Origin: Acinetobacter equi
GTDB lineage: Bacteria; Pseudomonadota; Gammaproteobacteria; Pseudomonadales; Moraxellaceae
Assembly: GCF_001307195.1 (NCBI RefSeq)
Contig: NZ_CP012808.1
Coordinates: 186,001-250,000, forward strand
Reading direction: 5' to 3'
Length of the DNA stretch: 64,000 nucleotides
This document shows positions 1-64,000 of the stretch, one piece after another. The position numbers and the translations under genes are program-made. Within the stretch, counting starts at the first letter, position 1; every line of letters starts with the position of its first letter. A model generated the notes under the pieces. The model did no database searches, had not been told where the DNA came from, and was given only the letters and a program-made list of their open reading frames with translations.

Positions 1-30
1 CCAGAACAAAAATCTACTTCAAATGCATAA
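1..30 (+). CDS. adeI: 3' end of the efflux membrane-fusion gene (adeI-like), partial
   Basis: Nine codons in frame 1 followed by TAA at 28-30 precede adeJ by 12 bases. In Acinetobacter the periplasmic adaptor gene adeI lies immediately before adeJ, so this is most likely its C-terminal tail. The peptide itself is too short to identify; the call rests on gene order. The AAGGAG at 29-34 that serves adeJ overlaps this stop codon, which suggests translational coupling. Confidence 0.6.
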   Translation, partial: PEQKSTSNA

Positions 31-42
31 GGAGTAGACTGA

Positions 43-3000
43 ATGGCTCAATTTTTTATTCATCGCCCCATCTTCGCATGGGTAATTGCATTGGTCATTA
101 TGTTGGCAGGGATTCTTTCCATCGCCAACATGCCAATTGCACAATATCCAACTGTTGCTCCACCAACAGTTACCATTTCAGCAACATATCCTGGCGCATC
201 AGCAAAGACAGTTGAAGATACTGTAACCCAGATCATTGAACAACAAATGAATGGTCTAGATGGTTTACGCTATATTTCATCTAACAGCTATGGTAATGGT
301 CAAGCATCGATAGCCGTAACATTTGAACAAGGTATTGATCCTGATATCGCACAAGTACAAGTTCAAAATAAATTACAATCTGCGACAGCATTACTTCCAC
401 AAGCGGTACAACGCCAAGGTGTAAAAGTTACCAAATCAGGTGCAAGCTTCTTACAAGTACTTGCCTTCTACTCTGATGATAACAAGCTAACAGGCGAAGA
501 TATTAAAGATTATGTAAACTCTTTTATTTCTGAACCACTTAGCCGTGTACCAGGTGTGGGTGAAGTGCAGGTATTCGGTAGTTACTATGCTATCCGTATT
601 TGGCTTGATCCTGCTAAATTAGCAAGCTTTCAACTAACACCAACAGACATTTCAAATGCAGTTCAAGCACAAAATGCTCAAGTTGCTGTTGGTCAAATTG
701 GTGGCGCTCCATCTGTTGAAGGTCAAGTTCTTAATGCGACAGTCAATGCACAAAGCTTATTGCAAACACCGGAACAATTCCGTGAAATTTTCTTAAAGAA
801 TACTTCGAATGGTGCACAAGTACGTTTAGGCGATGTTGCACGTGTTGAACTTGGTGCAGAAAACTACCAGTTTGATTCGAAATTTAATGGTAAACCTGCT
901 GGTGGTGTTGCGATTAAACTCTCAACAGGTGCTAATGCATTAGATACAGCAAAAGCAGTTGAAGCACAACTTAAAGAGATGCGTAACAACTATCCTGAAG
1001 GATTGAAAGATACCATCGCCTTTGATACAACGCCATTTATTCAAATCTCTATTGAGAATGTAGTAGAAACATTATTTGAAGCAATTGCGCTCGTATTCTT
1101 GGTAATGTTCTTATTCCTTCAAAACTGGCGTGCAACAATTATTCCAACCCTAGCCGTACCTGTTGTGGTATTGGGTACGTTTGCTGTTATTAATGTTTTT
1201 GGCTTCTCGATTAACACATTAACCATGTTTGCAATGGTATTGGCCATTGGTCTCTTGGTCGATGATGCAATTGTTGTAGTAGAAAACGTCGAACGTGTCA
1301 TTCAAGAAGAACATTTAGATCCAGTTCATGCAACTGAAGTTTCTATGAAACAAATTTCAGGTGCACTTGTCGGGATTACAAGTGTGTTATCTGCTGTATT
1401 CGTTCCAATGGCATTCTTTGATGGAACAACTGGTATTATTTATCGTCAGTTCTCCATCACACTTGTAACAGCAATGGTGTTATCACTATTAGTTGCCTTA
1501 ACATTTACTCCTGCTTTGTGTGCTACTTTACTCAAAGCACATGATCCAAATGCCGTTCCAAGCCAACGATTACATGCACGTTTCTTCAGATGGTTTAACC
1601 ACACATTTGAAAAAATCAGTCATAAATATCAAAACGGTGTAAACCGTATGACACACCATAAAGTATTTTCTGGTGTGCTATATGTGGTCGTAATTAGTGC
1701 AATTGTTGTTTTATTAAATAAACTGCCATCGGCATATTTACCAAATGAAGACCAAGGTGTCATCATTACATTGGTTCAATTACCAGATAATGCATCATTG
1801 CAACGTACTGAAAAAGTCGTTGATCAAATGAGTGCCTTCTATCGCGAAAAAGAAAAGGATGCTGTTGACTCTGTATTTAGTGTTGCTGGCTTCTCTTTTG
1901 CTGGTGTTGGACAAAACGTCGGCTTAGCTTTCGTTAAACTTAAAGACTGGAAATATCGTACGACACCTGAAACACAAATCGGGGCAATTATTCAACGTAG
2001 TATGATCATGAATGTCTTGTTTAAAGAAGCAACGTACATTCTTCCGCTACAATTACCAGCAATGCCTGAATTAGGCGTGAGCGATGGTTTTAACCTCGAA
2101 CTACGTGATGTTGGTGGTAATGGTCATGCAAAACTGAATGAAGCACGTGATGCAGTGGTAGCCATGGCTGCTCAAGATCCGCGCTTAATGCAAGTTCGTC
2201 AAAATGGTCAGCGTGATAATGCACAATATCAGATCAATGTTGATCAAGCTGTTGCGGGTGCAATGGGGATTAATATTGCAGATATTAACAACACCATGAG
2301 TATTGCTTGGGGTGGTTCATATGTGAATGACTTCATTGATCGTGGACGTGTGAAAAAAGTCTATGTTCAAGCCGAAGATAATGCACGTATGTTGCCTGAA
2401 GATCTTGATAAGTGGTATGTCCGAAATAATCAGAACACTATGGTACCGTTCTCGACATTTGCTACAGGCGAATGGACATATGGTTCACCATTGTTACAAC
2501 GCTATAACGGTGTTCCAGCGATTAATATTCAAGGTTCTCCTGCACCAGGCACTAGTTCGGGCGATGCAATGCTTGCAATGCAAGAAATCGTTAAAAAACT
2601 ACCTGAACAAGGGCTCAAAGGTTTTGACTTCCAATGGACAGGTATTTCTCTCGATGCACAAGATTCATCATCTCAAGCACCGATGGTATATGCACTTTCA
2701 TTATTAATCGTCTTCCTTTGCTTAGCAGCTTTATATGAAAGTTGGTCTATTCCATTCTCTGTAATTTTAGTTGTGCCATTAGGTGTAATTGGTGCAGTTG
2801 CATTAACATTCGCAGCAATGATTCTGAAAAGTGATCCAAACTTATCAGATAACATTTACTTCCAAGTCGCAATTATTACCGTGATTGGTTTATCTGCGAA
2901 GAATGCTATTTTAATTGTAGAGTTTGCAAAAGAACTGCAAGAAAAAGGTGAAGAACTTTTCGAAGCAACCATGCACGCTGCAAAAATGCGTTTACGTCCA

Positions 3001-3222
3001 ATTATTATGACAACACTCGCATTTGGTTTTGGTGTACTTCCACTTGCTCTATCTACAGGTGCTGGTGCAGGTAGTCAAAACTCTGTTGGTTATGGTGTGC
3101 TTGGTGGGGTTCTCTCTTCAACTTTACTGGGTATTTTCTTTATTCCAGTATTCTTTGTTTGGATTCGAAGCATATTCAAATATAAACCAAAACAAATAAA
3201 TAATCAGGAGCAATCATCGTGA
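43..3222 (+). CDS. adeJ: RND multidrug efflux pump inner-membrane permease AdeJ
   Basis: The 1059-residue product is a proton-driven RND/HAE1 transporter that takes drugs from the periplasm and inner membrane and passes them to the outer-membrane channel. The sequence shows the family start (AQFFIHRPIFAWVIA), a first membrane helix at about 10-30, two large periplasmic loops, and two blocks of membrane helices. The proton-relay Asp pair sits in GLLVDDAIVVVEN near residue 407. Length is as expected for AdeJ/AcrB. AAGGAG lies 8 bases before the ATG. The gene is in an operon with the adeI end upstream and adeK downstream, the stop overlapping the adeK start. AdeIJK is the constitutive intrinsic-resistance pump of Acinetobacter; assignment to AdeJ rather than AdeB rests on sequence pattern plus the adjoining outer-membrane gene. 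Confidence 0.95.
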   Translation: MAQFFIHRPIFAWVIALVIMLAGILSIANMPIAQYPTVAPPTVTISATYPGASAKTVEDTVTQIIEQQMNGLDGLRYISSNSYGNGQASIAVTFEQGIDPDIAQVQVQNKLQSATALLPQAVQRQGVKVTKSGASFLQVLAFYSDDNKLTGEDIKDYVNSFISEPLSRVPGVGEVQVFGSYYAIRIWLDPAKLASFQLTPTDISNAVQAQNAQVAVGQIGGAPSVEGQVLNATVNAQSLLQTPEQFREIFLKNTSNGAQVRLGDVARVELGAENYQFDSKFNGKPAGGVAIKLSTGANALDTAKAVEAQLKEMRNNYPEGLKDTIAFDTTPFIQISIENVVETLFEAIALVFLVMFLFLQNWRATIIPTLAVPVVVLGTFAVINVFGFSINTLTMFAMVLAIGLLVDDAIVVVENVERVIQEEHLDPVHATEVSMKQISGALVGITSVLSAVFVPMAFFDGTTGIIYRQFSITLVTAMVLSLLVALTFTPALCATLLKAHDPNAVPSQRLHARFFRWFNHTFEKISHKYQNGVNRMTHHKVFSGVLYVVVISAIVVLLNKLPSAYLPNEDQGVIITLVQLPDNASLQRTEKVVDQMSAFYREKEKDAVDSVFSVAGFSFAGVGQNVGLAFVKLKDWKYRTTPETQIGAIIQRSMIMNVLFKEATYILPLQLPAMPELGVSDGFNLELRDVGGNGHAKLNEARDAVVAMAAQDPRLMQVRQNGQRDNAQYQINVDQAVAGAMGINIADINNTMSIAWGGSYVNDFIDRGRVKKVYVQAEDNARMLPEDLDKWYVRNNQNTMVPFSTFATGEWTYGSPLLQRYNGVPAINIQGSPAPGTSSGDAMLAMQEIVKKLPEQGLKGFDFQWTGISLDAQDSSSQAPMVYALSLLIVFLCLAALYESWSIPFSVILVVPLGVIGAVALTFAAMILKSDPNLSDNIYFQVAIITVIGLSAKNAILIVEFAKELQEKGEELFEATMHAAKMRLRPIIMTTLAFGFGVLPLALSTGAGAGSQNSVGYGVLGGVLSSTLLGIFFIPVFFVWIRSIFKYKPKQINNQEQSS

Positions 3223-4670
3223 TGCAAAACATATGGTCTATTTCAGGTCGTAGCATTGCGGTATCTGCACTTGCGCTTGCTTTGACAGCTTGTCAAAGCA
3301 TGCGTGGTCCAGAACCCGTAGTACAATCTAATATACCTAGCACATATACCAATGCTTCTGGTACTTCTATTGCAGAACAAGGCTATAAAGATTTCTTTGC
3401 TGACGCTCGTTTAGTTAAAGTGATTGACCTAGCATTGGAAAATAACCGCGATTTACGTACAGCAACATTAAATATTCAGCGTACACAACAACAATACCAA
3501 ATTTCTAAAGACAACCAACTACCAACAATTGGTGCAAGCGGTGGTGTTTTACGTCAAGATACGATTACAGCACCTTCTCCTTACACAACTTATAGTGTTG
3601 GTTTAGGTGTAACATCATATGAATTAGATTTTTGGGGTCGTGTACGTAGTTTAAAAGACAGTGCGTTAGATACATATTTAGCAACTGCTAGCGCTCGTGA
3701 ATCGACTAAAATTGCCTTAATCAGTCAAGTCACGCAAGCATGGTTATCTTATGCTTTTGCGAATGCAAACTTGCAATTGGCTGAGCAGACTCTCACAAGC
3801 CAACAAAAGGCTTATGAGCTCAACAAAAAGCGCTTTGATGTCGGTATTGATAATGAACTATCCGTTCGACAAGCACAAATTTCTGTTGAAACTGCCCGTA
3901 GTGATGTTGGAAGTTATAAAACTCAAGTTTCTCAAGCACTCAATGCTCTAAACTTATTGGTTGGTCAACAAGTTCCTCAAGACTTATTACCACCTGCGCA
4001 TTTAGAAAAAGTGACAAACATTGAGGCAATTGGTACAGGCTTACCAAGTGACTTACTGAATAATCGCCCTGATTTACGTAGTGCGGAATATCAACTATCT
4101 GCTGCTGGTGCCAATATTGGTGCTGCAAAAGCTGCTTTATTCCCAACGATTACCTTAACAGGTAATGCTGGCTATTCATCTACAGATTTAAGTGATTTAT
4201 TTAAATCAGGAAGTTTTGTATGGTCTGTTGGTCCAAGTCTTAATCTTCCAATTTTTGACTGGGGCACACGTAAGTCAAACATTAAAATTGCAAAAATTGA
4301 TCAAGAAATTGCACTTTCTAACTATGAAAAAGCAATTCAATCTGCATTTAGTGAAGTGAACGATGCTCTTGCTGTTCGCACACATATTGCTGATCGCTTA
4401 TCGGCTCAAAAACGATTAGTCGAAGCTTCTAAAGCAACATATCGTTTATCTGATGCACGTTTCAAAGCGGGTATTGATGGCTATTTAAATGTACTCGATG
4501 CTCAACGAAGTTCTTATTCCGCTGAACAAGGTTTACTTGCTTTAGAACAAGCAAACCTCAATAACCAAGTTGAATTGTATAAATCTCTTGGTGGTGGTGT
4601 AAAAGCAATATCTTCAGAGCAACTTACAGCCGAGCCTTCTACTTCTGATCTAAAATATGGTAACAAATAA
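3222..4670 (+). CDS. adeK: Outer-membrane efflux channel AdeK (TolC/OprM family lipoprotein)
   Basis: This is the outer-membrane channel of the AdeIJK pump, 482 residues from ATG 3222. A GTG at 3219 is an alternative start adding one Met. The ATG shares its first base with the adeJ stop (TGATG), so the two genes are translationally coupled; AGGAG is at 3206-3210. The N-terminus is a lipoprotein signal with lipobox LTAC, Cys near residue 24. The rest shows the two repeated OEP domains with long helical segments and paired beta strands (for example SVGLGVTSYELDFWGRV and SVGPSLNLPIFDWG). The protein would be acylated and trimeric in the outer membrane. A terminator follows directly, so the operon ends here. 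Confidence 0.95.
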   Translation: MQNIWSISGRSIAVSALALALTACQSMRGPEPVVQSNIPSTYTNASGTSIAEQGYKDFFADARLVKVIDLALENNRDLRTATLNIQRTQQQYQISKDNQLPTIGASGGVLRQDTITAPSPYTTYSVGLGVTSYELDFWGRVRSLKDSALDTYLATASARESTKIALISQVTQAWLSYAFANANLQLAEQTLTSQQKAYELNKKRFDVGIDNELSVRQAQISVETARSDVGSYKTQVSQALNALNLLVGQQVPQDLLPPAHLEKVTNIEAIGTGLPSDLLNNRPDLRSAEYQLSAAGANIGAAKAALFPTITLTGNAGYSSTDLSDLFKSGSFVWSVGPSLNLPIFDWGTRKSNIKIAKIDQEIALSNYEKAIQSAFSEVNDALAVRTHIADRLSAQKRLVEASKATYRLSDARFKAGIDGYLNVLDAQRSSYSAEQGLLALEQANLNNQVELYKSLGGGVKAISSEQLTAEPSTSDLKYGNK

Positions 4671-4703
4671 AAAATCTAATCATGATTTTTTATATTGAAT
4701 AAA

Positions 4704-4729
4704 AGAGCTCACTTCGGTGGGCTTTTTTA
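4704..4729 (+). terminator. Intrinsic terminator after adeK
   Basis: AGCTCAC (4706-4712), loop TTCG and GTGGGCT (4717-4723) form a stem with one G-T pair, followed by a T run. It lies 34 bases after the adeK stop and is a standard rho-independent terminator for the adeIJK transcript. Confidence 0.85.
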
Positions 4730-4785
4730 TTGAGTAATGATTCGCTTTGAGATATTTTGATCTTCAATCTTTTAAAGTTTCATTT

Positions 4786-5151
4786 ATGACTATGCAATTA
4801 AGTAATTTAGAAACTATTCCTGGACATCGAATTCTACGTCAACTAGATGTGGTTTATGGAAGTACTGTAAGAAGTAAACACGTTGGTCGCGATTTGCTTG
4901 CAGGATTGAAAAACATTGTAGGTGGTGAATTAAAAGCCTATACCGAACTTTTAGAAGAATCTCGCCAAGAAGCAATGAATCGTATGATTGAAAAAGCACA
5001 ATCATTAGGTGCAAATGCGATTGTTGGTATTCGTTTCTCTACCTCAAATATTGCCCAAGGTGCTTCAGAACTTTTTGTTTATGGTACAGCAGTCATTATT
5101 GAGCCAAATACGATGACAAAACTTCCAGATCCATTTCCAGTACAAGGCTAA
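4786..5151 (+). CDS. YbjQ/UPF0145 family protein
   Basis: A 121-residue protein of the YbjQ family (UPF0145, often labelled putative heavy-metal-binding), a small fold that assembles as rings in structural work; no reaction is established. Characteristic stretches are VVYGSTVRS near the N-terminus, GLKNIVGGELKAY in the middle, and GANAIVGIRF plus ELFVYGTAV towards the end. The open frame extends back to a TTG at 4747, but the family alignment begins at MQLSNLE, so ATG 4786 (or 4792) is preferred; no strong SD is visible for either. It is followed after 5 bases by a second YbjQ-like gene, so the two are probably co-transcribed. Confidence 0.8.
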   Translation: MTMQLSNLETIPGHRILRQLDVVYGSTVRSKHVGRDLLAGLKNIVGGELKAYTELLEESRQEAMNRMIEKAQSLGANAIVGIRFSTSNIAQGASELFVYGTAVIIEPNTMTKLPDPFPVQG

Positions 5152-5156
5152 GAAAC

Positions 5157-5600
5157 ATGGATGGCTTACTGTTTAAAATTGCATTGACCGCTTTTCTATT
5201 TTTTATAGGATGGATTTTTGGTCGTCACATTGAGCATAAACACTTACATGAACTAGAAGTACAAGAAGAAAAATTAGCTTATATCACTATAGATACCAAT
5301 AAATTCAATACATCAAATCACTTTGGACAACTTGTGAGTAGTAATGTTGTACTCTCACATGACTATTTTAAATATATTATTTCTCTTATTCATAATTTCT
5401 TTGGTGGTCGTCTAAGCACTTATGAAACTGTACTTGATCGTGCAAGACGTGAGGCAGTTGTTCGACTCAAACAAGAAGCTGAGAAAATAGGAGCTCATCA
5501 TATTATGGGATTACGTCTAAGCACTACAGAAATGGGCATGGATGGTGGCATGATTGAAGTCTTTGCTTATGGAACGGCTATTTCTAATAAATCCCAATAA
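5157..5600 (+). CDS. Membrane-anchored YbjQ/UPF0145-like protein
   Basis: A 147-residue second member of the same family as the upstream gene, but with an N-terminal membrane helix (LLFKIALTAFLFFIGWIFG) that replaces part of the usual start. The family core is seen in FFGGRLSTYETVL, RREAVVRLKQEAEKIGAHHIMGLRLSTT and the closing EVFAYGTAI. The paralogous pair suggests a soluble subunit and an anchored subunit that may act together; that is inference. Function is unknown. It is convergent with the following minus-strand gene, whose end is only 12 bases away, with no obvious terminator between. Confidence 0.75.
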   Translation: MDGLLFKIALTAFLFFIGWIFGRHIEHKHLHELEVQEEKLAYITIDTNKFNTSNHFGQLVSSNVVLSHDYFKYIISLIHNFFGGRLSTYETVLDRARREAVVRLKQEAEKIGAHHIMGLRLSTTEMGMDGGMIEVFAYGTAISNKSQ

Positions 5601-5612
5601 AATGAAATACAT

Positions 5613-6371
5613 CTAATATTGATAATCTTTTTCATAAGACTTTGGAATAACATATCTTACTCCATTAAATCTGAGTAAGAAATTTTGCTTTGAAGTCTTT
5701 CTATTTATTTCAAAACAATTTTCCTCATCCCCTGTCATTTCATAATGCTCTAGCCGACTACGAACTTGAATATCGAAATATCCATGTGTTTTTGTTGGTC
5801 GCATCACTAAGACTGAGTTTCGTTCTTCAATATCTGCATTACAACGCGTATCAGTATCCACAATGTATTCATTCACAATCAGACTATCTAGAATATGTTT
5901 TTTATTGTCTAAATCATATAAATTTAAGATAGTCGCATGATATGGGTGAACTTGAGATCTTAGAGAATAGTTTAATCTCAATCCAACAATACGATAACTA
6001 GGCTTCACAAAATAAGGAGCAAAATCCCAAGTAATACTCAAAAGTTCAACTGCATCTGAAAGTAATTTATCTTCAATGGCATAAAAGTAATCAACTTTTC
6101 TATTTTTATGATTCACACCTAAAATATAAAGTTGATAATCTCCTATTTCTTTTTCCTCATCATATTGCTGAACCGCATACACCATTAATAACTGATTTTC
6201 ATTTTGAGGATTAGCCTTACAACTTATTAAATGACTTGGATTAAACTCTAAATCAACTTGGTTAAGCACATGGTCAATATTTTGTTCATTTTCACAATTA
6301 AATGCATAAACAAAAGATGAGATAAATAATTGTAAAAATATTGCTAAAAAATTAATTTTTATCATGATCAA
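5613..6371 (-). CDS. Secreted or periplasmic protein of unknown function
   Basis: I do not recognise this family. The 252-residue product starts with a clear signal peptide (MIMIKINFLAIFLQLFISSFVYA) followed by FNCENEQN, so it is probably exported. The mature part holds six cysteines, which could form disulfides in the periplasm, and no catalytic motif I can name. It lies downstream of the SDR gene on the same strand with a 9-bp hairpin between them, so it may be partly read through from that gene. Confidence 0.65.
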   Translation of the reverse strand: MIMIKINFLAIFLQLFISSFVYAFNCENEQNIDHVLNQVDLEFNPSHLISCKANPQNENQLLMVYAVQQYDEEKEIGDYQLYILGVNHKNRKVDYFYAIEDKLLSDAVELLSITWDFAPYFVKPSYRIVGLRLNYSLRSQVHPYHATILNLYDLDNKKHILDSLIVNEYIVDTDTRCNADIEERNSVLVMRPTKTHGYFDIQVRSRLEHYEMTGDEENCFEINRKTSKQNFLLRFNGVRYVIPKSYEKDYQY

Positions 6372-6375
6372 AATC

Positions 6376-6400
6376 GACTTCTAATCATGCTTTAGAAGTC
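6376..6400 (-). terminator. Hairpin between the SDR gene and the secreted unknown
   Basis: GACTTCTAA (6376-6384) and TTAGAAGTC (6392-6400) form a perfect 9-bp stem with a 7-base loop. On the minus strand it is followed by GATTTTG, a weak U tract, so it may be an attenuating terminator for the upstream SDR transcript. Confidence 0.5.
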
Positions 6401-6417
6401 TTCCTCATTAAAAAATA

Positions 6418-7224
6418 TCACTTCACTTTCGTTTTTCTAATCATTTTATATAAGGTACTTGGTGAAATCCTTGAAACCCAAGTTCCTAAAACTTCTTTAC
6501 GTCCACCAATTACAATATATTCTTGCCCATTCAGTAAAGCTTTAATCGAAATATCTGCAAAGTCTTCAGGTTCTAAACCATTTTCAATAGCTTCATCCTG
6601 ATGTCCTTGTGGCTGTCCTGCACCATTTAAAGCATTAAATGACACATTGGTTTTAACAAAACCTGGAAAAATTACAGAAACATCAACCCCCTCATTGGCA
6701 ACTTCAGCACGTAAACTATTTGCCCACATATGAACTGCGCCTTTAGCAGCTGAATATGTCGCACGATACTGCGTACCCAATAAACCAGCCACACTTGAAA
6801 CAAAAACAATTCGACCCGATTTCTGCGCTAAAAATGTAGGTAAAACAGTTTTTGTTAAAAAGACTTGAGAAAAATAATCCACTTCCATAATGGCACGTTC
6901 AGTTTGCATAGTTGTATCTGCAATTAAAGCTCTTTGGCTTAAACCAGCATTATTAATCAGCCAATCAATTCTTCCTTTTGCATTCAAAACTTTTTTATAT
7001 GCCTGAAGTACCTGTTCTTCATCCGTAATATCGGCAGCAACAGATAAATGTTTTTCAGAATGGAGTAAGGCTAAACGAACACTTTCCAATTCATCTACAC
7101 GGCGTGCTGTTAAAATTACTTCTGCACCTAATGCAGCACACTTTTCTGCCAAAGCTTTTCCTAAACCTGAAGATGCGCCAGTAATCCAAACCACTTTATT
7201 TTCTAAGTTTTTTAATTTACTCAT
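6418..7224 (-). CDS. Short-chain dehydrogenase/reductase (SDR) family oxidoreductase
   Basis: A classical SDR of 268 residues. It has the cofactor-binding TGASSGLG motif near residue 15, the NNAG motif (LINNAGLS) near 82, and the catalytic Ser with YSAAKG (Tyr-x-x-x-Lys) near 157. The substrate cannot be read from the sequence; the C-terminal extension resembles DltE/YqjQ-like SDRs thought to act on lipids or ketones. The frame extends to a TTG at 7254, but AGGAAG lies upstream of ATG 7224, so that start is chosen. Neighbours on the same strand are an unknown gene upstream and a secreted unknown downstream. Confidence 0.85.
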   Translation of the reverse strand: MSKLKNLENKVVWITGASSGLGKALAEKCAALGAEVILTARRVDELESVRLALLHSEKHLSVAADITDEEQVLQAYKKVLNAKGRIDWLINNAGLSQRALIADTTMQTERAIMEVDYFSQVFLTKTVLPTFLAQKSGRIVFVSSVAGLLGTQYRATYSAAKGAVHMWANSLRAEVANEGVDVSVIFPGFVKTNVSFNALNGAGQPQGHQDEAIENGLEPEDFADISIKALLNGQEYIVIGGRKEVLGTWVSRISPSTLYKMIRKTKVK

Positions 7225-7322
7225 CTTTAAACTTCTTCCTGAATTTAAATTCAAATTTCGCTTATTCTTTCATACATCATCTGAAATGATCTTTGGCAAA
7301 AAAGATGAAAGATCGCATATTG

Positions 7323-7976
7323 CTAATTCTTTTCTAAAAAGCCCATAAAATAACGAAAATAAACTTGCGATGTTTCTAAATCAAAATGAGGCACAATTTT
7401 TTGAATGCGTTTATATCCTAATTGTGTGGTGACATTAATCACTCCATTTAAGGTTTTGTCGACCACAAGATTAAACTTCAGCATATCTTTCGGTGTACGA
7501 ATTAACTGACTTACGCCTTGATCAATAATTTTAATAAATAAATCAAATGTTGGGCGAATAAAAGTAGAACTACCCAAATTTAATTGTTCAACACAATTTA
7601 AAGCTTCATTCGCTAAAATATCATCAACAGTATAAGTTAAGAACCATTCACCATCTCGTTCTTCCATTTGCTCATAAATATAATTCACCATGGGCTTTAA
7701 ACGTTCATTACTAAATAAAGAAATTGCCCATGGCATATATTTTTTTAAATTATCGGTAATTTGTTGCAGCGTATGTTCTGTTTCACCTACACCTTTAAAA
7801 TTTTGTGCCGTAATAATACTAAAAACACGGTCAATCACTTCACATGAAATTTCGGTAAGAACATCACCTAAGGGCTTGGCTAAATTACTCGAACCGTCTT
7901 GATTCATTTCATGATGAATGCACTGAAACTTTTGAAATGTAGGCAAATTTAACTGTATACAAATTCGATAACCCAT
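7323..7976 (-). CDS. Conserved hypothetical protein
   Basis: A 217-residue protein that I cannot assign. It has no signal peptide or membrane helix, looks largely helical, and is rich in hydrophobic and acidic stretches. The frame runs to a GTG at 7983-7985, but that codon sits inside the GGAGTG Shine-Dalgarno; ATG 7976 lies 8 bases after GGAG and is the real start. It is divergent from valS, with 183 bases between the starts. Confidence 0.7.
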   Translation of the reverse strand: MGYRICIQLNLPTFQKFQCIHHEMNQDGSSNLAKPLGDVLTEISCEVIDRVFSIITAQNFKGVGETEHTLQQITDNLKKYMPWAISLFSNERLKPMVNYIYEQMEERDGEWFLTYTVDDILANEALNCVEQLNLGSSTFIRPTFDLFIKIIDQGVSQLIRTPKDMLKFNLVVDKTLNGVINVTTQLGYKRIQKIVPHFDLETSQVYFRYFMGFLEKN

Positions 7977-8159
7977 AAAATTCACTCCAATTTTTATCTT
8001 AAATTTTCAACTCAAATCATTGTTTTCATGAAAATGATCTTAACTCACTATCACATCATTTTTTATCTATCTGTTTAACATAGCGTACACATCACTAAGA
8101 TGTCATTTTTTTTGCTACAATAGTTCTAATTATTCATTCACTTTTAATCCGTTCTGACT

Positions 8160-11054
8160 ATGACTGATTCTGCGCAAAATATTGCTACGACTTATGATCC
8201 TACCGAGATCGAAAAAAAATGGTACAAGACTTGGGAAGAAAATGGCTACTTTAAGCCATCGGGTCAAGGCGACTCATTCTGTATCATGATTCCGCCACCA
8301 AACGTCACTGGTAGCTTGCACATGGGTCATGGTTTCAACAATGCCATCATGGATGCTTTGACACGCTATAACCGTATGTCTGGCAAAAACACATTATGGC
8401 AACCAGGTACTGACCACGCAGGTATTGCGACTCAAATGGTTGTTGAACGCCAATTAGGTGCTCAAAACATTAGTCGCCATGACTTAGGCCGTGAAAAATT
8501 CATTGAAAAAGTTTGGGAATGGAAAGAACAATCTGGCGGTAACATTACACGTCAAATTCGTCGCTTAGGTTCTTCTGTAGACTGGTCTCGTGAACGCTTC
8601 ACTATGGATGATGGTTTATCGAATGCAGTTAAAGAAGTATTCGTAAAACTTCATGAAGAAGGCTTAATTTACCGTGGTAAACGCCTTGTAAACTGGGATC
8701 CTAAATTACAAACTGCCCTTTCTGACTTAGAAGTTGAGTCAGATAAAGAAGAACAAGGTTCTTTATGGCACTTCAAATATTTCTTTGAAGATAAGTCTCT
8801 TCGTACTCACGATGGTAAAGATCACATCGTAGTTGCAACAACTCGTCCTGAAACATTATTAGGTGATACAGCCGTTGCTGTTGCACTTGATGATGAGCGT
8901 TATGCAGACTTAGTAGGTAAAAACATTATCCTACCAATTACAGGTCGTGCGGTTCCAATCGTTAAAGATGAATATGTAGACAAAGAATTCGGTACAGGCT
9001 GTGTAAAAATCACCCCTGCACACGACTTCAATGACTATGAAGTAGGTAAACGTTGCGAATTGCCAATCATCAACATCTTCAACAAAAATGCTGAAGTTCT
9101 TGCTGAGTTTGAATATATCGCTAAAGCGGGCGAGCAAATTTCTAAAACGATTCCTGCACCTACGGACTATATTGGTTTAGAACGTTTTGAAGCGCGTAAG
9201 AAGTTAGTAGAACAAGCTGAAAGCGAAGGCTGGTTAGACCAAATTCAACCATATACATTGAAACCACCTCGCGGTGACCGTTCAGGTGTAATTGTTGAGC
9301 CGTTATTGACTGACCAATGGTATGTGAAGATCGCTCCACTTGCAGAACCTGCAATTAAAGCAGTGAAAGATGGTGACATCAAATTTGTACCTGAGCAGTA
9401 CAGCAACATGTACATGGCTTGGATGAACAACATTCAAGACTGGTGTATCTCTCGTCAATTGTGGTGGGGTCACCGTATTCCTGCTTGGTACGATGCTGAA
9501 GGCAATGTATTTGTTGGTCGTGACGAAGCTGAAGTTCGTGCGAAAAACGGTATTGCCCCTGAAGTTGAATTGAACCAAGACGAAGACGTATTGGATACAT
9601 GGTTCTCATCAGGTCTTTGGACATTCTCAACATTAGGTTGGACTGGCGACGAAGCGAAAGATAAAGAAAACTATTTCTTAAATACTTTCCACCCGACTGA
9701 TGTATTGGTTACTGGTTTTGACATCATCTTCTTCTGGGTTGCTCGTATGATTATGCTTACGATGCACTTCATGAAAAATGAAGATGGTACGCCACAAGTT
9801 CCGTTTAAAACTGTGTATGTACACGGTTTGGTACGTGATGGCGAAGGTCAGAAAATGTCTAAATCTAAGGGGAACGTACTTGATCCTCTAGATTTGATTG
9901 ACGGTGTTGATCTTGAAACTTTAGTACAAAAACGTACAACAGGTTTGATGAACCCGAAACAAGCTGCGAAGATTGAAAAATCAACCCGTAAAGAATTCCC
10001 AGAAGGTATTCAATCTTACGGTACAGATGCAGTTCGTTTCACATTCTGTGCGCTTGCGAACACAGGTCGTGACATTAAGTTCGACATGAAACGTGTTGAA
10101 GGTTACCGTAACTTTGCTAACAAAATCTGGAACGGTACTCGTTTCGTTCTTATGAATGTTGAAGGTCAAACTGTTGGTCAAACTGCACGTCCTGATCTTT
10201 GGGAATTGCCTGAACAGTGGATTGTAAGCCGTTTACAAAAAGCGACTGCTGCGGTGCAAACTGCATTTGCAACATACCGTTTAGACTTAGCTGCTCAAGC
10301 AATTTACGAATTCATTTGGAATGAATACTGCGATTGGTACGTTGAATTAACTAAGCCTGTATTAAACGATGAAAACGTATCTGAAGAGCGTAAAGCTGAA
10401 GTTCGTCGTGTACTTCTTTCTGTAATGGAATCTTCTTTACGTCTTGCGCATCCGTTAATGCCTTACTTAACTGAAGAAATTTGGCAAACACTTGCGCCAA
10501 TGATTGGTTTGGGTGGCGAAACTATTATGCTTGCTCAGTACCCAACAACTGACGAAGCGTTAATGAATGACCAAGCTGAAGCAGATATGCAATGGCTTCA
10601 AGGTTTGATTGGTGCGGTACGTAACATTCGTGGTGAAATGGGTCTAGGTAATGCTCGCTTATTACCTGTTCTGCTTCAAAACACGACTGATGCTGAAAAA
10701 GCACAAATCGCACGTATTGAACCGTTGTTTAAAGCATTGGCGAAAGTTGAAAGCATTACTTTCCTTGCAGATGCTGAACAACCGCCATTGTCTTCATCTT
10801 CTGTAGTGGGTCATGTGTCTGTATTTGTTCCAATGAAGGGTTTAATTGACCCTAAAGCGGAATTGGGGCGTCTACAAAAAGACTTAGACAAGGTTCAAAA
10901 ACAGCACGACCAAATTGCAACTAAACTTTCTAACGAAGGTTTTGTAGCAAAAGCACCTGCGGCTGTGGTTGAAGGCGAGAAAGTAAAACTTGCTGAATTT
11001 GCTGACCAATTAGCGAAGATTAAAGCGAATATGGAGCAAATTGCAGCGCTTTAA
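8160..11054 (+). CDS. valS: Valyl-tRNA synthetase
   Basis: The 964-residue class I synthetase charges tRNA-Val with valine. Visible hallmarks are [14 protein letters not shown] (the HIGH signature) near residue 47, the CP1 editing domain in the middle third, [15 protein letters not shown] near 435, and GQKMSKSKG (the KMSKS loop) near 565. The anticodon-binding domain follows, and the C-terminal 70 residues ([18 protein letters not shown] and onwards) form the coiled-coil arm typical of ValRS. A TACAAT at 8116-8121 could be its -10 box. A bidirectional terminator follows the stop. Codon use is visibly more biased than in the accessory genes next to it. Confidence 0.98.
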
Positions 11055-11072
11055 TGCTGTAGTTTGATTCAA

Positions 11073-11103
11073 AAAAATCCCCTCTTAGTGAGGGGATTTT
11101 TTA
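11073..11103. terminator. Bidirectional terminator between valS and the OLD-like gene
   Basis: ATCCCCTC and GAGGGGAT flank the loop TTAGT, with an A run before and a T run after, so it can stop transcription from both sides. The stop codon of the converging minus-strand gene (11101-11103) lies in the T run. Confidence 0.85.
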
Positions 11104-13056
11104 TACTAAATATTTTTCAATTTGGATGATCCACTCAGGTTTTTCTGAAATTTCTTGTCCACAATATAAATCACAGAGTTTAGCTTTATTACAATCAATA
11201 AATTTATGAATCTCGTCTTTTAAGTGCTTTGGATTGCCTTCAATTTTTTGTTCGGTATCTAAATATATTATTGAATCATCACCCTTGATGTAACTATTTA
11301 GAGCACTTTCATCAAATTTAAATTTAGAAAATATGTCTTTAATATTCTGTTCATTTGATTGCTCAATACAGCTACTTAAAGCATTATAAAAAGCCTTTGG
11401 CACTAGAGCTTCTTCAATCTCTGTTGGATAGTGAACTGTACTTTCAATAGTATGAAGTTCAATTTTTTGACTATTAGATTGTAATCTTCTAATTCTCATG
11501 ATGTTACCAACATCTGATTTTTCCGAAAGTCTTACACCCTGTATGTCAGTATCAATTAAACAAAAAATCTTCCCTTTAAAGGTTTTATTATCATGACCTT
11601 GTGCAATAGGAGTATGTAAATAATTATATAATACCGCTACTATTGCACAGCTACCTACAGGTAAAAATTTAGTTTTTTGGATTAATTCTTCACTTAGATG
11701 CTTACATATATATTTCTTATCATCTTCGCTTTCAACGACAAGCCAATTTACATCTTGGAGACGTAAAGAACTAATTATAGATGATACTAAGTCAAAATAA
11801 CTTTTGAATTGAATATCATCAGGATGCTGTCGCTGTTTAGCAAAATAATTAGAAAATGAAAATGGCTTAATTTCAGCTACTTCTGAATCTGATTGAATAT
11901 GATGTAAAACACCTTCATCAATTATCGGTAAAGCACCATACCAATGAGTTGTAACAAATAACTGTACATTAAATTTTGTTGCCAATATTTGCAATCTTTT
12001 AAATTGGTCATAGCACATAGAAACATGTAATGATGATTCAGGTTCATCAATCGCTAAAATAATATTTTGGCTAAGTTTTCTTTCTTGTGTTAAAAATGCA
12101 TAAGCTATATCTATTAGTGCTTTTTTTCTCTCACCTGCCGACATATTTTCGATAGGTTTACCATCTCGTTTTAATTTACGTTTGGAGAAAAATGAATCAA
12201 CAATAATATCTGTAAGATGGTTAGCTGTAAGCTTGGTTTTAGCTTTATACTCTTTTTCAAAGTCATACTTATCATCAATTAATTGGACTGTATGAGCTAC
12301 TTTACCAACGAAATCTTCTAAATCTGAATTGACTATATCCAATAAGCTTTTTTGAGATCTTCCTTCTTGTACTGGTGCTTTTTGGGTGAGCACTTTTTCT
12401 ATTCTTTCTTTAATATTTTCACTCATCAAGTCCTGCATTCCTTTGGACTCTAATCTTAGAAAATCATTGAGTGATGTTTCTACAGGAATATATTGATATG
12501 AATATTTACTAATAAGATCTGACTTTAATTTTTCTAAAACCCTACGCAATTTTTTTCCATCTGATAATTCTGGGACTTTCTCTTTGATCTGCTTAATAAC
12601 TGATTTATTAAACGTAATAAAAGCATTCTCAAGAAACTCTCCACTAGGTGAATGAGAGCTTAAAATCAAGTAATGAGTTTCGTTATATTTTTTTAAACAA
12701 TCTCTATGCTCAAAAAAATTATTGTAAATTTTATAATTACCTGAATTTCCATCTAACTCCATAAAAAATTCATTAATAATTGGAATAATTTGCTGAACAT
12801 CTTTATCAAATTTTTTTAATTCACTTTTTTCTATTAAAAAAACTGGAGCAACAAATGCATCATTTTTATTTTGATGAGTATTATATATAAACTCTCTATT
12901 GTTAAAAAAAGAATCTAAAGACTCTAAAATAGAACTCTTCCCTGCTCCATTTTGTCCAATAAAAAGATTAAAATTTTCAACGTCATTAATACCGAAAGGA
13001 ATATATCGAGCACCTTTATATATTTTAAAGTGACGAAGAAAAACACCAACTAACAT
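11101..13056 (-). CDS. OLD-family-like protein: SMC/ABC-type ATPase fused to a TOPRIM domain
   Basis: From ATG 13056 the product has 651 residues; a GTG at 13071 is the longer option. Seen in order: Walker A GQNGAGKSS near 34-42, an ABC-like signature MSAGERKK near 305, Walker B IILAIDEPESSLH near 331-343, then WLVVESEDD near 437-445 and CLIDTDIQG near 499-507. The last two match the Glu and Asp-x-Asp metal sites of a TOPRIM nuclease. This ATPase-TOPRIM order is that of OLD (overcoming lysogenization defect) nucleases, several of which protect against phage. No UvrD-like GajB partner or retron is visible beside it, so it would be a stand-alone type. It is more AT-rich than valS and lies next to a decayed endonuclease gene, which suggests acquisition. 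Function in defence is inferred. Confidence 0.75.
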   Translation of the reverse strand: MLVGVFLRHFKIYKGARYIPFGINDVENFNLFIGQNGAGKSSILESLDSFFNNREFIYNTHQNKNDAFVAPVFLIEKSELKKFDKDVQQIIPIINEFFMELDGNSGNYKIYNNFFEHRDCLKKYNETHYLILSSHSPSGEFLENAFITFNKSVIKQIKEKVPELSDGKKLRRVLEKLKSDLISKYSYQYIPVETSLNDFLRLESKGMQDLMSENIKERIEKVLTQKAPVQEGRSQKSLLDIVNSDLEDFVGKVAHTVQLIDDKYDFEKEYKAKTKLTANHLTDIIVDSFFSKRKLKRDGKPIENMSAGERKKALIDIAYAFLTQERKLSQNIILAIDEPESSLHVSMCYDQFKRLQILATKFNVQLFVTTHWYGALPIIDEGVLHHIQSDSEVAEIKPFSFSNYFAKQRQHPDDIQFKSYFDLVSSIISSLRLQDVNWLVVESEDDKKYICKHLSEELIQKTKFLPVGSCAIVAVLYNYLHTPIAQGHDNKTFKGKIFCLIDTDIQGVRLSEKSDVGNIMRIRRLQSNSQKIELHTIESTVHYPTEIEEALVPKAFYNALSSCIEQSNEQNIKDIFSKFKFDESALNSYIKGDDSIIYLDTEQKIEGNPKHLKDEIHKFIDCNKAKLCDLYCGQEISEKPEWIIQIEKYLV

Positions 13057-13146
13057 ACAACCCCAAAGCACAAAATTATTCTATATTTCACGAATTTACC
13101 ATGATTTAAAATTGAATCCTATTTATTATTGGTCTAATAAGTCTTA

Positions 13147-13267
13147 TTACAGAAAACGAAATTTTAGATTCATAAGTTGTTTGGCACGTAAGAGTTGCCA
13201 CATCAAATTTTCTGCATCTGTGGCGCATGGATTTGGCGAATTCTAATAGTTGGGGATCTATTTTCAT
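13147..13267 (-). pseudogene. Remnant of a DUF559 (VSR-like) endonuclease gene
   Basis: Reading the minus strand from ATG 13267 (after GAGGGA) gives MKIDPQLLEFAKSMRH. After a one-base frame change the next frame gives ATDAENLMWQLLRAKQLM and NLKFRFL, then TAA at 13147-13149. Together these match the N-terminal part of DUF559 domain proteins (related to very-short-patch-repair endonucleases), where AENLMWQLLRAKQL is characteristic. The catalytic part is missing, so the gene is both frameshifted and truncated to about 40 codons. Confidence 0.6.
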
Positions 13268-13317
13268 TTTTATTTCCCTCTCAAATTTATTGTCATTATA
13301 TGCGACGCAATGAAGTT

Positions 13318-13430
13318 CCCTCTCCTCTCAGGAGAGGGCTAGGGAGAGGTGAAGCTAGAGAATTAAATCTACAAAATACCCTCATCCCCTTGCGGAACCA
13401 TGTTCCTCATCCCAAAGGGAGAGGGAGAAA
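13318..13430. repeat. Hairpin-type dispersed repeat (CCCTCTCC...GGAGAGGG)
   Basis: CCCTCTCCT (13318-13326), loop CTC and AGGAGAGGG (13330-13338) form a perfect 9-bp hairpin. A second purine/pyrimidine-skewed part follows at 13379-13430 with CCCTCATCCCC and CCCAAAGGGAGAGGG. Such GC-richer blocks stand out from the AT-rich surroundings and resemble dispersed extragenic elements often seen upstream of DUF559 genes; the DUF559 remnant starts 50 bases away. Apart from this repeat and that remnant I see nothing else between 13057 and 13433. Confidence 0.6.
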
Positions 13431-13433
13431 AGC

Positions 13434-14471
13434 TTAAAGCACCTGATGCTCCAACAACATCTCCAACCCACTCTCTTTCCCCATATACATGAGTCTCTGT
13501 TTTTCTGCTTTAAGCTGTTGCTTCACCGCCGACACATCCGCATCAATCTGCTTATATAAGTCTGTAATATTCAGTTGCCCTTTTGACTTACTTACTGCAA
13601 TTTTGGCTTTATTCGACCAAATAAGCGAATCAATTAACTCCTGAATCTGCATCTTTAACGCTTGGCTTTGCGCTTCCAACGCCTGTTGGTAAAACTTCAC
13701 TTGCTCTGTGCTTAAACCTTTATTTGAACCATTTTTACTTTGCTCGACTTCAAGTTGCAATTTTAGTAAAAAGAACAAATCTTCCTGTTCATGGGCTTCA
13801 TTAGCACGTTGTAACAGTTCAGTCTTTTCCGCTTTTTTAAACTCATCAGGCTCACGGTCAGGGTGAATGATTGAAGCAATTTTTAAATATACCGTTTTCA
13901 GTGATTGATTCACTAACTTTTCAGCTTGTGCTTGTTTATCCTCCTGACGTTTTAACTTGGCTTGTTCACGTGCTTGTAGGTATTTGTCACTGTTCCAACC
14001 TTCATCCAAACTTTCTTCTTCAACTTTTAAGTCTTTATTTTCAGGTTCGTTAAAAGACTCTGAACTTCTCTTCTTGGTTTTTTTCTTATCGTACTCGTTT
14101 GCCTGCTGATAATAAGCATACATCTTCTCAACCTCATACACCTGCTGTTGATTCAACATTCGAGAGCCTTGCAATAGACGAGCTAGAGCTTGAACCTTAT
14201 CTTCAACTGTTGCTGTATCAGTTTTGTTGAAACGGTATAGATTCAAGCTATTCCACAATGTTTGCATTTGCTCAAACAAAGTTCTATATAAATCTCGATA
14301 TGCAGGCATCAGTGCCTTTTGACTATAGGTACGAATTTCATCTTGTGCTTGTTGCCATGCAGCCAGCAACAGTTTTTGCTGTTCAATTTCATCAATTAAA
14401 CGATTCAGCTTTTTATGTTGTGGTGAAACTTCAAGAACAGTTTGACCAGTAAGTTGGAGTTCCAAAGACAT
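13434..14471 (-). CDS. J-domain-like, coiled-coil protein
   Basis: 345 residues from ATG 14471 (ATG 14477 adds two). The protein is rich in Gln, Lys and Glu and mostly coiled coil. Around residue 205-250 it has VYLKIASIIHPDREPDE followed by KTELLQRANEAHEQED and LFFLLKLQ. This is the HPD-containing loop and flanking helices of a J domain, so it may be a DnaK co-chaperone of the divergent internal-J type. An acidic/Lys low-complexity segment lies near 145-180. No signal peptide is present. The start has no strong SD. The downstream side ends at the hairpin repeat and the upstream side is a long AT-rich gap. Confidence 0.65.
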   Translation of the reverse strand: MSLELQLTGQTVLEVSPQHKKLNRLIDEIEQQKLLLAAWQQAQDEIRTYSQKALMPAYRDLYRTLFEQMQTLWNSLNLYRFNKTDTATVEDKVQALARLLQGSRMLNQQQVYEVEKMYAYYQQANEYDKKKTKKRSSESFNEPENKDLKVEEESLDEGWNSDKYLQAREQAKLKRQEDKQAQAEKLVNQSLKTVYLKIASIIHPDREPDEFKKAEKTELLQRANEAHEQEDLFFLLKLQLEVEQSKNGSNKGLSTEQVKFYQQALEAQSQALKMQIQELIDSLIWSNKAKIAVSKSKGQLNITDLYKQIDADVSAVKQQLKAEKQRLMYMGKESGLEMLLEHQVL

Positions 14472-14785
14472 ATACATTTCAATAAAAACAACGTGACACT
14501 ATTATGCCTATCTCTCTAGAAAATACCTACGTTTAATCATTTAAGCTCTATAAAGTAGAGCTATAATAATAACTATAAATTCATCACTATATAAATATTA
14601 TATAATTCACATATAACAATAATGAGTTTAAGTTTAATAAATTATTTTAATAACAAAAAATATATCTACTTGACAAAAATAGGATTTTAATCCAACATTT
14701 TATCTACAAAAAAAACTAAATCAAAATTTTAAAAATCTCAAACAATGTAAAAATTAACGACCAAAATAAAAAAGGATTAATCACG
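14472..14785. other. AT-rich gap without genes
   Basis: About 310 bases of very AT-rich sequence upstream of the J-domain-like gene and of the small broken gene at 14786. I see no RNA gene, strong hairpin or reliable promoter; it may hold divergent promoters. Confidence 0.4.
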
Positions 14786-15069
14786 ATGTTATTACAATAT
14801 AATGGCTATAGCATAGAGCTAGAATCAACTTATATAAATCAACTTATCGCAGAAAATAAATTCAAACTAAATGGTACAATTGTAGAAAAAACACATTAAT
14901 GTTTGAATTTGAAGCCTTTATTGAAGATGAAGAAATCATTATTGATGCTTATTACTCAGATAAAGACTTAGTCAAACTTTATATCGATGAAACGTATGAA
15001 ATAAACTTCAATAGATATTTCAAAAAATCAGATTTTGAAAATTTTAAAATAATCCAAAAAACCTATTAA
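14786..15069 (+). pseudogene. Small unknown gene split by a frameshift in an A6 run
   Basis: A 37-codon frame (14786-14899) starting 9 bases after AAGGAT ends at TAA. The next frame starts in the overlapping ATG (TAATG, 14899) and runs 56 codons to 15069. Adding one A to the A6 run at 14886-14891 joins them into one 94-residue protein without an internal stop, so a one-base loss in a homopolymer is the simplest reading. Two translationally coupled small genes are the alternative. The product is acidic and rich in Tyr, Phe and Ile with no motif I recognise. It could be a real mutation, a phase switch or a sequencing error. Confidence 0.5.
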
Positions 15070-15165
15070 CATATCAATTAGAATAAAATATATTTTTTAT
15101 TCTAAATTTCACTTAATGTATAAATCAATTTACTCTGAAATTACTTTCAATCACCGAATAAAGGT

Positions 15166-16132
15166 TTAGAATGGATCTATATAAGTTTCATTTATCCTAT
15201 ATCCTTTCAATCTAGCCTTTTCTTCATTTTCAAACCTTATTAAGCTTTGTTCTTCTTTATATTGATCTATTTTTAATAATCGCTCTTGCATACTTAATCT
15301 TAAAAATTCATATTCCTGCTCTGGAATACACGTTAAATCAGACTCTAAATCTGCACCCATATAAGCATCTAATTTAACGGAATAATCCTTATAAAAATCG
15401 ATTCTAAAAACCATTTCATCTAAATAAAACTTTGTTTCTATGCAAAAAAAAATCTGGGGTTTGTAACGCACTTTTAAAAGCTTCCACATTCAAAACTTCA
15501 GGTGCGATACACAAATAAGGTTGCTCAAAAAAGACTGAAATGCATTCTGTCTTATCATACCTTGCTTCATAAAGCTCAAAAAAATGCTGACATCCTTTAT
15601 CTAATAAACTTTGAATATACTTTTGATACAATACAAATACATCATCGATATTCAACTGAGCATCAGCCAATTGAAAAACCATATAAATTGAAACAATGTC
15701 TCTCTCTTTAATTCGTATAGATAGCTCATTAACATGTTTAAATTGTAATTGACGAAATAATGTATTAATTGAAACAGACACTAAATCTGATGAGTTTTTA
15801 TTGGCATAGCCTTTGGATACGAAATTAAAATCGTAGTCAGTATATCGGTTATAAATGGGTGGGAAAATAATATTTGCATCATCTAAGTTGCACTCCTGTT
15901 CAAGCTGAAAATATCCTTTCCGCCCTAACCCAATATTTAACTCAGAATTTTCAATTTTAATTTGCCCATAGCCCTCTATACTTTTATGAATTGAAAGATC
16001 ATTATCTAATTTTTCAATTGGGCTTTGTCTGTAAACAAACGAGTCTTTTAAAAAATTTAAATAAAATACTCTATAAGCAAGTATAACCAATATTGTACAA
16101 GCTAAAGTCAATCCGATCAGAAATGCATCCAT
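15166..16132 (-). pseudogene. Membrane-anchored unknown protein, frameshifted at a T9 run
   Basis: The first frame (16132 down to 15416, 238 residues) starts with a signal-anchor helix (FLIGLTLACTILVILAYRVF). A second frame (to 15166) continues it. The break is at the coding-strand T9 run (15444-15452). With eight Ts the frame reads through as PDFFCIETKFYLDEMVFRID and gives one protein of about 321 residues. The gene is thus apparently broken by a one-base expansion. I do not recognise the family; after the anchor it looks like a soluble domain facing the periplasm. The longer open frame upstream suggests a recent event, a switchable repeat or a base-calling error. Confidence 0.6.
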
Positions 16133-17037
16133 TCATTTCCTCCAAATTCTTTTTATTGTTAAATATTTCTTAAATATTATTCTACAAGAAATTTTTATTT
16201 TTTCTAGCGTAGATTCACATTAATATAATATATACGCCTTGAGCTTGTTTTAACTACAATTTCAAACCAAAAAAAATGTATATTTCAAATAAAAATAATA
16301 TATAAAATACTCCTTACTTTACATTTTCTAATTAATTTTAAAATTCTTATGTGCTCATAGTTTTTTAAGATATTAATTCCTATCAACTATCCAGAACTTT
16401 CATACTATTATCAAAAGAAGGCTTAATAATTTAATTTATTAAAAAACATGTATAAAATTCACATTTTCACTATAAAAATACTAGGTGTACATTATAAATC
16501 ACATAAATTTTATAATCAGAATTTCTGTACATAAGACTTATTCACATCAGCAAAAATATAATTAAATACCTAATATTAAAATATATTTTAATATTACTAT
16601 TTCACTACCTTACATCAAATATATAATATTTAATGCAATTTAAACCTTATTTGAATTATAGTATATTTCACATAATTTATGAGAATTACATCTAGTTTTT
16701 TATTATTTTATAGACAAAAACATTAGTTACAAAATGTTTCTATTTTTCCTTAACCTCAATTTAAAAACCGTTTTTTTTTACTAAATATCAACAATAAAAA
16801 ATAGCTGCACCCCTTATAAATACTCAACTTTCTAAAATAAAAGTAAAAACCAAGTCACATTTTAAGCATAGTAGTTCTATAAAATTATTCTACTTGAGGA
16901 AATATAGTTAAGTCGCATAAGATAAATGTGATGTAACTCTTTCGTAAATAAAAATACATCTTTTATACAGATGAATTCATTTTAAATAACGAAATAGTTA
17001 GTTGAAGAAAAAATTATATTAAAACGGAGTTTTATAG
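16133..17037. other. Long AT-rich intergenic region upstream of gltI
   Basis: About 900 bases with no credible coding frame on either strand, no tRNA-like fold and no tandem repeat that I can see. It is extremely AT-rich, more so than other gaps. The last 150 bases presumably carry the gltI promoter. Most of it may be decayed sequence. Confidence 0.45.
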
Positions 17038-17982
17038 ATGACATATCAATGCAGTAAGCTATCGGTTCTTTGTGCAAGTGTTTTAATGCTTGGTCTAAGT
17101 GCCTGTTCAGACAATAAGAAAGCACCTGCAAGCGAAGGAGCTGGTTCCGAAGCAACAATAACTTCGGGAACATTAGATAAAATTAAACAGTCAGGAACAA
17201 TTGTTCTTGGTCATCGTGACTCTTCAATTCCATTTTCATATATTGCAGATAATCCAAACCAACCCGTTGGTTATGCACATGACCTTCAAATGAAAGTTGT
17301 TGAGGCTGTTAAGAAAGAACTTAACATGCCAGATCTGAAAGTACGTTATAACTTAGTCACAAGCCAAAATCGTATTCCACTCGTTTCAAATGGAACTGTT
17401 GACCTCGAATGTGGTTCTACAACTAATAATAAAGAACGTCAGCAACAAGTCGACTTCTCTTTAGGTTTCTTTGAAGTAGGCTCTCGCCTTCTTACTGCAA
17501 AAGATTCCGGTATTAAAGATTTCTCAGACTTAAAAGGTAAGAAATTAGTTACTACGGCTGGAACTACATCTGAGCGTTATATTCGTCAGCATCAACAAGA
17601 GTTAGGAATTGGGGAAATTATTTCAGCAAAAGACCATGCTGAATCATTCTTAATGTTACAAAATGGTCGAGCTGCAGCATTTATGATGGATGATATTTTA
17701 CTTGCAGGGGAAAAATCTAAAGCTAAAGATCCAAACAAATGGGAAATCGTAGGGACTCCACCAATTCAAGAAGTCTATGGCTGTATGCTTCGTAAAGGAG
17801 ATGCGGGCTTTAAAAAAGTGGTAGATGGTGCAATTAAATCAACCTATGATTCTGGTGAAATTAATGAGATGTACAAAAAATGGTTCTTATCTCAAATTCC
17901 ACCAAAAAACATTAACTTAGACTTCGCAATGTCAGATCAGGTTAAAGCTTTAATTAGCTCACCACATGACCGTGATCAATAA
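17038..17982 (+). CDS. gltI: Glutamate/aspartate ABC transporter substrate-binding lipoprotein GltI
   Basis: A 314-residue periplasmic binding protein of the GltI type for acidic amino acids. The N-terminus is a lipoprotein signal with lipobox GLSAC (Cys near residue 23), so the protein is membrane-tethered. The SBP family 3 fold is shown by GTIVLGHRDSSIPFSY, GYAHDLQMKVVEAV, LVSNGTVDLECGSTTNN and QVDFSLGFFEV. ACGGAG lies about 9 bases before the ATG. It is the first gene of gltIJKL. A 13-bp perfect inverted repeat separates it from gltJ, a common way to give more binding protein than permease. Confidence 0.92.
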   Translation: MTYQCSKLSVLCASVLMLGLSACSDNKKAPASEGAGSEATITSGTLDKIKQSGTIVLGHRDSSIPFSYIADNPNQPVGYAHDLQMKVVEAVKKELNMPDLKVRYNLVTSQNRIPLVSNGTVDLECGSTTNNKERQQQVDFSLGFFEVGSRLLTAKDSGIKDFSDLKGKKLVTTAGTTSERYIRQHQQELGIGEIISAKDHAESFLMLQNGRAAAFMMDDILLAGEKSKAKDPNKWEIVGTPPIQEVYGCMLRKGDAGFKKVVDGAIKSTYDSGEINEMYKKWFLSQIPPKNINLDFAMSDQVKALISSPHDRDQ

Positions 17983-18000
17983 TTTAAAACAATAAAATTT

Positions 18001-18031
18001 ATTTCAGGCAAAAGTGATTTTTGCCTGAAAT
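18001..18031 (+). promoter_or_regulatory. Perfect 13-bp intercistronic hairpin between gltI and gltJ
   Basis: ATTTCAGGCAAAA (18001-18013) is followed after 5 bases by its exact reverse complement (18019-18031). It sits between the gltI stop and the SD of gltJ (CGGAG, 18036-18040) and has no T tract after it. It is more likely an mRNA-stabilising or partial-termination hairpin than a full terminator. Confidence 0.7.
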
Positions 18032-18045
18032 CATTCGGAGTTATT

Positions 18046-18789
18046 ATGAATTATACTTGGAACTGGGGAGTCTTATTTCAGTCTACAGGTGTTGGCACTA
18101 CCACATACTTCGATTGGATTCTAACAGGAATCGGTTGGCTATTTGTCATTGCTATTGTCGCATGGTCTATTGCAATGGTACTCGGAAGTATTTTAGGTAT
18201 TATGCGAACATTGCCCAATAAAACTGCACGTGCAATTGCAACAACATATGTGACAATTTTTAGGAATATTCCCCTTCTTATCCAACTGTTTATTTGGTTC
18301 TATGTTGTTCCAAATTTTTTACCTGGTCCAATTAAAACTTGGTGGATCATGGATTTAAGTGCCAATACTTCTGCACTTATTTCTGCAAGTGTCGGTTTAG
18401 GTTTATTTACAGCTGCACGTGTATGTGAGCAAGTTAGAACAGGGATTGAAGCATTACCTCAAGGGCAAATCAATGCTGGTTATGCCATGGGATTCAGTAC
18501 ATTTCAGTTATATCGTTACGTGGTTCTCCCTCAATCATTTAGAACTATTTTGCCACCACTCAGTTCAGAGCTAACCAACTGTGTAAAAAATACGTCCGTT
18601 GCTTCTCTTGTTGGGGTTGCTGAAATTATTACGCAAATGAAAACCATCAGTGAATACACCCAAAGTACAATTGAAGTCTATACCTTTATCACTTTGATTT
18701 TTATTGTTATTAATGTATGCCTAATTCAAAGTATGTTATTGCTTGAGAAGCGTTTACGTATTCCAGGCCTCATTGCAGGAGACAAATAA
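18046..18789 (+). CDS. gltJ: Glutamate/aspartate ABC transporter permease GltJ
   Basis: A 247-residue inner-membrane permease with about five membrane helices. The HEAT/EAA-type loop for docking the ATPase reads GIEALPQGQINAGYAMGFS, and PQSFRTILPPLSSE follows. The family match is to GltJ of the His/Glu/Gln/Arg subfamily. The N-terminal extension before the first helix is usual for GltJ. The stop overlaps the gltK start by one base (TAATG), so translation is coupled. Confidence 0.92.
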   Translation: MNYTWNWGVLFQSTGVGTTTYFDWILTGIGWLFVIAIVAWSIAMVLGSILGIMRTLPNKTARAIATTYVTIFRNIPLLIQLFIWFYVVPNFLPGPIKTWWIMDLSANTSALISASVGLGLFTAARVCEQVRTGIEALPQGQINAGYAMGFSTFQLYRYVVLPQSFRTILPPLSSELTNCVKNTSVASLVGVAEIITQMKTISEYTQSTIEVYTFITLIFIVINVCLIQSMLLLEKRLRIPGLIAGDK

Positions 18790-19472
18790 TGGAATGGCTC
18801 ACTGCATTTTTCTCAGACTTACAAACTTCTTCTCCGGCACTTTGGTATGGTTTTACCATTACGTTAAAAGTACTCATTATTTCAACTATTGGCGGTGTTT
18901 TCATCGGAACGATATTGGCATTAATGCGTTTATCTTCCATACGTATATTCAACATTGTTGCCAAAGGTTACGTTAATTTATTTCGTTCCATTCCTTTACT
19001 TTTGGTCCTAATGTGGTTTTATTTTGCTGTACCATTTTTCTATACAGCAATCACTGGAAAATACTTAACCATAGATACAGCACTTGTTTCGAGTATTGTA
19101 GCATTTATGCTTTTCGAAGCAGCTTACTTTTCTGAAATTGTCCGTGCAGGTATTCAATCAATCCCACGTGGGCAATCTGCTGCTGCATACGCTTTAGGAA
19201 TGACTTATGGTCAGTCTATGCGTCTAATTATTTTACCTCAAGCATTTAGAAAAATGACACCGTTGCTGTTACAACAAACCATTATTTTATTCCAAGATTC
19301 TACAATGGTTTATGCAATTGGGTTACTCGACTTTTTCAGAACAAACTACGTTCGTGGTGACTTAATGTCATTGCTGACACAATATATATTATTCGCAGGT
19401 TTGGTCTATTTCACTATCAGTGTTTTAGCAACGTACATAGTTAAAAAATTACAAAGGAGGTTAACTGTATGA
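18789..19472 (+). CDS. gltK: Glutamate/aspartate ABC transporter permease GltK
   Basis: A 227-residue second permease of the same transporter. It has about five helices and the EAA loop GIQSIPRGQSAAAYALGMT followed by LPQAFRKMTPLLLQQ. It forms the membrane heterodimer with GltJ. The start overlaps gltJ by one base and the stop overlaps gltL by four, showing a tight operon; AGGAGG lies just before gltL inside this gene. Confidence 0.92.
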   Translation: MEWLTAFFSDLQTSSPALWYGFTITLKVLIISTIGGVFIGTILALMRLSSIRIFNIVAKGYVNLFRSIPLLLVLMWFYFAVPFFYTAITGKYLTIDTALVSSIVAFMLFEAAYFSEIVRAGIQSIPRGQSAAAYALGMTYGQSMRLIILPQAFRKMTPLLLQQTIILFQDSTMVYAIGLLDFFRTNYVRGDLMSLLTQYILFAGLVYFTISVLATYIVKKLQRRLTV

Positions 19473-20215
19473 CAGACAACAAAGTAATGATCGACCTCCA
19501 AAACGTCAATAAATGGTACAACAAAGATTTCCAAGTATTGACTGATTGCAACGCTCAAATCCGTCAAGGTGAAGTTGTCGTTGTGTGTGGTCCTTCTGGT
19601 TCAGGAAAGTCTACTTTAATTAAAACTGTTAATGGCCTAGAACCTTTTCAAAAAGGAAATATTCTAGTTGATGGAATTTCAATTACAGACCCTAAAACTG
19701 ATTTAAATAAATTACGTAGCCGTGTAGGCATGGTGTTTCAACATTTTGAACTCTTTCCTCATTTGAGTATTACAGAAAACTTGACTATTGCTCAGATTAA
19801 AGTGCTTGGACGTTCTGAAGAAGAAGCAATGAAAAAAGGCTTAGCATATTTAGAGCGTGTAGGTTTAAGTGCGCATGCAAATAAATTTCCATCTCAACTT
19901 TCTGGCGGACAACAGCAACGTGTTGCTATTGCACGTGCACTGAGTATGGATCCTATTGCAATGCTATTCGATGAACCAACCTCTGCTCTTGACCCTGAAA
20001 TGATTAATGAAGTATTAGATGTCATGGTTGGTCTGGCTAAAGAAGGGATGACTATGATGTGTGTAACCCATGAAATGGGCTTTGCACGCCAAGTTGCAAA
20101 TCGCATTATTTTCATGGATCAAGGTAAGATTGTTGAAGATTGTAGTAAAGATGAATTCTTTAATACTCAACGAAGTAATCGTGCACAACAATTCCTAGAT
20201 AAAATTTTACACTAA
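19469..20215 (+). CDS. gltL: Glutamate/aspartate ABC transporter ATP-binding protein GltL
   Basis: A 248-residue ABC ATPase. Walker A is GPSGSGKST near 42-50, the Q loop is at VFQHFELFPH, the signature is LSGGQQQR near 143, Walker B is AMLFDEPTSALDPE near 163, and the switch His is in CVTHEMGF. It energises uptake through GltJK. It is the last gene of the operon and is followed by a bidirectional terminator shared with the converging carbonic anhydrase gene. Confidence 0.93.
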   Translation: MTDNKVMIDLQNVNKWYNKDFQVLTDCNAQIRQGEVVVVCGPSGSGKSTLIKTVNGLEPFQKGNILVDGISITDPKTDLNKLRSRVGMVFQHFELFPHLSITENLTIAQIKVLGRSEEEAMKKGLAYLERVGLSAHANKFPSQLSGGQQQRVAIARALSMDPIAMLFDEPTSALDPEMINEVLDVMVGLAKEGMTMMCVTHEMGFARQVANRIIFMDQGKIVEDCSKDEFFNTQRSNRAQQFLDKILH

Positions 20216-20225
20216 TTCTTTATAT

Positions 20226-20255
20226 AAAAAAGCAGACTTTTAAGTCTGCTTTTTT
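20226..20255. terminator. Bidirectional terminator between gltL and carbonic anhydrase
   Basis: A perfect stem of AAAAAAGCAGACT and AGTCTGCTTTTTT with a short T-rich loop. The A run before and T run after make it work in both directions. The carbonic anhydrase stop is just beyond it. Confidence 0.9.
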
Positions 20256-20257
20256 CA

Positions 20258-20989
20258 TTACTCGACTACAATTCTTGCATTTTTCTTTTGTACAGGTCTG
20301 TTATTGGGAAATACCATTTTTTGTTGTATAGCCTGTAGCTCTGAACCTGATAACATCACACTTTCTTTTAAAACTAACCAACGGACACCCTCTGTACAAG
20401 GTGGTGTCGTTAGTGACCCATTAAAACGATAATATGCTTTTTCTTTAGGTAAAAGTTCACTCAACTCTATAGACTTTTTCAACTCATTAGTTCCCCCCTG
20501 CGGTGGTGTATTTTTAATAAGTTGTTGAATCGCACGATTTGAAGCTCCTTCATTATATAAAACAGCCAAAACAGCCAACTCATTATTTGTATTTGCATGG
20601 ACAAAATGAGCTTCTAATGGTGAATGCTGTCCACCAACCGTATTTTCACTTGGACTATGGAAATGAATTTGCTTTAATTCAAATACTTCATCATCTATAC
20701 CAATAGAAGCCCCTGAATTAAAATTAATTTGGATGGTATGTGGTAAGTTTTGAATATTTTTTATACTTAAATTTTTATAATTAAATTTTATATTTTCTAA
20801 ATTTCCACTTACTGTTTTTTCAATATTAATCGGTGATTGATTATGCCCTAAACATGCATGATAATTCTGATTTAATGTGGCCCATTGATCTGGTGCATTT
20901 TCATTTTGATATCCCCAATCATGTCCTTCTGCTGCCCATGTATTCATAGATAATAATACTGACAAAATAGTCATCTGAAATTTTTTCAT
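20258..20989 (-). CDS. Alpha-class carbonic anhydrase, periplasmic
   Basis: A 243-residue zinc enzyme that interconverts CO2 and bicarbonate. A signal peptide (MKKFQMTILSVLLSMNTWAA) directs it to the periplasm. Two zinc-ligand His lie in ELKQIHFHSPSEN and the third in LEAHFVH. The substrate-pocket motif GSLTTPPCTEGV and the early QSPINI are present. The two Cys (in YHACLGHN and PPCTEG) likely form the usual disulfide. Complete for the alpha class. About 470 AT-rich bases lie upstream of it. Confidence 0.93.
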   Translation of the reverse strand: MKKFQMTILSVLLSMNTWAAEGHDWGYQNENAPDQWATLNQNYHACLGHNQSPINIEKTVSGNLENIKFNYKNLSIKNIQNLPHTIQINFNSGASIGIDDEVFELKQIHFHSPSENTVGGQHSPLEAHFVHANTNNELAVLAVLYNEGASNRAIQQLIKNTPPQGGTNELKKSIELSELLPKEKAYYRFNGSLTTPPCTEGVRWLVLKESVMLSGSELQAIQQKMVFPNNRPVQKKNARIVVE

Positions 20990-21459
20990 TAATTTTATTC
21001 TCTTAAAATAAAAGAACAGTAAGATTTAAATAAAAATTGCTTAAATTTCAAAACTTAAAATGACATTTTTATTTAATAAATTCTAAAAAATAAGAAAAAT
21101 AGTAAATTTTAACTTATATATAAAAATTATATTTAAAAATTAATAAGGTTCAATATTTTATGCTTTGGATATAAAGCATAAAATGTATATCTGTAAATAC
21201 ACTCCACGACAATCACAATAACTTATTGATTTAAAATATTTTGCAATTTTACTTTTCACAAACTTTAACCACTAAAATTTAAAGCTCTAATTTAGGAAAA
21301 ATATAAATATGATTGTTTTTTAATAAAATTTTATAAATTAATATTTTTTAATATATTTATTTGTAATATAAAATGACTGACATTTTACAATAATACAAAT
21401 TTAACTTTAATTTTATTCTATTTAAAAACCACTTTTATATTAAAAATTCCGTATGATTT
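20990..21459. other. AT-rich gap containing an 11-bp perfect inverted repeat
   Basis: No credible gene. TTTTATGCTTT (21156-21166) and AAAGCATAAAA (21173-21183) form a perfect inverted repeat with a 6-base loop. It lacks a proper T tract on either strand, so it may be an operator or a weak terminator. The rest is AT-rich, with the carbonic anhydrase promoter presumably at the left end. Confidence 0.45.
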
Positions 21460-22143
21460 TTAAATAAAATCCAAGACTTCATTCAAATGACTTATTTTGA
21501 ATCCTACATCATCATTAGAAAAATGAAATCCAGTCAATAATAAAGTATGTAACCCTGCACAATTTGCTCCACGAATATCATTAATTGGGTGATCTCCCAC
21601 AAATAAACAATTTTCTGGTTTCACATTTAATAATTGACACGTATGCGTAAAAATTTCAGCATTTGGTTTACTGACCCCCATTTTTTCAGAGCTCATAATG
21701 ATATCAAAATAATGTTCAAAACCGAGCCCTTTTAAAATAGTTAATCGAGTGGCATGCCCACCATTAGAAATAATAGCTAATTTTAAATTTAATTTTTTTA
21801 AAGTCCTTAGTAAATTTTCAGCACCATCCATCGCGACTGAGTTTTTACCAAATCGCTCAAACCAAAATTGGCTTAACTCTTCTAAGCTCGGTTTTATTTT
21901 CCAATCTACCTCATTTAAAAGTGCATATGCAACAGAAGTACCTATACTTTTATGCGTGAGCATTTCCTTTTTAGGATATCCTCCTTGATCAATACGCTGA
22001 ATGATTTGAATGATCTGTGTAAGCAAATTTGCATCTAATGACATTTGATAAGACTGAGCTAGATCATGTGCATAACGATAAATACTTTTATCCCTATGTG
22101 TTAATGTATTATCTAAATCAAATAAAACCGCTTGAATAGACAT
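21460..22143 (-). CDS. HAD-family hydrolase (phosphatase/phosphoglycolate-phosphatase-like)
   Basis: A 227-residue HAD hydrolase. Motif I is LFDLDNTLT near residues 8-16 (nucleophile Asp and acid/base Asp), motif II is LAIISNGG near 118, the motif III Lys is in MGVSKPNAEIF, and motif IV is LFVGDHPINDI. The small helical cap between motifs I and II places it in subfamily IA. The substrate is unknown. It stands alone on the minus strand, divergent from the kinase-like gene. Confidence 0.85.
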   Translation of the reverse strand: MSIQAVLFDLDNTLTHRDKSIYRYAHDLAQSYQMSLDANLLTQIIQIIQRIDQGGYPKKEMLTHKSIGTSVAYALLNEVDWKIKPSLEELSQFWFERFGKNSVAMDGAENLLRTLKKLNLKLAIISNGGHATRLTILKGLGFEHYFDIIMSSEKMGVSKPNAEIFTHTCQLLNVKPENCLFVGDHPINDIRGANCAGLHTLLLTGFHFSNDDVGFKISHLNEVLDFI

Positions 22144-22548
22144 TGCGTTGTCTCAACAAAGAATCATTTATAAATTTAGCACTAATCTACCTTTTCTATT
22201 CGATCAATATTAAATATCATTATTCCCAAAACTGAAAATGGCGACTGCTTTCAAGATAAAAATCTTAATTATAATTTTTCGGACACAATTCTCTATTTTT
22301 AGTAACTCCTATTCCACTAAAAAGAAGATATTAGTCAATCACACTCTAATAGATTATTTAAGTGATTAGCTTAATTAAAACACTAGCTTTCTAGAAATTT
22401 CATTCAATTTCTCTAAAATCAATACTTCTTTAAAGTTCTTTTCCGTATACATAGTTATCAAAAAACAACAACTTTAAAAACTTGCTAACACATTTAATTA
22501 AATTGTATTAACATGATGGCAATCATATATTTTTCGACCATTTCATTT
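22144..22548. other. Divergent AT-rich intergenic region
   Basis: About 400 bases between the HAD gene and the kinase-like gene. It presumably holds two divergent promoters. I see no RNA gene or strong inverted repeat. Confidence 0.4.
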
Positions 22549-23340
22549 ATGAATCAAATTTATTTTAATTTTTTACAAGAGCATCTTGAAAAACAACAAG
22601 ACTCTATTGAGTCTTATAAAATTGAAAATATAAAAGTTTGGTTAAAAAAAGCATCTTCACGTCATTCTTCATTGATTTATTTACCTTTGACATGGTTTTC
22701 AAAAATTTTTGGTCTTGGTTTTCTCAAACCAGTACCTAATTGTGGTGGAGAAGCTTCTATTAAATGTGAAGTAAATCGAATACAACAATTAAGCCAAGCT
22801 GGTATTCATGTTCCTGAAATTTTGGCGTATTCTTCAAAGGGCATATTACTAAAAGATGCTGCTAAAGAAAATAAACCTGTTCTACAATTACAAGCAGCAT
22901 TGAAACAAGAAGCTTCCACAGAAGCTCGTTTATCTTTATATGCCGATGCAATTCAAAAAATTCAAAATATACACAATGCAAACTGCTATTTAAGCGAAGC
23001 GTTTTCAAGAAATATTCTTGTTGACCAAGATCGTAATTTTTCCTTTATCGATTTTGAGACAGATCCAGGCGAGGTTCTAACACTCGATGAATGTCATGCT
23101 AGGGATTGGTTATGCTTTATTTTTTCTACAGCAAGTTGCTTTAATGAAGATGAAATAGATCAAGTTCGCTACCTGCTTCGTGATAATTTAATAAAAGATC
23201 AAAAAATTTATCATACCCTCTGTAAGGTTGGTCGTAAAATTAAATGGATTTTAAAATTTAAGCTTGAAAAATTAGGCAGTGATGGGCGTCGTTTAAATAA
23301 ATGTATTTTATTACTAGCCCTATTGGATCAAGAAAAGTAA
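22549..23340 (+). CDS. Kinase-like protein (BUD32/RIO-related fold)
   Basis: A 263-residue protein from ATG 22549; an ATG at 22513 would add 12 hydrophobic residues, and neither has a clear SD. It resembles small atypical kinases: GGEASIKCEVNRIQQL supplies a lysine and helix C, SRNILVDQ gives the Asn of the catalytic loop, and FIDFETDP is the DFG-like metal site. At the catalytic Asp position the sequence appears to have Glu (LSEAFSRN). The hydrophobic stretch near 50-70 may contact the membrane, as in lipopolysaccharide-core kinases. The substrate is unknown. Confidence 0.6.
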   Translation: MNQIYFNFLQEHLEKQQDSIESYKIENIKVWLKKASSRHSSLIYLPLTWFSKIFGLGFLKPVPNCGGEASIKCEVNRIQQLSQAGIHVPEILAYSSKGILLKDAAKENKPVLQLQAALKQEASTEARLSLYADAIQKIQNIHNANCYLSEAFSRNILVDQDRNFSFIDFETDPGEVLTLDECHARDWLCFIFSTASCFNEDEIDQVRYLLRDNLIKDQKIYHTLCKVGRKIKWILKFKLEKLGSDGRRLNKCILLLALLDQEK

Positions 23341-23351
23341 TTTCGACTGGT

Positions 23352-23384
23352 AAAAAGGATAAGTAAATAACTTATCCCTTTTAT
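23352..23384. terminator. Bidirectional terminator between kinase-like gene and MFS gene
   Basis: GGATAAGT (23357-23364) and ACTTATCC (23370-23377) form a perfect 8-bp stem with A5 before and CTTTT after. It lies between two converging genes. Confidence 0.8.
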
Positions 23385-23458
23385 ATAGATCAATATGACA
23401 TTCAACTAGATACCTTAAATTCATCTCAAAAATTATTTTTATATATCCATTTCTTCTT

Positions 23459-24700
23459 TCAGCGACTGTTTTTTGCCCATAAAAATATTGGAAATAAACA
23501 TAAAATTGCTATTAGACTGATGATTATCAAATATGAAAAATATCCTAATTCATCACCAATAAAACCACTTATACTATAGAGTATCCCACTTATTGTCGCC
23601 ATAAGTGCAACCTGAAATGTAAAATCAGTTCCTGCAAATATTTTCCGACTATATTTTAAAATTAAAGTTAGCATCGCTACCAACAACATTGAAGACACCA
23701 TATCTTCTACGGCATTAATGCTATAAATCACCCAATTAGCAATAATCGCCTTAGATTCATATTGATATGCAAGCCAAACATAAGCCCATAAGCTCATCAC
23801 TTTAAATACAGAAAAAACGATCAATGTCGGTGCTATTGCATAAAATTTTAAAATCCCCCCAGCTAAACCTGCACCCAATAAAGCAGCAACTGCTCCCAAT
23901 ACAGTAATGTACAACCCGATTTGAGTGAAATTCAAACCTAGATCAACCATTAAAGGTTTTAATAAGGGACCTGATAAACCATCAGCAACCTTAAATGTCA
24001 GCAATACAAACAACCATAATTTTAAAGTTTTTGATTGAAAAAAATATCGTAAATAAGCTCGAATCTGAGTCCATTTATTTTCTTGATTTTTAGATGCTTG
24101 TTTTTCCGAATATTCAGATTCTTTATACAATAAAATAGGAATAGTATTTATTGTAACCAATCCTGCAAGCATTAAAAATGTCGTTTGCCAATCAAGCCAA
24201 TCCAAAATCCACAAGATGACTCCACCACCAACAATAAAGCCTAATCGAGATCCTATGACTTGAATCATATTTCCCCAATGCTGTTGACCTTCTTTTAAAA
24301 TATTGACCGCTAAACCATCTGTTGCAATATCTTGTGTTGCACCAAACACATTCATGCTCATTAAAACAATAAAAAATATGAGAAGATAAAGCGGCTGATT
24401 TAAAGATTGAATGGGAAGAAATGCCAATATAACCAATGTAATGATCGTTAAAATTTGTGTGGGAATAATCCACGAACGATAGTGACCTTGTTTAATTGAT
24501 CCATAACGATCAATCAATGGTGCCCATAATATTTTAATTGACCAAGGCAGCATAAGAAGACCAAACCCACCAATATGAGCTAATGAAACACCTTCTGCTC
24601 TTAATATGACAGGTAATGCATGCGTCATAAAGCCCACAGGAAGACCTTGAGCCCAATATAAAGAAAATAAAATGATATAAGTATGACGAAAATTTAACAT
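23459..24700 (-). CDS. AmpG-like MFS transporter
   Basis: A 413-residue protein with about twelve membrane helices. The motif FGATQDIATDGLAV in helix 4 and LYWAQGLPVGFM near the start are typical of the AmpG / acetyl-CoA transporter branch of the major facilitator superfamily. AmpG itself imports anhydromuropeptides for cell-wall recycling. Whether this copy is the true recycling permease or a paralogue cannot be told from sequence alone. No wall-recycling genes lie beside it. Confidence 0.8.
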   Translation of the reverse strand: MLNFRHTYIILFSLYWAQGLPVGFMTHALPVILRAEGVSLAHIGGFGLLMLPWSIKILWAPLIDRYGSIKQGHYRSWIIPTQILTIITLVILAFLPIQSLNQPLYLLIFFIVLMSMNVFGATQDIATDGLAVNILKEGQQHWGNMIQVIGSRLGFIVGGGVILWILDWLDWQTTFLMLAGLVTINTIPILLYKESEYSEKQASKNQENKWTQIRAYLRYFFQSKTLKLWLFVLLTFKVADGLSGPLLKPLMVDLGLNFTQIGLYITVLGAVAALLGAGLAGGILKFYAIAPTLIVFSVFKVMSLWAYVWLAYQYESKAIIANWVIYSINAVEDMVSSMLLVAMLTLILKYSRKIFAGTDFTFQVALMATISGILYSISGFIGDELGYFSYLIIISLIAILCLFPIFLWAKNSR

Positions 24701-24831
24701 AAAATATTCGGAATCTACGAAATTATGGTGCTATGAAGTGCATCCTCTTTCTTTTAATACTATTACAAGGTAGATTAGCGCTTATATATTACATGAGTAA
24801 TTTAGCATTCTTATTGAAAGCCTAGAACATT

Positions 24832-25458
24832 ATGTCAATAAAATTTCCAAAACTACCGCCTTTAGTTCCTCACCGCGGTACGACTATCAGCCAAAATTTT
24901 TTTAAAACAGTTTACCTTGCTCAAGGCTGGGAAATGCACGGCGAATTTCCAAATTTACCAAAAGCAGTTGCTATTGTTTCACCACACACCTCAAATTTAG
25001 ATGCTTGGTATGGTTTTTTAGCGCTTTTGGGCTTGGATATTAAAATTACAATCTTTGGCAAACATACATTATTTAAAACACCATTAAAACCAGTTTTAGA
25101 ATGGATTGGGGTTATGCCTGTAGAACGTAATTCATCTCATGGTTATACACAGCAAATTGCAGAAATCATGAGAAAAGAAGACCGTATTTGGATTGGAATG
25201 ATGCCTGAGGGCACACGCAAAGAAGCAGAAAAATTTCGTAGTGGTTTTTATCATATTGCACATGAAGCTCAAATTCCGATTGTTATGTTTGCTTTAGATT
25301 ACCAAAAGAAAGTTATTCGTATTTTAGGTATATATGAAACTACTGGTCATTACGAAGAAGATCTAGAAAAAATTTTAGAACGTTATAAAGGAAATTTTTC
25401 TCCTAGAAATTCCAAATGGTTAGCAAAACCGTTACAAAAGCTTTGGAAAAAAGACTAG
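24832..25458 (+). CDS. Lysophospholipid acyltransferase family protein (PlsC-like)
   Basis: A 208-residue glycerolipid acyltransferase-like protein. It has the catalytic HX4D motif in SPHTSNLDAWYG near 48-56 and the substrate-binding MPEGTRKEAEK near 119. The membrane-facing middle (GVMPVERNS) is also typical. It probably transfers acyl groups to a lysolipid, but the acceptor is unknown; the protein is shorter than PlsC. It precedes a patatin lipoprotein by 66 bases on the same strand, which suggests a lipid-remodelling pair. Confidence 0.82.
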   Translation: MSIKFPKLPPLVPHRGTTISQNFFKTVYLAQGWEMHGEFPNLPKAVAIVSPHTSNLDAWYGFLALLGLDIKITIFGKHTLFKTPLKPVLEWIGVMPVERNSSHGYTQQIAEIMRKEDRIWIGMMPEGTRKEAEKFRSGFYHIAHEAQIPIVMFALDYQKKVIRILGIYETTGHYEEDLEKILERYKGNFSPRNSKWLAKPLQKLWKKD

Positions 25459-25524
25459 GCAAAGCGCATTTTTTTTGGTCAGATATGCAATTGTTTTATC
25501 TACTGATTGTTTAAATAAACAACT

Positions 25525-26442
25525 ATGAAACTTATTCATCTCTCATTTTTAACACTGCTTGGTCTGAGCTTAGCTGGCTGTGATAAAGCAGTAAAAACAC
25601 CAAGTACGACAACTCCTATCAATGCTCGTGAACCTGTCATTGCCGTTGCTCTTGGTGGTGGAGGTGCAAAAGGATTTGCTCATATTGGCGTATTAAAAGT
25701 TCTAGAGTCACATGGAATTAAACCTAAAATCGTGACTGGAACAAGTGCAGGTAGTTTCGTTGGTAGTTTATATGCTAGCGGAAAATCACCTTATCAACTT
25801 CAACAAATTGCGATCAATTTTAAAGAGTCTGATATTCGTGATTTAACCCTGAGTAGCCAAGGCATCTTACAAGGTAAAAAGCTGCAAGATTATGTCAACA
25901 AACATGTTGGCAATAAACCCATGGAACAATTCCCTATTCGTTTTGCTGCTGTTGCAACACGTTTAGACAATGGGAAAAAATCTGAGTTTATTAAAGGCAA
26001 TGTGGGTCAAGCAGTTCGTGCATCTTGTAGTATTCCAAATGTCTTTGTTCCTGCAACAATTGGTGGTGTTCAATATGTTGATGGTGGCTTAGTAAGTCCA
26101 ATTCCCGTTAAAACAGCTAAAGCTATGGGTGCTGACATTGTCATAGCTGTCGATATTTCTGCACGTCCTGCTGCTGGTAAGTCTGGAAATATTTTTGGCT
26201 TACTTGACCAAACCATTAATATTATGGGGCAACAAAGTATTAATGAAGAACTAAGTCAAGCCAATGTCGTGATTCAACCTAAAGTCGGTCATATTGGCAC
26301 ACTCGATTTAAAAGCAAGTAATGAAACTATTTTGGAAGGTGAAAAAGCGACTCAAGCACAAATTCGCTCTATTCAAAAAGCCATTACTGACTTTAAAAAA
26401 TCTCCTGCTGCACTTAAACCTGCACCAAGACCTCGATTTTAG
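25525..26442 (+). CDS. Patatin-like phospholipase lipoprotein (RssA-like)
   Basis: A 305-residue lipoprotein: signal with lipobox LAGC (Cys near 19). The patatin fold is complete with oxyanion loop GGGGAKGFAHIGVL near 41, nucleophile elbow GTSAG (Ser near 75), and the Asp of DGGLVSPIP near 190. It should hydrolyse acyl esters of lipids at the cell envelope. It resembles the NTE/RssA type but with an added lipoprotein anchor. It follows the acyltransferase gene and may be co-transcribed. A long-loop inverted repeat (ATCTTTCAT 26472-26480, ATGAAAGAT 26505-26513) lies downstream. Confidence 0.88.
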   Translation: MKLIHLSFLTLLGLSLAGCDKAVKTPSTTTPINAREPVIAVALGGGGAKGFAHIGVLKVLESHGIKPKIVTGTSAGSFVGSLYASGKSPYQLQQIAINFKESDIRDLTLSSQGILQGKKLQDYVNKHVGNKPMEQFPIRFAAVATRLDNGKKSEFIKGNVGQAVRASCSIPNVFVPATIGGVQYVDGGLVSPIPVKTAKAMGADIVIAVDISARPAAGKSGNIFGLLDQTINIMGQQSINEELSQANVVIQPKVGHIGTLDLKASNETILEGEKATQAQIRSIQKAITDFKKSPAALKPAPRPRF

Positions 26443-26673
26443 TACACCAATTAATATTTAAATAACAAGATATCTTTCATTCATTGTTTATATTTTAAAT
26501 AGGGATGAAAGATGCCTTCTTTTAGATTTTTTATCGTTTATATCGCATTTTGTTTTGAATAAAAATTAGCTATATTCATATATAATTTCATCTGTTACAT
26601 TAATAGAATATTAAAATCCATATTTCACGCATCGGTCAAAATACACACCAATGCAATGATAAAGAGAAATTTT

Positions 26674-27144
26674 ATGGAATTCGTTTTAGAACCTTGGCAT
26701 TGGTTTGTTTTAGGTGTTCTTCTCATTATTTCAGAATTATTACTTCCAGCATTTGCAGCACTTTGGTTTGGTATAGCTGCCATTTTGGTTGGAGTTTTAT
26801 ATTGGATTTTCCCAATGATGAGCTTGACCACACAACTTGTGATTTGGATCATTCTTGCCATTTTATGTACATTAGCATGGTTTAAATTTATTAAACCACT
26901 TTCTGTAGATAAAACAAAAGCTGGATTATCAAGAGAAGCAACCATTGGACAAATTGGAATGGTCATCCAAACACAACTCGAACATGACCAAATTAAAGTT
27001 CGGTTCCCTATTCCTGTTTTAGGTTCAGATGAGTGGAACTGCCGTACTTTATCTTCAGTTCAAGTGGGTGATAGAGTTCGAGTGATTGATATTTTAGGCA
27101 ACGACTTAGTTGTACAATTAAATAATATACAAAATGAAAAGTGA
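26674..27144 (+). CDS. NfeD family membrane protein
   Basis: A 156-residue short NfeD protein (NfeD1b type, no ClpP-like domain). It has a membrane block of three or four helices (WFVLGVLLIISELLL onwards) and a C-terminal OB-fold domain with QIGMVIQ and VGDRVRVIDILGNDLVV. ATG 26674 follows AAAGAG by 7 bases and matches family starts; an ATG at 26656 is the longer choice. The SPFH partner starts 9 bases downstream, the classic NfeD-stomatin pairing for membrane microdomain organisation. Confidence 0.9.
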   Translation: MEFVLEPWHWFVLGVLLIISELLLPAFAALWFGIAAILVGVLYWIFPMMSLTTQLVIWIILAILCTLAWFKFIKPLSVDKTKAGLSREATIGQIGMVIQTQLEHDQIKVRFPIPVLGSDEWNCRTLSSVQVGDRVRVIDILGNDLVVQLNNIQNEK

Positions 27145-27153
27145 GTAAATTAT

Positions 27154-28005
27154 ATGAATGCTGGTGCAATTATAGTTTTAGCAATTTTAGTTTTTGTGGG
27201 CGTCACTATTTTTAAAGGTGTTCGTTTGGTTCCACAAGGTTATTCTTGGATTGTTCAACGTTTAGGAAAATATCACCAAACACTAAAACCTGGTCTTAAC
27301 TTTGTTATTCCTTATATTGATGAAGTTGCATATAAAGTAACAACTAAAGATATTGTGCTTGATATTCCATCACAAGAAGTCATTACACGTGATAATGCTG
27401 TTTTACTCATGAATGCTGTTGCATATATCAATTTAACTACTCCTGAAAAAGCGGTTTACGGTATTGAAAACTATAGCTGGGCAATTCAAAACCTTGTTCA
27501 AACAGCACTACGTTCTATTGTTGGTGAAATGGATTTAGATGATGCATTATCTTCACGCGATCATATTAAAGCGAAGTTAAAAGCAAGTATTTCAGATGAT
27601 ATTTCTGATTGGGGCATTACGCTTAAGACTGTTGAAATTCAGGATATTAAGCCTTCTCATACCATGCAAGCTGCAATGGAAGAACAAGCTGCAGCAGAAC
27701 GTCAACGTCGTGCAACGGTAACAAAAGCAGATGGTGAAAAACAAGCGGCTATTTTAGAAGCAGATGGTCGTTTAGAGGCATCTCGTCGTGATGCTGAAGC
27801 ACAAGTTGTCTTGGCTGAATCTTCTCAACGTGCAATTGAAATGGTAACTTCTGCAGTTGGTGATAAAGAAATTCCTGTTGCTTACTTATTAGGTGAACAA
27901 TATGTAAAAGCTATGCAAGATATGGCGAAATCTAATAATGCCAAAACTGTGGTCTTACCTGCAGATGTCTTGAATACAATTCGTGGAATTATGGGGCGTT
28001 CTTGA
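27154..28005 (+). CDS. SPFH/stomatin-family protein (QmcA-like)
   Basis: A 283-residue band-7 protein. One N-terminal membrane helix (AIIVLAILVFVGVTIF) is followed by the SPFH domain (VPQGYSWIVQRLGKYHQTLKPGL, LNAVAYINL-type strands, ALRSIVGEMDLDDALSSRD). A helical Ala/Glu-rich segment follows (EEQAAAERQRRATVTKADGEK). It forms large cage-like or raft-like assemblies with NfeD partners and membrane proteases. It is coupled with the upstream NfeD gene and followed by a terminator. Confidence 0.92.
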   Translation: MNAGAIIVLAILVFVGVTIFKGVRLVPQGYSWIVQRLGKYHQTLKPGLNFVIPYIDEVAYKVTTKDIVLDIPSQEVITRDNAVLLMNAVAYINLTTPEKAVYGIENYSWAIQNLVQTALRSIVGEMDLDDALSSRDHIKAKLKASISDDISDWGITLKTVEIQDIKPSHTMQAAMEEQAAAERQRRATVTKADGEKQAAILEADGRLEASRRDAEAQVVLAESSQRAIEMVTSAVGDKEIPVAYLLGEQYVKAMQDMAKSNNAKTVVLPADVLNTIRGIMGRS

Positions 28006-28036
28006 TCATTTTATAAAGTAAATTCACAATTTCACA

Positions 28037-28070
28037 TAAAATAGACAGTTAATTTACTGTCTATTTTTTA
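28037..28070 (+). terminator. Terminator after the SPFH gene
   Basis: ATAGACAGT and ACTGTCTAT form a perfect 9-bp stem with a 6-base loop, followed by TTTTTTA. It closes the NfeD-SPFH operon. Confidence 0.85.
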
Positions 28071-28228
28071 TTTTTATTTCGATAAAAAAGCATTTATTGT
28101 TAAATTGTGTTTAAATTTCGCTTTCATATTTATTTTTCTGGCTATTGAAATAACTTCATCGAGTTTGTTCTTACGATAAACACTCTTTTTCGTCGTTTAC
28201 CGATCGCCAACTCGAACATGGATATTGT

Positions 28229-29719
28229 ATGAGCTCCCTAAATCCGACCTTAATTACCTTTCTATTTTATATCGTCGCCATGATCTTTATTGGTCTAATG
28301 GCATATCGTGCGACCAGCAATTTTTCTGATTACATTTTAGGAGGGCGTCGTTTAGGAAGTTTCGTTACAGCGCTTTCTGCTGGTGCTTCAGATATGAGTG
28401 GCTGGTTGCTTATGGGCTTACCAGGCGCAATCTTCCTTTCTGGTCTTTCTGAATCATGGATTGCCATTGGTCTTATTATTGGTGCATGGATTAACTGGTA
28501 CCTTGTTGCAGGTCGTTTACGTGTACACACAGAAGTCCAAAATAATGCATTAACACTACCTGACTATTTTGCAAATCGTTTTAATGACCACAAAAAAGTT
28601 CTACGTATTGTTTCTGCTTTTGTTATTTTAATTTTCTTTGCTATCTATTGTGCTTCAGGTATGGTTGCAGGTGCTCGCCTATTTGAAAGTATGTTCAATA
28701 TGTCTTATGGAACTGCTCTTTGGATTAGTGCAATTGCAACAATCAGCTATGTATTTATTGGAGGCTTCTTGGCTGTAAGCTGGACAGATACGATTCAAGC
28801 TGGTCTGATGATCTTTGCATTATTACTCACCCCAATTGTTGCTTTACTCTCTTTCTCAGATTTAACGCAATTTGCAATTGCATTAGATGCTGCGCGTCCA
28901 GATGCCATCAATATTATGGGGAATTTAAGCTTCGTTGCGATTATTTCTCTATTGGCATGGGGATTAGGTTACTTTGGTCAACCACATATTCTTGTACGCT
29001 TTATGGCGGCAGATTCAGTAAAGTCTATTCCAAATGCTCGTCGTATTGGTATGACTTGGATGATTTTATGTTTAGGTGGTGCTGTTGCCGCAGGTTTTGT
29101 TGGTATTGCATTCTTCCAACAACATCCTGAATTAGCATCTGTAGTGAATGCCAATCCTGAAACTGTATTTATGGAATTAACTAAAATTCTATTTAATCCA
29201 TGGATTGCAGGTATTGTACTTGCTGCAATTTTAGCAGCAGTAATGAGTACATTAAGTTGCCAATTACTAGTATGTTCAAGTACTTTAACTGAAGATTTCT
29301 ATAAAACATTCCTTCGTAAAAACGCCTCTCAACGTGAACTCGTTTGGGTTGGTCGTCTTATGGTTCTACTCATTGCGATTCTTGCAATCTGGTTAGCTTC
29401 AAATCCAAACTCTAAAGTCCTTGGTCTTGTTGCTTATGCATGGGCGGGTTTTGGTGCTGCATTCGGTCCTCTCATTATTTTATCGTTATTCTGGAAACGT
29501 ATGACTTTAAATGGTGCGATTGTAGGTATGATTGTGGGTGCTGTAGTGGTAATTATTTGGAAAAACTTCTTAGGTGACACTGGTCTTTATGAAATTGTTC
29601 CAGGATTTATTCTGTCATTCATCAGTATCGTAGTCGTTAGTCTCTTAGATAAACAACCAACTCAAGATATTGCTGATCGTTTTGAACAAGCAGATAAACT
29701 ATATAAAAAACAAATCTAA
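28229..29719 (+). CDS. putP: Sodium/proline symporter PutP
   Basis: A 496-residue sodium/solute symporter with about 13 helices. PutP hallmarks are GRRLGSFVTALSAGASDMSGWLLMGLPGA (sodium-site helix), YFANRF, WGLGYFGQPHILVRFMA and AVMSTLSCQLLVCSS. It imports proline with sodium at the inner membrane. It stands alone, with about 220 AT-rich bases upstream, and ends at a bidirectional terminator shared with bfmS. Confidence 0.93.
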   Translation: MSSLNPTLITFLFYIVAMIFIGLMAYRATSNFSDYILGGRRLGSFVTALSAGASDMSGWLLMGLPGAIFLSGLSESWIAIGLIIGAWINWYLVAGRLRVHTEVQNNALTLPDYFANRFNDHKKVLRIVSAFVILIFFAIYCASGMVAGARLFESMFNMSYGTALWISAIATISYVFIGGFLAVSWTDTIQAGLMIFALLLTPIVALLSFSDLTQFAIALDAARPDAINIMGNLSFVAIISLLAWGLGYFGQPHILVRFMAADSVKSIPNARRIGMTWMILCLGGAVAAGFVGIAFFQQHPELASVVNANPETVFMELTKILFNPWIAGIVLAAILAAVMSTLSCQLLVCSSTLTEDFYKTFLRKNASQRELVWVGRLMVLLIAILAIWLASNPNSKVLGLVAYAWAGFGAAFGPLIILSLFWKRMTLNGAIVGMIVGAVVVIIWKNFLGDTGLYEIVPGFILSFISIVVVSLLDKQPTQDIADRFEQADKLYKKQI

Positions 29720-29733
29720 TCACAGACATTCAA

Positions 29734-29766
29734 TAAAAAAGGAACACTCTATGTGTTCCTTTTTTA
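29734..29766. terminator. Bidirectional terminator between putP and bfmS
   Basis: AAGGAACAC and GTGTTCCTT form a 9-bp stem with A6 before and T6 after; it serves both converging genes. Confidence 0.9.
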
Positions 29767-29787
29767 TATCTTCATTTTATAACGTAA

Positions 29788-31428
29788 TTAATTTGTTTTA
29801 ACTCGTCTATTTTTAAAACGTCGTGATGGCCAAGTCATAGTAAATCTAGCACCTCCTAATGAAGGACTTTCATCTACTTCAACCTTCCCACCAAACCAAT
29901 AAGCAATACGACTTACAATAGATAAACCTAGACCATATCCACCAGAGGCTCTAGTACGACTTCCATCTAACCGTGCAAATGCTTCAAATACACGTTTACG
30001 ATCTGCCTCAGGAATACCACAACCATCATCTTCAACACAAATATAGGCAAAACCTCGTTCATTAATACCGCCAGTGATTAAGACTTTATCATCACAATAG
30101 CGTACCGCATTTCCTACCAAGTTTTGTACCACTCGATGTAAATAGCGATATTCTGCATCAACCTCTACATTTGCAGCAGGTGCATTTAAAATAATTTCTT
30201 TTTGTGTTTTTAATGCTTCAGTTTCAGAAACAACCTGATCTAAAACTTCAACTAATGAAATACGCTCAAAATCAAATGATGGTGTCCCCTGCTCTAACTT
30301 AGCATAGGTCATAATCTCATCAATTAAGTTATTTAATGCTTCTATATCTTTATCAATTTGCTCAACCTGATTCAAACGATCTTGATAATTATCTTCTTCG
30401 GCAAGCATTTCCATACCAAATCGAATACGTGCAACTGGTGTTCTGAGCTCATGTGAAACTGCACGCATCAATTCTCGTTGAGATTCAATTAATCGTTGAA
30501 TATGGTCTGACATACTGTTGTAGTTCGATGCCAAACTTGCCATTTCATCTGCACCATTCACAGGAAGTCTTAAACTTAAATCGCCTGACTTCATTCGATT
30601 CAAAGCATAATTAACTTCACGAAGTCTTCGCTGCATTGGCACTAATAAACCATACACACCTAAACTTAGCACAAATAAACTTAATAAAGTTACACCTGTT
30701 GCCAACTCAATTGGCATCCAATTAAAGAGCGGTATTGGTCCAATGACTAACACTTCTCTTGGTGCCTGTGGCTTCGGTGAATAAATCGTAATCGTCGTAC
30801 CACTTTCACTAGCACTATCACGATAAGAAACAATATTATGGTCTAATAAAATTCGGCTTGTTTGTTCCGTATCCAAATTTAATTCAGACAAATTTTTTAT
30901 TTCCACATGATATTTAAAATGTGGCTGTAATTTTTCTAATTCTTCTTTTTCCTGACCGGGATAATAGGCTAAATAATCCCAAATAAAGATTGGAATAACA
31001 CGCATAAGCTGTTCATTAAGATCCTTTGCTTTAGCACTCATATAAAGTATATGTTCAGGATCATTTTTTATTGACTTCACAATATATGATGTTTCATTTT
31101 GAGCATCATAACGAACAACAGCTTTTTCTTCTTCTAAACGCCGTTGTTCTGCACGTGTTAAATCTACTTTATTTTTATGTAAGTAATACACAGGAAGTTC
31201 AAGTAAATCTGAAGCATCCGAAATCCAATCCAGCTTTTCTTGCAAAGAGGGTTGGCGTGCAATCCCCTCACTAATGACTAATGAAATTCCATCTGTCAAA
31301 GACTGTCGATATTCTTGCGCACGTTTATAGTTAATAATTTGAACAAATAGGTATCCAAATAATGCCACCAATACGACTAATATGACCAAACCGCCATATA
31401 TGCGCAAGAATATACTTTGCTTAAACAC
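29788..31428 (-). CDS. bfmS: Sensor histidine kinase BfmS
   Basis: A 546-residue inner-membrane sensor. It has a first helix near 10-32, a periplasmic sensing domain of roughly 200 residues, and a second helix near 240-262. A HAMP linker follows ([21 protein letters not shown]), then the phosphoacceptor SHELRTPVARIRFG near 340 and an HATPase domain with N box (VVQNLVGNAVRYC) and G boxes (DDGCGIP, GYGLGLSIV). It is the partner of BfmR, which controls biofilm, envelope and virulence traits in Acinetobacter; genetic work describes BfmS as restraining BfmR. It follows bfmR on the same strand with a 35-base gap. Confidence 0.93.
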   Translation of the reverse strand: MFKQSIFLRIYGGLVILVVLVALFGYLFVQIINYKRAQEYRQSLTDGISLVISEGIARQPSLQEKLDWISDASDLLELPVYYLHKNKVDLTRAEQRRLEEEKAVVRYDAQNETSYIVKSIKNDPEHILYMSAKAKDLNEQLMRVIPIFIWDYLAYYPGQEKEELEKLQPHFKYHVEIKNLSELNLDTEQTSRILLDHNIVSYRDSASESGTTITIYSPKPQAPREVLVIGPIPLFNWMPIELATGVTLLSLFVLSLGVYGLLVPMQRRLREVNYALNRMKSGDLSLRLPVNGADEMASLASNYNSMSDHIQRLIESQRELMRAVSHELRTPVARIRFGMEMLAEEDNYQDRLNQVEQIDKDIEALNNLIDEIMTYAKLEQGTPSFDFERISLVEVLDQVVSETEALKTQKEIILNAPAANVEVDAEYRYLHRVVQNLVGNAVRYCDDKVLITGGINERGFAYICVEDDGCGIPEADRKRVFEAFARLDGSRTRASGGYGLGLSIVSRIAYWFGGKVEVDESPSLGGARFTMTWPSRRFKNRRVKTN

Positions 31429-31463
31429 AAAACATCCTTAGCTAACGAAAATGGTATTCAAAA

Positions 31464-32180
31464 TTAAATACCATTTGTCTCTTTAACAAATAAATACCCT
31501 TTACTACGTACAGTTTTAATACGTTTAGGGTTTTCTGGATCATCACCAATTTTGGGACGAATACGAGAAATACGTACATCAATTGAGCGATCTTGACCAT
31601 CATATTCAATGCCACGTAAGCGTTCAAAAATATCTTCACGAGATAAAATACGACCCGCATTAGAAGCTAATAACCATAACAAGTCATATTCAGCACTTGT
31701 GAAATCGACTAAATCACCATTTAAAGTAACTGAACGACCACCGTTGTCAATTACAAGATCATCAAATTCAATACGTTGAGAAACTTCATCATCTGGTGCT
31801 TTATCTGTACGACGTAATAATGCACGAATACGAGCAAGTAAAACACGAGGTTGAACTGGTTTCGCAACGTAATCATCTGCACCCATTTCCAAACCAAGTA
31901 CTTGATCCATATCTTCAGTACGTGCGGTCAGCATTAAAATAGGTTGATGATAATGAGGTCTTACTTCACGACAAATTGTTAAGCCATCTGCACCAGGTAA
32001 CATAACATCTAGTACAACCATATCTGGCTGTTCTGCAATAATTCTACGAATGGCACGGTTTCCATCTGGTTCCACCCCTACTTCTAATCCATTACGAATT
32101 AAGTATTCTTGAGTTAAACGTGCTAAACGCTCATCATCCTCAACAATTAAAATTTTAGGTAACTTTTCTTCTTGGCTCAT
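31464..32180 (-). CDS. bfmR: Response regulator BfmR (OmpR family)
   Basis: A 238-residue regulator. The receiver domain has the acidic pair in VEDDERLAR, the phosphoacceptor Asp in VVLDVMLPG near residue 58, and the Lys in YVAKPVQP. An OmpR-type winged-helix domain follows (DFTSAEYDLLWLLASNAGRILSREDIFERL and RSIDVRISRIR). It is almost certainly the BfmR master regulator given length and partner. AAAGGGG provides the SD. A GTTTACA-A-TGTAAAC palindrome about 85 bases upstream may be an autoregulatory site. Confidence 0.95.
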   Translation of the reverse strand: MSQEEKLPKILIVEDDERLARLTQEYLIRNGLEVGVEPDGNRAIRRIIAEQPDMVVLDVMLPGADGLTICREVRPHYHQPILMLTARTEDMDQVLGLEMGADDYVAKPVQPRVLLARIRALLRRTDKAPDDEVSQRIEFDDLVIDNGGRSVTLNGDLVDFTSAEYDLLWLLASNAGRILSREDIFERLRGIEYDGQDRSIDVRISRIRPKIGDDPENPKRIKTVRSKGYLFVKETNGI

Positions 32181-32262
32181 CTAAACTGCCCCTTTATTAA
32201 TCTTTATGTATTCTTTGTTTAAAATCCAAAAGATACGCCCAATATATTTCCAATATACACAG

Positions 32263-32277
32263 GTTTACAATGTAAAC
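32263..32277. promoter_or_regulatory. Palindrome upstream of bfmR
   Basis: GTTTACA, one central A, and TGTAAAC form a perfect 7-bp dyad about 85 bases before the bfmR start. BfmR is known to bind its own promoter; linking this dyad to that activity is inference. Confidence 0.4.
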
Positions 32278-32760
32278 AAGATTTTAAGGCTTAAAGATAG
32301 TCTTCAACGTAGTATTTTGTAATATTTTGATCATTGATTGATTTATTGGTACTGCATCATCTCAATTTATAAAAAAAATATGTCGTTACAATTTTAGTAA
32401 ATCATGATCAATACTGATCTTTTGGTCATAAATTGTTAGATCAAACAACTAGTTTTTAGTTATCCACAAGGTTATCTATAAGCACTTTTTCCATGCTTTG
32501 TTATGCTATGGCCTTATATAATACGTGTTTAACCACTAATAATAAAAAGAGGATTTTTTAAATCATTTTTGCAAGCAAAACTGATCAAAAAAATTCATCA
32601 AATGTCAATATTGATCTACCCTTGATTTTCCCGTATCTTGTGCCTAATTTCAATTTAAACCACTAAGTCTTGTGTTTATTCATTCATCACTGCAACCTAA
32701 TAATCGCAGTTCAAATGGTCCATAAACATAACAACAGATGAAAATGGAGCTATGCTGACA
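32278..32760. other. Regulatory gap between bfmR and nrdA, with a DnaA box
   Basis: About 480 bases with no gene. It holds a perfect consensus DnaA box TTATCCACA at 32460-32468, a weaker TTATCTATA at 32472-32480, and several repeats of the core TGATC/GATCA. In E. coli nrdAB is controlled by DnaA and NrdR; I find a DnaA box but no convincing NrdR box pair. The nrdA promoter should lie here. Confidence 0.5.
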
Positions 32761-35586
32761 ATGAGCGTAATCACATCCACACCTGGTCAAATTCAGGTGA
32801 TTAAACGTACCGGGGACGTTGCCGTTTTCGATGCAGAAAAAATTTCTGTCGCAATCGGTAAAGCGTTTTTGGCTGTTGAAGGTCAACAGAGTCAAGACTC
32901 AAGTCGCATACACGACCGTATATCTGAACTTACAGAAATGGTTCTAAATACGTTTAAACGCCGTTTACCTTCTGGTGGCACAATTCACATTGAAGAAATT
33001 CAAGACCAAGTTGAACTTGCGCTTATGCGTACAGGTGAACAAAAAGTTGCGCGCGCATATGTGATCTATCGTGATCAACGTGCAGAAGCTCGTAAGCTTA
33101 CAGGTGCAAATCACCACCCTACACTTCAAATCACTGATACAAATGGTCAACTTAAACCACTTGATTTAAGCAAACTTGAAGCAACAATTGCTACGGCGGC
33201 TGAAGACCTTGAAGGTATTGATGTTAAAGCAATTGTTGATGAAACAGTTAAAAACTTATACAACGGTGTAAAAGAGTCTGACATCTCAACAACAATGATG
33301 ATGGCTACTCGTACACGCATTGAACAAGAGCCAAACTACACTTATGTAACAGCTCGTTTGCTCCGTAATGATCTTGTTGCAACTGGTTTAGAGTTCTTAG
33401 GTCTTCCTACAAATACAAATGAAGGCGATGCTTTAGAAACTTTCTTGAAAAAAGGGATTGAATTAGACCTTTTATCACCTGAGTTATTAAACTTCGACCT
33501 TGCAAAATTGGCAGCAGCGATTCAACCAGAACGTTCTAACCAATTTACATACTTAGGTTTACAAACTTTATTCGATCGTTACTTCATCCATAAAGATGGT
33601 ATCCGTTTTGAATTACCGCAATTATTCTATATGCGTGTTTCAATGGGTTTATCATTAAATGAAGAAAACCGTGAAGAACGTGCAATTGAGTTCTATAACT
33701 TATTGTCTAGCTTCGACTATATGGCTTCTACGCCAACATTATTTAACTCTGGTACGTTACGTCCACAGTTATCAAGCTGCTACTTAACAACAATCGCAGA
33801 TGATCTTTATAACATCTACGGTTCTATGCGTGACAATGCCCTTCTTTCTAAATGGGCTGGCGGTTTAGGTAATGACTGGACACCAGTTCGTGCCTTGAAC
33901 TCATACATCAAAGGTACAAATGGTAAATCACAAGGTGTTGTACCATTCCTTAAAGTAGCAAATGATACAGCTGTTGCGGTGAACCAAGGTGGTAAACGTA
34001 AAGGTGCAGTATGTGCATACTTAGAAACTTGGCACTTAGATGTTGAAGAATTCCTAGAACTTCGTAAAAACACAGGTGATGACCGTCGTCGTACACACGA
34101 TATGAACACAGCAAACTGGGTTCCAGACTTGTTCATGCAACGTGTATTTGAAGATGCAGAATGGACATTATTCACTCCATCTGAAACTCCAGATCTTCAT
34201 GACTTAACAGGTAATGAATTTGCTGAACGTTATGCTTACTATGAAAGCATTGCCAAAGAAACAAATATGTTGCACAAAAAAGTACGTGCAAAAGATTTGT
34301 GGCGCAAAATGTTATCTATGTTATTTGAAACAGGTCACCCTTGGATCACATTCAAAGACGTATGTAACTTACGTTCACCACAACAACACGTTGGTGTAGT
34401 TCACTCATCTAACTTATGTACAGAAATTACATTAAATACCAACCAAGATGAAATCGCGGTATGTAATTTAGGTTCAATCAACCTTGTACAACACGTTAAA
34501 GGTGGTGTACTCGATCGTGAAAAATTAGCACGTACAATTAAAACTGCAGTTCGTATGCTCGATAACGTAATCGACATCAACTACTATGCTGTACCACAAG
34601 CTAAAAACTCAAACATGAAACACCGCCCTGTGGGTATGGGTATCATGGGCTTCCAAGATGCACTTTATGAAATGGGCATGGCTTACGGTTCAGATGAAGC
34701 TGTAAACTTTGCTGATGAATCTATGGAAGTGATTAGCTACTACGCAATTCAAACTTCTAGCGATCTAGCTGTTGAACGTGGTGCTTATGAAACATTTAAA
34801 GGTTCATTATGGGATCAAGGTATTCTCCCAATTGACTCTTTAGACTTAGTTGCAAAAACACGTCCAGAACGTATGTTCGAAGTTGACCGTACTCAACGTT
34901 TAGACTGGGACACTTTACGTGCCAAAGTTCAAAAAGATGGTATGCGTAACTCAAACGTAATGGCGATTGCACCAACAGCAACAATTTCAAACATTTGTGG
35001 TGTTTCTCAGTCTATTGAGCCAACATTCCAAAACTTGTATGTGAAATCTAACTTGTCTGGTGAATTTACTGTTATCAACCCTTACCTTGTTCGTGCATTA
35101 AAAGAACGTGGTCTTTGGGATGCTGTAATGGTAAATGACTTGAAACACTTTGAAGGTTCTGTGCAAAAAATCGCTCGTATTCCTGAAGAGTTAAAAGCAA
35201 TCTTCGCGACTGCGTTTGAAGTTGAGCCACGTTGGATTGTTGATGCTGCATCACGTCGTCAAAAATGGATTGATCAAGCACAATCTCTTAACCTTTACAT
35301 CTCTGGTGCAAACGGTAAAAAGCTTGATCTTACTTATAAGATGGCTTGGTTACGTGGTCTTAAGACAACTTATTATCTACGTGCATTAGGCGCAACTTCT
35401 GCTGAGAAATCTACAATCAATACAGGTGCATTAAATGCTGTAAAAGCAACAACTGTTGCTGCACCTGTAGCGACTGCTCCTGAAGTGAAAGCGACTGTTC
35501 TTGCTGAAGAGGAAGGTTTCTCTCAAGCAGCACCAGTGCCACAAGCATGTTCAATTGACAATCCTGATTGTGAAGCTTGCCAATAA
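32761..35586 (+). CDS. nrdA: Ribonucleoside-diphosphate reductase alpha subunit, class Ia
   Basis: A 941-residue catalytic subunit that reduces ribonucleoside diphosphates to deoxy forms. ATG 32761 lies 11 bases after GGAG; ATG 32752 is only 2 bases from it and so less likely. Seen in order: an N-terminal ATP-cone (QIQVIKRTGDVAVFD) with a second cone-like segment, then the barrel with the first active-site Cys in LSSCYLTT, the radical Cys in SSNLCTEITLN, and the third in AVCNLGSINL. PTATISNICG follows, and the C-terminal CxxC tail ends DCEACQ. Longer than E. coli NrdA, with an Ala/Thr linker before the tail. A small gene and nrdB follow. Confidence 0.96.
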   Translation: MSVITSTPGQIQVIKRTGDVAVFDAEKISVAIGKAFLAVEGQQSQDSSRIHDRISELTEMVLNTFKRRLPSGGTIHIEEIQDQVELALMRTGEQKVARAYVIYRDQRAEARKLTGANHHPTLQITDTNGQLKPLDLSKLEATIATAAEDLEGIDVKAIVDETVKNLYNGVKESDISTTMMMATRTRIEQEPNYTYVTARLLRNDLVATGLEFLGLPTNTNEGDALETFLKKGIELDLLSPELLNFDLAKLAAAIQPERSNQFTYLGLQTLFDRYFIHKDGIRFELPQLFYMRVSMGLSLNEENREERAIEFYNLLSSFDYMASTPTLFNSGTLRPQLSSCYLTTIADDLYNIYGSMRDNALLSKWAGGLGNDWTPVRALNSYIKGTNGKSQGVVPFLKVANDTAVAVNQGGKRKGAVCAYLETWHLDVEEFLELRKNTGDDRRRTHDMNTANWVPDLFMQRVFEDAEWTLFTPSETPDLHDLTGNEFAERYAYYESIAKETNMLHKKVRAKDLWRKMLSMLFETGHPWITFKDVCNLRSPQQHVGVVHSSNLCTEITLNTNQDEIAVCNLGSINLVQHVKGGVLDREKLARTIKTAVRMLDNVIDINYYAVPQAKNSNMKHRPVGMGIMGFQDALYEMGMAYGSDEAVNFADESMEVISYYAIQTSSDLAVERGAYETFKGSLWDQGILPIDSLDLVAKTRPERMFEVDRTQRLDWDTLRAKVQKDGMRNSNVMAIAPTATISNICGVSQSIEPTFQNLYVKSNLSGEFTVINPYLVRALKERGLWDAVMVNDLKHFEGSVQKIARIPEELKAIFATAFEVEPRWIVDAASRRQKWIDQAQSLNLYISGANGKKLDLTYKMAWLRGLKTTYYLRALGATSAEKSTINTGALNAVKATTVAAPVATAPEVKATVLAEEEGFSQAAPVPQACSIDNPDCEACQ

Positions 35587-35598
35587 TTGGTGAGTTTT

Positions 35599-35677
35599 AA
35601 ATCCTCCCCGACCCTCCTTTAATAAAGGAGGGAGAAAGTCCCTCTTTCTTAAAGAGGGATTTAGGGAGATTAAAAAT
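35599..35677. repeat. Double-hairpin extragenic repeat after nrdA
   Basis: CCCTCCTTTA-A-TAAAGGAGGG (35612-35632) and TCCCTCTTT-CTT-AAAGAGGGA (35639-35659) are two perfect hairpins in a purine/pyrimidine-skewed block. The block resembles dispersed extragenic repeats of Acinetobacter and the block at 13318. It may attenuate or stabilise the nrdA message before the next genes. Confidence 0.65.
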
Positions 35678-35699
35678 CTAAATAACAAAGGAAAACGCC

Positions 35700-35831
35700 A
35701 TGCTTCATATGACCCATAACTATATGTTAGGACTTGCTGTCTTGGTCATTTCCTTTGTTATTTTGTTTTATGTACCCATTGCTTACTTTTGCGTGCATGC
35801 ACACAAACAACAGCGTAATCAAAATAAGTAG
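35700..35831 (+). CDS. 43-residue single-pass membrane protein between nrdA and nrdB
   Basis: The frame starts at ATG 35700, 6 bases after AAAGGA, and ends TAG at 35829-35831. The peptide has one clear membrane helix (MLGLAVLVISFVILFYVPIAYF) and a basic, polar tail (HAHKQQRNQNK), so it should sit in the inner membrane with the tail inside. The good SD, the coherent membrane topology and its position inside the nrd locus support a real gene. No function is known to me. Confidence 0.6.
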   Translation: MLHMTHNYMLGLAVLVISFVILFYVPIAYFCVHAHKQQRNQNK

Positions 35832-35976
35832 TGGGGATGTTTGGTTCTATTGAACAAAAATAGTACAACCATCGACAAAACTTAATTTTGCTTACACAAA
35901 TTGAGCGTATAGTAAGACATCTAAGCGACGCTAGATGTCTGTATAAAAGATATAAAGCAACGTAGAGAGAAGTATT

Positions 35977-37260
35977 ATGTCTATCCTAAGTTGGGACGAT
36001 TTCGAAGATGATTCGCAAAAACCAGCTGCACAAACACAGCAGCCTGCGCCCGTCGATCCGCAAAAAACGACTAATTCGCAAGTGGTATCTGATGCAGAGC
36101 AACCACAGAAGAATGTGGCAACTACACAATCCACTGGAACCAGTGCAAACAGAACAGCACATCCAACCGATTCGTTGGCAAGAGCATCTAACGCTCTAGC
36201 AAATTTAGATGTTGCACCAGGTCTTGAAGAACTTGAGATGGGTGCACAGCGTGTACAAGTTGATGATAAAGCAATGATCAACTGTCGTGCTGACTTGAAC
36301 CAATTGGTTCCATTTAAATACGAATGGGCTTGGCAAAAATATCTAGATGGTTGTGCAAACCACTGGATGCCTCAAGAAGTTAACATGAACCACGATATCG
36401 CGCTTTGGAAGTCAGAAGATGGCTTAACTGAAGATGAACGTACTATCGTGATGCGTTCTTTAGGTTTCTTTTCTACTGCCGATTCTTTAGTTGCAAATAA
36501 CTTGGTTCTTGCAATTTATCGTCATATTACGAATCCTGAATGCCGTCAATACATCCTTCGTCAATCATTTGAAGAAGCGATTCACACGCATGCTTACCAA
36601 TACTGTATCGAATCTTTAGGTATGGATGAAGGCGAAGTCTTCAACATGTACCGTGAAGTTCCTTCTGTTGCACGTAAAGCTGCATGGGGCTTGAAATATA
36701 CTCAACAATTGAGCGATCCAACGTTCAAAACAGGTACACCTGAAACTGACCAAATTTTACTTCGTAACTTGATTGCATTCTACTGCGTACTTGAAGGTAT
36801 CTTCTTCTACTGTGGTTTCAGCCAAATTTTGTCTATGGGTCGTCGTAACAAGATGAATGGTGTTGCTGAGCAATTCCAATACATCTTACGTGATGAATCA
36901 ATGCACTTGAACTTTGGTATCGATATGATTAACCAAATCAAGATTGAAAACCCTCACCTTTGGACTGCTGAATTCCAAGAAGAAATCGTTCAAATGATTC
37001 TTGAAGGTACTATGCTTGAAATCGAATATGCACGTGACACAATGCCACGTGGTGTATTAGGTATGAATGCAGCGATGATGGAAGAATACTTGAAATTCAT
37101 CTGTAACCGTCGTTTAAGTCAGCTTGGTTTACCAGAGCAATTTGCAGGTGTAAACAATCCATTCCAATGGATGTCTGAAATGATGGACTTACGTAAAGAG
37201 AAGAACTTCTTCGAAACTCGCGTAACAGATTATCAAACTGGCGGTGCTTTAAGCTGGTAA
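35977..37260 (+). CDS. nrdB: Ribonucleoside-diphosphate reductase beta subunit, class Ia
   Basis: A 427-residue radical-generating subunit. The N-terminal 75 residues are a Gln/Pro/Thr-rich extension (low complexity, probably disordered) not found in E. coli NrdB. The diiron core follows, with [12 protein letters not shown] near 195, which supplies Glu, His and the radical Tyr. [13 protein letters not shown] supplies another Glu, and [13 protein letters not shown] gives the last Glu and His. It partners NrdA. The Tn7-like element begins about 10 bases after its stop, so its native terminator has been displaced. Confidence 0.95.
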
Positions 37261-37281
37261 TTGTTTACTCGTCACCGTCAC

Positions 37282-37344
37282 GCGACACATATGTTGTCAT
37301 TTGCGACACATAAAATGTCATTGCGCGACACATAAGTTGTCATT
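37282..37344 (+). repeat. Left-end array of three transposase-binding repeats
   Basis: Three 20-bp direct repeats at 37282-37301, 37303-37322 and 37325-37344 share GCGACACATA and TGTCATT with three variable bases between. They should be TnsB binding sites. Spacing is 1 and 2 bases, an unusually tight array. Confidence 0.8.
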
Positions 37345-37347
37345 GAG

Positions 37348-37375
37348 AAAACCGCCATTCATGGCGGTTTTTTTT
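37348..37375 (+). terminator. Strong terminator inside the left end
   Basis: AAAACCGCCA, loop TTCA and TGGCGGTTTT form a 10-bp stem with a T8 tail. It lies right after the third left-end repeat. It would stop nrdB read-through before the cargo, and so may belong to the element. Confidence 0.85.
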
Positions 37376-37489
37376 AAAAGATGCAATCTAGTCTTTAATT
37401 AAATATTTATATTACACATAGATGTTAAAGCAATGAAAAGGCTAAAATACTTACAAAATTAAATATGTGTTAGGGACGAGACTATTTAA

Positions 37490-40400
37490 ATGTCAAAAGA
37501 TAAGCGCCAAAAAATCTGGAATGAACTAAAAATAACTTATACAAAAATTAAAGAAATTCATTCAGCTCCTCAAATAATCTCTAAAGATCAATATTTGTCT
37601 TTAACACCAATTACTAACGCAGATGAAGATAATGCTTATTCTGATATGCTCAAATTTGCATTATCACAAGATAAAATTAACAACATTGCCATAACTGGAC
37701 CATATGGGTCAGGAAAAAGTAGCGTATTACTTACCTTTCAAACACAAAATCCAAATTGGAAGTACTTAAATATATCATTAGCAACATTTAAAGATCACTT
37801 AGAAATTGAAGGCACTAATAATAAAGAAATTGAAATCGAAGCCATAGAAAAAAGTATATTACAACAACTCTTTTATTCTGTAGATCAAAAAACATTACCG
37901 CGCTCACGACTAAAGCGAATTGTGACTGTTAAACCTAGAGAGCTACTAGCTAATACACTTTTTATTATGTTTTGGATTTTTCTAACACTTTTTGTGTTTT
38001 TTCCAGGAAGTATTTTTTTTGATAAGTTTAGTATACTAGCAAGTTCAGAACAATTCGCTCAAATAACTTTTTCATTATTATTTTTATCATACTGCATAGT
38101 TGGATTATTCACTGGAATAAAATATATTGAAAAACTTAAGGAGCTTAAGTTAAAATTTCAAGATACTGAAATAACATTAAATAATGATAAAACAGAATCA
38201 ATATTAAATAAACATTTAGATGAGATTTTATATTTTTTTGAAAGAACAGATTTCAATATTATCATAATTGAAGATCTAGATCGTTTTGAAAATTCAGAAA
38301 TTTTCATTCGACTAAGAGAACTTAATACTCTCATCAACAATTCAAAACAAGTAAAGCGTCCTATAGTATTTTTATATGCTATCAGAGACAATATGTTTAA
38401 AGATAAAGATCGATCTAAATTTTTCGATTTTATTATTCCGATTATTCCAGTCATAAATCCAACAAATGCTTATGACTTAATTCGGAAAAACTACATTAAC
38501 AAAGAAAATAATAGCCAACTACACAATGAAATAGAAGATATTTTTTTACATCAAGTCTCACTTTATTTTGATGATATGAGACTTGTAACAAATATTTTTA
38601 ATGAGTTTAAACTTTATGTAAAAAAACTCAACAATCCAAATCTCAATAAAAACAAATTATTAGCTTTAATAATTTACAAAAACCACTACCCTGCTGAATT
38701 TGCAAATTTACATTCAAATAAAGGAGAAATATTTCAAATATTCAAAAATAAAAAGAAAAAAATAATTGCAAGTCAATTAGAGGAAATTAAAAAAGAAATT
38801 AAAAATTTAGAAGAAAAAATTCAAACGTCAGAACTCGAAATAATTCAAAATATAATAGAATTGAGGAAATTATATATACATGAAATTCTAAAAAGATTCC
38901 CACAAATCACTAATATTGGCAATAGATATTATTCTATAAATCATATTACATATCTAATAAAACTTAAAGTAGGTGAATTAGATCTAGATTATGAAAACCT
39001 AACATTAGATGAAAACTTCGAAATTATTAAAAAAGCAAATAATATCCAATGGGTTGTTGAAATCCAAAATAATATTCAACACACAAATATTGAAATTAAA
39101 AATAATCAAGATATTACGTTTAGCTTTAAAACTATTGAAAATATAGTTCACAGTTCACTTTCATATAAAGAAAGGGAAACTAGAATTAAAAATCGAGAAG
39201 TCACAAATCGCGGGGAAATATTGGAGCAAAAGCAAGCTTTATTAAATAAAAAAAATAATCTTAAGCTAAATACACTAAAAGAGTTACTCACTATATACTC
39301 AAGTGAAGAATTCTTTGAATCTGACATGCATCCACCTTTACTTCAATTTTTAGTTAGAGAGGGTTACATAGACGAGCACTATCCTGACTATATTTCATTC
39401 TTTATTGACAGTGTAATAAATATTACTGAAAGAGATTACGCACAGTGTGTTATAAACCATCTAAATTCAGAGTTTGACCTAACTTTAACTAATGTGGAAA
39501 AAATATTAGAAAAATATTTAACACCTAGACAGTTTTTACATACAAGCATTCTAAATTTTAATTTAGTAGATTTTATACTAAAAAATGATACTCAATTTAA
39601 AGATCATTACAATAATTTATTCAAATTATTATCAAATCAGGATGAACGTTCAATTCAGTTTATTTTCGAATATATAGATAAAGGAGAAAACTCCCCCCTA
39701 TTCATTAATGAAATAGTTAAAAGCTGGCAGACTTTTTTTAAATATATTCATACGTCAATGACAGATGAAAAAGTCGAAAGCTATCTTCTGCTGATATTTA
39801 AAAATTTAGAAAAAGAAAATATTCCTTTACTTAACAAAGATGACATTCTAAAAAACTATCTGTCTTCTAAAAGAAATTTTATCGAATATATCAAAGATGC
39901 CTATAGTACTGAGCAAGAAATTCTTAACTTTCTACAGCTTATTAAACCAATATTCGAGTATTTGGATTGTACTAATCAAAATAATGTAAGTATATTTAAT
40001 GAAATATGTAGAAATGAATATTTTGAATTTAATGAAAAAATGATATTACAAATTATAAGTATAAATAATGAAGATAAAAAAATTGATGAAATCAAAAATA
40101 TTTTTACTTCAAAACCATATGGTACATTACAAGACTTTGCACCAGACTACTTGAAAACTCAGGTAGACCAATCCATCAGCCATTTCTTCGAAGAAGTTTA
40201 TATTTCATCATCTGAAAATTTAAACGAATCTTCAAATAACTTCATCAAATTAATTAACAATGAAGATTTAGATAATTCTCATAAAGAATGGTTAATTGAA
40301 AATAATGAAGTTCAAATTTCTGATTTAAATGAAATTAAAAATAAAACCTTATGGAGCCATATACTTAAGAACTATAGATTAAATCCAACCTGGAATTCAA

Positions 40401-41254
40401 TTCTTTACTACTATGAAATTATTGAATCTAATATAGATAAAACTATAATTGAGTACATAAACTCACCAGAAGTTTATAATAAATTAAAAGAAGAAAAAAT
40501 TTCCGAGGCTAATAGCTTTGATAAACTTGGTGATATTTCCAAGAAGTTTCAAAGAGATCTATTAAAGGAGAACCTTTTAAATATTTCAGCATATCAATGC
40601 ATAATCAAATCTATCTATTTTACATATAATAATCTTGATATCTCTCAATTATCAGAGGACAAGATTTTATTATTATGTAGAAATAAAGTGTTAACACTAA
40701 ATTGTGAAAACTTAGATAACTTAAGAAATAAAACGAAAAATTTAGTAATAGAATTTCTCTTACCATTTCAAAATATCTTATCTAGCAAAGTACCAGAAGA
40801 TATCGAATTATCTAATGATGAACTTGAGCTTATACTAGCATCTAACAATTTTACGAATACATTTAAAAAAAATATTATTGATAAATTAAAAATTGATCTA
40901 TTTTCAAAGTCTGAAAATATTAGAATCTCAATTATAAAGTTGTATAAAAGTTTATCTTTGAAACTTCCACAAGAGTATCTCGACTTTTATTTTGAAAAAT
41001 CAATTTCTAATACTAAGAATCTAGAACTACTTATAGACCAGATTAAATACTTAGAACATGAGAAAATTTGTAAATACCTAAGCCTACTACAAAACCCATA
41101 TAATGAAATTTCAATCGCAGGTAGACATATAATTATATTAAATGACTTAAATAGTAAACTTTCACTTGAACTAGAAAAAGTTAGTTTTATTCACAAAAAA
41201 GAGATAAAAAGATACAAGATAGCCCAAGATAAAATAGTTTTTTATACTAAATAA
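37490..41254 (+). CDS. YobI-like membrane-associated P-loop NTPase
   Basis: A 1254-residue cargo protein. The N-terminal NTPase domain matches the YobI-type P-loop family: YLSLTPITNADEDNAYSDML, then IAITGPYGSGKSS (Walker A, 70-78) and FNIIIIEDLDRFEN (Walker B, 256-264). Two membrane helices are inserted between the Walker motifs (about 154-172 and 190-210). FLYAIRDNMF near 303 may be the sensor region. The remaining 850 residues are helical and Asn/Lys/Ile-rich with no domain I can name. The architecture resembles STAND/KAP-type sensors. Its place as the main cargo of a Tn7-like element makes a phage-defence role likely, by inference only. Very AT-rich compared with nrdB. Confidence 0.7.
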   Translation: MSKDKRQKIWNELKITYTKIKEIHSAPQIISKDQYLSLTPITNADEDNAYSDMLKFALSQDKINNIAITGPYGSGKSSVLLTFQTQNPNWKYLNISLATFKDHLEIEGTNNKEIEIEAIEKSILQQLFYSVDQKTLPRSRLKRIVTVKPRELLANTLFIMFWIFLTLFVFFPGSIFFDKFSILASSEQFAQITFSLLFLSYCIVGLFTGIKYIEKLKELKLKFQDTEITLNNDKTESILNKHLDEILYFFERTDFNIIIIEDLDRFENSEIFIRLRELNTLINNSKQVKRPIVFLYAIRDNMFKDKDRSKFFDFIIPIIPVINPTNAYDLIRKNYINKENNSQLHNEIEDIFLHQVSLYFDDMRLVTNIFNEFKLYVKKLNNPNLNKNKLLALIIYKNHYPAEFANLHSNKGEIFQIFKNKKKKIIASQLEEIKKEIKNLEEKIQTSELEIIQNIIELRKLYIHEILKRFPQITNIGNRYYSINHITYLIKLKVGELDLDYENLTLDENFEIIKKANNIQWVVEIQNNIQHTNIEIKNNQDITFSFKTIENIVHSSLSYKERETRIKNREVTNRGEILEQKQALLNKKNNLKLNTLKELLTIYSSEEFFESDMHPPLLQFLVREGYIDEHYPDYISFFIDSVINITERDYAQCVINHLNSEFDLTLTNVEKILEKYLTPRQFLHTSILNFNLVDFILKNDTQFKDHYNNLFKLLSNQDERSIQFIFEYIDKGENSPLFINEIVKSWQTFFKYIHTSMTDEKVESYLLLIFKNLEKENIPLLNKDDILKNYLSSKRNFIEYIKDAYSTEQEILNFLQLIKPIFEYLDCTNQNNVSIFNEICRNEYFEFNEKMILQIISINNEDKKIDEIKNIFTSKPYGTLQDFAPDYLKTQVDQSISHFFEEVYISSSENLNESSNNFIKLINNEDLDNSHKEWLIENNEVQISDLNEIKNKTLWSHILKNYRLNPTWNSILYYYEIIESNIDKTIIEYINSPEVYNKLKEEKISEANSFDKLGDISKKFQRDLLKENLLNISAYQCIIKSIYFTYNNLDISQLSEDKILLLCRNKVLTLNCENLDNLRNKTKNLVIEFLLPFQNILSSKVPEDIELSNDELELILASNNFTNTFKKNIIDKLKIDLFSKSENIRISIIKLYKSLSLKLPQEYLDFYFEKSISNTKNLELLIDQIKYLEHEKICKYLSLLQNPYNEISIAGRHIIILNDLNSKLSLELEKVSFIHKKEIKRYKIAQDKIVFYTK

Positions 41255-41292
41255 GAGAAAAGTCTATTCTTTATTAGTATTTAAAGGATAGG

Positions 41293-41514
41293 CTAATTCT
41301 CTAAAAATTTAGCTAAATCTTGCTCTAAAATACTTAACCAGTCGCATAACTCAATCACATCCAGTCGTCTTTCCAAAATTTCGACTTTGGAAACATACGA
41401 TTGAGGCTTATTCAAGCGACGTGCAAGCTCAACCTGAGTCATATTTTTGGACTCACGAAGTTCTATAAGTTTCTTAATTAGGTCTTGATACCTAGGATCG
41501 TGTATTGAGCGCAT
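41293..41514 (-). CDS. Small XRE-family transcriptional regulator
   Basis: A 73-residue protein with one helix-turn-helix (LRESKNMTQVELARRLNKPQSYVSKVE) and a short tail. It is probably a dimeric repressor. A perfect AAAATATCC-N7-GGATATTTT palindrome lies 23 bases upstream of its start and is the likely operator. It converges with the big NTPase gene, whose stop is 38 bases away, and diverges from the HTH gene at 41633, so it may control that gene or its own promoter. Confidence 0.82.
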   Translation of the reverse strand: MRSIHDPRYQDLIKKLIELRESKNMTQVELARRLNKPQSYVSKVEILERRLDVIELCDWLSILEQDLAKFLEN

Positions 41515-41536
41515 GGCTCAATATCAGTTACAATTA

Positions 41537-41561
41537 AAAATATCCCAAAATAGGATATTTT
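41537..41561. promoter_or_regulatory. Operator-like palindrome for the XRE regulator
   Basis: AAAATATCC (41537-41545) and GGATATTTT (41553-41561), spaced by 7 bases, are exact reverse complements. The core TATCC-N7-GGATA is close to the HipB-type operator TATCC-N8-GGATA. It lies in the divergent promoter region between 41514 and 41633. Confidence 0.6.
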
Positions 41562-41632
41562 CATTTAACCCTCGTATGTTTATTGATTTTTTTATTTTGG
41601 ATAATGATTGAACGATAGTTTAGGAACTCAAT

Positions 41633-41875
41633 GTGAAGCAAAAATTTTCTGTAACTCAAATTAATAGCATTGTTAAAAAACATTTAGCAGGTGCCACTAT
41701 CGAACAGGTTTGTCAGGAATATCAAATTAGCGTGGCAACTCTCTATCGCTGGAAAGCAAACTATTTAGACGTAAGTGAAAAAATTCTCACTCGTTTAGAT
41801 AAGTTAGAGCAAGAAAATTTCATTTTAAAACAGATGTATGCTGAAGAAAAATTATCTAAACGGCTGGAAATATAG
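41633..41875 (+). CDS. Small HTH protein related to IS3/IS2 transposase OrfA
   Basis: An 80-residue protein starting at GTG 41633 after GGAACT. It has an OrfA-type helix-turn-helix (HLAGATIEQVCQEYQISVATLYRWKANY) followed by a leucine-zipper-like segment (LTRLDKLEQENFILKQMY). No OrfB, frameshift signal or terminal repeats follow, so it is either a transposase relic or a domesticated DNA-binding protein of the element. Its intact frame and place opposite the XRE gene favour the latter slightly. Confidence 0.6.
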   Translation: MKQKFSVTQINSIVKKHLAGATIEQVCQEYQISVATLYRWKANYLDVSEKILTRLDKLEQENFILKQMYAEEKLSKRLEI

Positions 41876-41965
41876 GGCTTTTAACCCACCTATTCTTTAC
41901 GATCCATTAGCTCCAATTAAAAATTTCGAATGTAAATTTCAAAGATAGTTTGCATTCGATGCAGT

Positions 41966-42808
41966 TCAAATAGCATCTTTTCCCAGAACGCTATCTCCAT
42001 CCAATAGATTTAGTACTCGTGTTTCATGCAATAAATTTGATAATGCTCTAACACTTTCCTTTCTTGTAATACCTACTTTCCCCTTATCTTCCATTGCTAA
42101 CAATAGATTTATCAAAATTCTCACATTTTTCGAAAAACTGTCTACAAAACTTTTATCCAATACTTGCTTTGTTGAGCTAACTAAAGAGAAAACGTTCGAA
42201 TTAATTAATGAAATAAAGTTTTCACGATAATTAAAGAATGGAAGTTCAGTACAGATAATAAGTAGAGTCCTATAAATAGACTGACTTAATGCAGAAGTAT
42301 CCTCTTCCCTTTGAACAGCCAATTTAAAAAAAACTATCTGTGCTGCCAATGCATCCAATCCAGCTAAATACTCTAACTGGCGTAATTTTCTTTTAGATAG
42401 GTGCATGACTAATGCACTCCCACAATCGTATTTGTTAGCTTTATAAAGAATACGTTGGACTTCCCACGATAGATTTCTAAGCTCATCACTTAACAGCGAA
42501 TCAATACTAATGGAGTTATTCATTACCTGCCAAAGAGTATGTTTAAGAAGCATAGAGCTGCCTTGTACATGAGATTCTGCCTGGCCTATAAGTATAGGAC
42601 TTGGAGTATGTTTACCTAAGCGATAACCTCGCCATTTATTATTATGATAAGCATCACCATGCTTATTTTTATTAAAAGCATCCGGCTCAATTACTTTTTC
42701 AATTTGATAATCTGAATTTTTAGATAAATTGACCCTAATATACCAATACCATAATGAAACTCGAACGATATCTATCTCACTTCTTTTTTCCATTTGTGTA
42801 TTTTTCAT
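41966..42808 (-). CDS. Transposon-borne protein of unknown function
   Basis: A 280-residue soluble protein that I do not recognise. ATG 42808 follows GAGG by 11 bases. The N-terminal part is basic and polar, with WYWYIRVNL and a Lys/Asn/His-rich stretch; the C-terminal half is helical. There are no membrane helices or catalytic motifs. It lies alone on the minus strand between the HTH gene and the PrtN-like gene, in the position where Tn7-like elements often keep accessory transposition or cargo genes. Confidence 0.55.
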   Translation of the reverse strand: MKNTQMEKRSEIDIVRVSLWYWYIRVNLSKNSDYQIEKVIEPDAFNKNKHGDAYHNNKWRGYRLGKHTPSPILIGQAESHVQGSSMLLKHTLWQVMNNSISIDSLLSDELRNLSWEVQRILYKANKYDCGSALVMHLSKRKLRQLEYLAGLDALAAQIVFFKLAVQREEDTSALSQSIYRTLLIICTELPFFNYRENFISLINSNVFSLVSSTKQVLDKSFVDSFSKNVRILINLLLAMEDKGKVGITRKESVRALSNLLHETRVLNLLDGDSVLGKDAI

Positions 42809-42972
42809 TTTTTAGTCAACCTCAAAAAAAATCCTAGTTATAGTTATTTATAATTTAAAAACAATAAATTAGAAATTTGTATAGAGTAAAAGATTGAGCT
42901 ATTTTTACTTTCTACACAACTTTTTTTAAAAGATATATGCTTCTGTTGTGACAGGACAATACAAGATACCCT

Positions 42973-43239
42973 ATGCAAAACCATTTAATAGTTGATGCAA
43001 CAACAATTGAAAAAGAGCTATTTGACCGTTACGGCCCACTAATAGCTGATGATGCTTTAAGAATTGCTTTAGGTTACAAAACCACAGATGCTTTTCGTCA
43101 AGCATTAACACGTAAAACTGTTCCTATTCCTATTTTCACTTTCCCTAATCGTCGTGGAAAATATGCGTTAGTAAAAGATGTTGCTACATGGCTAGCAAAC
43201 CAAAGAAACTCATCTTTAGATCCGAACCATAACCACTAA
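42973..43239 (+). CDS. Small DNA-binding-like protein (PrtN/AlpA-like)
   Basis: An 88-residue protein. LFDRYGPLIADDALRIALGYKTTDAFRQAL has the form of the helix-turn-helix of pyocin-activator PrtN-like and excisionase-like proteins, followed by a wing region (FTFPNRRGKYALVKDVATWLAN). It stands directly before the structured region and tnsA on the same strand, so control of transposase expression is a reasonable guess. A weak SD only (GATACCCT before the ATG). Confidence 0.55.
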   Translation: MQNHLIVDATTIEKELFDRYGPLIADDALRIALGYKTTDAFRQALTRKTVPIPIFTFPNRRGKYALVKDVATWLANQRNSSLDPNHNH

Positions 43240-43296
43240 ATTTTCATTCTTCAAAAATTTTTATGGAGTCATCATGAAAAACTAAACCAAAAATCA

Positions 43297-43456
43297 ATAA
43301 AAAACGGACCCTAAAAAAGGATCCGTTCGTGACTTTATATAGAAGCATATAAAGACCTGAGAATCATAGTATCTTCTCTATATCGTCACCAGTCAAGTAA
43401 GTACTATTCCATTGGAATAGTACAGATTAGCTCATTCTCAAATGTTTATTGAGAAT
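43297..43456 (-). ncRNA. Candidate structured RNA upstream of tnsA, with intrinsic terminator
   Basis: Five inverted repeats lie in 160 bases. From the minus-strand 5' side: ATTCTCAA/TTGAGAAT (43434-43456); an 11-bp palindrome GTACTATTCCA-T-TGGAATAGTAC (43401-43423); GTGAC/GTCAC closing a helix (43329-43333 with 43385-43389) around two hairpins, GAGAA/TTCTC and CTTTATAT/ATATAAAG (43333-43354). Last comes an AACGGATCC/GGTCCGTT hairpin (43303-43327) followed on the minus strand by TTTTTTATTG. The U tract exists only for minus-strand transcription. This fits a small RNA reading away from tnsA, or two operators plus a terminator. No promoter was identified with confidence. Confidence 0.4.
43401..43423. 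promoter_or_regulatory. 23-bp near-perfect palindrome upstream of tnsA
   Basis: GTACTATTCCA and TGGAATAGTAC flank a single T, 58 bases before the tnsA ATG. Such an uninterrupted dyad is more typical of a dimeric repressor operator than of an RNA hairpin. It may be the binding site of one of the element's small HTH proteins. Confidence 0.55.
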
Positions 43457-43480
43457 AGAATTACTTCTGGATGAACAGAT

Positions 43481-44185
43481 ATGTCTTATAAAACAGTTTT
43501 TTCAAAAACTGATATTCAAACAAGTATCCTAGAACAAATCAGGATTGCCTTCGAATCAACAGCAAATGTAGCAGCTACATTACATGGTCAACGAAAAATC
43601 CATCAAGGTTCTTTTGGTCGTAGAACCTCTCTATTCCCTAGTCAAAAGTGTTGCGGTGCAATACCACTAGAAAGCCGTCTTGAACTGGCTCATGCGATCA
43701 GTTTAGAACAAAATCCAAACGTCATTAATTATCGATCACAAGCATTAAAAATTTTACTTATCAATGAACAGTATTGTTTTCCAGATTTCTTGGTTCAAAC
43801 TAAAGAAGGTGCTTATGAAGTCCATGAAGTCAAACCATCCATAGCATCATTGTCAACTGATGACTTAAACCGCTTTGCAAAACTTTCTAATCTACTCCAC
43901 TCAATGGATATTACTTTTAAGCTAATAGATCACACAGACTTACCAAGTGAATCAGAAATTTCGCAGCTACTTTACTGGTATCAAAGAGGACATAGATTCA
44001 ATTGGAATACCCTCGAAATCAATTACGCCTTACGTCACTTAAATTTCGAAGAATTTTATACCTCACAGCAAGTCTACAAAACACTTGAATCAATAGGTCT
44101 TAAACAAGAACTCGCTGATTATTTATTTTTTCATAAAAAAATTAAGCTTCGCTCAGAAAATATGAATAGTCGAAAGGTCTATTAA
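43481..44185 (+). CDS. tnsA: Transposon Tn7-like endonuclease subunit TnsA
   Basis: A 234-residue PD-(D/E)xK endonuclease that cuts the 5' strands at the transposon ends, giving cut-and-paste movement. The catalytic set is visible as Glu64 in IPLESRLE, Asp102 in CFPDFLV and Glu116-x-Lys118 in YEVHEVKPS. The C-terminal third is the helical domain that contacts TnsC. ATG 43481 follows GGATG by 8 bases. The tnsB start is one base after its stop (TAATATG), so the two are coupled. Confidence 0.9.
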   Translation: MSYKTVFSKTDIQTSILEQIRIAFESTANVAATLHGQRKIHQGSFGRRTSLFPSQKCCGAIPLESRLELAHAISLEQNPNVINYRSQALKILLINEQYCFPDFLVQTKEGAYEVHEVKPSIASLSTDDLNRFAKLSNLLHSMDITFKLIDHTDLPSESEISQLLYWYQRGHRFNWNTLEINYALRHLNFEEFYTSQQVYKTLESIGLKQELADYLFFHKKIKLRSENMNSRKVY

Positions 44186-44186
44186 T

Positions 44187-46067
44187 ATGGAAAACTCTCT
44201 TTTTATACCTCAATCTGGTTTTCGTTTTTATTTTAAAGCACATCCCGACTATATTTTTGAAATCGGATCTATAACCTATAATGCTATTCGGTATGCTGCT
44301 ATAGCTGGTGGAAAATCATTTTCAATAACACCCACCGAATTCGAAAGCCGCTATAAATTAGGTGAAATTTTATGTGTATTTGCACCTGAGAAACTCATAA
44401 TCAACTCCAAATATAGCTCAGAACTTCATCGCAAAGAACGCTATGTTATTAATGCATTACAACTATTGGAGCACCCTACAAGTATTAATCTGCTTTCCAA
44501 ATTAATCCCCCAAATAGCTTCCGACATTAATGACCTTAACCCACCTTCGTGCCGTACTGTAGCAAGATGGATCAATAAATATCAAAGTTCTTCTCAGAAT
44601 AAACTGTGCTTACAAAATAAACATTCAGGTAATCGCAGTTTACGATTCTCTCCTGAAATTTATCAAATTCTAAATCAAGCAATCAATGAAATCTATTTAA
44701 AGCCTGAATATAGAAGTGGTAAAGACGTACTTGCCTATATGCTTGGTCGATTCATGGAACAAGGCATCCCATTAGAACAGTTACCAACACTTCGTAGTAT
44801 CCAGCGACATATCAAAAAATTAGATCCTTATATTGAATTTAAAATGAAAAAAGGGTCCCGAATAGCAAAGAAAAAATTTCAAGCTGCTGGCAAAAGTATC
44901 ATTAGTCCATTCGCTCTTTATATGGTCGAAATTGATACACACTATTTAGATCTAATCGTTATTGATCCGAAGACGAAACTTGCTTTAGGCCGACCATTTC
45001 TCGCATGTGCAATTGATATCTACTCTAGAGCCATTGTTGGAACTTATATCAATATGTACCCCCCTAGTGCTGCAACTACATTAGAAGTCATCAAAGATAT
45101 GATTACTCGGCCAAACCAAAAGTTACCAGGAGGAATCCCAAGTATCGTCATTCCAGATAATGGAGTGGAGTTTAAAAACAATGCTCTCGAGCGAGTATGT
45201 GAACAGCTGAAAATTACTTTGACTCCTTCCCAAGTAGGTACACCTAATAACAAACCTCATATTGAACGTTTTTTTAGTACGCTCACACATGGGATTATTC
45301 AAAAACTACCGGGTACAACTTTTTCTAATCCAATGAATAGAGGTGAATATAATTCAAGTAAAATTGCACAATTAACTTTAGAACAATTAAAACAATATAT
45401 AGATACTTGGATTCATGAGGTTTATCACCGATCTATCCATCACACGACAGGACGTTCACCTATCATCATGTGGCAAGATGCCATTGAAGATATACGACCG
45501 AGTTTTCTTACAGATATAGATGCAAAAATTTTATGCCGTAGGCCTATTGAAAGAAGCATTAATCACGGTCAAGTACGTGTAGATGGTATTAGTTATTTTT
45601 CACATGCTCTAACTACACTACAAGCTAAAGGCATAAAAAAAGTTACCGTGCTTATAGATGATTTAAATTTAAATGAAGTTTTTATCATTGATCCCGACAA
45701 AAAAGATGTAATCATTCAAGCAGATTCAACCAATCAAGACTATACATTTGGATTAACACGAGTAACCCATCTTGAAGTTCAAAAACTCAAGAAAATCCAA
45801 TCTCAATCTGATAAACAAAAAATTGGTTCGATGTCCGATTTATATTGTCTGTATAAACTTATGCATGAGATTCAAACTAATCTTGTGAGACGAAAGCCAA
45901 GATTGAAACCACTTACTCTTGAGCTTCCCAAGCAACTACAGAGGATCGAAGAACAACTATTCTCAAAAGACAAGGATATTGCTGAACAAGCTGTTTCCTC
46001 AATAAATGTACCTACACCAATCAATCAATTTGGTTCATTGGAGGTATTTAAACATGGAAAAATTTGA
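44187..46067 (+). CDS. tnsB: Tn7-like transposase TnsB (DDE/rve superfamily)
   Basis: A 626-residue integrase-fold transposase that recognises the end repeats and joins 3' ends. The catalytic triad is Asp250 in MVEIDTHY, Asp324 in IVIPDNGVEF and Glu360 in NKPHIERFF. N-terminal helix-turn-helix modules (NPPSCRTVARWINKY, QLPTLRSIQRHIKKL) bind the ends. A Mu-type C-terminal barrel follows (RRPIERSINHGQVRVDGI). AAAGG precedes the start. The stop overlaps the tnsC start by 14 bases. Confidence 0.92.
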   Translation: MENSLFIPQSGFRFYFKAHPDYIFEIGSITYNAIRYAAIAGGKSFSITPTEFESRYKLGEILCVFAPEKLIINSKYSSELHRKERYVINALQLLEHPTSINLLSKLIPQIASDINDLNPPSCRTVARWINKYQSSSQNKLCLQNKHSGNRSLRFSPEIYQILNQAINEIYLKPEYRSGKDVLAYMLGRFMEQGIPLEQLPTLRSIQRHIKKLDPYIEFKMKKGSRIAKKKFQAAGKSIISPFALYMVEIDTHYLDLIVIDPKTKLALGRPFLACAIDIYSRAIVGTYINMYPPSAATTLEVIKDMITRPNQKLPGGIPSIVIPDNGVEFKNNALERVCEQLKITLTPSQVGTPNNKPHIERFFSTLTHGIIQKLPGTTFSNPMNRGEYNSSKIAQLTLEQLKQYIDTWIHEVYHRSIHHTTGRSPIIMWQDAIEDIRPSFLTDIDAKILCRRPIERSINHGQVRVDGISYFSHALTTLQAKGIKKVTVLIDDLNLNEVFIIDPDKKDVIIQADSTNQDYTFGLTRVTHLEVQKLKKIQSQSDKQKIGSMSDLYCLYKLMHEIQTNLVRRKPRLKPLTLELPKQLQRIEEQLFSKDKDIAEQAVSSINVPTPINQFGSLEVFKHGKI

Positions 46068-46995
46068 GAATCGTTTTGAACAAATTCGATCGATTAACAA
46101 TCTTGTTATCACTTCCAATGAATTCATGGTCGCTTTCACAGGCATACAAGATTGCGTAAAAAGAAGTATTTCATTTAGCGAACCAGTTGGATGTATGCTT
46201 CTTGCTGAAGGAGGACTTGGAAAAACAACCCTCTGTAAAACAATCTTGAGTCTTATGCCTCGTACAGAAAAAATTGAGACGGATCATAAGAAAAATATCA
46301 TCCCTGTATGCTATGTAGAGGTACCATCGCCTGCCACAGTTAAATCATTAGCAATAACGATGCTCAAAGAGCTTGGCGATCCTACTTATGAAAATGGGTA
46401 TGGCACTACTGAATACTTAACTAGCAGGCTTATTTATTTACTCGCACAATGCGAAACTAAGCTTATATTCTTAGATGAATTTCACCATTTATTTGAGCGT
46501 AAACCAACATCTACAAGAATGAATCGGACTACAGGCAATTGGCTTAAAACGCTAGTAAACCGAACAGGGATTAGTTTTTGTTTAGTTGGTTTACCTGAGT
46601 TTGTCCCACTACTTCAAGTTGATAGCCAGATTGCTCGTAGATTCCCTTTCATCTACCACCTAAATCCATTAACTGTTGATCCTTCAAGTGGCGGGAGCAT
46701 GTTTGCATTTCTTGCTGAAGTTGCAAGAACACTCAATAAGCAAAATATCACTTTCTCACCACCTCTAAATAGCCAACTTGTAGGCATGCAAATTCAACTA
46801 GCAACAAAAGGCTATCACTCATATGTAATGAGCCTGATTAGGGAAAGTATCGCACATGCTTTACATGATAATAGGCAAGTAATAACTCCCCTCGATTTCA
46901 GTTATTCATGGAAATTAGGCATCACGCTCTACATTAGCAAACAAAATAAAAATCCATTTGAAATGAACATTTCACAAATCATTTCATTAATTTAA
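46054..46995 (+). CDS. tnsC: Transposition AAA+ ATPase TnsC (TniB-like)
   Basis: A 313-residue AAA+ protein that links target selection to the transposase. ATG 46054 lies after TTGGAGG and inside the tnsB end; a longer frame from 46006 lacks an SD. Walker A is LAEGGLGKTT at 50-59, Walker B is KLIFLDEFHH near 145, and FCLVGLPEF with an Arg-finger-like IARRFPF follow. The size is nearer TniB than Tn7 TnsC (about 555 residues). The split tniQ/tnsD starts 11 bases after its stop. Confidence 0.9.
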   Translation: MEKFENRFEQIRSINNLVITSNEFMVAFTGIQDCVKRSISFSEPVGCMLLAEGGLGKTTLCKTILSLMPRTEKIETDHKKNIIPVCYVEVPSPATVKSLAITMLKELGDPTYENGYGTTEYLTSRLIYLLAQCETKLIFLDEFHHLFERKPTSTRMNRTTGNWLKTLVNRTGISFCLVGLPEFVPLLQVDSQIARRFPFIYHLNPLTVDPSSGGSMFAFLAEVARTLNKQNITFSPPLNSQLVGMQIQLATKGYHSYVMSLIRESIAHALHDNRQVITPLDFSYSWKLGITLYISKQNKNPFEMNISQIISLI

Positions 46996-47006
46996 TAGTC
47001 AGAATT

Positions 47007-47246
47007 ATGCAAAATCCTCTTTTAATACAAGCAATACCTCATGAAGATGAATCACCAATGAGTTTCTTGTTAAGAACAGCAGAACTCAATGCACATAGTT
47101 CAATTTTTAATTTAATAGGCAAAGAAAAGTATAAATCTATCATTCGTCAGTCTTTGAATTATCATATTTCTGATATGAAACGCTTCACTCAAGTGTTAGA
47201 AGTATTAAATCTTGATAGTTCTTATAAATTTCTAGCTTTTGAAAGA
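47007..47246 (+). pseudogene. tniQ/tnsD-type targeting gene, 5' part (cut off by the IS)
   Basis: About 80 codons with the typical TniQ start (LLIQAIPHEDESPMSFLLRTAELN), running up to the left end of an IS3-family element. The frame then continues into the IS and stops at 47357. Removing the IS together with its terminal repeats joins this part in frame to the segment at 48523-50232, giving a TnsD-like protein of about 650 residues. The insertion therefore separates the N-terminal TniQ segment, which contacts TnsC, from the rest. Confidence 0.8.
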
Positions 47247-47313
47247 TTGATGTGTGCTGAAAAAAACGGAGACTTTAACTTGGTAAACTACACATACTCA
47301 TCAGGAGTTTACC

Positions 47314-47613
47314 ATGAGCAAAAAACAAAAGATTTATACAGCAGAATTCAAAGCTGAAGCAATCAAAGCTATTGATTCAAACAATGGCAATGTTTCAGAA
47401 ACAGCACGACTGCTTGGCATTTCAATGCAAACCCTTTCAAATTGGTACAATAAAGCAAAAGCTGGAAAATTAGTAGGCACACAACAATATTCACCTGATC
47501 TCGTTGCTCTTCTCGAGGAAAATAAAAAACTGAAGCAGCAACTTAAAACCGCTGAAATGGAAAGAGAATTTCTAAAAAAAGCAGCAGCGTACTTTGCCAA
47601 AGAAAGTCAGTAA
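47314..47613 (+). CDS. IS3-family transposase OrfA
   Basis: A 99-residue DNA-binding protein. The helix-turn-helix is NGNVSETARLLGISMQTLSNWYNKAK, followed by a leucine zipper (LLEENKKLKQQLKTAEMEREFLKKA). AGGAG precedes the ATG. The A7 run at 47574-47580 lies in the phase needed for slippage, and a -1 shift there continues without stops into orfB, giving the OrfAB fusion transposase. Confidence 0.9.
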   Translation: MSKKQKIYTAEFKAEAIKAIDSNNGNVSETARLLGISMQTLSNWYNKAKAGKLVGTQQYSPDLVALLEENKKLKQQLKTAEMEREFLKKAAAYFAKESQ

Positions 47614-47624
47614 AGTACGTACAT

Positions 47625-48479
47625 ATGAAACAGCAAAAACATGCATACTCAGTCACTATGATGGCTCGGTTACTCCACGTTTCAGTTTCTGGATTTTATG
47701 AATGGTTAAAATATGGCTTAAGTAAGCGGGTTATTCAGAGAAATCATCAAACAATATTGGTTAAAATTGCTCACCAAGAAACCAATGAAAGCTATGGTTA
47801 TATTCGTTTAACCAAGTACTTACAGGCACAAGGAATAGAAATTAGCGAGTATGCAGTTCGTTGTATTAAAAAACTTAATCAGCTGTATTGTAAGCGGCAT
47901 AGGCGTTTCAAAAAAACAACTCATAGCGACCATCAACGTACGGTTTACAATAATTTGTTAGAGCAAAATTTTACAGTGACTGCTCCAAACATTGCATGGG
48001 TAAGTGACATTACATACGTGTGGACAGCTGAAGGATGGCTGTATTTAGCGGCTTTAAAAGATCTTTGCAGCAAACAAGTAGTTGGGTATAGCTTGAGTGA
48101 ACGGATGACGTCACAGCTCGTTTGCAATGCACTGAGCATGGCGATTCGAAATCATAAACCCTCTCAAGACTTGATTATTCACTCTGACAGGGGCAGCCAA
48201 TACTGTAGTCATGAATATCGAAAGATACTTGAAAAATATGGATTTCAGGGATCAATGAGTAAACGCGGTGATTGCTTCGATAATGCTCCTATTGAGAGCT
48301 TCTGGGGAATATTAAAAAATGAATTGGTTCATCATCGCAATTATAAAACAAGGGAAGAAGCTAAAGCAGATATTACAAAATACATAGAGCTATTTTATAA
48401 TCAGCAGAGAATTCAGAAAGGATTGGACTTTAAGACACCAAATCAAATGGCAGAAGACTTTTACAGGATGGCTGCCTAG
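47625..48479 (+). CDS. IS3-family transposase OrfB
   Basis: A 284-residue rve-type catalytic protein. The DDE residues are in AWVSDITYVWTAEG, IHSDRGSQYCS and NAPIESFWGILKNEL. An N-terminal HTH_21 region (YSVTMMARLLHVSVSGFYEW) is present. It lies in the -1 frame relative to orfA and is probably made mainly as the OrfAB fusion. The frame is intact, so the IS may be active. Confidence 0.9.
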   Translation: MKQQKHAYSVTMMARLLHVSVSGFYEWLKYGLSKRVIQRNHQTILVKIAHQETNESYGYIRLTKYLQAQGIEISEYAVRCIKKLNQLYCKRHRRFKKTTHSDHQRTVYNNLLEQNFTVTAPNIAWVSDITYVWTAEGWLYLAALKDLCSKQVVGYSLSERMTSQLVCNALSMAIRNHKPSQDLIIHSDRGSQYCSHEYRKILEKYGFQGSMSKRGDCFDNAPIESFWGILKNELVHHRNYKTREEAKADITKYIELFYNQQRIQKGLDFKTPNQMAEDFYRMAA

Positions 48480-48522
48480 AATTTCCCAAGTAGAAGTGTC
48501 CTGTTATTTCAGCACACATCAA

Positions 48523-50232
48523 AAATGGGGGAAACTCAAAATTAATAATAATTTGTTAGAACTTCAAACATTTTCCTATTGTCCTAAATGTCTTTCTATT
48601 GAACCTTTCTTTAGAAAAATTTGGTTATTCAAACCTATCTACGCATGTCCTATCCATTCAATCTTTCTTATTGATCGATGTGATAATTGTGGAGTTCATA
48701 TCAAGCTCCAAACAGGAACTATTACACATTGTCCAATTTGTAGCTTTGAATACTCTCAAGCTATTAAAAGACACTGTAATACAATTCAAAATATTGAATG
48801 GTTTATGAATATTCTTAAAGAAAGTGATACTAAATTCTTTCATGAATTTACATCGTATTGGTTAGCAATTGAAAATTTCGCCAACTTACAGACACCACTA
48901 AATCTAGAAGATCAATTACACATAACCTTTGAATATTTCACTAATCAAGCTCTTTCAATCACAAGATTAAGTCAATGGATTAATAATAGAATTGAATTAG
49001 CACACCCTAGAATCCAACTTCTCTCTTTTCTTAAAGAGCAGAAAAATTTTTATTATTATCACAAATATATTCAATTAATTGAGAAAAACTGCAAGCCATA
49101 TGTTCCTAGCTTCGAATCTAAAATTATAAAACTGCTTCCTAGTGAAACAATGTTAGTTTTGGACATTGGGCGCGGAAAATTTAAAAGCTTAGTGAAACAG
49201 GATTTTCTTAATTTAGGCAAAGATTTTTATGATTTTAATTGTTTTCTAAGCACTGATGTAGAAAAATTTATGGTCTCAAATACTCTACAATTTTCACAAT
49301 ATAAAACCATTCAAAATCTTAATGAATCTAAAGATGATACTTCTCAATTACGCTTAAATGAAGTTGCGGAAAAACTTGATATTAATTACGAAACAGCAAG
49401 AAAGTTAGTTAAAACTCACTGGTTCAATAAACAAAACCAGAAAAGAACTCGATCATCAATAAAGATTTCTCTCATAGATCTTGAAATATTTGATTCTAAT
49501 TATATTCTGGCTTCAGCGTTAGCAAAGAAACTTGCTATTAATCCCACAAATATTGTTGAGAAGCTTTCAAGCCTTGGTATCAAAGCAATTAGTGGTCCTC
49601 ATATTGATAATCAGCCTATCAATATATTTTCTCGATCATCAATAGAGAATATTCAGCGCGATGAAATTTGTGAAATAGATCATTACCCAACTAGAACAGG
49701 TCGCTCTAAATCTAAGTCAAAAAACCATATAGAGCAAAATACTGATTCTTTAACAAAAGCAGCTAACCAGCTTAAAATTAGTCTACAGCAGGTAATTTTT
49801 CTTACTCACGTCGGTATTCTTACAAGGAGTCATACCCACCCTATTTCTATAAGAATTGAAAAAACATCTATAGAAGCACTTAAAAATAAAACCCAAAATA
49901 ATGACTACGTTTCTATTAAAGGTGCCGCTAATTTACTAAATTGCACTCCTATTTGGCTTGTTCAATACTGGTGTAAAACAGGGTTTTTAGAAATTGAGGA
50001 ATTGATCTATTGGAGATTAATAAAAAAAAGTCAACTTGATAAAGTTATTAAATTAAAAGAAGAATATCTAACAGGTGCTGAAGCTAGTGCATTGCTAAAT
50101 ATGCATCACTCACATATCACAAATTTGCAAAAACAAGGGTTAATTAAAGCATATTATATGGGTAAAACTAATAAAAAAATTAGGCTATTTAAACGGAAAG
50201 ATATAATGCGTATCAATCTAGAAAGCTCCTAA
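48523..50232 (+). pseudogene. tniQ/tnsD-type targeting gene, 3' part with zinc site and HTH repeats
   Basis: About 570 codons. An open frame from GTG 48496, inside the right end of the IS, could still be translated as a truncated protein. Cys/His pairs in FSYCPKCL, YACPIHSI, RCDNCG and HCPICS form the TniQ zinc sites. The C-terminal 300 residues contain five successive helix-turn-helix-like segments (LNEVAEKLDINYETARKLV; ALAKKLAINPTNIVEKL; KAANQLKISLQQVIF; GAANLLNCTPIWLVQYW; EASALLNMHHSHITNLQ). These are presumably the part that reads the attachment site, as TnsD does at glmS. Without its N-terminal segment the protein probably cannot recruit TnsC. Confidence 0.75.
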
Positions 50233-50617
50233 ATCAATGATTAAGAAAAATAGCATAAGAAAATATGCTAACAGGTATCCTAACCTATATGTCAAAGAAA
50301 TATATGAAAGCTTTAATAGACCTCTTTCATAATTGTATTTTTGTTAATCAGTAAAAAGCTCTAAGCCTTATATTTTTTGTCTTTTACCTCAAATTCTATG
50401 ATTCTTATTTGATTAAAAAATGATTCATGAAAGAACTCTTATATTTATCAAAATGACATGGGAAGTGTCGTTTTTATTCCATAATGACACTGGTTGTGTC
50501 GCAAGACAATGTCATTGAGTGTCGCAGTAACACTTAACATATTGATTTTACGTATACCAAAATGACAAGCGATGTGTCGTATTACGTTACTTCGTTAAAT
50601 GATATTTTTTATACTTA
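50233..50617. other. Right end of the Tn7-like element and flank
   Basis: No supported gene; a 31-codon frame at 50237-50332 is not convincing. The region holds the right-end repeats and, beyond 50591, AT-rich flank. A short AGCATA/TATGCT hairpin after tnsD lacks a T tract. Confidence 0.5.
50452..50580 (-). repeat. Right-end array of transposase-binding repeats
   Basis: Inverted copies of the left-end 20-mer occur at 50452-50471, 50483-50502 and 50561-50580 (AATGACA-N4-GTGTCG core), and a degenerate half-copy at 50506-50525. The copies are spread over 129 bases, against 63 for the left array, so the ends are asymmetric as in Tn7. Confidence 0.8.
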
Positions 50618-51070
50618 TCAATTTAAAAGACTTCTTTCCTCTGTATATAAATGCTGTCGAGTAACAATAATTGAATTTTGGCATAGATAAAATTTCATAT
50701 TAGATGCAAGAATGCTAAAAGTTTTTTTATTATCTATTGTGTAAATATTCCATTCATAATAATTAAGATTATTTTTAATAATTATATTTTCTGATACTTC
50801 TATTTTTAATATTATTGGATTAGAAATATTATAATGATGCTCTCCAATTTTAGAATTAATATCAATTACGATATCAATTACATTATGAAATATAATACTG
50901 CCTTTTGTTAATCTAAAACTAAAAGGTGCCTCATCATTCATTGGACCTTCTAAAATATAATCTATATCGAGTAAAAAATTTATTTCCCACTCTTCAACAA
51001 CATACTTCATACTATGAATCATACAATCATGAAATTCATATTCATTTTTCATCATATAGCTTTTATTCAT
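50618..51070 (-). CDS. Small hypothetical protein
   Basis: A 150-residue protein that I cannot name. It begins NEYEFHDCMIHSMKYVVEEWEI and is rich in beta-type alternating Ile/Asn/Glu, resembling small immunity-like or DUF proteins common in Acinetobacter; that is impression only. ATG 51070 is the longest start; the Met pair at codons 6-7 is an alternative. No signal peptide. It is the first gene outside the right end of the transposon. Confidence 0.55.
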   Translation of the reverse strand: MNKSYMMKNEYEFHDCMIHSMKYVVEEWEINFLLDIDYILEGPMNDEAPFSFRLTKGSIIFHNVIDIVIDINSKIGEHHYNISNPIILKIEVSENIIIKNNLNYYEWNIYTIDNKKTFSILASNMKFYLCQNSIIVTRQHLYTEERSLLN

Positions 51071-51211
51071 ATTAAAAATATTATTCTAGAATTGCACATT
51101 ATCTTTTTAAAATCTAAAAAACTTTCTATTTCTTAGCACGATAAAATATTTAAATTGGTATAGAGATGAAATATGGATAAATCTATTAAAATTAAATTTT
51201 ATAAGTACATC

Positions 51212-51691
51212 TTAAATACTTTCAATTGTTAATAAAACTTCTTTATTCTCTAAACCACCAGCAAATCCAACTAATTTACCATTTGCTCCAACGACTCTAT
51301 GGCACGGTGCAATAATAGAAATTGGATTTTTTCCATTCGCAGCCCCTACAGCACGAACCGCTTTAACATTACCAATTTGTTCAGCAATATCTTTATAACT
51401 TCGTGTTTCACCAAATGGAATAGTCAGTAAACTTTGCCAAACTTTCTTTTGAAAATCTGTTCCATAAAACTCTAATGGAAGATCAAACTCATAGCGCTGA
51501 CCCTTAAAATATTCATTTAACTGTTGTTGTGTTCTTAATAAAATTGGATGTTGAGAATTAAATACAGATGAAGCTATGGGGACACGTTTAGGATTTTCAT
51601 TTTCCCAAAGTACAGCAACTAAAGCTAAATCATGCGCAACCAATTTTAAAGTGCCAACAGGTGAAGACATTTCAAGATAAGCATATTCCAT
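51212..51691 (-). CDS. ogt: Methylated-DNA--protein-cysteine methyltransferase (Ogt/AGT)
   Basis: A 159-residue suicide repair protein that removes the methyl group of O6-methylguanine. The acceptor Cys is in IIAPCHRVVGANG near residue 128. The helix-turn-helix is GETRSYKDIAEQIGNVKAVRAVGAANGKNP, followed by GGLENKEVLL. It starts 26 bases after the guanidinium exporter on the same strand, so both may be read from the riboswitch-controlled transcript. Confidence 0.93.
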   Translation of the reverse strand: MEYAYLEMSSPVGTLKLVAHDLALVAVLWENENPKRVPIASSVFNSQHPILLRTQQQLNEYFKGQRYEFDLPLEFYGTDFQKKVWQSLLTIPFGETRSYKDIAEQIGNVKAVRAVGAANGKNPISIIAPCHRVVGANGKLVGFAGGLENKEVLLTIESI

Positions 51692-51717
51692 GATTTAGCC
51701 TCTATTGTTAATTTATT

Positions 51718-52032
51718 TTATGATGCTATTTTCATTAAAACTAAGCCTGCAATAATTAATACAGCAGCAAGCATCCTTAACGCACTTGCAGGTTCACCTA
51801 AAATAAAAATACCAACGAGAAATGAACCTATTGCACCAATTCCTGTCCATACCACATAAGCTGTACCTAAGGGTAAAGAACGCATGGCATAAGCCAATAA
51901 ACCAAAACTTAATAACATGAAAACAATAGTAATTATACTTGGCGTAAGTTTAGTAAAACCATCTGAGAGCTTCATACTATACGCCCAAATAATTTCAAAA
52001 ATACCCGCAAATATTAATACAACCCAAGCCAA
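51718..52032 (-). CDS. gdx: Guanidinium exporter Gdx (SMR family, SugE type)
   Basis: A 104-residue protein with four membrane helices. The essential Glu is in FAGIFEIIWAYSMK, and RSLPLGTAYVVWTGIGAIG is the SugE/Gdx signature that separates guanidinium exporters from EmrE-type drug pumps. It antiports guanidinium with protons as an antiparallel dimer. The start is TTG at 52032, 9 bases after GGAG; no in-frame ATG is near. A guanidine-II riboswitch lies upstream, confirming the substrate. Confidence 0.93.
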   Translation of the reverse strand: MAWVVLIFAGIFEIIWAYSMKLSDGFTKLTPSIITIVFMLLSFGLLAYAMRSLPLGTAYVVWTGIGAIGSFLVGIFILGEPASALRMLAAVLIIAGLVLMKIAS

Positions 52033-52053
52033 AACACTGATCTCCTTTATCTA

Positions 52054-52110
52054 TCAGGTCGTCCTGAGTGATTTCTTTTTATAGCAATATAAAAAGGATG
52101 GTCGTCCATC
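52054..52110 (-). promoter_or_regulatory. Guanidine-II (mini-ykkC) riboswitch
   Basis: On the minus strand two hairpins with ACGA loops occur: GATGG-ACGA-CCATC (52110-52097) and TCAGG-ACGA-CCTGA (52067-52054), 29 bases apart. These are the defining parts of the guanidine-II riboswitch. The SD of gdx (AAGGAG, about 52042-52047) starts 6 bases after the second hairpin, which fits control of translation start by guanidine. Confidence 0.92.
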
Positions 52111-52184
52111 TATATAAATGAGAATTAAATTATAGCAAAGCCATTCGGTACATTTATAAAAAATTGTATCAAATCTCAATAAAG

Positions 52185-52221
52185 TAAAAAGTGCCATTTA
52201 TATCAAATATAAATGGCACTT
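52185..52221 (-). terminator. Terminator of the copper operon
   Basis: A perfect 15-bp stem (52189-52203 with 52207-52221; AAGTGCCATTTATAT and its complement) with a 3-base loop. The minus strand continues TTTTTAC. It lies 35 bases after the copB stop. Confidence 0.85.
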
Positions 52222-52255
52222 AATATTTCACATTCTATTTAGATCAATTCATTTT

Positions 52256-53074
52256 TTAAAATAAAAACTGAATTCCCGCTCCATAAACCCAACCATGTTC
52301 AGATGACTCTTCATCTTGCCATGCGGTCTGTTTATCGCCACGTTCATATTTATAGCCAATATCAATAAATGGCATAACCTGTTTAGTGATTTCATAACGA
52401 AGTTCTGAACCTGCACGAATTTCACTTAAACCAGACTTTTTGGCATATTTAGAATGGTCACAGAATACAATATCTGAATGTAAATATGGCTGTAAAATCA
52501 ACTTTTGAGTCAACAATACATCTCGATCTGTTTCAATATTCAATAAGAACTGCTGATCTTTACCTGTATAAAAATTTATATCGGTATCAAAAAAATACGG
52601 TGCTAAACCATTTAAACCCACAACAAAATAAGTTTGGCTTTTATTCTCTTCATGATCTGGATGATAAGTATGTCGAAGACCGACTTGAATATCCCAGAAC
52701 TCTTCAAATGCACGGCTGTACATCAACTTAGTTTCATATTTAGTTCGTTCCGATTCGGGTTTTTCTGAATTTAGTTGTAAAAACAACTTATTTTCATCTG
52801 TACCTAACCACATTTCTAACTGGTTATGGAACGCACCTTGACCATCTTCTTTGAGCCATTTTGTTTCAATTTCAGTTGAAACATTTATTTGCCCACCATG
52901 CTCCGAGGAATGATCTGCATGAACAACAGGAGGATCATAAGGTACCGATTCTTCATAAGCTTTTACATTACTGTTTTTATGATTAATTTCATTTTTTTCT
53001 GCATATACAGTTGCAGAACAAAGCAGTAAAGTTACGCCTAAAATACGGACACTCATGACATTAGTGATGTTCAT
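52256..53074 (-). CDS. copB: Outer-membrane copper resistance protein CopB
   Basis: A 272-residue outer-membrane beta-barrel protein. ATG 53074 has a perfect AAGGAGG SD 6 bases upstream and overlaps the end of copA by 14 bases; a longer frame to 53149 has no SD. The signal peptide (VMSVRILGVTLLLCSATVYA) is followed by a short His/Asn-rich linker and the CopB barrel (WLGTDENKLFLQLN, RAFEEFWDIQVGLRH, YFFDTDINFYTG, GSELRYEITKQVMPFIDIGYKY, GAGIQFLF). It aids copper tolerance with CopA. Its Met/His-rich N-terminal domain is shorter than in Pseudomonas CopB. Confidence 0.92.
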   Translation of the reverse strand: MNITNVMSVRILGVTLLLCSATVYAEKNEINHKNSNVKAYEESVPYDPPVVHADHSSEHGGQINVSTEIETKWLKEDGQGAFHNQLEMWLGTDENKLFLQLNSEKPESERTKYETKLMYSRAFEEFWDIQVGLRHTYHPDHEENKSQTYFVVGLNGLAPYFFDTDINFYTGKDQQFLLNIETDRDVLLTQKLILQPYLHSDIVFCDHSKYAKKSGLSEIRAGSELRYEITKQVMPFIDIGYKYERGDKQTAWQDEESSEHGWVYGAGIQFLF

Positions 53075-54968
53075 GTTGACCTCCTTGAGATATTTCTTGA
53101 GGTGAATGTTGTGTTGTTTCAGATGTTTTCCCAACATTTGCAACAACAAGTTTACTCATCATGCCTGCAGACATGTGATATAGCAGATGACAGTGAATTG
53201 CCCACTCGCCTAACTCATCTGCTGTTAATAATGCTGTTACCGTTTTACCAGGTGGCACAACAAGCGTATGTTTATTTGGCATATCTATCGCATTTTGACC
53301 ATTTTCTAATTGCATAAACATGCCATGTAAATGCATTGGATGTGCCATCATGCTTTGATTGATAAACTTCAAACGAATACGTTCGCCATATTGCACTTGT
53401 AATGTTTCAGCTTCATTAAATTTTTTCCCATTTATTGTCCAAATATAACGTTCCATTGTCCCACCTAAACGAATGACCAATTCACGTTCAGGTTCACGAA
53501 CATCTGGTTGTGGAAATAAAGATTTTAAATCTGAATATTGCAGTGCCTTTTTACCCTCTGGCGTCGCAGCATTTGCCCAACCTTCAACATGGCTAATCTT
53601 CTTCTCATCTATGTGCTGATCTTGCAGCATAGTTTTCGAAGTATTCATCATGTGTTTAGATTGATCATAAGGCTGTTCAGATGCCATCTGATGGGAGCTC
53701 ATACTACTTAATTTATTGTTGTTTTCATGTGATTTTTTATTATTTTTTAGTTCTTTCTCCATGTGCATCTCATCTGAATATTGATGATCTGAGTGATGGT
53801 TAAGATTGACATCTTGATGCGACATATAAGAATAAGAGGTTGAAATTGATGGTTTCATATCATGATGATCATGGTCCATACTTGTCATATCACCATGCCC
53901 CATGTCTTCCATGGTTAAAAGTGCACGTGGTCTTGCATCAGGTATTTTAAATATCTGTTTACTCGTATGCTGATTTTGTAAAGTTGCTAAAGCAAAGCCA
54001 CTACGGTCTATAGATTCAGCTTGAATCTGATAAGCTTCTTGTGTTGGTTCAACAATTACATCATAAGTTTCAGCGGCACCTATTCTAAATTCATCAACTT
54101 CTATTGGTTTCACAGGTTGACCATCAGCCCCTACAACCGTCATTTTTAAATACGGAATTCTTACATCAAAAAAAGACATTGCGGATGCATTAATAAAACG
54201 TAATCGAAGTTTTTCACCTTGCTGAAATAGCCCTGTCCAATTTTGTTCTGGTGTTTTCCCATTCACTAAAAAGGTATAACCCGTTACATCAGATAAATCT
54301 GTTCTCAACATGCGCATCTGATTCCACATGGAACGCTCTTGCCAAGCTTTTTTAAAACCTAATGTTTTAATTTGCTCAGCAAAATCAAATAATGTTTCAC
54401 GTTGATTTTGATAATATTCAGATGATTTTTTTAAATTTGAATAAATCTGTGCACTATTACTTTCATGAAAATCTGACAACATCACCACATAATCACGATC
54501 TGTCTTTTCATGAGCAGCAATTGGCTGCTTATTCTTCGGATAAATAATCAATGGACCATATAAACCATCTTGTTCTTGTCCCTTTGAATGCGCATGGTAC
54601 CAATATGTTCCGCTTTGTCGAACTTTAAAACGATACTCAAAATCTTGATTCGGTTTAATGCCTTGAAACTGGTTAAACCCTGGCACACCATCCATAAGCC
54701 CAGGCAAAAGTAAGCCATGCCAATGTACCGATGTATCTTGATTCTTTAAATTATTATGCACACGAATAACAGCCTCATCACCCTCTTCAAACTCTAGAAG
54801 TGGTGCAGGAAATTGTCCATTTACGGTAATTTTTTTAACTGCTTTTCCTGTAACATTTACCATACTTTCATCAATATTTAACTGATATTCACGTATTGCA
54901 GACCAAGACCATGTAGAAATACCCATAGCCACGAGCAACATAAAAAGTTGTGATTTTTGAATAGACAT
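53061..54968 (-). CDS. copA: Multicopper oxidase CopA, copper resistance
   Basis: A 635-residue periplasmic multicopper oxidase. Copper-binding clusters are SVHWHGLLLPGLMDG, GTYWYHAHSKGQ, AHPMHLHGMFMQ and EWAIHCHLLYHMSAGM, giving the type 1 and trinuclear sites. A long Met/His/Ser-rich insert at about 355-450 (MDHDHHDMKPS and similar) probably binds Cu(I). The signal peptide (SQLFMLLVAMGISTWSWSA) has no twin arginine, although CopA proteins are usually Tat substrates. The start has AGGATG upstream. Operon order is small Cys/His protein, copA, copB. Confidence 0.93.
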   Translation of the reverse strand: MSIQKSQLFMLLVAMGISTWSWSAIREYQLNIDESMVNVTGKAVKKITVNGQFPAPLLEFEEGDEAVIRVHNNLKNQDTSVHWHGLLLPGLMDGVPGFNQFQGIKPNQDFEYRFKVRQSGTYWYHAHSKGQEQDGLYGPLIIYPKNKQPIAAHEKTDRDYVVMLSDFHESNSAQIYSNLKKSSEYYQNQRETLFDFAEQIKTLGFKKAWQERSMWNQMRMLRTDLSDVTGYTFLVNGKTPEQNWTGLFQQGEKLRLRFINASAMSFFDVRIPYLKMTVVGADGQPVKPIEVDEFRIGAAETYDVIVEPTQEAYQIQAESIDRSGFALATLQNQHTSKQIFKIPDARPRALLTMEDMGHGDMTSMDHDHHDMKPSISTSYSYMSHQDVNLNHHSDHQYSDEMHMEKELKNNKKSHENNNKLSSMSSHQMASEQPYDQSKHMMNTSKTMLQDQHIDEKKISHVEGWANAATPEGKKALQYSDLKSLFPQPDVREPERELVIRLGGTMERYIWTINGKKFNEAETLQVQYGERIRLKFINQSMMAHPMHLHGMFMQLENGQNAIDMPNKHTLVVPPGKTVTALLTADELGEWAIHCHLLYHMSAGMMSKLVVANVGKTSETTQHSPQEISQGGQHEHH

Positions 54969-55011
54969 AGTTCATCCTATAAAGTATTTAAAAAGATATA
55001 AAAACTTAGGA

Positions 55012-55467
55012 TTAAACTTGTGGAGGTCTCAATAAATCTTGTGAATAACCCAAAGAAAATTGGATTAAATAAGATGAGTTTAGAACTTTTAAAAATTCAC
55101 CACCAGCTATACTCGCTATATGCAGTGGTGCATAAATATCTATAAATGAAAATAAATTTTGACAATGATAAATTGCACAATCTTGGCATAATTGATGTGC
55201 TGTATTGGCATGATCAGACATCATTTGACAATGTACTGGCTGATCCTCATGTGGACAGATCACCTTTTCCGCATGAGAAACTTCATGCTTTAATGGACTA
55301 TGGTGCTGGTCAGATGAATGATTTTGATCTTGTAACAGGACAACATCGTCTGTTGACATCATTGCTTGCATATTTGATGAAGCTGAAACGGAAGCAATAG
55401 AGCTCCACCCTATGACAAAAAACATAAGGAATACAAACCAAGCATGTTGACGCAGAGCGATTCGCAC
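55012..55467 (-). CDS. Small Cys/His/Met-rich protein of the copper operon
   Basis: A 151-residue protein starting at GTG 55467 with no obvious SD. The N-terminus is a membrane helix or signal (WFVFLMFFVIGWSSIASVSA). The middle is rich in His, Met, Gln and Asp (QDQNHSSDQHHSPLKHE, CPHEDQPVHCQMMSDHA) with Cys pairs (LCQDCAIYHC), fitting copper binding. The C-terminus GYSQDLLRPPQV resembles the ending of DUF2946-like proteins found in copper operons. It lies 43 bases before copA on the same strand and is probably a periplasmic metal-binding helper. Confidence 0.65.
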   Translation of the reverse strand: MRIALRQHAWFVFLMFFVIGWSSIASVSASSNMQAMMSTDDVVLLQDQNHSSDQHHSPLKHEVSHAEKVICPHEDQPVHCQMMSDHANTAHQLCQDCAIYHCQNLFSFIDIYAPLHIASIAGGEFLKVLNSSYLIQFSLGYSQDLLRPPQV

Positions 55468-55837
55468 GTTAATCGTTTTAATTCACAAGAGATCAATGAA
55501 GTCAGCATAACCGAATTGCTCGTTATACACAATTTTTAAGAATTAAACTTAACAACTTTATAACGATCATCACTATACGAAATAAAGCAATAAAGTTATT
55601 TATTAAACAATGAAAAATCAAGTAATCAACTATAAATTAATGATTAAAATAAAGCACTTCTTGATCTCTTATTTTATAATTTAGAATATTTTTTATACTT
55701 ATAATGTATAAATATTAAACCATTGATACATAACTGATTGCAAAATAAACAAGATATCCATACTGTTATCAACATAGATATCCATAAGATTACCCACAAA
55801 CTTATCCACAGCTTATGGGCTTTTTAGAGTTAATTAC
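55468..55837. other. Gap between cop operon and rpe with DnaA-box-like cluster
   Basis: No gene. The cop-operon promoter should lie near 55468-55600. The right part holds TTATCAACA (55766-55774), TTACCCACA (55790-55798) and a perfect TTATCCACA (55802-55810), with two ATATCCATA copies (55754 and 55778). CCATAAG (55782-55788) and CTTATGG (55812-55818) enclose the last two boxes as an inverted repeat. Confidence 0.55.
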
Positions 55838-56524
55838 TTAAATACGTACTTGCCCTACTTGAGCTAACTCTTTACGCATTTCATCAATTACTGCTTTATA
55901 ATTTGGTTTACCAAAAATAGCTGATCCAGCAACAAACATATCAGCACCCGCTTCAGCAATTTCACGAATGTTTGCAGGTGTTACACCACCATCTACCTCT
56001 AAACGAATATCACGACCTGATGCATCAATAATTTTTCGTGCTTGGCGTAACTTTTCCAATGTCATAGGAATAAATTTTTGACCACCGAAACCAGGGTTTA
56101 CACTCATCAATAAAACCTGATCCACTTTATCTAAAACATAATCTAAATAATGTAATGGTGTTGCAGGGTTAAATACCAAACCAGCTTTAGCACCACCAGA
56201 TTTAATTAATTGTAATGAACGATCAATATGCTCTGAAGCTTCTGGATGGAAAGTGATAATATCTGCTCCTGCCTCTAAGAAATCGCCAATTAAACGATCA
56301 ACAGGAGAAACCATTAAATGCACATCAATTGGTGCTTTAATTCCATAATTTTTCAGCGCCTTACATACACCAGCACCAAAAGTTAGATTTGGTACATAAT
56401 GATTATCCATTACATCAAAATGAACGACATCTGCCCCAGCTTCTAGTACATTGTCTACTTCTTCTCCTAAACGAGCGAAGTCAGCGGATAAAATAGAAGG
56501 TGCAATTAAATATGGCTTGGACAT
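55838..56524 (-). CDS. rpe: Ribulose-phosphate 3-epimerase
   Basis: A 228-residue TIM-barrel enzyme that interconverts ribulose 5-phosphate and xylulose 5-phosphate in the pentose phosphate pathway. Typical parts are [33 protein letters not shown] (metal His and catalytic Asp), [20 protein letters not shown] and RLEVDGGV (second catalytic Asp). Length is normal. It stands alone; a cluster of DnaA-box-like sequences lies beyond its 3' end. Confidence 0.96.
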
Positions 56525-56678
56525 GACTAGACCTAGGCTTACAAATAATAAGAATAATTTTATTATAACAAAAACAGACTATCTTCGCAGTTGAAGCACT
56601 ATCGAAATGCTCTATCGTTCAAATAACATGATACTTTTATTTTAGATATTCCAATTAAAGTCACACGATAGACATGTG

Positions 56679-57704
56679 TTATTTTTCATTCGCGCTTGCA
56701 AATTGTTTTACGGCTTCAATTCGTTCTTTCGTTGCTGGATGACTTTGTAAAAGTGAAGTTACTGAATTTTCTGTTGCTTCTTCCTCAGCATCCTCAGATA
56801 AGCGCTCTAAAAACTGAGCAAAATATATGGTCGAGATTTTGTTCTTATGCATTTTTTCTAATGCATAATGATCTGCCTCTGACTCAAAATCTCTTGAATA
56901 TTTAGCTCCAATTGCAGCAGCTGGCAATGTTACTAATAAGTTTGACGTATCACCTGTAATCAGCATAAGTAAAACACCAAAGCCCAAACTAGAAACTGTT
57001 TGCTGTAGACTATGTTTGAGTTCTAAATGTCCTTGTTCATGTGCCAATACACCGAGAATTTCACGATCATCTTGAGCTAAATCAACTAATTCATCCGTTA
57101 AAATTATGGTGTTATTAGGTATAGCAAGTGCATTTGCCCCTAAACCACCACCTTGACGAAATACGACTTTTGCAGGTTTTTGTCCTGCTAATAATTTTTG
57201 ATATTTCTGTATAATTTCCTGCTGACGCTCTTCTGATATTTCGCTCTCATCCGTAATTTGATAAACATATTCCTCAGACTCATCACCCAAGCGTTTCAAT
57301 GTCTCCTCTGGCAAATAATGAGCAATATGATACGATGCTGTTGGAACACCCCACTTTATCGTTGCAAAAACAAGTGATATGACAAAAACAATACTAAAAA
57401 TAATCAGACTAGGAGTTCGTTCTAATTTCCAAAGTGTATGAAAAGTTTTTTTGGTATTTAAATTAAACCAATCAGGTAAAGCACTGTGAAACTCTAAACG
57501 AGCGTCATCAGAAAGCTCAATCACAGGATTAAGCTTTCCTAATGCACCAATTAAAATCATATCTGAATAAGCATAAACTCGTTTTTTTAAAGGTTGCTCA
57601 TCACCATAAATAACCACAACAGATTCATTATTTAAAGCCTGTATAGTTGCTTGATAAGCCCTTGAAGACTGACCATCATAAAAAACGACTTGAACTTTAT
57701 TCAT
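56679..57704 (-). CDS. M48 family membrane metallopeptidase
   Basis: A 341-residue zinc protease. One membrane helix (LIIFSIVFVISLVFATI) near 96-112 is followed by the catalytic domain with GVLAHEQGHLELKH (HExxH variant form) near 215 and the third ligand Glu in FESEADHYAL near 275. A preceding N-terminal domain of about 90 residues is typical of Oma1-like/BepA-related M48 proteins with a substrate-like segment. It starts 15 bases after the DUF898 gene stop, and the two probably form an operon. Confidence 0.87.
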   Translation of the reverse strand: MNKVQVVFYDGQSSRAYQATIQALNNESVVVIYGDEQPLKKRVYAYSDMILIGALGKLNPVIELSDDARLEFHSALPDWFNLNTKKTFHTLWKLERTPSLIIFSIVFVISLVFATIKWGVPTASYHIAHYLPEETLKRLGDESEEYVYQITDESEISEERQQEIIQKYQKLLAGQKPAKVVFRQGGGLGANALAIPNNTIILTDELVDLAQDDREILGVLAHEQGHLELKHSLQQTVSSLGFGVLLMLITGDTSNLLVTLPAAAIGAKYSRDFESEADHYALEKMHKNKISTIYFAQFLERLSEDAEEEATENSVTSLLQSHPATKERIEAVKQFASANEK

Positions 57705-57719
57705 ATTTACGTATTCACC

Positions 57720-58835
57720 TTAAAGTGAAATATCAAAATCAAATACATCTGCGATTTCTTCTCCAATTCCAATTGGATTATTTTGCAAACGATTGATCAT
57801 TGTATTTGGATCATTATTTAATTCGAGTGAAATAGATTCTGCTTGATATTTATACAATCTAATAGCTGCCCAAGGTGTCATTAATCCTAACGTTAAAATT
57901 TTAACAATCCAATTACTCATCACAATCCAAGCATAATAATATTCATTACTATTCGTTTTAAATTGACTTTCACTTAATGAAGTATTATTCCATGTTGCAA
58001 TAAATAATCGTGCTGACATCCAAGGCCAAATAAATGCAATACAGAGAAAATATACGGTAAAACCAATAAATATCATTCCCTCTACGCCAATTGCAGAAAT
58101 TACACCACCAAAAATAAATGCACCAAAAATCAATAAACTAAATAAACAAATACAAGCCAATAGCGGTACATACATCGCACCGACATAAATTGGCCAGTCT
58201 GCATTCATTTTAAATTTTAATTGCCCAACATATAAATGATCGAAAAAATAACGCTTATATAACCAAACTAAAACTGGAAAAGCTAAACCAAATGTACAAA
58301 TAACTAAAGCAACACCTTTTAGAAATTCAATATAAGCCTGTTTATTCGTTCCTGAAAAATAAAAACGACTATTCCCAAATTTACTATTTCTACCTCTAAA
58401 TCTTAAAGTTGCACAAACTAACCAAGGAGCAGCCAAATAAATGAAAAGAAAGCCAAAAATTGCAATTGTTACTGAATATTCAGATAAAATTGCAATTGTG
58501 AAATAAATACCAAATGCAATTAAACGACCAATTAAAATACGACTTGGGATTCCAGTAAAATCAAAACGGCGATTAATGAATTGTGTACATCCATAAAAAT
58601 AACGTAGGCGACGAACTTTTGCCCACGGAGAATAAAAACCAATCGTGATAATGGTTAATAGAATATTAACTATCCATATACCAAAATATTCTGAAGTACT
58701 ACCACTAAAGGTAAATGTCTGAACCCCCTGCCAATTTTCGGTTTGATTTTCTTTATTAAAAGGAGATGGTAATGGTGGAGGTGTAGATGGGCTAAAAAGA
58801 TCTTTGGGTTGATCTTCAAAAGATGAGTTTTGCAT
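57720..58835 (-). CDS. DUF898 (YjgN-like) membrane protein
   Basis: A 371-residue protein with a Pro-rich cytoplasmic N-terminus (STPPPLPSPF) and two repeats of the DUF898 unit. Each begins with a FSG(T/S)xxEY(F/I)-type strand and ends in a membrane hairpin, with ITIGFYSPWAKVRRLRYFYG in the first and the second copy at YYAWIVMSNWIVKILTLGLMTPWAAIRLYKY. About six to eight helices. Function is unknown; pairing with an M48 peptidase is a recurrent arrangement. Confidence 0.85.
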   Translation of the reverse strand: MQNSSFEDQPKDLFSPSTPPPLPSPFNKENQTENWQGVQTFTFSGSTSEYFGIWIVNILLTIITIGFYSPWAKVRRLRYFYGCTQFINRRFDFTGIPSRILIGRLIAFGIYFTIAILSEYSVTIAIFGFLFIYLAAPWLVCATLRFRGRNSKFGNSRFYFSGTNKQAYIEFLKGVALVICTFGLAFPVLVWLYKRYFFDHLYVGQLKFKMNADWPIYVGAMYVPLLACICLFSLLIFGAFIFGGVISAIGVEGMIFIGFTVYFLCIAFIWPWMSARLFIATWNNTSLSESQFKTNSNEYYYAWIVMSNWIVKILTLGLMTPWAAIRLYKYQAESISLELNNDPNTMINRLQNNPIGIGEEIADVFDFDISL

Positions 58836-59015
58836 TATGCACCTAATGTTATTTTTGTATTTTTCTATCTAAAATAAGAAAAACTAAAATATAAATAATT
58901 TCAGACATTATAAACATAATTCATTCAAAATGTCTGAATTTTATACTTTTAAGCAAAAAACAATCACATTATTATCTTTTCATACAAAGATTAGATACGT
59001 AACACATTTAGGAAC

Positions 59016-59219
59016 TTATTCAATATTTGCTGTAGGATCTATCGTGACATCTGGTTCTGAATCTGTAAATGCCCAAAATAAACCTGCGATGAATAATAAA
59101 ATAATACAAAACCATGCCATTATTTGCTTCATCATAGATGGCTTTTCTCCACAATTTGGACATGCTTGATTGGATTTAGCCAAAGATGTACGACATTTTT
59201 TACAGTATTTTGAAGTCAT
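59016..59219 (-). CDS. Small zinc-ribbon membrane protein
   Basis: A 67-residue protein from ATG 59219, which has GGA 9 bases upstream; a GTG at 59231 is the longer option. CKKC near residue 6 and CPNCG near 22 form a zinc ribbon, followed by one membrane helix (IMAWFCIILLFIAGLFWAF) and a short acidic tail that would face the periplasm. Function is unknown. Confidence 0.7.
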   Translation of the reverse strand: MTSKYCKKCRTSLAKSNQACPNCGEKPSMMKQIMAWFCIILLFIAGLFWAFTDSEPDVTIDPTANIE

Positions 59220-59274
59220 AGCTTTTTCCACATTAATTTTTAACTTAGATATTCACGAACTTAAATATCAAAAT

Positions 59275-60114
59275 TTAAGATGTGCGTAATTGTTGATTGT
59301 GGAATTGAATATGGTCTTCAATAAAAGTCTGAATAAAGAAGTAGCCATGATCATAGCCTTCATGCTCTCTTAAGATTAATGGTTGATTGACCTTAAGACA
59401 TGCTTGCTCAAATAATGCTGGACTAAGCTGAGTATAAAATTGATCATTTAAACCTTGATCAATCAGAATTTCTTTAAACGATGCGCCCTTACTTTCCATC
59501 AGTGCAACTGCATCGTGCTTAAGCCACTGCGAACGATCATCACCCAAATAATGACTAAATGCTTTTTCACCCCAAGGACATTGACTTGGTGCACAAATTG
59601 GTGCAAACGCAGAAACAGATTTAAATTTTTCCGGATATTTTAATGCAAGTGTCAATGCACCATGCCCACCCATAGAATGTCCAAAAATCCCCACACTATT
59701 ATCTTGAATTAAAAACTCATCATGAATTAATGTATACAACTCATCCACAATATAGCTTTCCATTTGATAATGTTCAGCCCATGGTTGTGCTATTGCATTA
59801 ATATAAAAACCTGCACCTTGACCTAAATCCCAATGATCGCCTTTCGCAACATCTTCACCACGTGGAGAAGTATCAGGAGTAATAAGAATAATCCCCAATT
59901 TTGCAGCAATTTTTTGTGCATGTGCCTTAATAACAAATGTTTCTTCTGTACATGTTAAGCCAGCTAAATAAAATAATGCTGTGCATTCTTGACCTGCTAA
60001 TGCTTGTTTAGGTAAAAAAATGCCAAATTTAGTGCTTCCCTTTAAAGCTTTTGACTGAATTTGGTATACACGCTGTTCACCATCAAAGCATCGATTATGC
60101 TGAACTAATTCCAT
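59275..60114 (-). CDS. fghA: S-formylglutathione hydrolase
   Basis: A 279-residue esterase-D family enzyme that hydrolyses S-formylglutathione to formate in formaldehyde detoxification. It has the nucleophile elbow GHSMGGHGAL (Ser near 148), the N-terminal FGIFLPKQA and LAGLTCTEETF, the Asp in IDQGLNDQFY, and His in GYDHGYFFI. Length is normal. The usual partner, glutathione-dependent formaldehyde dehydrogenase, is not in this window. It lies 20 bases after the C13 peptidase gene on the same strand. Confidence 0.94.
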   Translation of the reverse strand: MELVQHNRCFDGEQRVYQIQSKALKGSTKFGIFLPKQALAGQECTALFYLAGLTCTEETFVIKAHAQKIAAKLGIILITPDTSPRGEDVAKGDHWDLGQGAGFYINAIAQPWAEHYQMESYIVDELYTLIHDEFLIQDNSVGIFGHSMGGHGALTLALKYPEKFKSVSAFAPICAPSQCPWGEKAFSHYLGDDRSQWLKHDAVALMESKGASFKEILIDQGLNDQFYTQLSPALFEQACLKVNQPLILREHEGYDHGYFFIQTFIEDHIQFHNQQLRTS

Positions 60115-60134
60115 CGAAATATAATCCTATTTAT

Positions 60135-61538
60135 TTAACGAGTTGATAACTCAAGCTCTACAGGTGGTGGAGTATTTATTTTCGGAAATAAGCGTTGCTC
60201 TAGTTGCGGAAGCATAATTTCCATATTTTTGCCTAATGACCATTGTGGTTCAGAAGGTTCAAAACCTTGCGCATTTTCCCATTTTGTTACCGTTTTTTTC
60301 GCTTGAGAAAATGCTGCTTGAATTGAGTTTTGTTCACGCATCGCTTGGTCAAAGAAAGCTTTTCCAAAATAAGTATATTCTGCTTCATTTGAGCAACCAA
60401 ATGAGGTTCTATCAGCTGCCGATGCAGTAATAATCAATGTATTATCATCCTGTAAAGCAGGAATAAAACTTCCCGAATAGCATGCAGAAATCACAATAAC
60501 ACGCCAGCGTATACCGGACTTATCTAATGCTTCCCTTAACCATTTTGGATCGACTTGTCTTAATGAAAGTGGAGCATTTTCCATTTCAAAATGATTTGGT
60601 AAACCATGTGAAGTCATGTATAAAAATAAAACATCACTTTCACGATTCATCTGCTGACCCATCCGATTTAGCATCATTTCTATACTTGTTTCTGATGCTA
60701 TTGGAATTACATTACGTGTCATTGGATTATTAATTAAGACAGCAGATCTTCCAAAGGTTCCAAATCGAGTATCAAATTGTTCATGTATTCGTTCCACTTC
60801 TGACATAAACACATCTTGATAACTTGCGCCAGCAATGCCTAAAAAATACCAATGTGACTGAGTAAACTCACCAAATTGTATACTTTCTAATGCCTTATTG
60901 AGCACTTTACTTTGTGCATAAAATGCTTCTTCACTAAATGTTGGAAGTTCTTTTTCAACTTTCCAAATTGGCTGACTTGTCACTGACATTTGCCACACAA
61001 TTAATGTCACCAATGTGGCAAGCATAATCAGTCCACGCTCCCACCAAGGCCATTTTAACTCACGTGCAAATACCCATACGACTGCTAAACTTTGCCAAAC
61101 GAATAGCACCAAAAATAAAGTTGGCATAAAGTCATATAAGGCATAAGGTAGAACATCAATCAGCCCTAAATACTGAATAAGACTTTGTAATAATGCAATA
61201 TTGGTATCAAGTACAAGCCACAGCAATGCCGGAACAAGCATAATTCTTGGATTATCAATACGTTGTGATAAAAAAATACCAACAATAAGAGCAATAAAGG
61301 GCCATAGAGAATAGCTAATTAAACCTTGAGGATTAAACTCTCTAATTCCACTTTCACTACTTAACCAACTAAATAGTGTATTGACTAATCCACCTAAAAT
61401 TCCCCAAATAATCAATTGCATGATTGATGGACGAACAATTTGTAATGAGCGTCGTGAACCTAAAAACAGCCATAATCCTGCTTTTTGGTTACTTTTAAAA
61501 TCATGCCAAAGGTTAATGGAGGGTTTAAAGTGAATCAT
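60135..61538 (-). CDS. Membrane-anchored C13 (legumain-like) peptidase
   Basis: A 467-residue protein from ATG 61538 (a GTG at 61559 is the longer option). The N-terminal 190 residues contain about five membrane helices. The C-terminal half is a caspase-fold peptidase of family C13, with the catalytic His in FLYMTSHGLPNH near 312 and Cys in VIVISACYSGSF near 352, and TSFGCSNEAEYTYFG further on. It is probably an envelope-facing endopeptidase cleaving after Asn or Asp; the target is unknown. It is upstream of fghA, with a 20-base gap. Confidence 0.88.
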   Translation of the reverse strand: MIHFKPSINLWHDFKSNQKAGLWLFLGSRRSLQIVRPSIMQLIIWGILGGLVNTLFSWLSSESGIREFNPQGLISYSLWPFIALIVGIFLSQRIDNPRIMLVPALLWLVLDTNIALLQSLIQYLGLIDVLPYALYDFMPTLFLVLFVWQSLAVVWVFARELKWPWWERGLIMLATLVTLIVWQMSVTSQPIWKVEKELPTFSEEAFYAQSKVLNKALESIQFGEFTQSHWYFLGIAGASYQDVFMSEVERIHEQFDTRFGTFGRSAVLINNPMTRNVIPIASETSIEMMLNRMGQQMNRESDVLFLYMTSHGLPNHFEMENAPLSLRQVDPKWLREALDKSGIRWRVIVISACYSGSFIPALQDDNTLIITASAADRTSFGCSNEAEYTYFGKAFFDQAMREQNSIQAAFSQAKKTVTKWENAQGFEPSEPQWSLGKNMEIMLPQLEQRLFPKINTPPPVELELSTR

Positions 61539-61659
61539 AGAATTAAAATGAGTTCCCACTCGCAGTTTTTCACTGCCCTAAGTTTATGCTGAATATGATT
61601 TTTATCAATGATATTTTCACTATAGAAACCAAGTAAAAATATATAATTAAACCGCCAAA

Positions 61660-62478
61660 TTAATCAGATAATGCATGTGAAAAATATGCATCAAAACGGC
61701 AAGCATCGCCTAACCATTGATGATCAGGTTGCTGATTTGCTAAAAATACAGCATGTCTTGGTCGTTTGACAATTACCCTTTTGGCTATAGGCTTGGCTAA
61801 ATCTAACAAACCATCTCCTAAATCCATTTCACCATCTTCAGGCAATAACAAATGTAAGAGCTGCATCTGCTTTTTCACTTGTGCTTGTTTCTTTTCTGCT
61901 TGATGATTTTGATCTCGCTGTGGAAACATCGGATCTAAATACACTACATCAAAACTTTGATTTTCTATAGCCTGCTGTTTCAAATATTCAGCAGAATCAG
62001 AAAATACCAATTGTATTCTTGCCACAACTTTACTTAAAAAAGAGTCTTGTTCTGCAAGTCTTTTAGCATCTTCTAATAAAGTAAATAGAATAGGATGTCT
62101 TTCAATTAATATTACATTTGCACCTAATTGAGCCATTAATAAGCTATCGTGCCCTAAACCAGCAGTTGCATCAACTAATTGTGGTTTCTCAGTTAAATTA
62201 CATGCACGTGCAATCATTTCTGACTTAATTGAAGCACGTTTTAAACGTCCAACTTCAGCTTTCCAGTCAGGTTGCATTCGCATACCATTGGCACATAGCC
62301 ATAGCCCTTCATCATCAACACAAAGTGCTAACTCAGGATGATGGCGAAAAAAACGTGCATTTAACTTTTCCACAACTTCAATAAAAGTATCCACACCACG
62401 TGAAGAAAGCACAACAGCATACTGTTGTGCTTTCTCTTGAAAATCGTGTTCAGTGTATAAGCGGATTTCGCCTACCAT
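61660..62478 (-). CDS. rsmJ: 16S rRNA (guanine1516-N2)-methyltransferase RsmJ
   Basis: A 272-residue SAM-dependent methyltransferase. The SAM site is [21 protein letters not shown] near 105, ILIERHP follows, and the catalytic motif is [11 protein letters not shown] near 180. [14 protein letters not shown] precedes it as in RsmJ. ATG 62478 is favoured over TTG 62487 because GGA lies 6 bases upstream. It overlaps the end of uppP by 7 bases, so the two are coupled. Confidence 0.93.
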
Positions 62479-63296
62479 AATTTCCAACCCGTGAATGCAA
62501 ATAATAAAATCAGAAGACCTGAGAAAATTCTATACCATGCAAACACCATAAAATCACGGCGAGCAACATAAGCAACTAATGCACGAATAAGAACTAATGC
62601 TGAAATAAAAGAAACTAATGTTCCAAAGCCCAAGATAACCCAGTCTTCAGTTGTCGTAAATATTTTATAGTTATGATAAAGGTCTAATAAACCTGCACCA
62701 ATAATGACAGGAATACCTAAAAAGAATGAAAATTCAGTTGCAGCTTTACGTGAAACACCAAGAAACATTGCCCCAATAATTGTGGCACCTGAACGTGAAG
62801 TTCCAGGAATCAAAGAAAGTACTTGTATTAAACCAATCCAAATTGCATCTTTATAAGTTAAATCTTCAACTTCTTTTGCTTTAATTTGTGGTGGATGCTT
62901 TTCAATCCACATAATAATTAAACCACCAATAATAAGCCCCATTGCGACGGCAATATTATTAAAAAGAAAATCTTTTACTGTTTGACCAAAAGTCAGCCCA
63001 ACAAGCACAATAGGAATTGAAGCTAAAATTAGTCCAAAACCTAAGCGGCGACCTTTCTCTTCGCCTGTAAACATACCTGTTGCAGCACCCCATAGGCGTG
63101 CCCAGTATTCATAGATAACCGCAGCGATTGCACCGATTTGAATTGCAACAACAAAAACATCACTTTTTTCTTTGCTCCAAAAATTCATTAATTCTGAAGC
63201 TAAAATTAAATGCCCTGTGCTCGAAATGGGTAAAAATTCGGTAATACCTTCAACAACACCCATAATTGCTGCTTTTAACAGCAGTAAAAGATCCAT
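62472..63296 (-). CDS. uppP: Undecaprenyl-diphosphatase UppP (BacA)
   Basis: A 274-residue membrane enzyme with about eight helices that recycles undecaprenyl pyrophosphate for cell-wall synthesis and confers bacitracin tolerance. The two conserved motifs are [17 protein letters not shown] near 16-32 and [16 protein letters not shown] near 162, holding the catalytic Glu, Ser and Arg. Length is normal. It starts 8 bases after tsaB and overlaps rsmJ, forming a tsaB-uppP-rsmJ operon. Confidence 0.95.
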
Positions 63297-63304
63297 AGAA
63301 AATC

Positions 63305-63973
63305 CTAACTTTGCTTGCCTTGTTCAGCAATTTTTTTCCAAGCGTTATCTCGCAAATACACAGGTAGTGCAAGTTCTGCACTTAGCCATTGTTCTTGCTT
63401 TGCCAATTCACGTGCAATGAATGCAATATCTTGTGCTGTTGCACTTAAATTTTTATATTGTGTTTGTTGTGGGTCAACAAGCTCTGAACCTGAACCAACC
63501 AATTGATATTTTACCGCCAATTGAGCATCTGTATAATTCAACAATTGTTCTTCATCAACTGCTTGCATTACATTTTGGTCATTTAACTTAAAGCTTGCGA
63601 CATAGACTTCACTCATTCTTGCATCAAGAATAGCGGTCACTTCTGTTAAGCCTTCAATACGATATGCAGCTTGTGCTAATGCTTGTAAAGTTGAAACAGG
63701 AATAACAGGAATATCATTTGACCATGCAAGTGCCTGAGTGACTGCTGCATTAATACGCACACCACTAAAAGAACCTGGACCACGGCTAAAAGCAATTGCT
63801 GTTAAATCTTGAGTTGCAATTTCTGTCTGTGCAAAGCCTTGCTCAATCATCGGGAGAATAGTTTGAGTTTGTGCCTTTGCTCTTGTATCTAATTGAAAAA
63901 AGAGTTCTTGTGTTTCATCTACAATAGAAACGGAACACTGCTCATTGGCAGTTTCCAACGCCAGCAATTTCAT
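63305..63973 (-). CDS. tsaB: tRNA threonylcarbamoyladenosine biosynthesis protein TsaB
   Basis: A 222-residue inactive Gcp/YeaZ-type ASKHA-fold protein that scaffolds TsaD and TsaE in making t6A37 on tRNAs. LLALETANEQCSVSI opens the fold, and AFSRGPGSFSGVRI near 67 is the hallmark motif, followed by STLQALAQAAY and LDARMSEVYVA. ATG 63973 is chosen over TTG 63979. The gene is complete; its upstream region runs off the window. Confidence 0.94.
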   Translation of the reverse strand: MKLLALETANEQCSVSIVDETQELFFQLDTRAKAQTQTILPMIEQGFAQTEIATQDLTAIAFSRGPGSFSGVRINAAVTQALAWSNDIPVIPVSTLQALAQAAYRIEGLTEVTAILDARMSEVYVASFKLNDQNVMQAVDEEQLLNYTDAQLAVKYQLVGSGSELVDPQQTQYKNLSATAQDIAFIARELAKQEQWLSAELALPVYLRDNAWKKIAEQGKQS

Positions 63974-64000
63974 GCACAACCTTAAAGAATAATTTCTAAA

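Follow-up and report, generated by a model that had tools for sequence, protein, structure and literature searches.

The analysed window, a stretch of 64,000 nucleotides from Acinetobacter equi (contig NZ_CP012808.1, positions 186,001 to 250,000), carries nrdA and nrdB in that order and, directly behind nrdB, a Tn7-like element (37270-50586) that starts 9 bp past the nrdB stop codon and has TTACT on both sides. Between two opposed arrays of a 19-bp repeat unit lie genes for TnsA, TnsB, TnsC and a protein of the TniQ/TnsD type (Table 1). A Tn7-like transposon in this position had been proposed from the sequence alone, and the tns genes, the TniQ-type gene and the end arrays of that original prediction are all present. 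The arrays are real and opposed as described, with a unit of 19 bp, and the TnsD/TniQ-type gene is there but not intact, as it is split by an IS3-family element. The cargo includes a Tmn-like defence gene, and similar genes behind nrdB were seen in two other genomes (L247, 443-4201, G031, 86%; L038, 4431-8204, G159, 69% at the protein level). The 88-aa small protein encoded before tnsA is possibly a regulator.

Table 1. Features of the nrdB-associated element, in coordinates of the window
Feature	Position	Strand	Remarks
nrdB, host gene beside the insertion	35977..37260	+	conserved 3' end, proposed as the site recognised
target duplication TTACT, nrdB side	37265..37269		begins 4 bp past the stop codon
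CGTCAC, 6 extra bases	37270..37275		copy of the element terminus
nrdB-proximal end	37276..37344	+	terminus CGTCACG and three 19-bp units in direct orientation (37283, 37304, 37326)
element-borne hairpin and T-run	37348..37375	+	terminator-like, just within the proximal end
Tmn-like defence NTPase, cargo	37490..41254	+	1254 aa; Pfam PF20693 E 8.8e-118; PADLOC Tmn E 4e-76
IS3-type transposase helix-turn-helix fragment	41633..41875	+	
280-aa protein	41966..42808	-	no Pfam match; relatives in several related elements
88-aa small protein before tnsA	42973..43239	+	relatives in many related elements
tnsA	43481..44185	+	PF08722 just over cut-off
tnsB	44187..46067	+	Mu-transpos_C over cut-off, rve just under
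tnsC, TniB-type AAA ATPase	46006..46995	+	PF05621 E 5.6e-24
tniQ, first part	47007..47247	+	about 80 residues, interrupted by the IS3-family copy
IS3-family insertion sequence	47248..48521	+	no matching 3-bp flanks
tniQ, second part	48522..50232	+	zinc-finger region and C-terminal helix-turn-helix series; partial PF06527 (just under cut-off), HTH_17
distal end	50452..50586	-	units 50452, 50483 and 50561 and terminus CGTAATA (inward reading)
target duplication TTACT, far side	50587..50591		

The catalytic residues named for TnsA and TnsB in the prediction are invariant among the relatives aligned, E64, D102, E116 and K118 of TnsA in 8 of 8 sequences and the DDE residues D250, D324 and E360 of TnsB in 9 of 9. 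The combination of a TnsB DDE transposase, a TnsC AAA ATPase and a TniQ-family protein (split here) is that of Tn7-like transposons, and the marginal PF08722 match together with the catalytic residues points to a TnsA endonuclease and hence to cut-and-paste movement. Both TniQ and HTH_17 were matched in all 13 members of an alignment made up of the second tniQ part of the window and 12 relatives. As judged from these domain matches and from the fold of a relative, the protein is of the TnsD type, with a TniQ core and a long C-terminal DNA-binding part made up, as in TnsD, of a series of helix-turn-helix domains. Among the 10 open reading frames scanned, no TnsE was recognised, no tyrosine recombinase was matched and PADLOC reported no Cas effector; a PF11426 search of the window's own genome gave no match anywhere, its controls included, and so carries no weight.

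The end unit reads CGACACA-N5-TGTCATT, and besides the three distal copies there is a weak match at 50508, which has 4 mismatches. Tn7-like transposons end on both sides in opposed arrays of TnsB-type sites, each of about 20 bp, and the spacing of the units is about the same in relatives of the window element (21/22 in the proximal array, 31/77-78 in the distal one). The end next to nrdB precedes tnsA and so counts as the 'right end' in the convention given in PMC11406308. Stretches of 10-20 kb around 20 TniQ relatives, and then further stretches, were compared, and from them 15 complete elements, the window included, were taken for a test of the target duplication in which both termini were set from the end units. 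An exact 5-bp repeat was found at the predicted termini in 13 of the 15, and at most 2 exact matches were found at any of the 288 other offset pairs in a 17 by 17 grid, so that the earlier description of TTACT as a chance-level hint understated it. The window is not among the 13; it has the 5-bp duplication of Tn7-like transposons only when 6 extra bases (CGTCAC) are allowed on the nrdB side, and the second exception, L032, matches once 2 extra bases are allowed there. In both, the element terminus itself begins with these extra bases, and the same holds for 4 bases in G120, which stands outside the 15 with its termini on two contigs. The CGTCAC of the window is probably the remnant of an older element whose tip took a second insertion.

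The IS3-family element, one of nine near-identical full copies in the genome, divides tniQ into a first part that ends at about 47247 and a second that starts at about 48522. The window tnsA, tnsB and tnsC and the first tniQ part have 93-100% DNA identity to those of G159, G104 and G091 (98-100% for the first tniQ part), and the nrdB genes of these three relatives are only 81-89% alike to that of the window, implying that this segment is the product of a recent transfer between species. The second tniQ part has only 44% protein likeness to the same three relatives, which are 87-92% alike among themselves in this part. No matching 3-bp repeat flanks the IS3-family copy inside tniQ. Taken by itself this is a weak argument for fusion, since such a repeat was seen by eye at only 3 of 8 copies inspected. 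In G063 and G104 elements are stacked but not fused, one having inserted into the tip of the other, a few bases from its end. Given these stacks, the differing tniQ parts and the IS3-family copy without a repeat at their join, it is rather likely that the window copy is a fusion of two elements stacked at nrdB and joined within tniQ at the IS3-family copy. A simple interruption by the insertion sequence is the less likely course, since the nearest relatives of the two tniQ parts differ. As its tniQ is split, the window copy is probably immobile by the TniQ-guided route.

The 3' end of nrdB was located in 175 of 175 Acinetobacter genomes. The bases past its stop codon were read in 152 of them, one genome per species, the census leaving out 23 in which the nrdB position was not listed or the stretch was not fetched. 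Multi-unit Tn7-type ends, which were counted as ends and not as whole elements, lie directly past nrdB in 59 of the 152 genomes: 42 are arrays of the window type, 12 are of a second type (TGAATGACAG...GAGATTTTTGACA), 4 are of a third type and that of G103 is built from another repeat. A single unit, often decayed, follows nrdB in 12 further genomes, and 81 have no end by the census rules, some of which (G018, G028, G072) may hold decayed remains. Reading of the bases placed G047, G054 and G119 in the second type in place of the window-type label given by the script, and G103 with another repeat type instead of 'none'; the apparent end unit of G049 is a native palindrome and was counted as 'none'. 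Outside the census, end units follow nrdB in G053 and G055 and a second nrdB fragment in G004. The window-type terminus falls 6-15 bp past the stop codon in 40 of 41 measured cases (median 11 bp, one case at 32) and the second-type terminus at 7-14 bp in 12 of 12. The insertion points thus lie within about 10 bp, with the ends in a single orientation, and the comparison across Acinetobacter suggested with the original prediction does place the ends within a few bases of the same spot.

Pre-insertion sites that read across the predicted borders were found for four relatives. Those of G159, G139 and G011 match the joined flanks with small differences, and the second-type element of G054 sits within an older window-type end that is unbroken in G050. 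For the window's own genome no empty site was found, and flank matches outside G000, among those listed, began at least about 600 bases in, mostly at the neighbouring gene. The sites of the relatives bear on an alternative to targeting, a single ancient insertion past nrdB that was inherited by the genus and then diverged. Such a history would explain why the members share one locus and one orientation, with targeting unnecessary. However, the duplicated pentamers differ and lie at different offsets, an end by the census rules is missing from more than half of the genomes (a few of which may hold decayed remains), different end types occur at the same few bases and tnsB is more alike between species than nrdB. 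The unequal insertion points, the empty sites and the likeness of tnsB together effectively rule this history out.

A Tn7-type element at nrdB is also found in A. baumannii records. A 35-38% TniQ is present in four records of this species; in the two of them that were read, both filed as plasmids, the transposition genes follow nrdB, and in the one of the two that was scanned (NZ_CP077849) the end units begin a few bases past the gene. In CP035931.1 (577094-579100) the TniQ of the nrdB element is annotated 'excisionase' and its TnsA 'endonuclease', and the genes for both are separated from nrdB by one annotated 'chromate transporter'. In G185, a genome from another genus of the family that is given as 7% contaminated, the element again follows nrdB (nrdA 78% alike), and two end sets appear to be stacked directly behind the gene (L226, 13063-13496). 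A second-type element at nrdB in A. qingfengensis (L049, 2300-15830, G077) has a TniQ and, by eye, restriction-modification-like cargo. No match to the tnsA, tnsB or tnsC of the window was found between its ends, and the element is possibly a remnant or one mobilised in trans.

The TniQ profile matched 38 of 348 genomes of the family at E<=1e-15 and 35, G185 among them, at E<=1e-20, and all of these 35 have an end or end-like array directly past nrdB. In the 27 genomes with both genes on one contig, tniQ lies downstream of nrdB on the same strand; in the other 8 the two are on different contigs, and several of the 35 genomes have broken or partial tniQ genes. The same TnsD at unrelated loci, which the prediction had named as evidence that would speak against it, was not encountered among these 35. 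In the three weaker matches (G095, G118, G158) the TniQ frame is short and lies at a locus other than nrdB. TnsABC relatives whose TniQ is short were seen at two loci away from nrdB; these two proteins, assigned to TniQ by 22% identity across some 160 residues, have no Pfam match at E<=0.01, and the 326-aa one of L229 is possibly truncated itself, being followed by a transposase-like frame. Among named genomes 21 TniQ loci were found, 20 in Acinetobacter and one in a 'Sphingobacterium' MAG (contig L124, 45% TniQ), and a draw of 390 genomes from the order gave one match, the window's own genome. By its genomic position, the long TniQ is associated with nrdB. Comparison of the genomes also establishes the borders, the 5-bp duplications, a single zone of insertion in which the ends always face the same way, and both occupied and empty sites, and nrdB as an attachment site is in this way strongly supported.

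The conservation of the region indicates where a recognised sequence would lie. In 132 of the 134 genomes compared NrdB ends in the same 24 residues, the conservation of the gene end being chiefly at the first two codon positions, whereas none of the 30 columns past the stop codon reaches 75%. Because the coding end is conserved and the downstream columns are not, any sequence that is read should lie in the coding end of nrdB, in analogy to glmS. Among sites without an end, a hairpin followed by a T-run is present within 80 bp past the stop codon in 75 of 79 scanned (1 of 79 in the control stretch at 100-180). An insertion past the stop codon would separate nrdB from this native terminator, and most elements appear to carry a replacement just inside the proximal end, since a hairpin is found within the element, 60-160 bp past the stop codon, in 31 of 40 ends of the window type and in all 12 of the second type. 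The hairpin of the window element would likewise be a replacement terminator for nrdB.

The gap between nrdB and its terminator might also be no more than permissive, with insertion occurring widely and only the harmless events surviving. The space behind an essential gene is safe, a native hairpin regularly follows nrdB at sites without an end, and ends of the same type do occur elsewhere than at nrdB. A great many comparable gaps lie behind genes in any genome, however, and survival alone would hardly bring all 35 genomes with the long TniQ to show an end at nrdB or confine the insertions to so narrow a zone in one orientation, so that this explanation is highly improbable. The element is very likely a Tn7-like transposon that moves by cut and paste and is directed by its TniQ/TnsD-type protein to a point shortly downstream of nrdB. 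The C-terminal helix-turn-helix series of TniQ would bind the nearly invariant 3' coding end of nrdB, physically reading it in the manner of TnsD, and the zinc-finger core would recruit TnsC, as TnsD does at glmS. TnsC would then bring TnsAB with the element ends to nrdB, again on the model of the TnsD system.

The target could instead be chosen by a guide RNA, by the 88-aa protein or by an unrecognised partner, with TniQ only bridging to TnsC. Relatives of the 88-aa protein do precede tnsA in many related elements, and the available sections of PMC10293859 describe a separate selector, TnsF, for Tn6022. However, a plasmid relative that is not at nrdB also has before tnsA a small gene annotated 'DNA-binding protein', whose product may or may not be a homologue of the 88-aa protein, PADLOC matched no Cas effector among the 10 reading frames and the C-terminal part of TniQ resembles that of TnsD, which makes a separate selector quite unlikely. 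Most likely the window element works in the TnsD manner, at a site that is used widely in one genus.

A wider interpretation, towards which the balance tips slightly, is that the nrdB end serves as a shared dock of the Moraxellaceae for Tn7-type elements. Divergent TnsABC backbones with at least two, and probably four, kinds of ends would converge on it by means of related C-terminal selector domains. New arrivals would enter the tip of a resident element, so that elements stack and fuse, and the ends would carry a spare terminator by which proper termination of the essential nrdB transcript is regained. The pattern of stacks and fusion makes target immunity between divergent elements testable. 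A conserved safe site beside an essential gene, with its cognate selector, may help to understand insertions in Acinetobacter and perhaps later to place them.

Related ends were also observed at other loci. Window-type ends stand in identical surroundings away from nrdB in L234, L237 and L240 (G047, G050, G139), surroundings that are probably those of one plasmid. In L231 and L244 (G137, G130) one and the same small gene, presumably encoding a VF530-type protein, has related ends close by and perhaps marks another attachment site. A variant end, CGTATTGCGACACATATCTTGTCA, occurs in G014, G015, G016, G028, G058, G061 and G090 away from their listed nrdB positions and perhaps represents another end subfamily with a target of its own.

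The kind of element is known; what is new is the nrdB site, the breadth of its use, the convergence of end types on it and the carried terminator. The sites of Tn7-like elements listed in Table 1 of PMC11406308, as far as that table was examined, are glmS, yhiN, comM, plasmid resolution sites, parE and tRNA genes, with nrdB not among them, and the string 'nrd' has 0 occurrences in the main text of PMC11406308, PMC10293859 and PMC8649781. The available part of PMC9241911 names nrdB only as a plasmid gene. The titles and abstract openings listed in wider searches, one of them on tandem insertions, contained no description of such a site. The literature searched held no account of nrdB as a Tn7-type site; the supplementary lists of surveys and most subscription papers lay outside that search, and an earlier mention is possible. 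With ends in 59 of 152 Acinetobacter species genomes, nrdB adds an attachment site for Tn7-type transposons to conserved chromosomal ones such as parE, the tRNA genes and yhiN. The Tn6022 family, known from Acinetobacter, also has TnsA, TnsB, TnsC and TniQ, and according to the sections of PMC10293859 available it lies in comM and needs TnsF. The window element differs from it in its position past nrdB, in its long TniQ and in having no tyrosine-recombinase match among the 10 reading frames scanned. A close parallel is Tn7, which inserts about 20 bp past the glmS stop codon, the site bound by its TnsD being a stretch of 36 bp within the 3' end of glmS (PMC2918618). The window element is distinguished from Tn7 proper by its place past nrdB instead of glmS, by window-type termini at a median of 11 bp past the stop codon, by end sequences of its own and by the lack of a recognised TnsE among the 10 reading frames. 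Both nevertheless have TnsABC with a TniQ/TnsD protein, a 5-bp duplication and an insertion point just past a housekeeping gene that encodes a nearly invariant C-terminal peptide. The end that borders the target gene precedes tnsA in Tn7, and the nrdB element is oriented in the same way.
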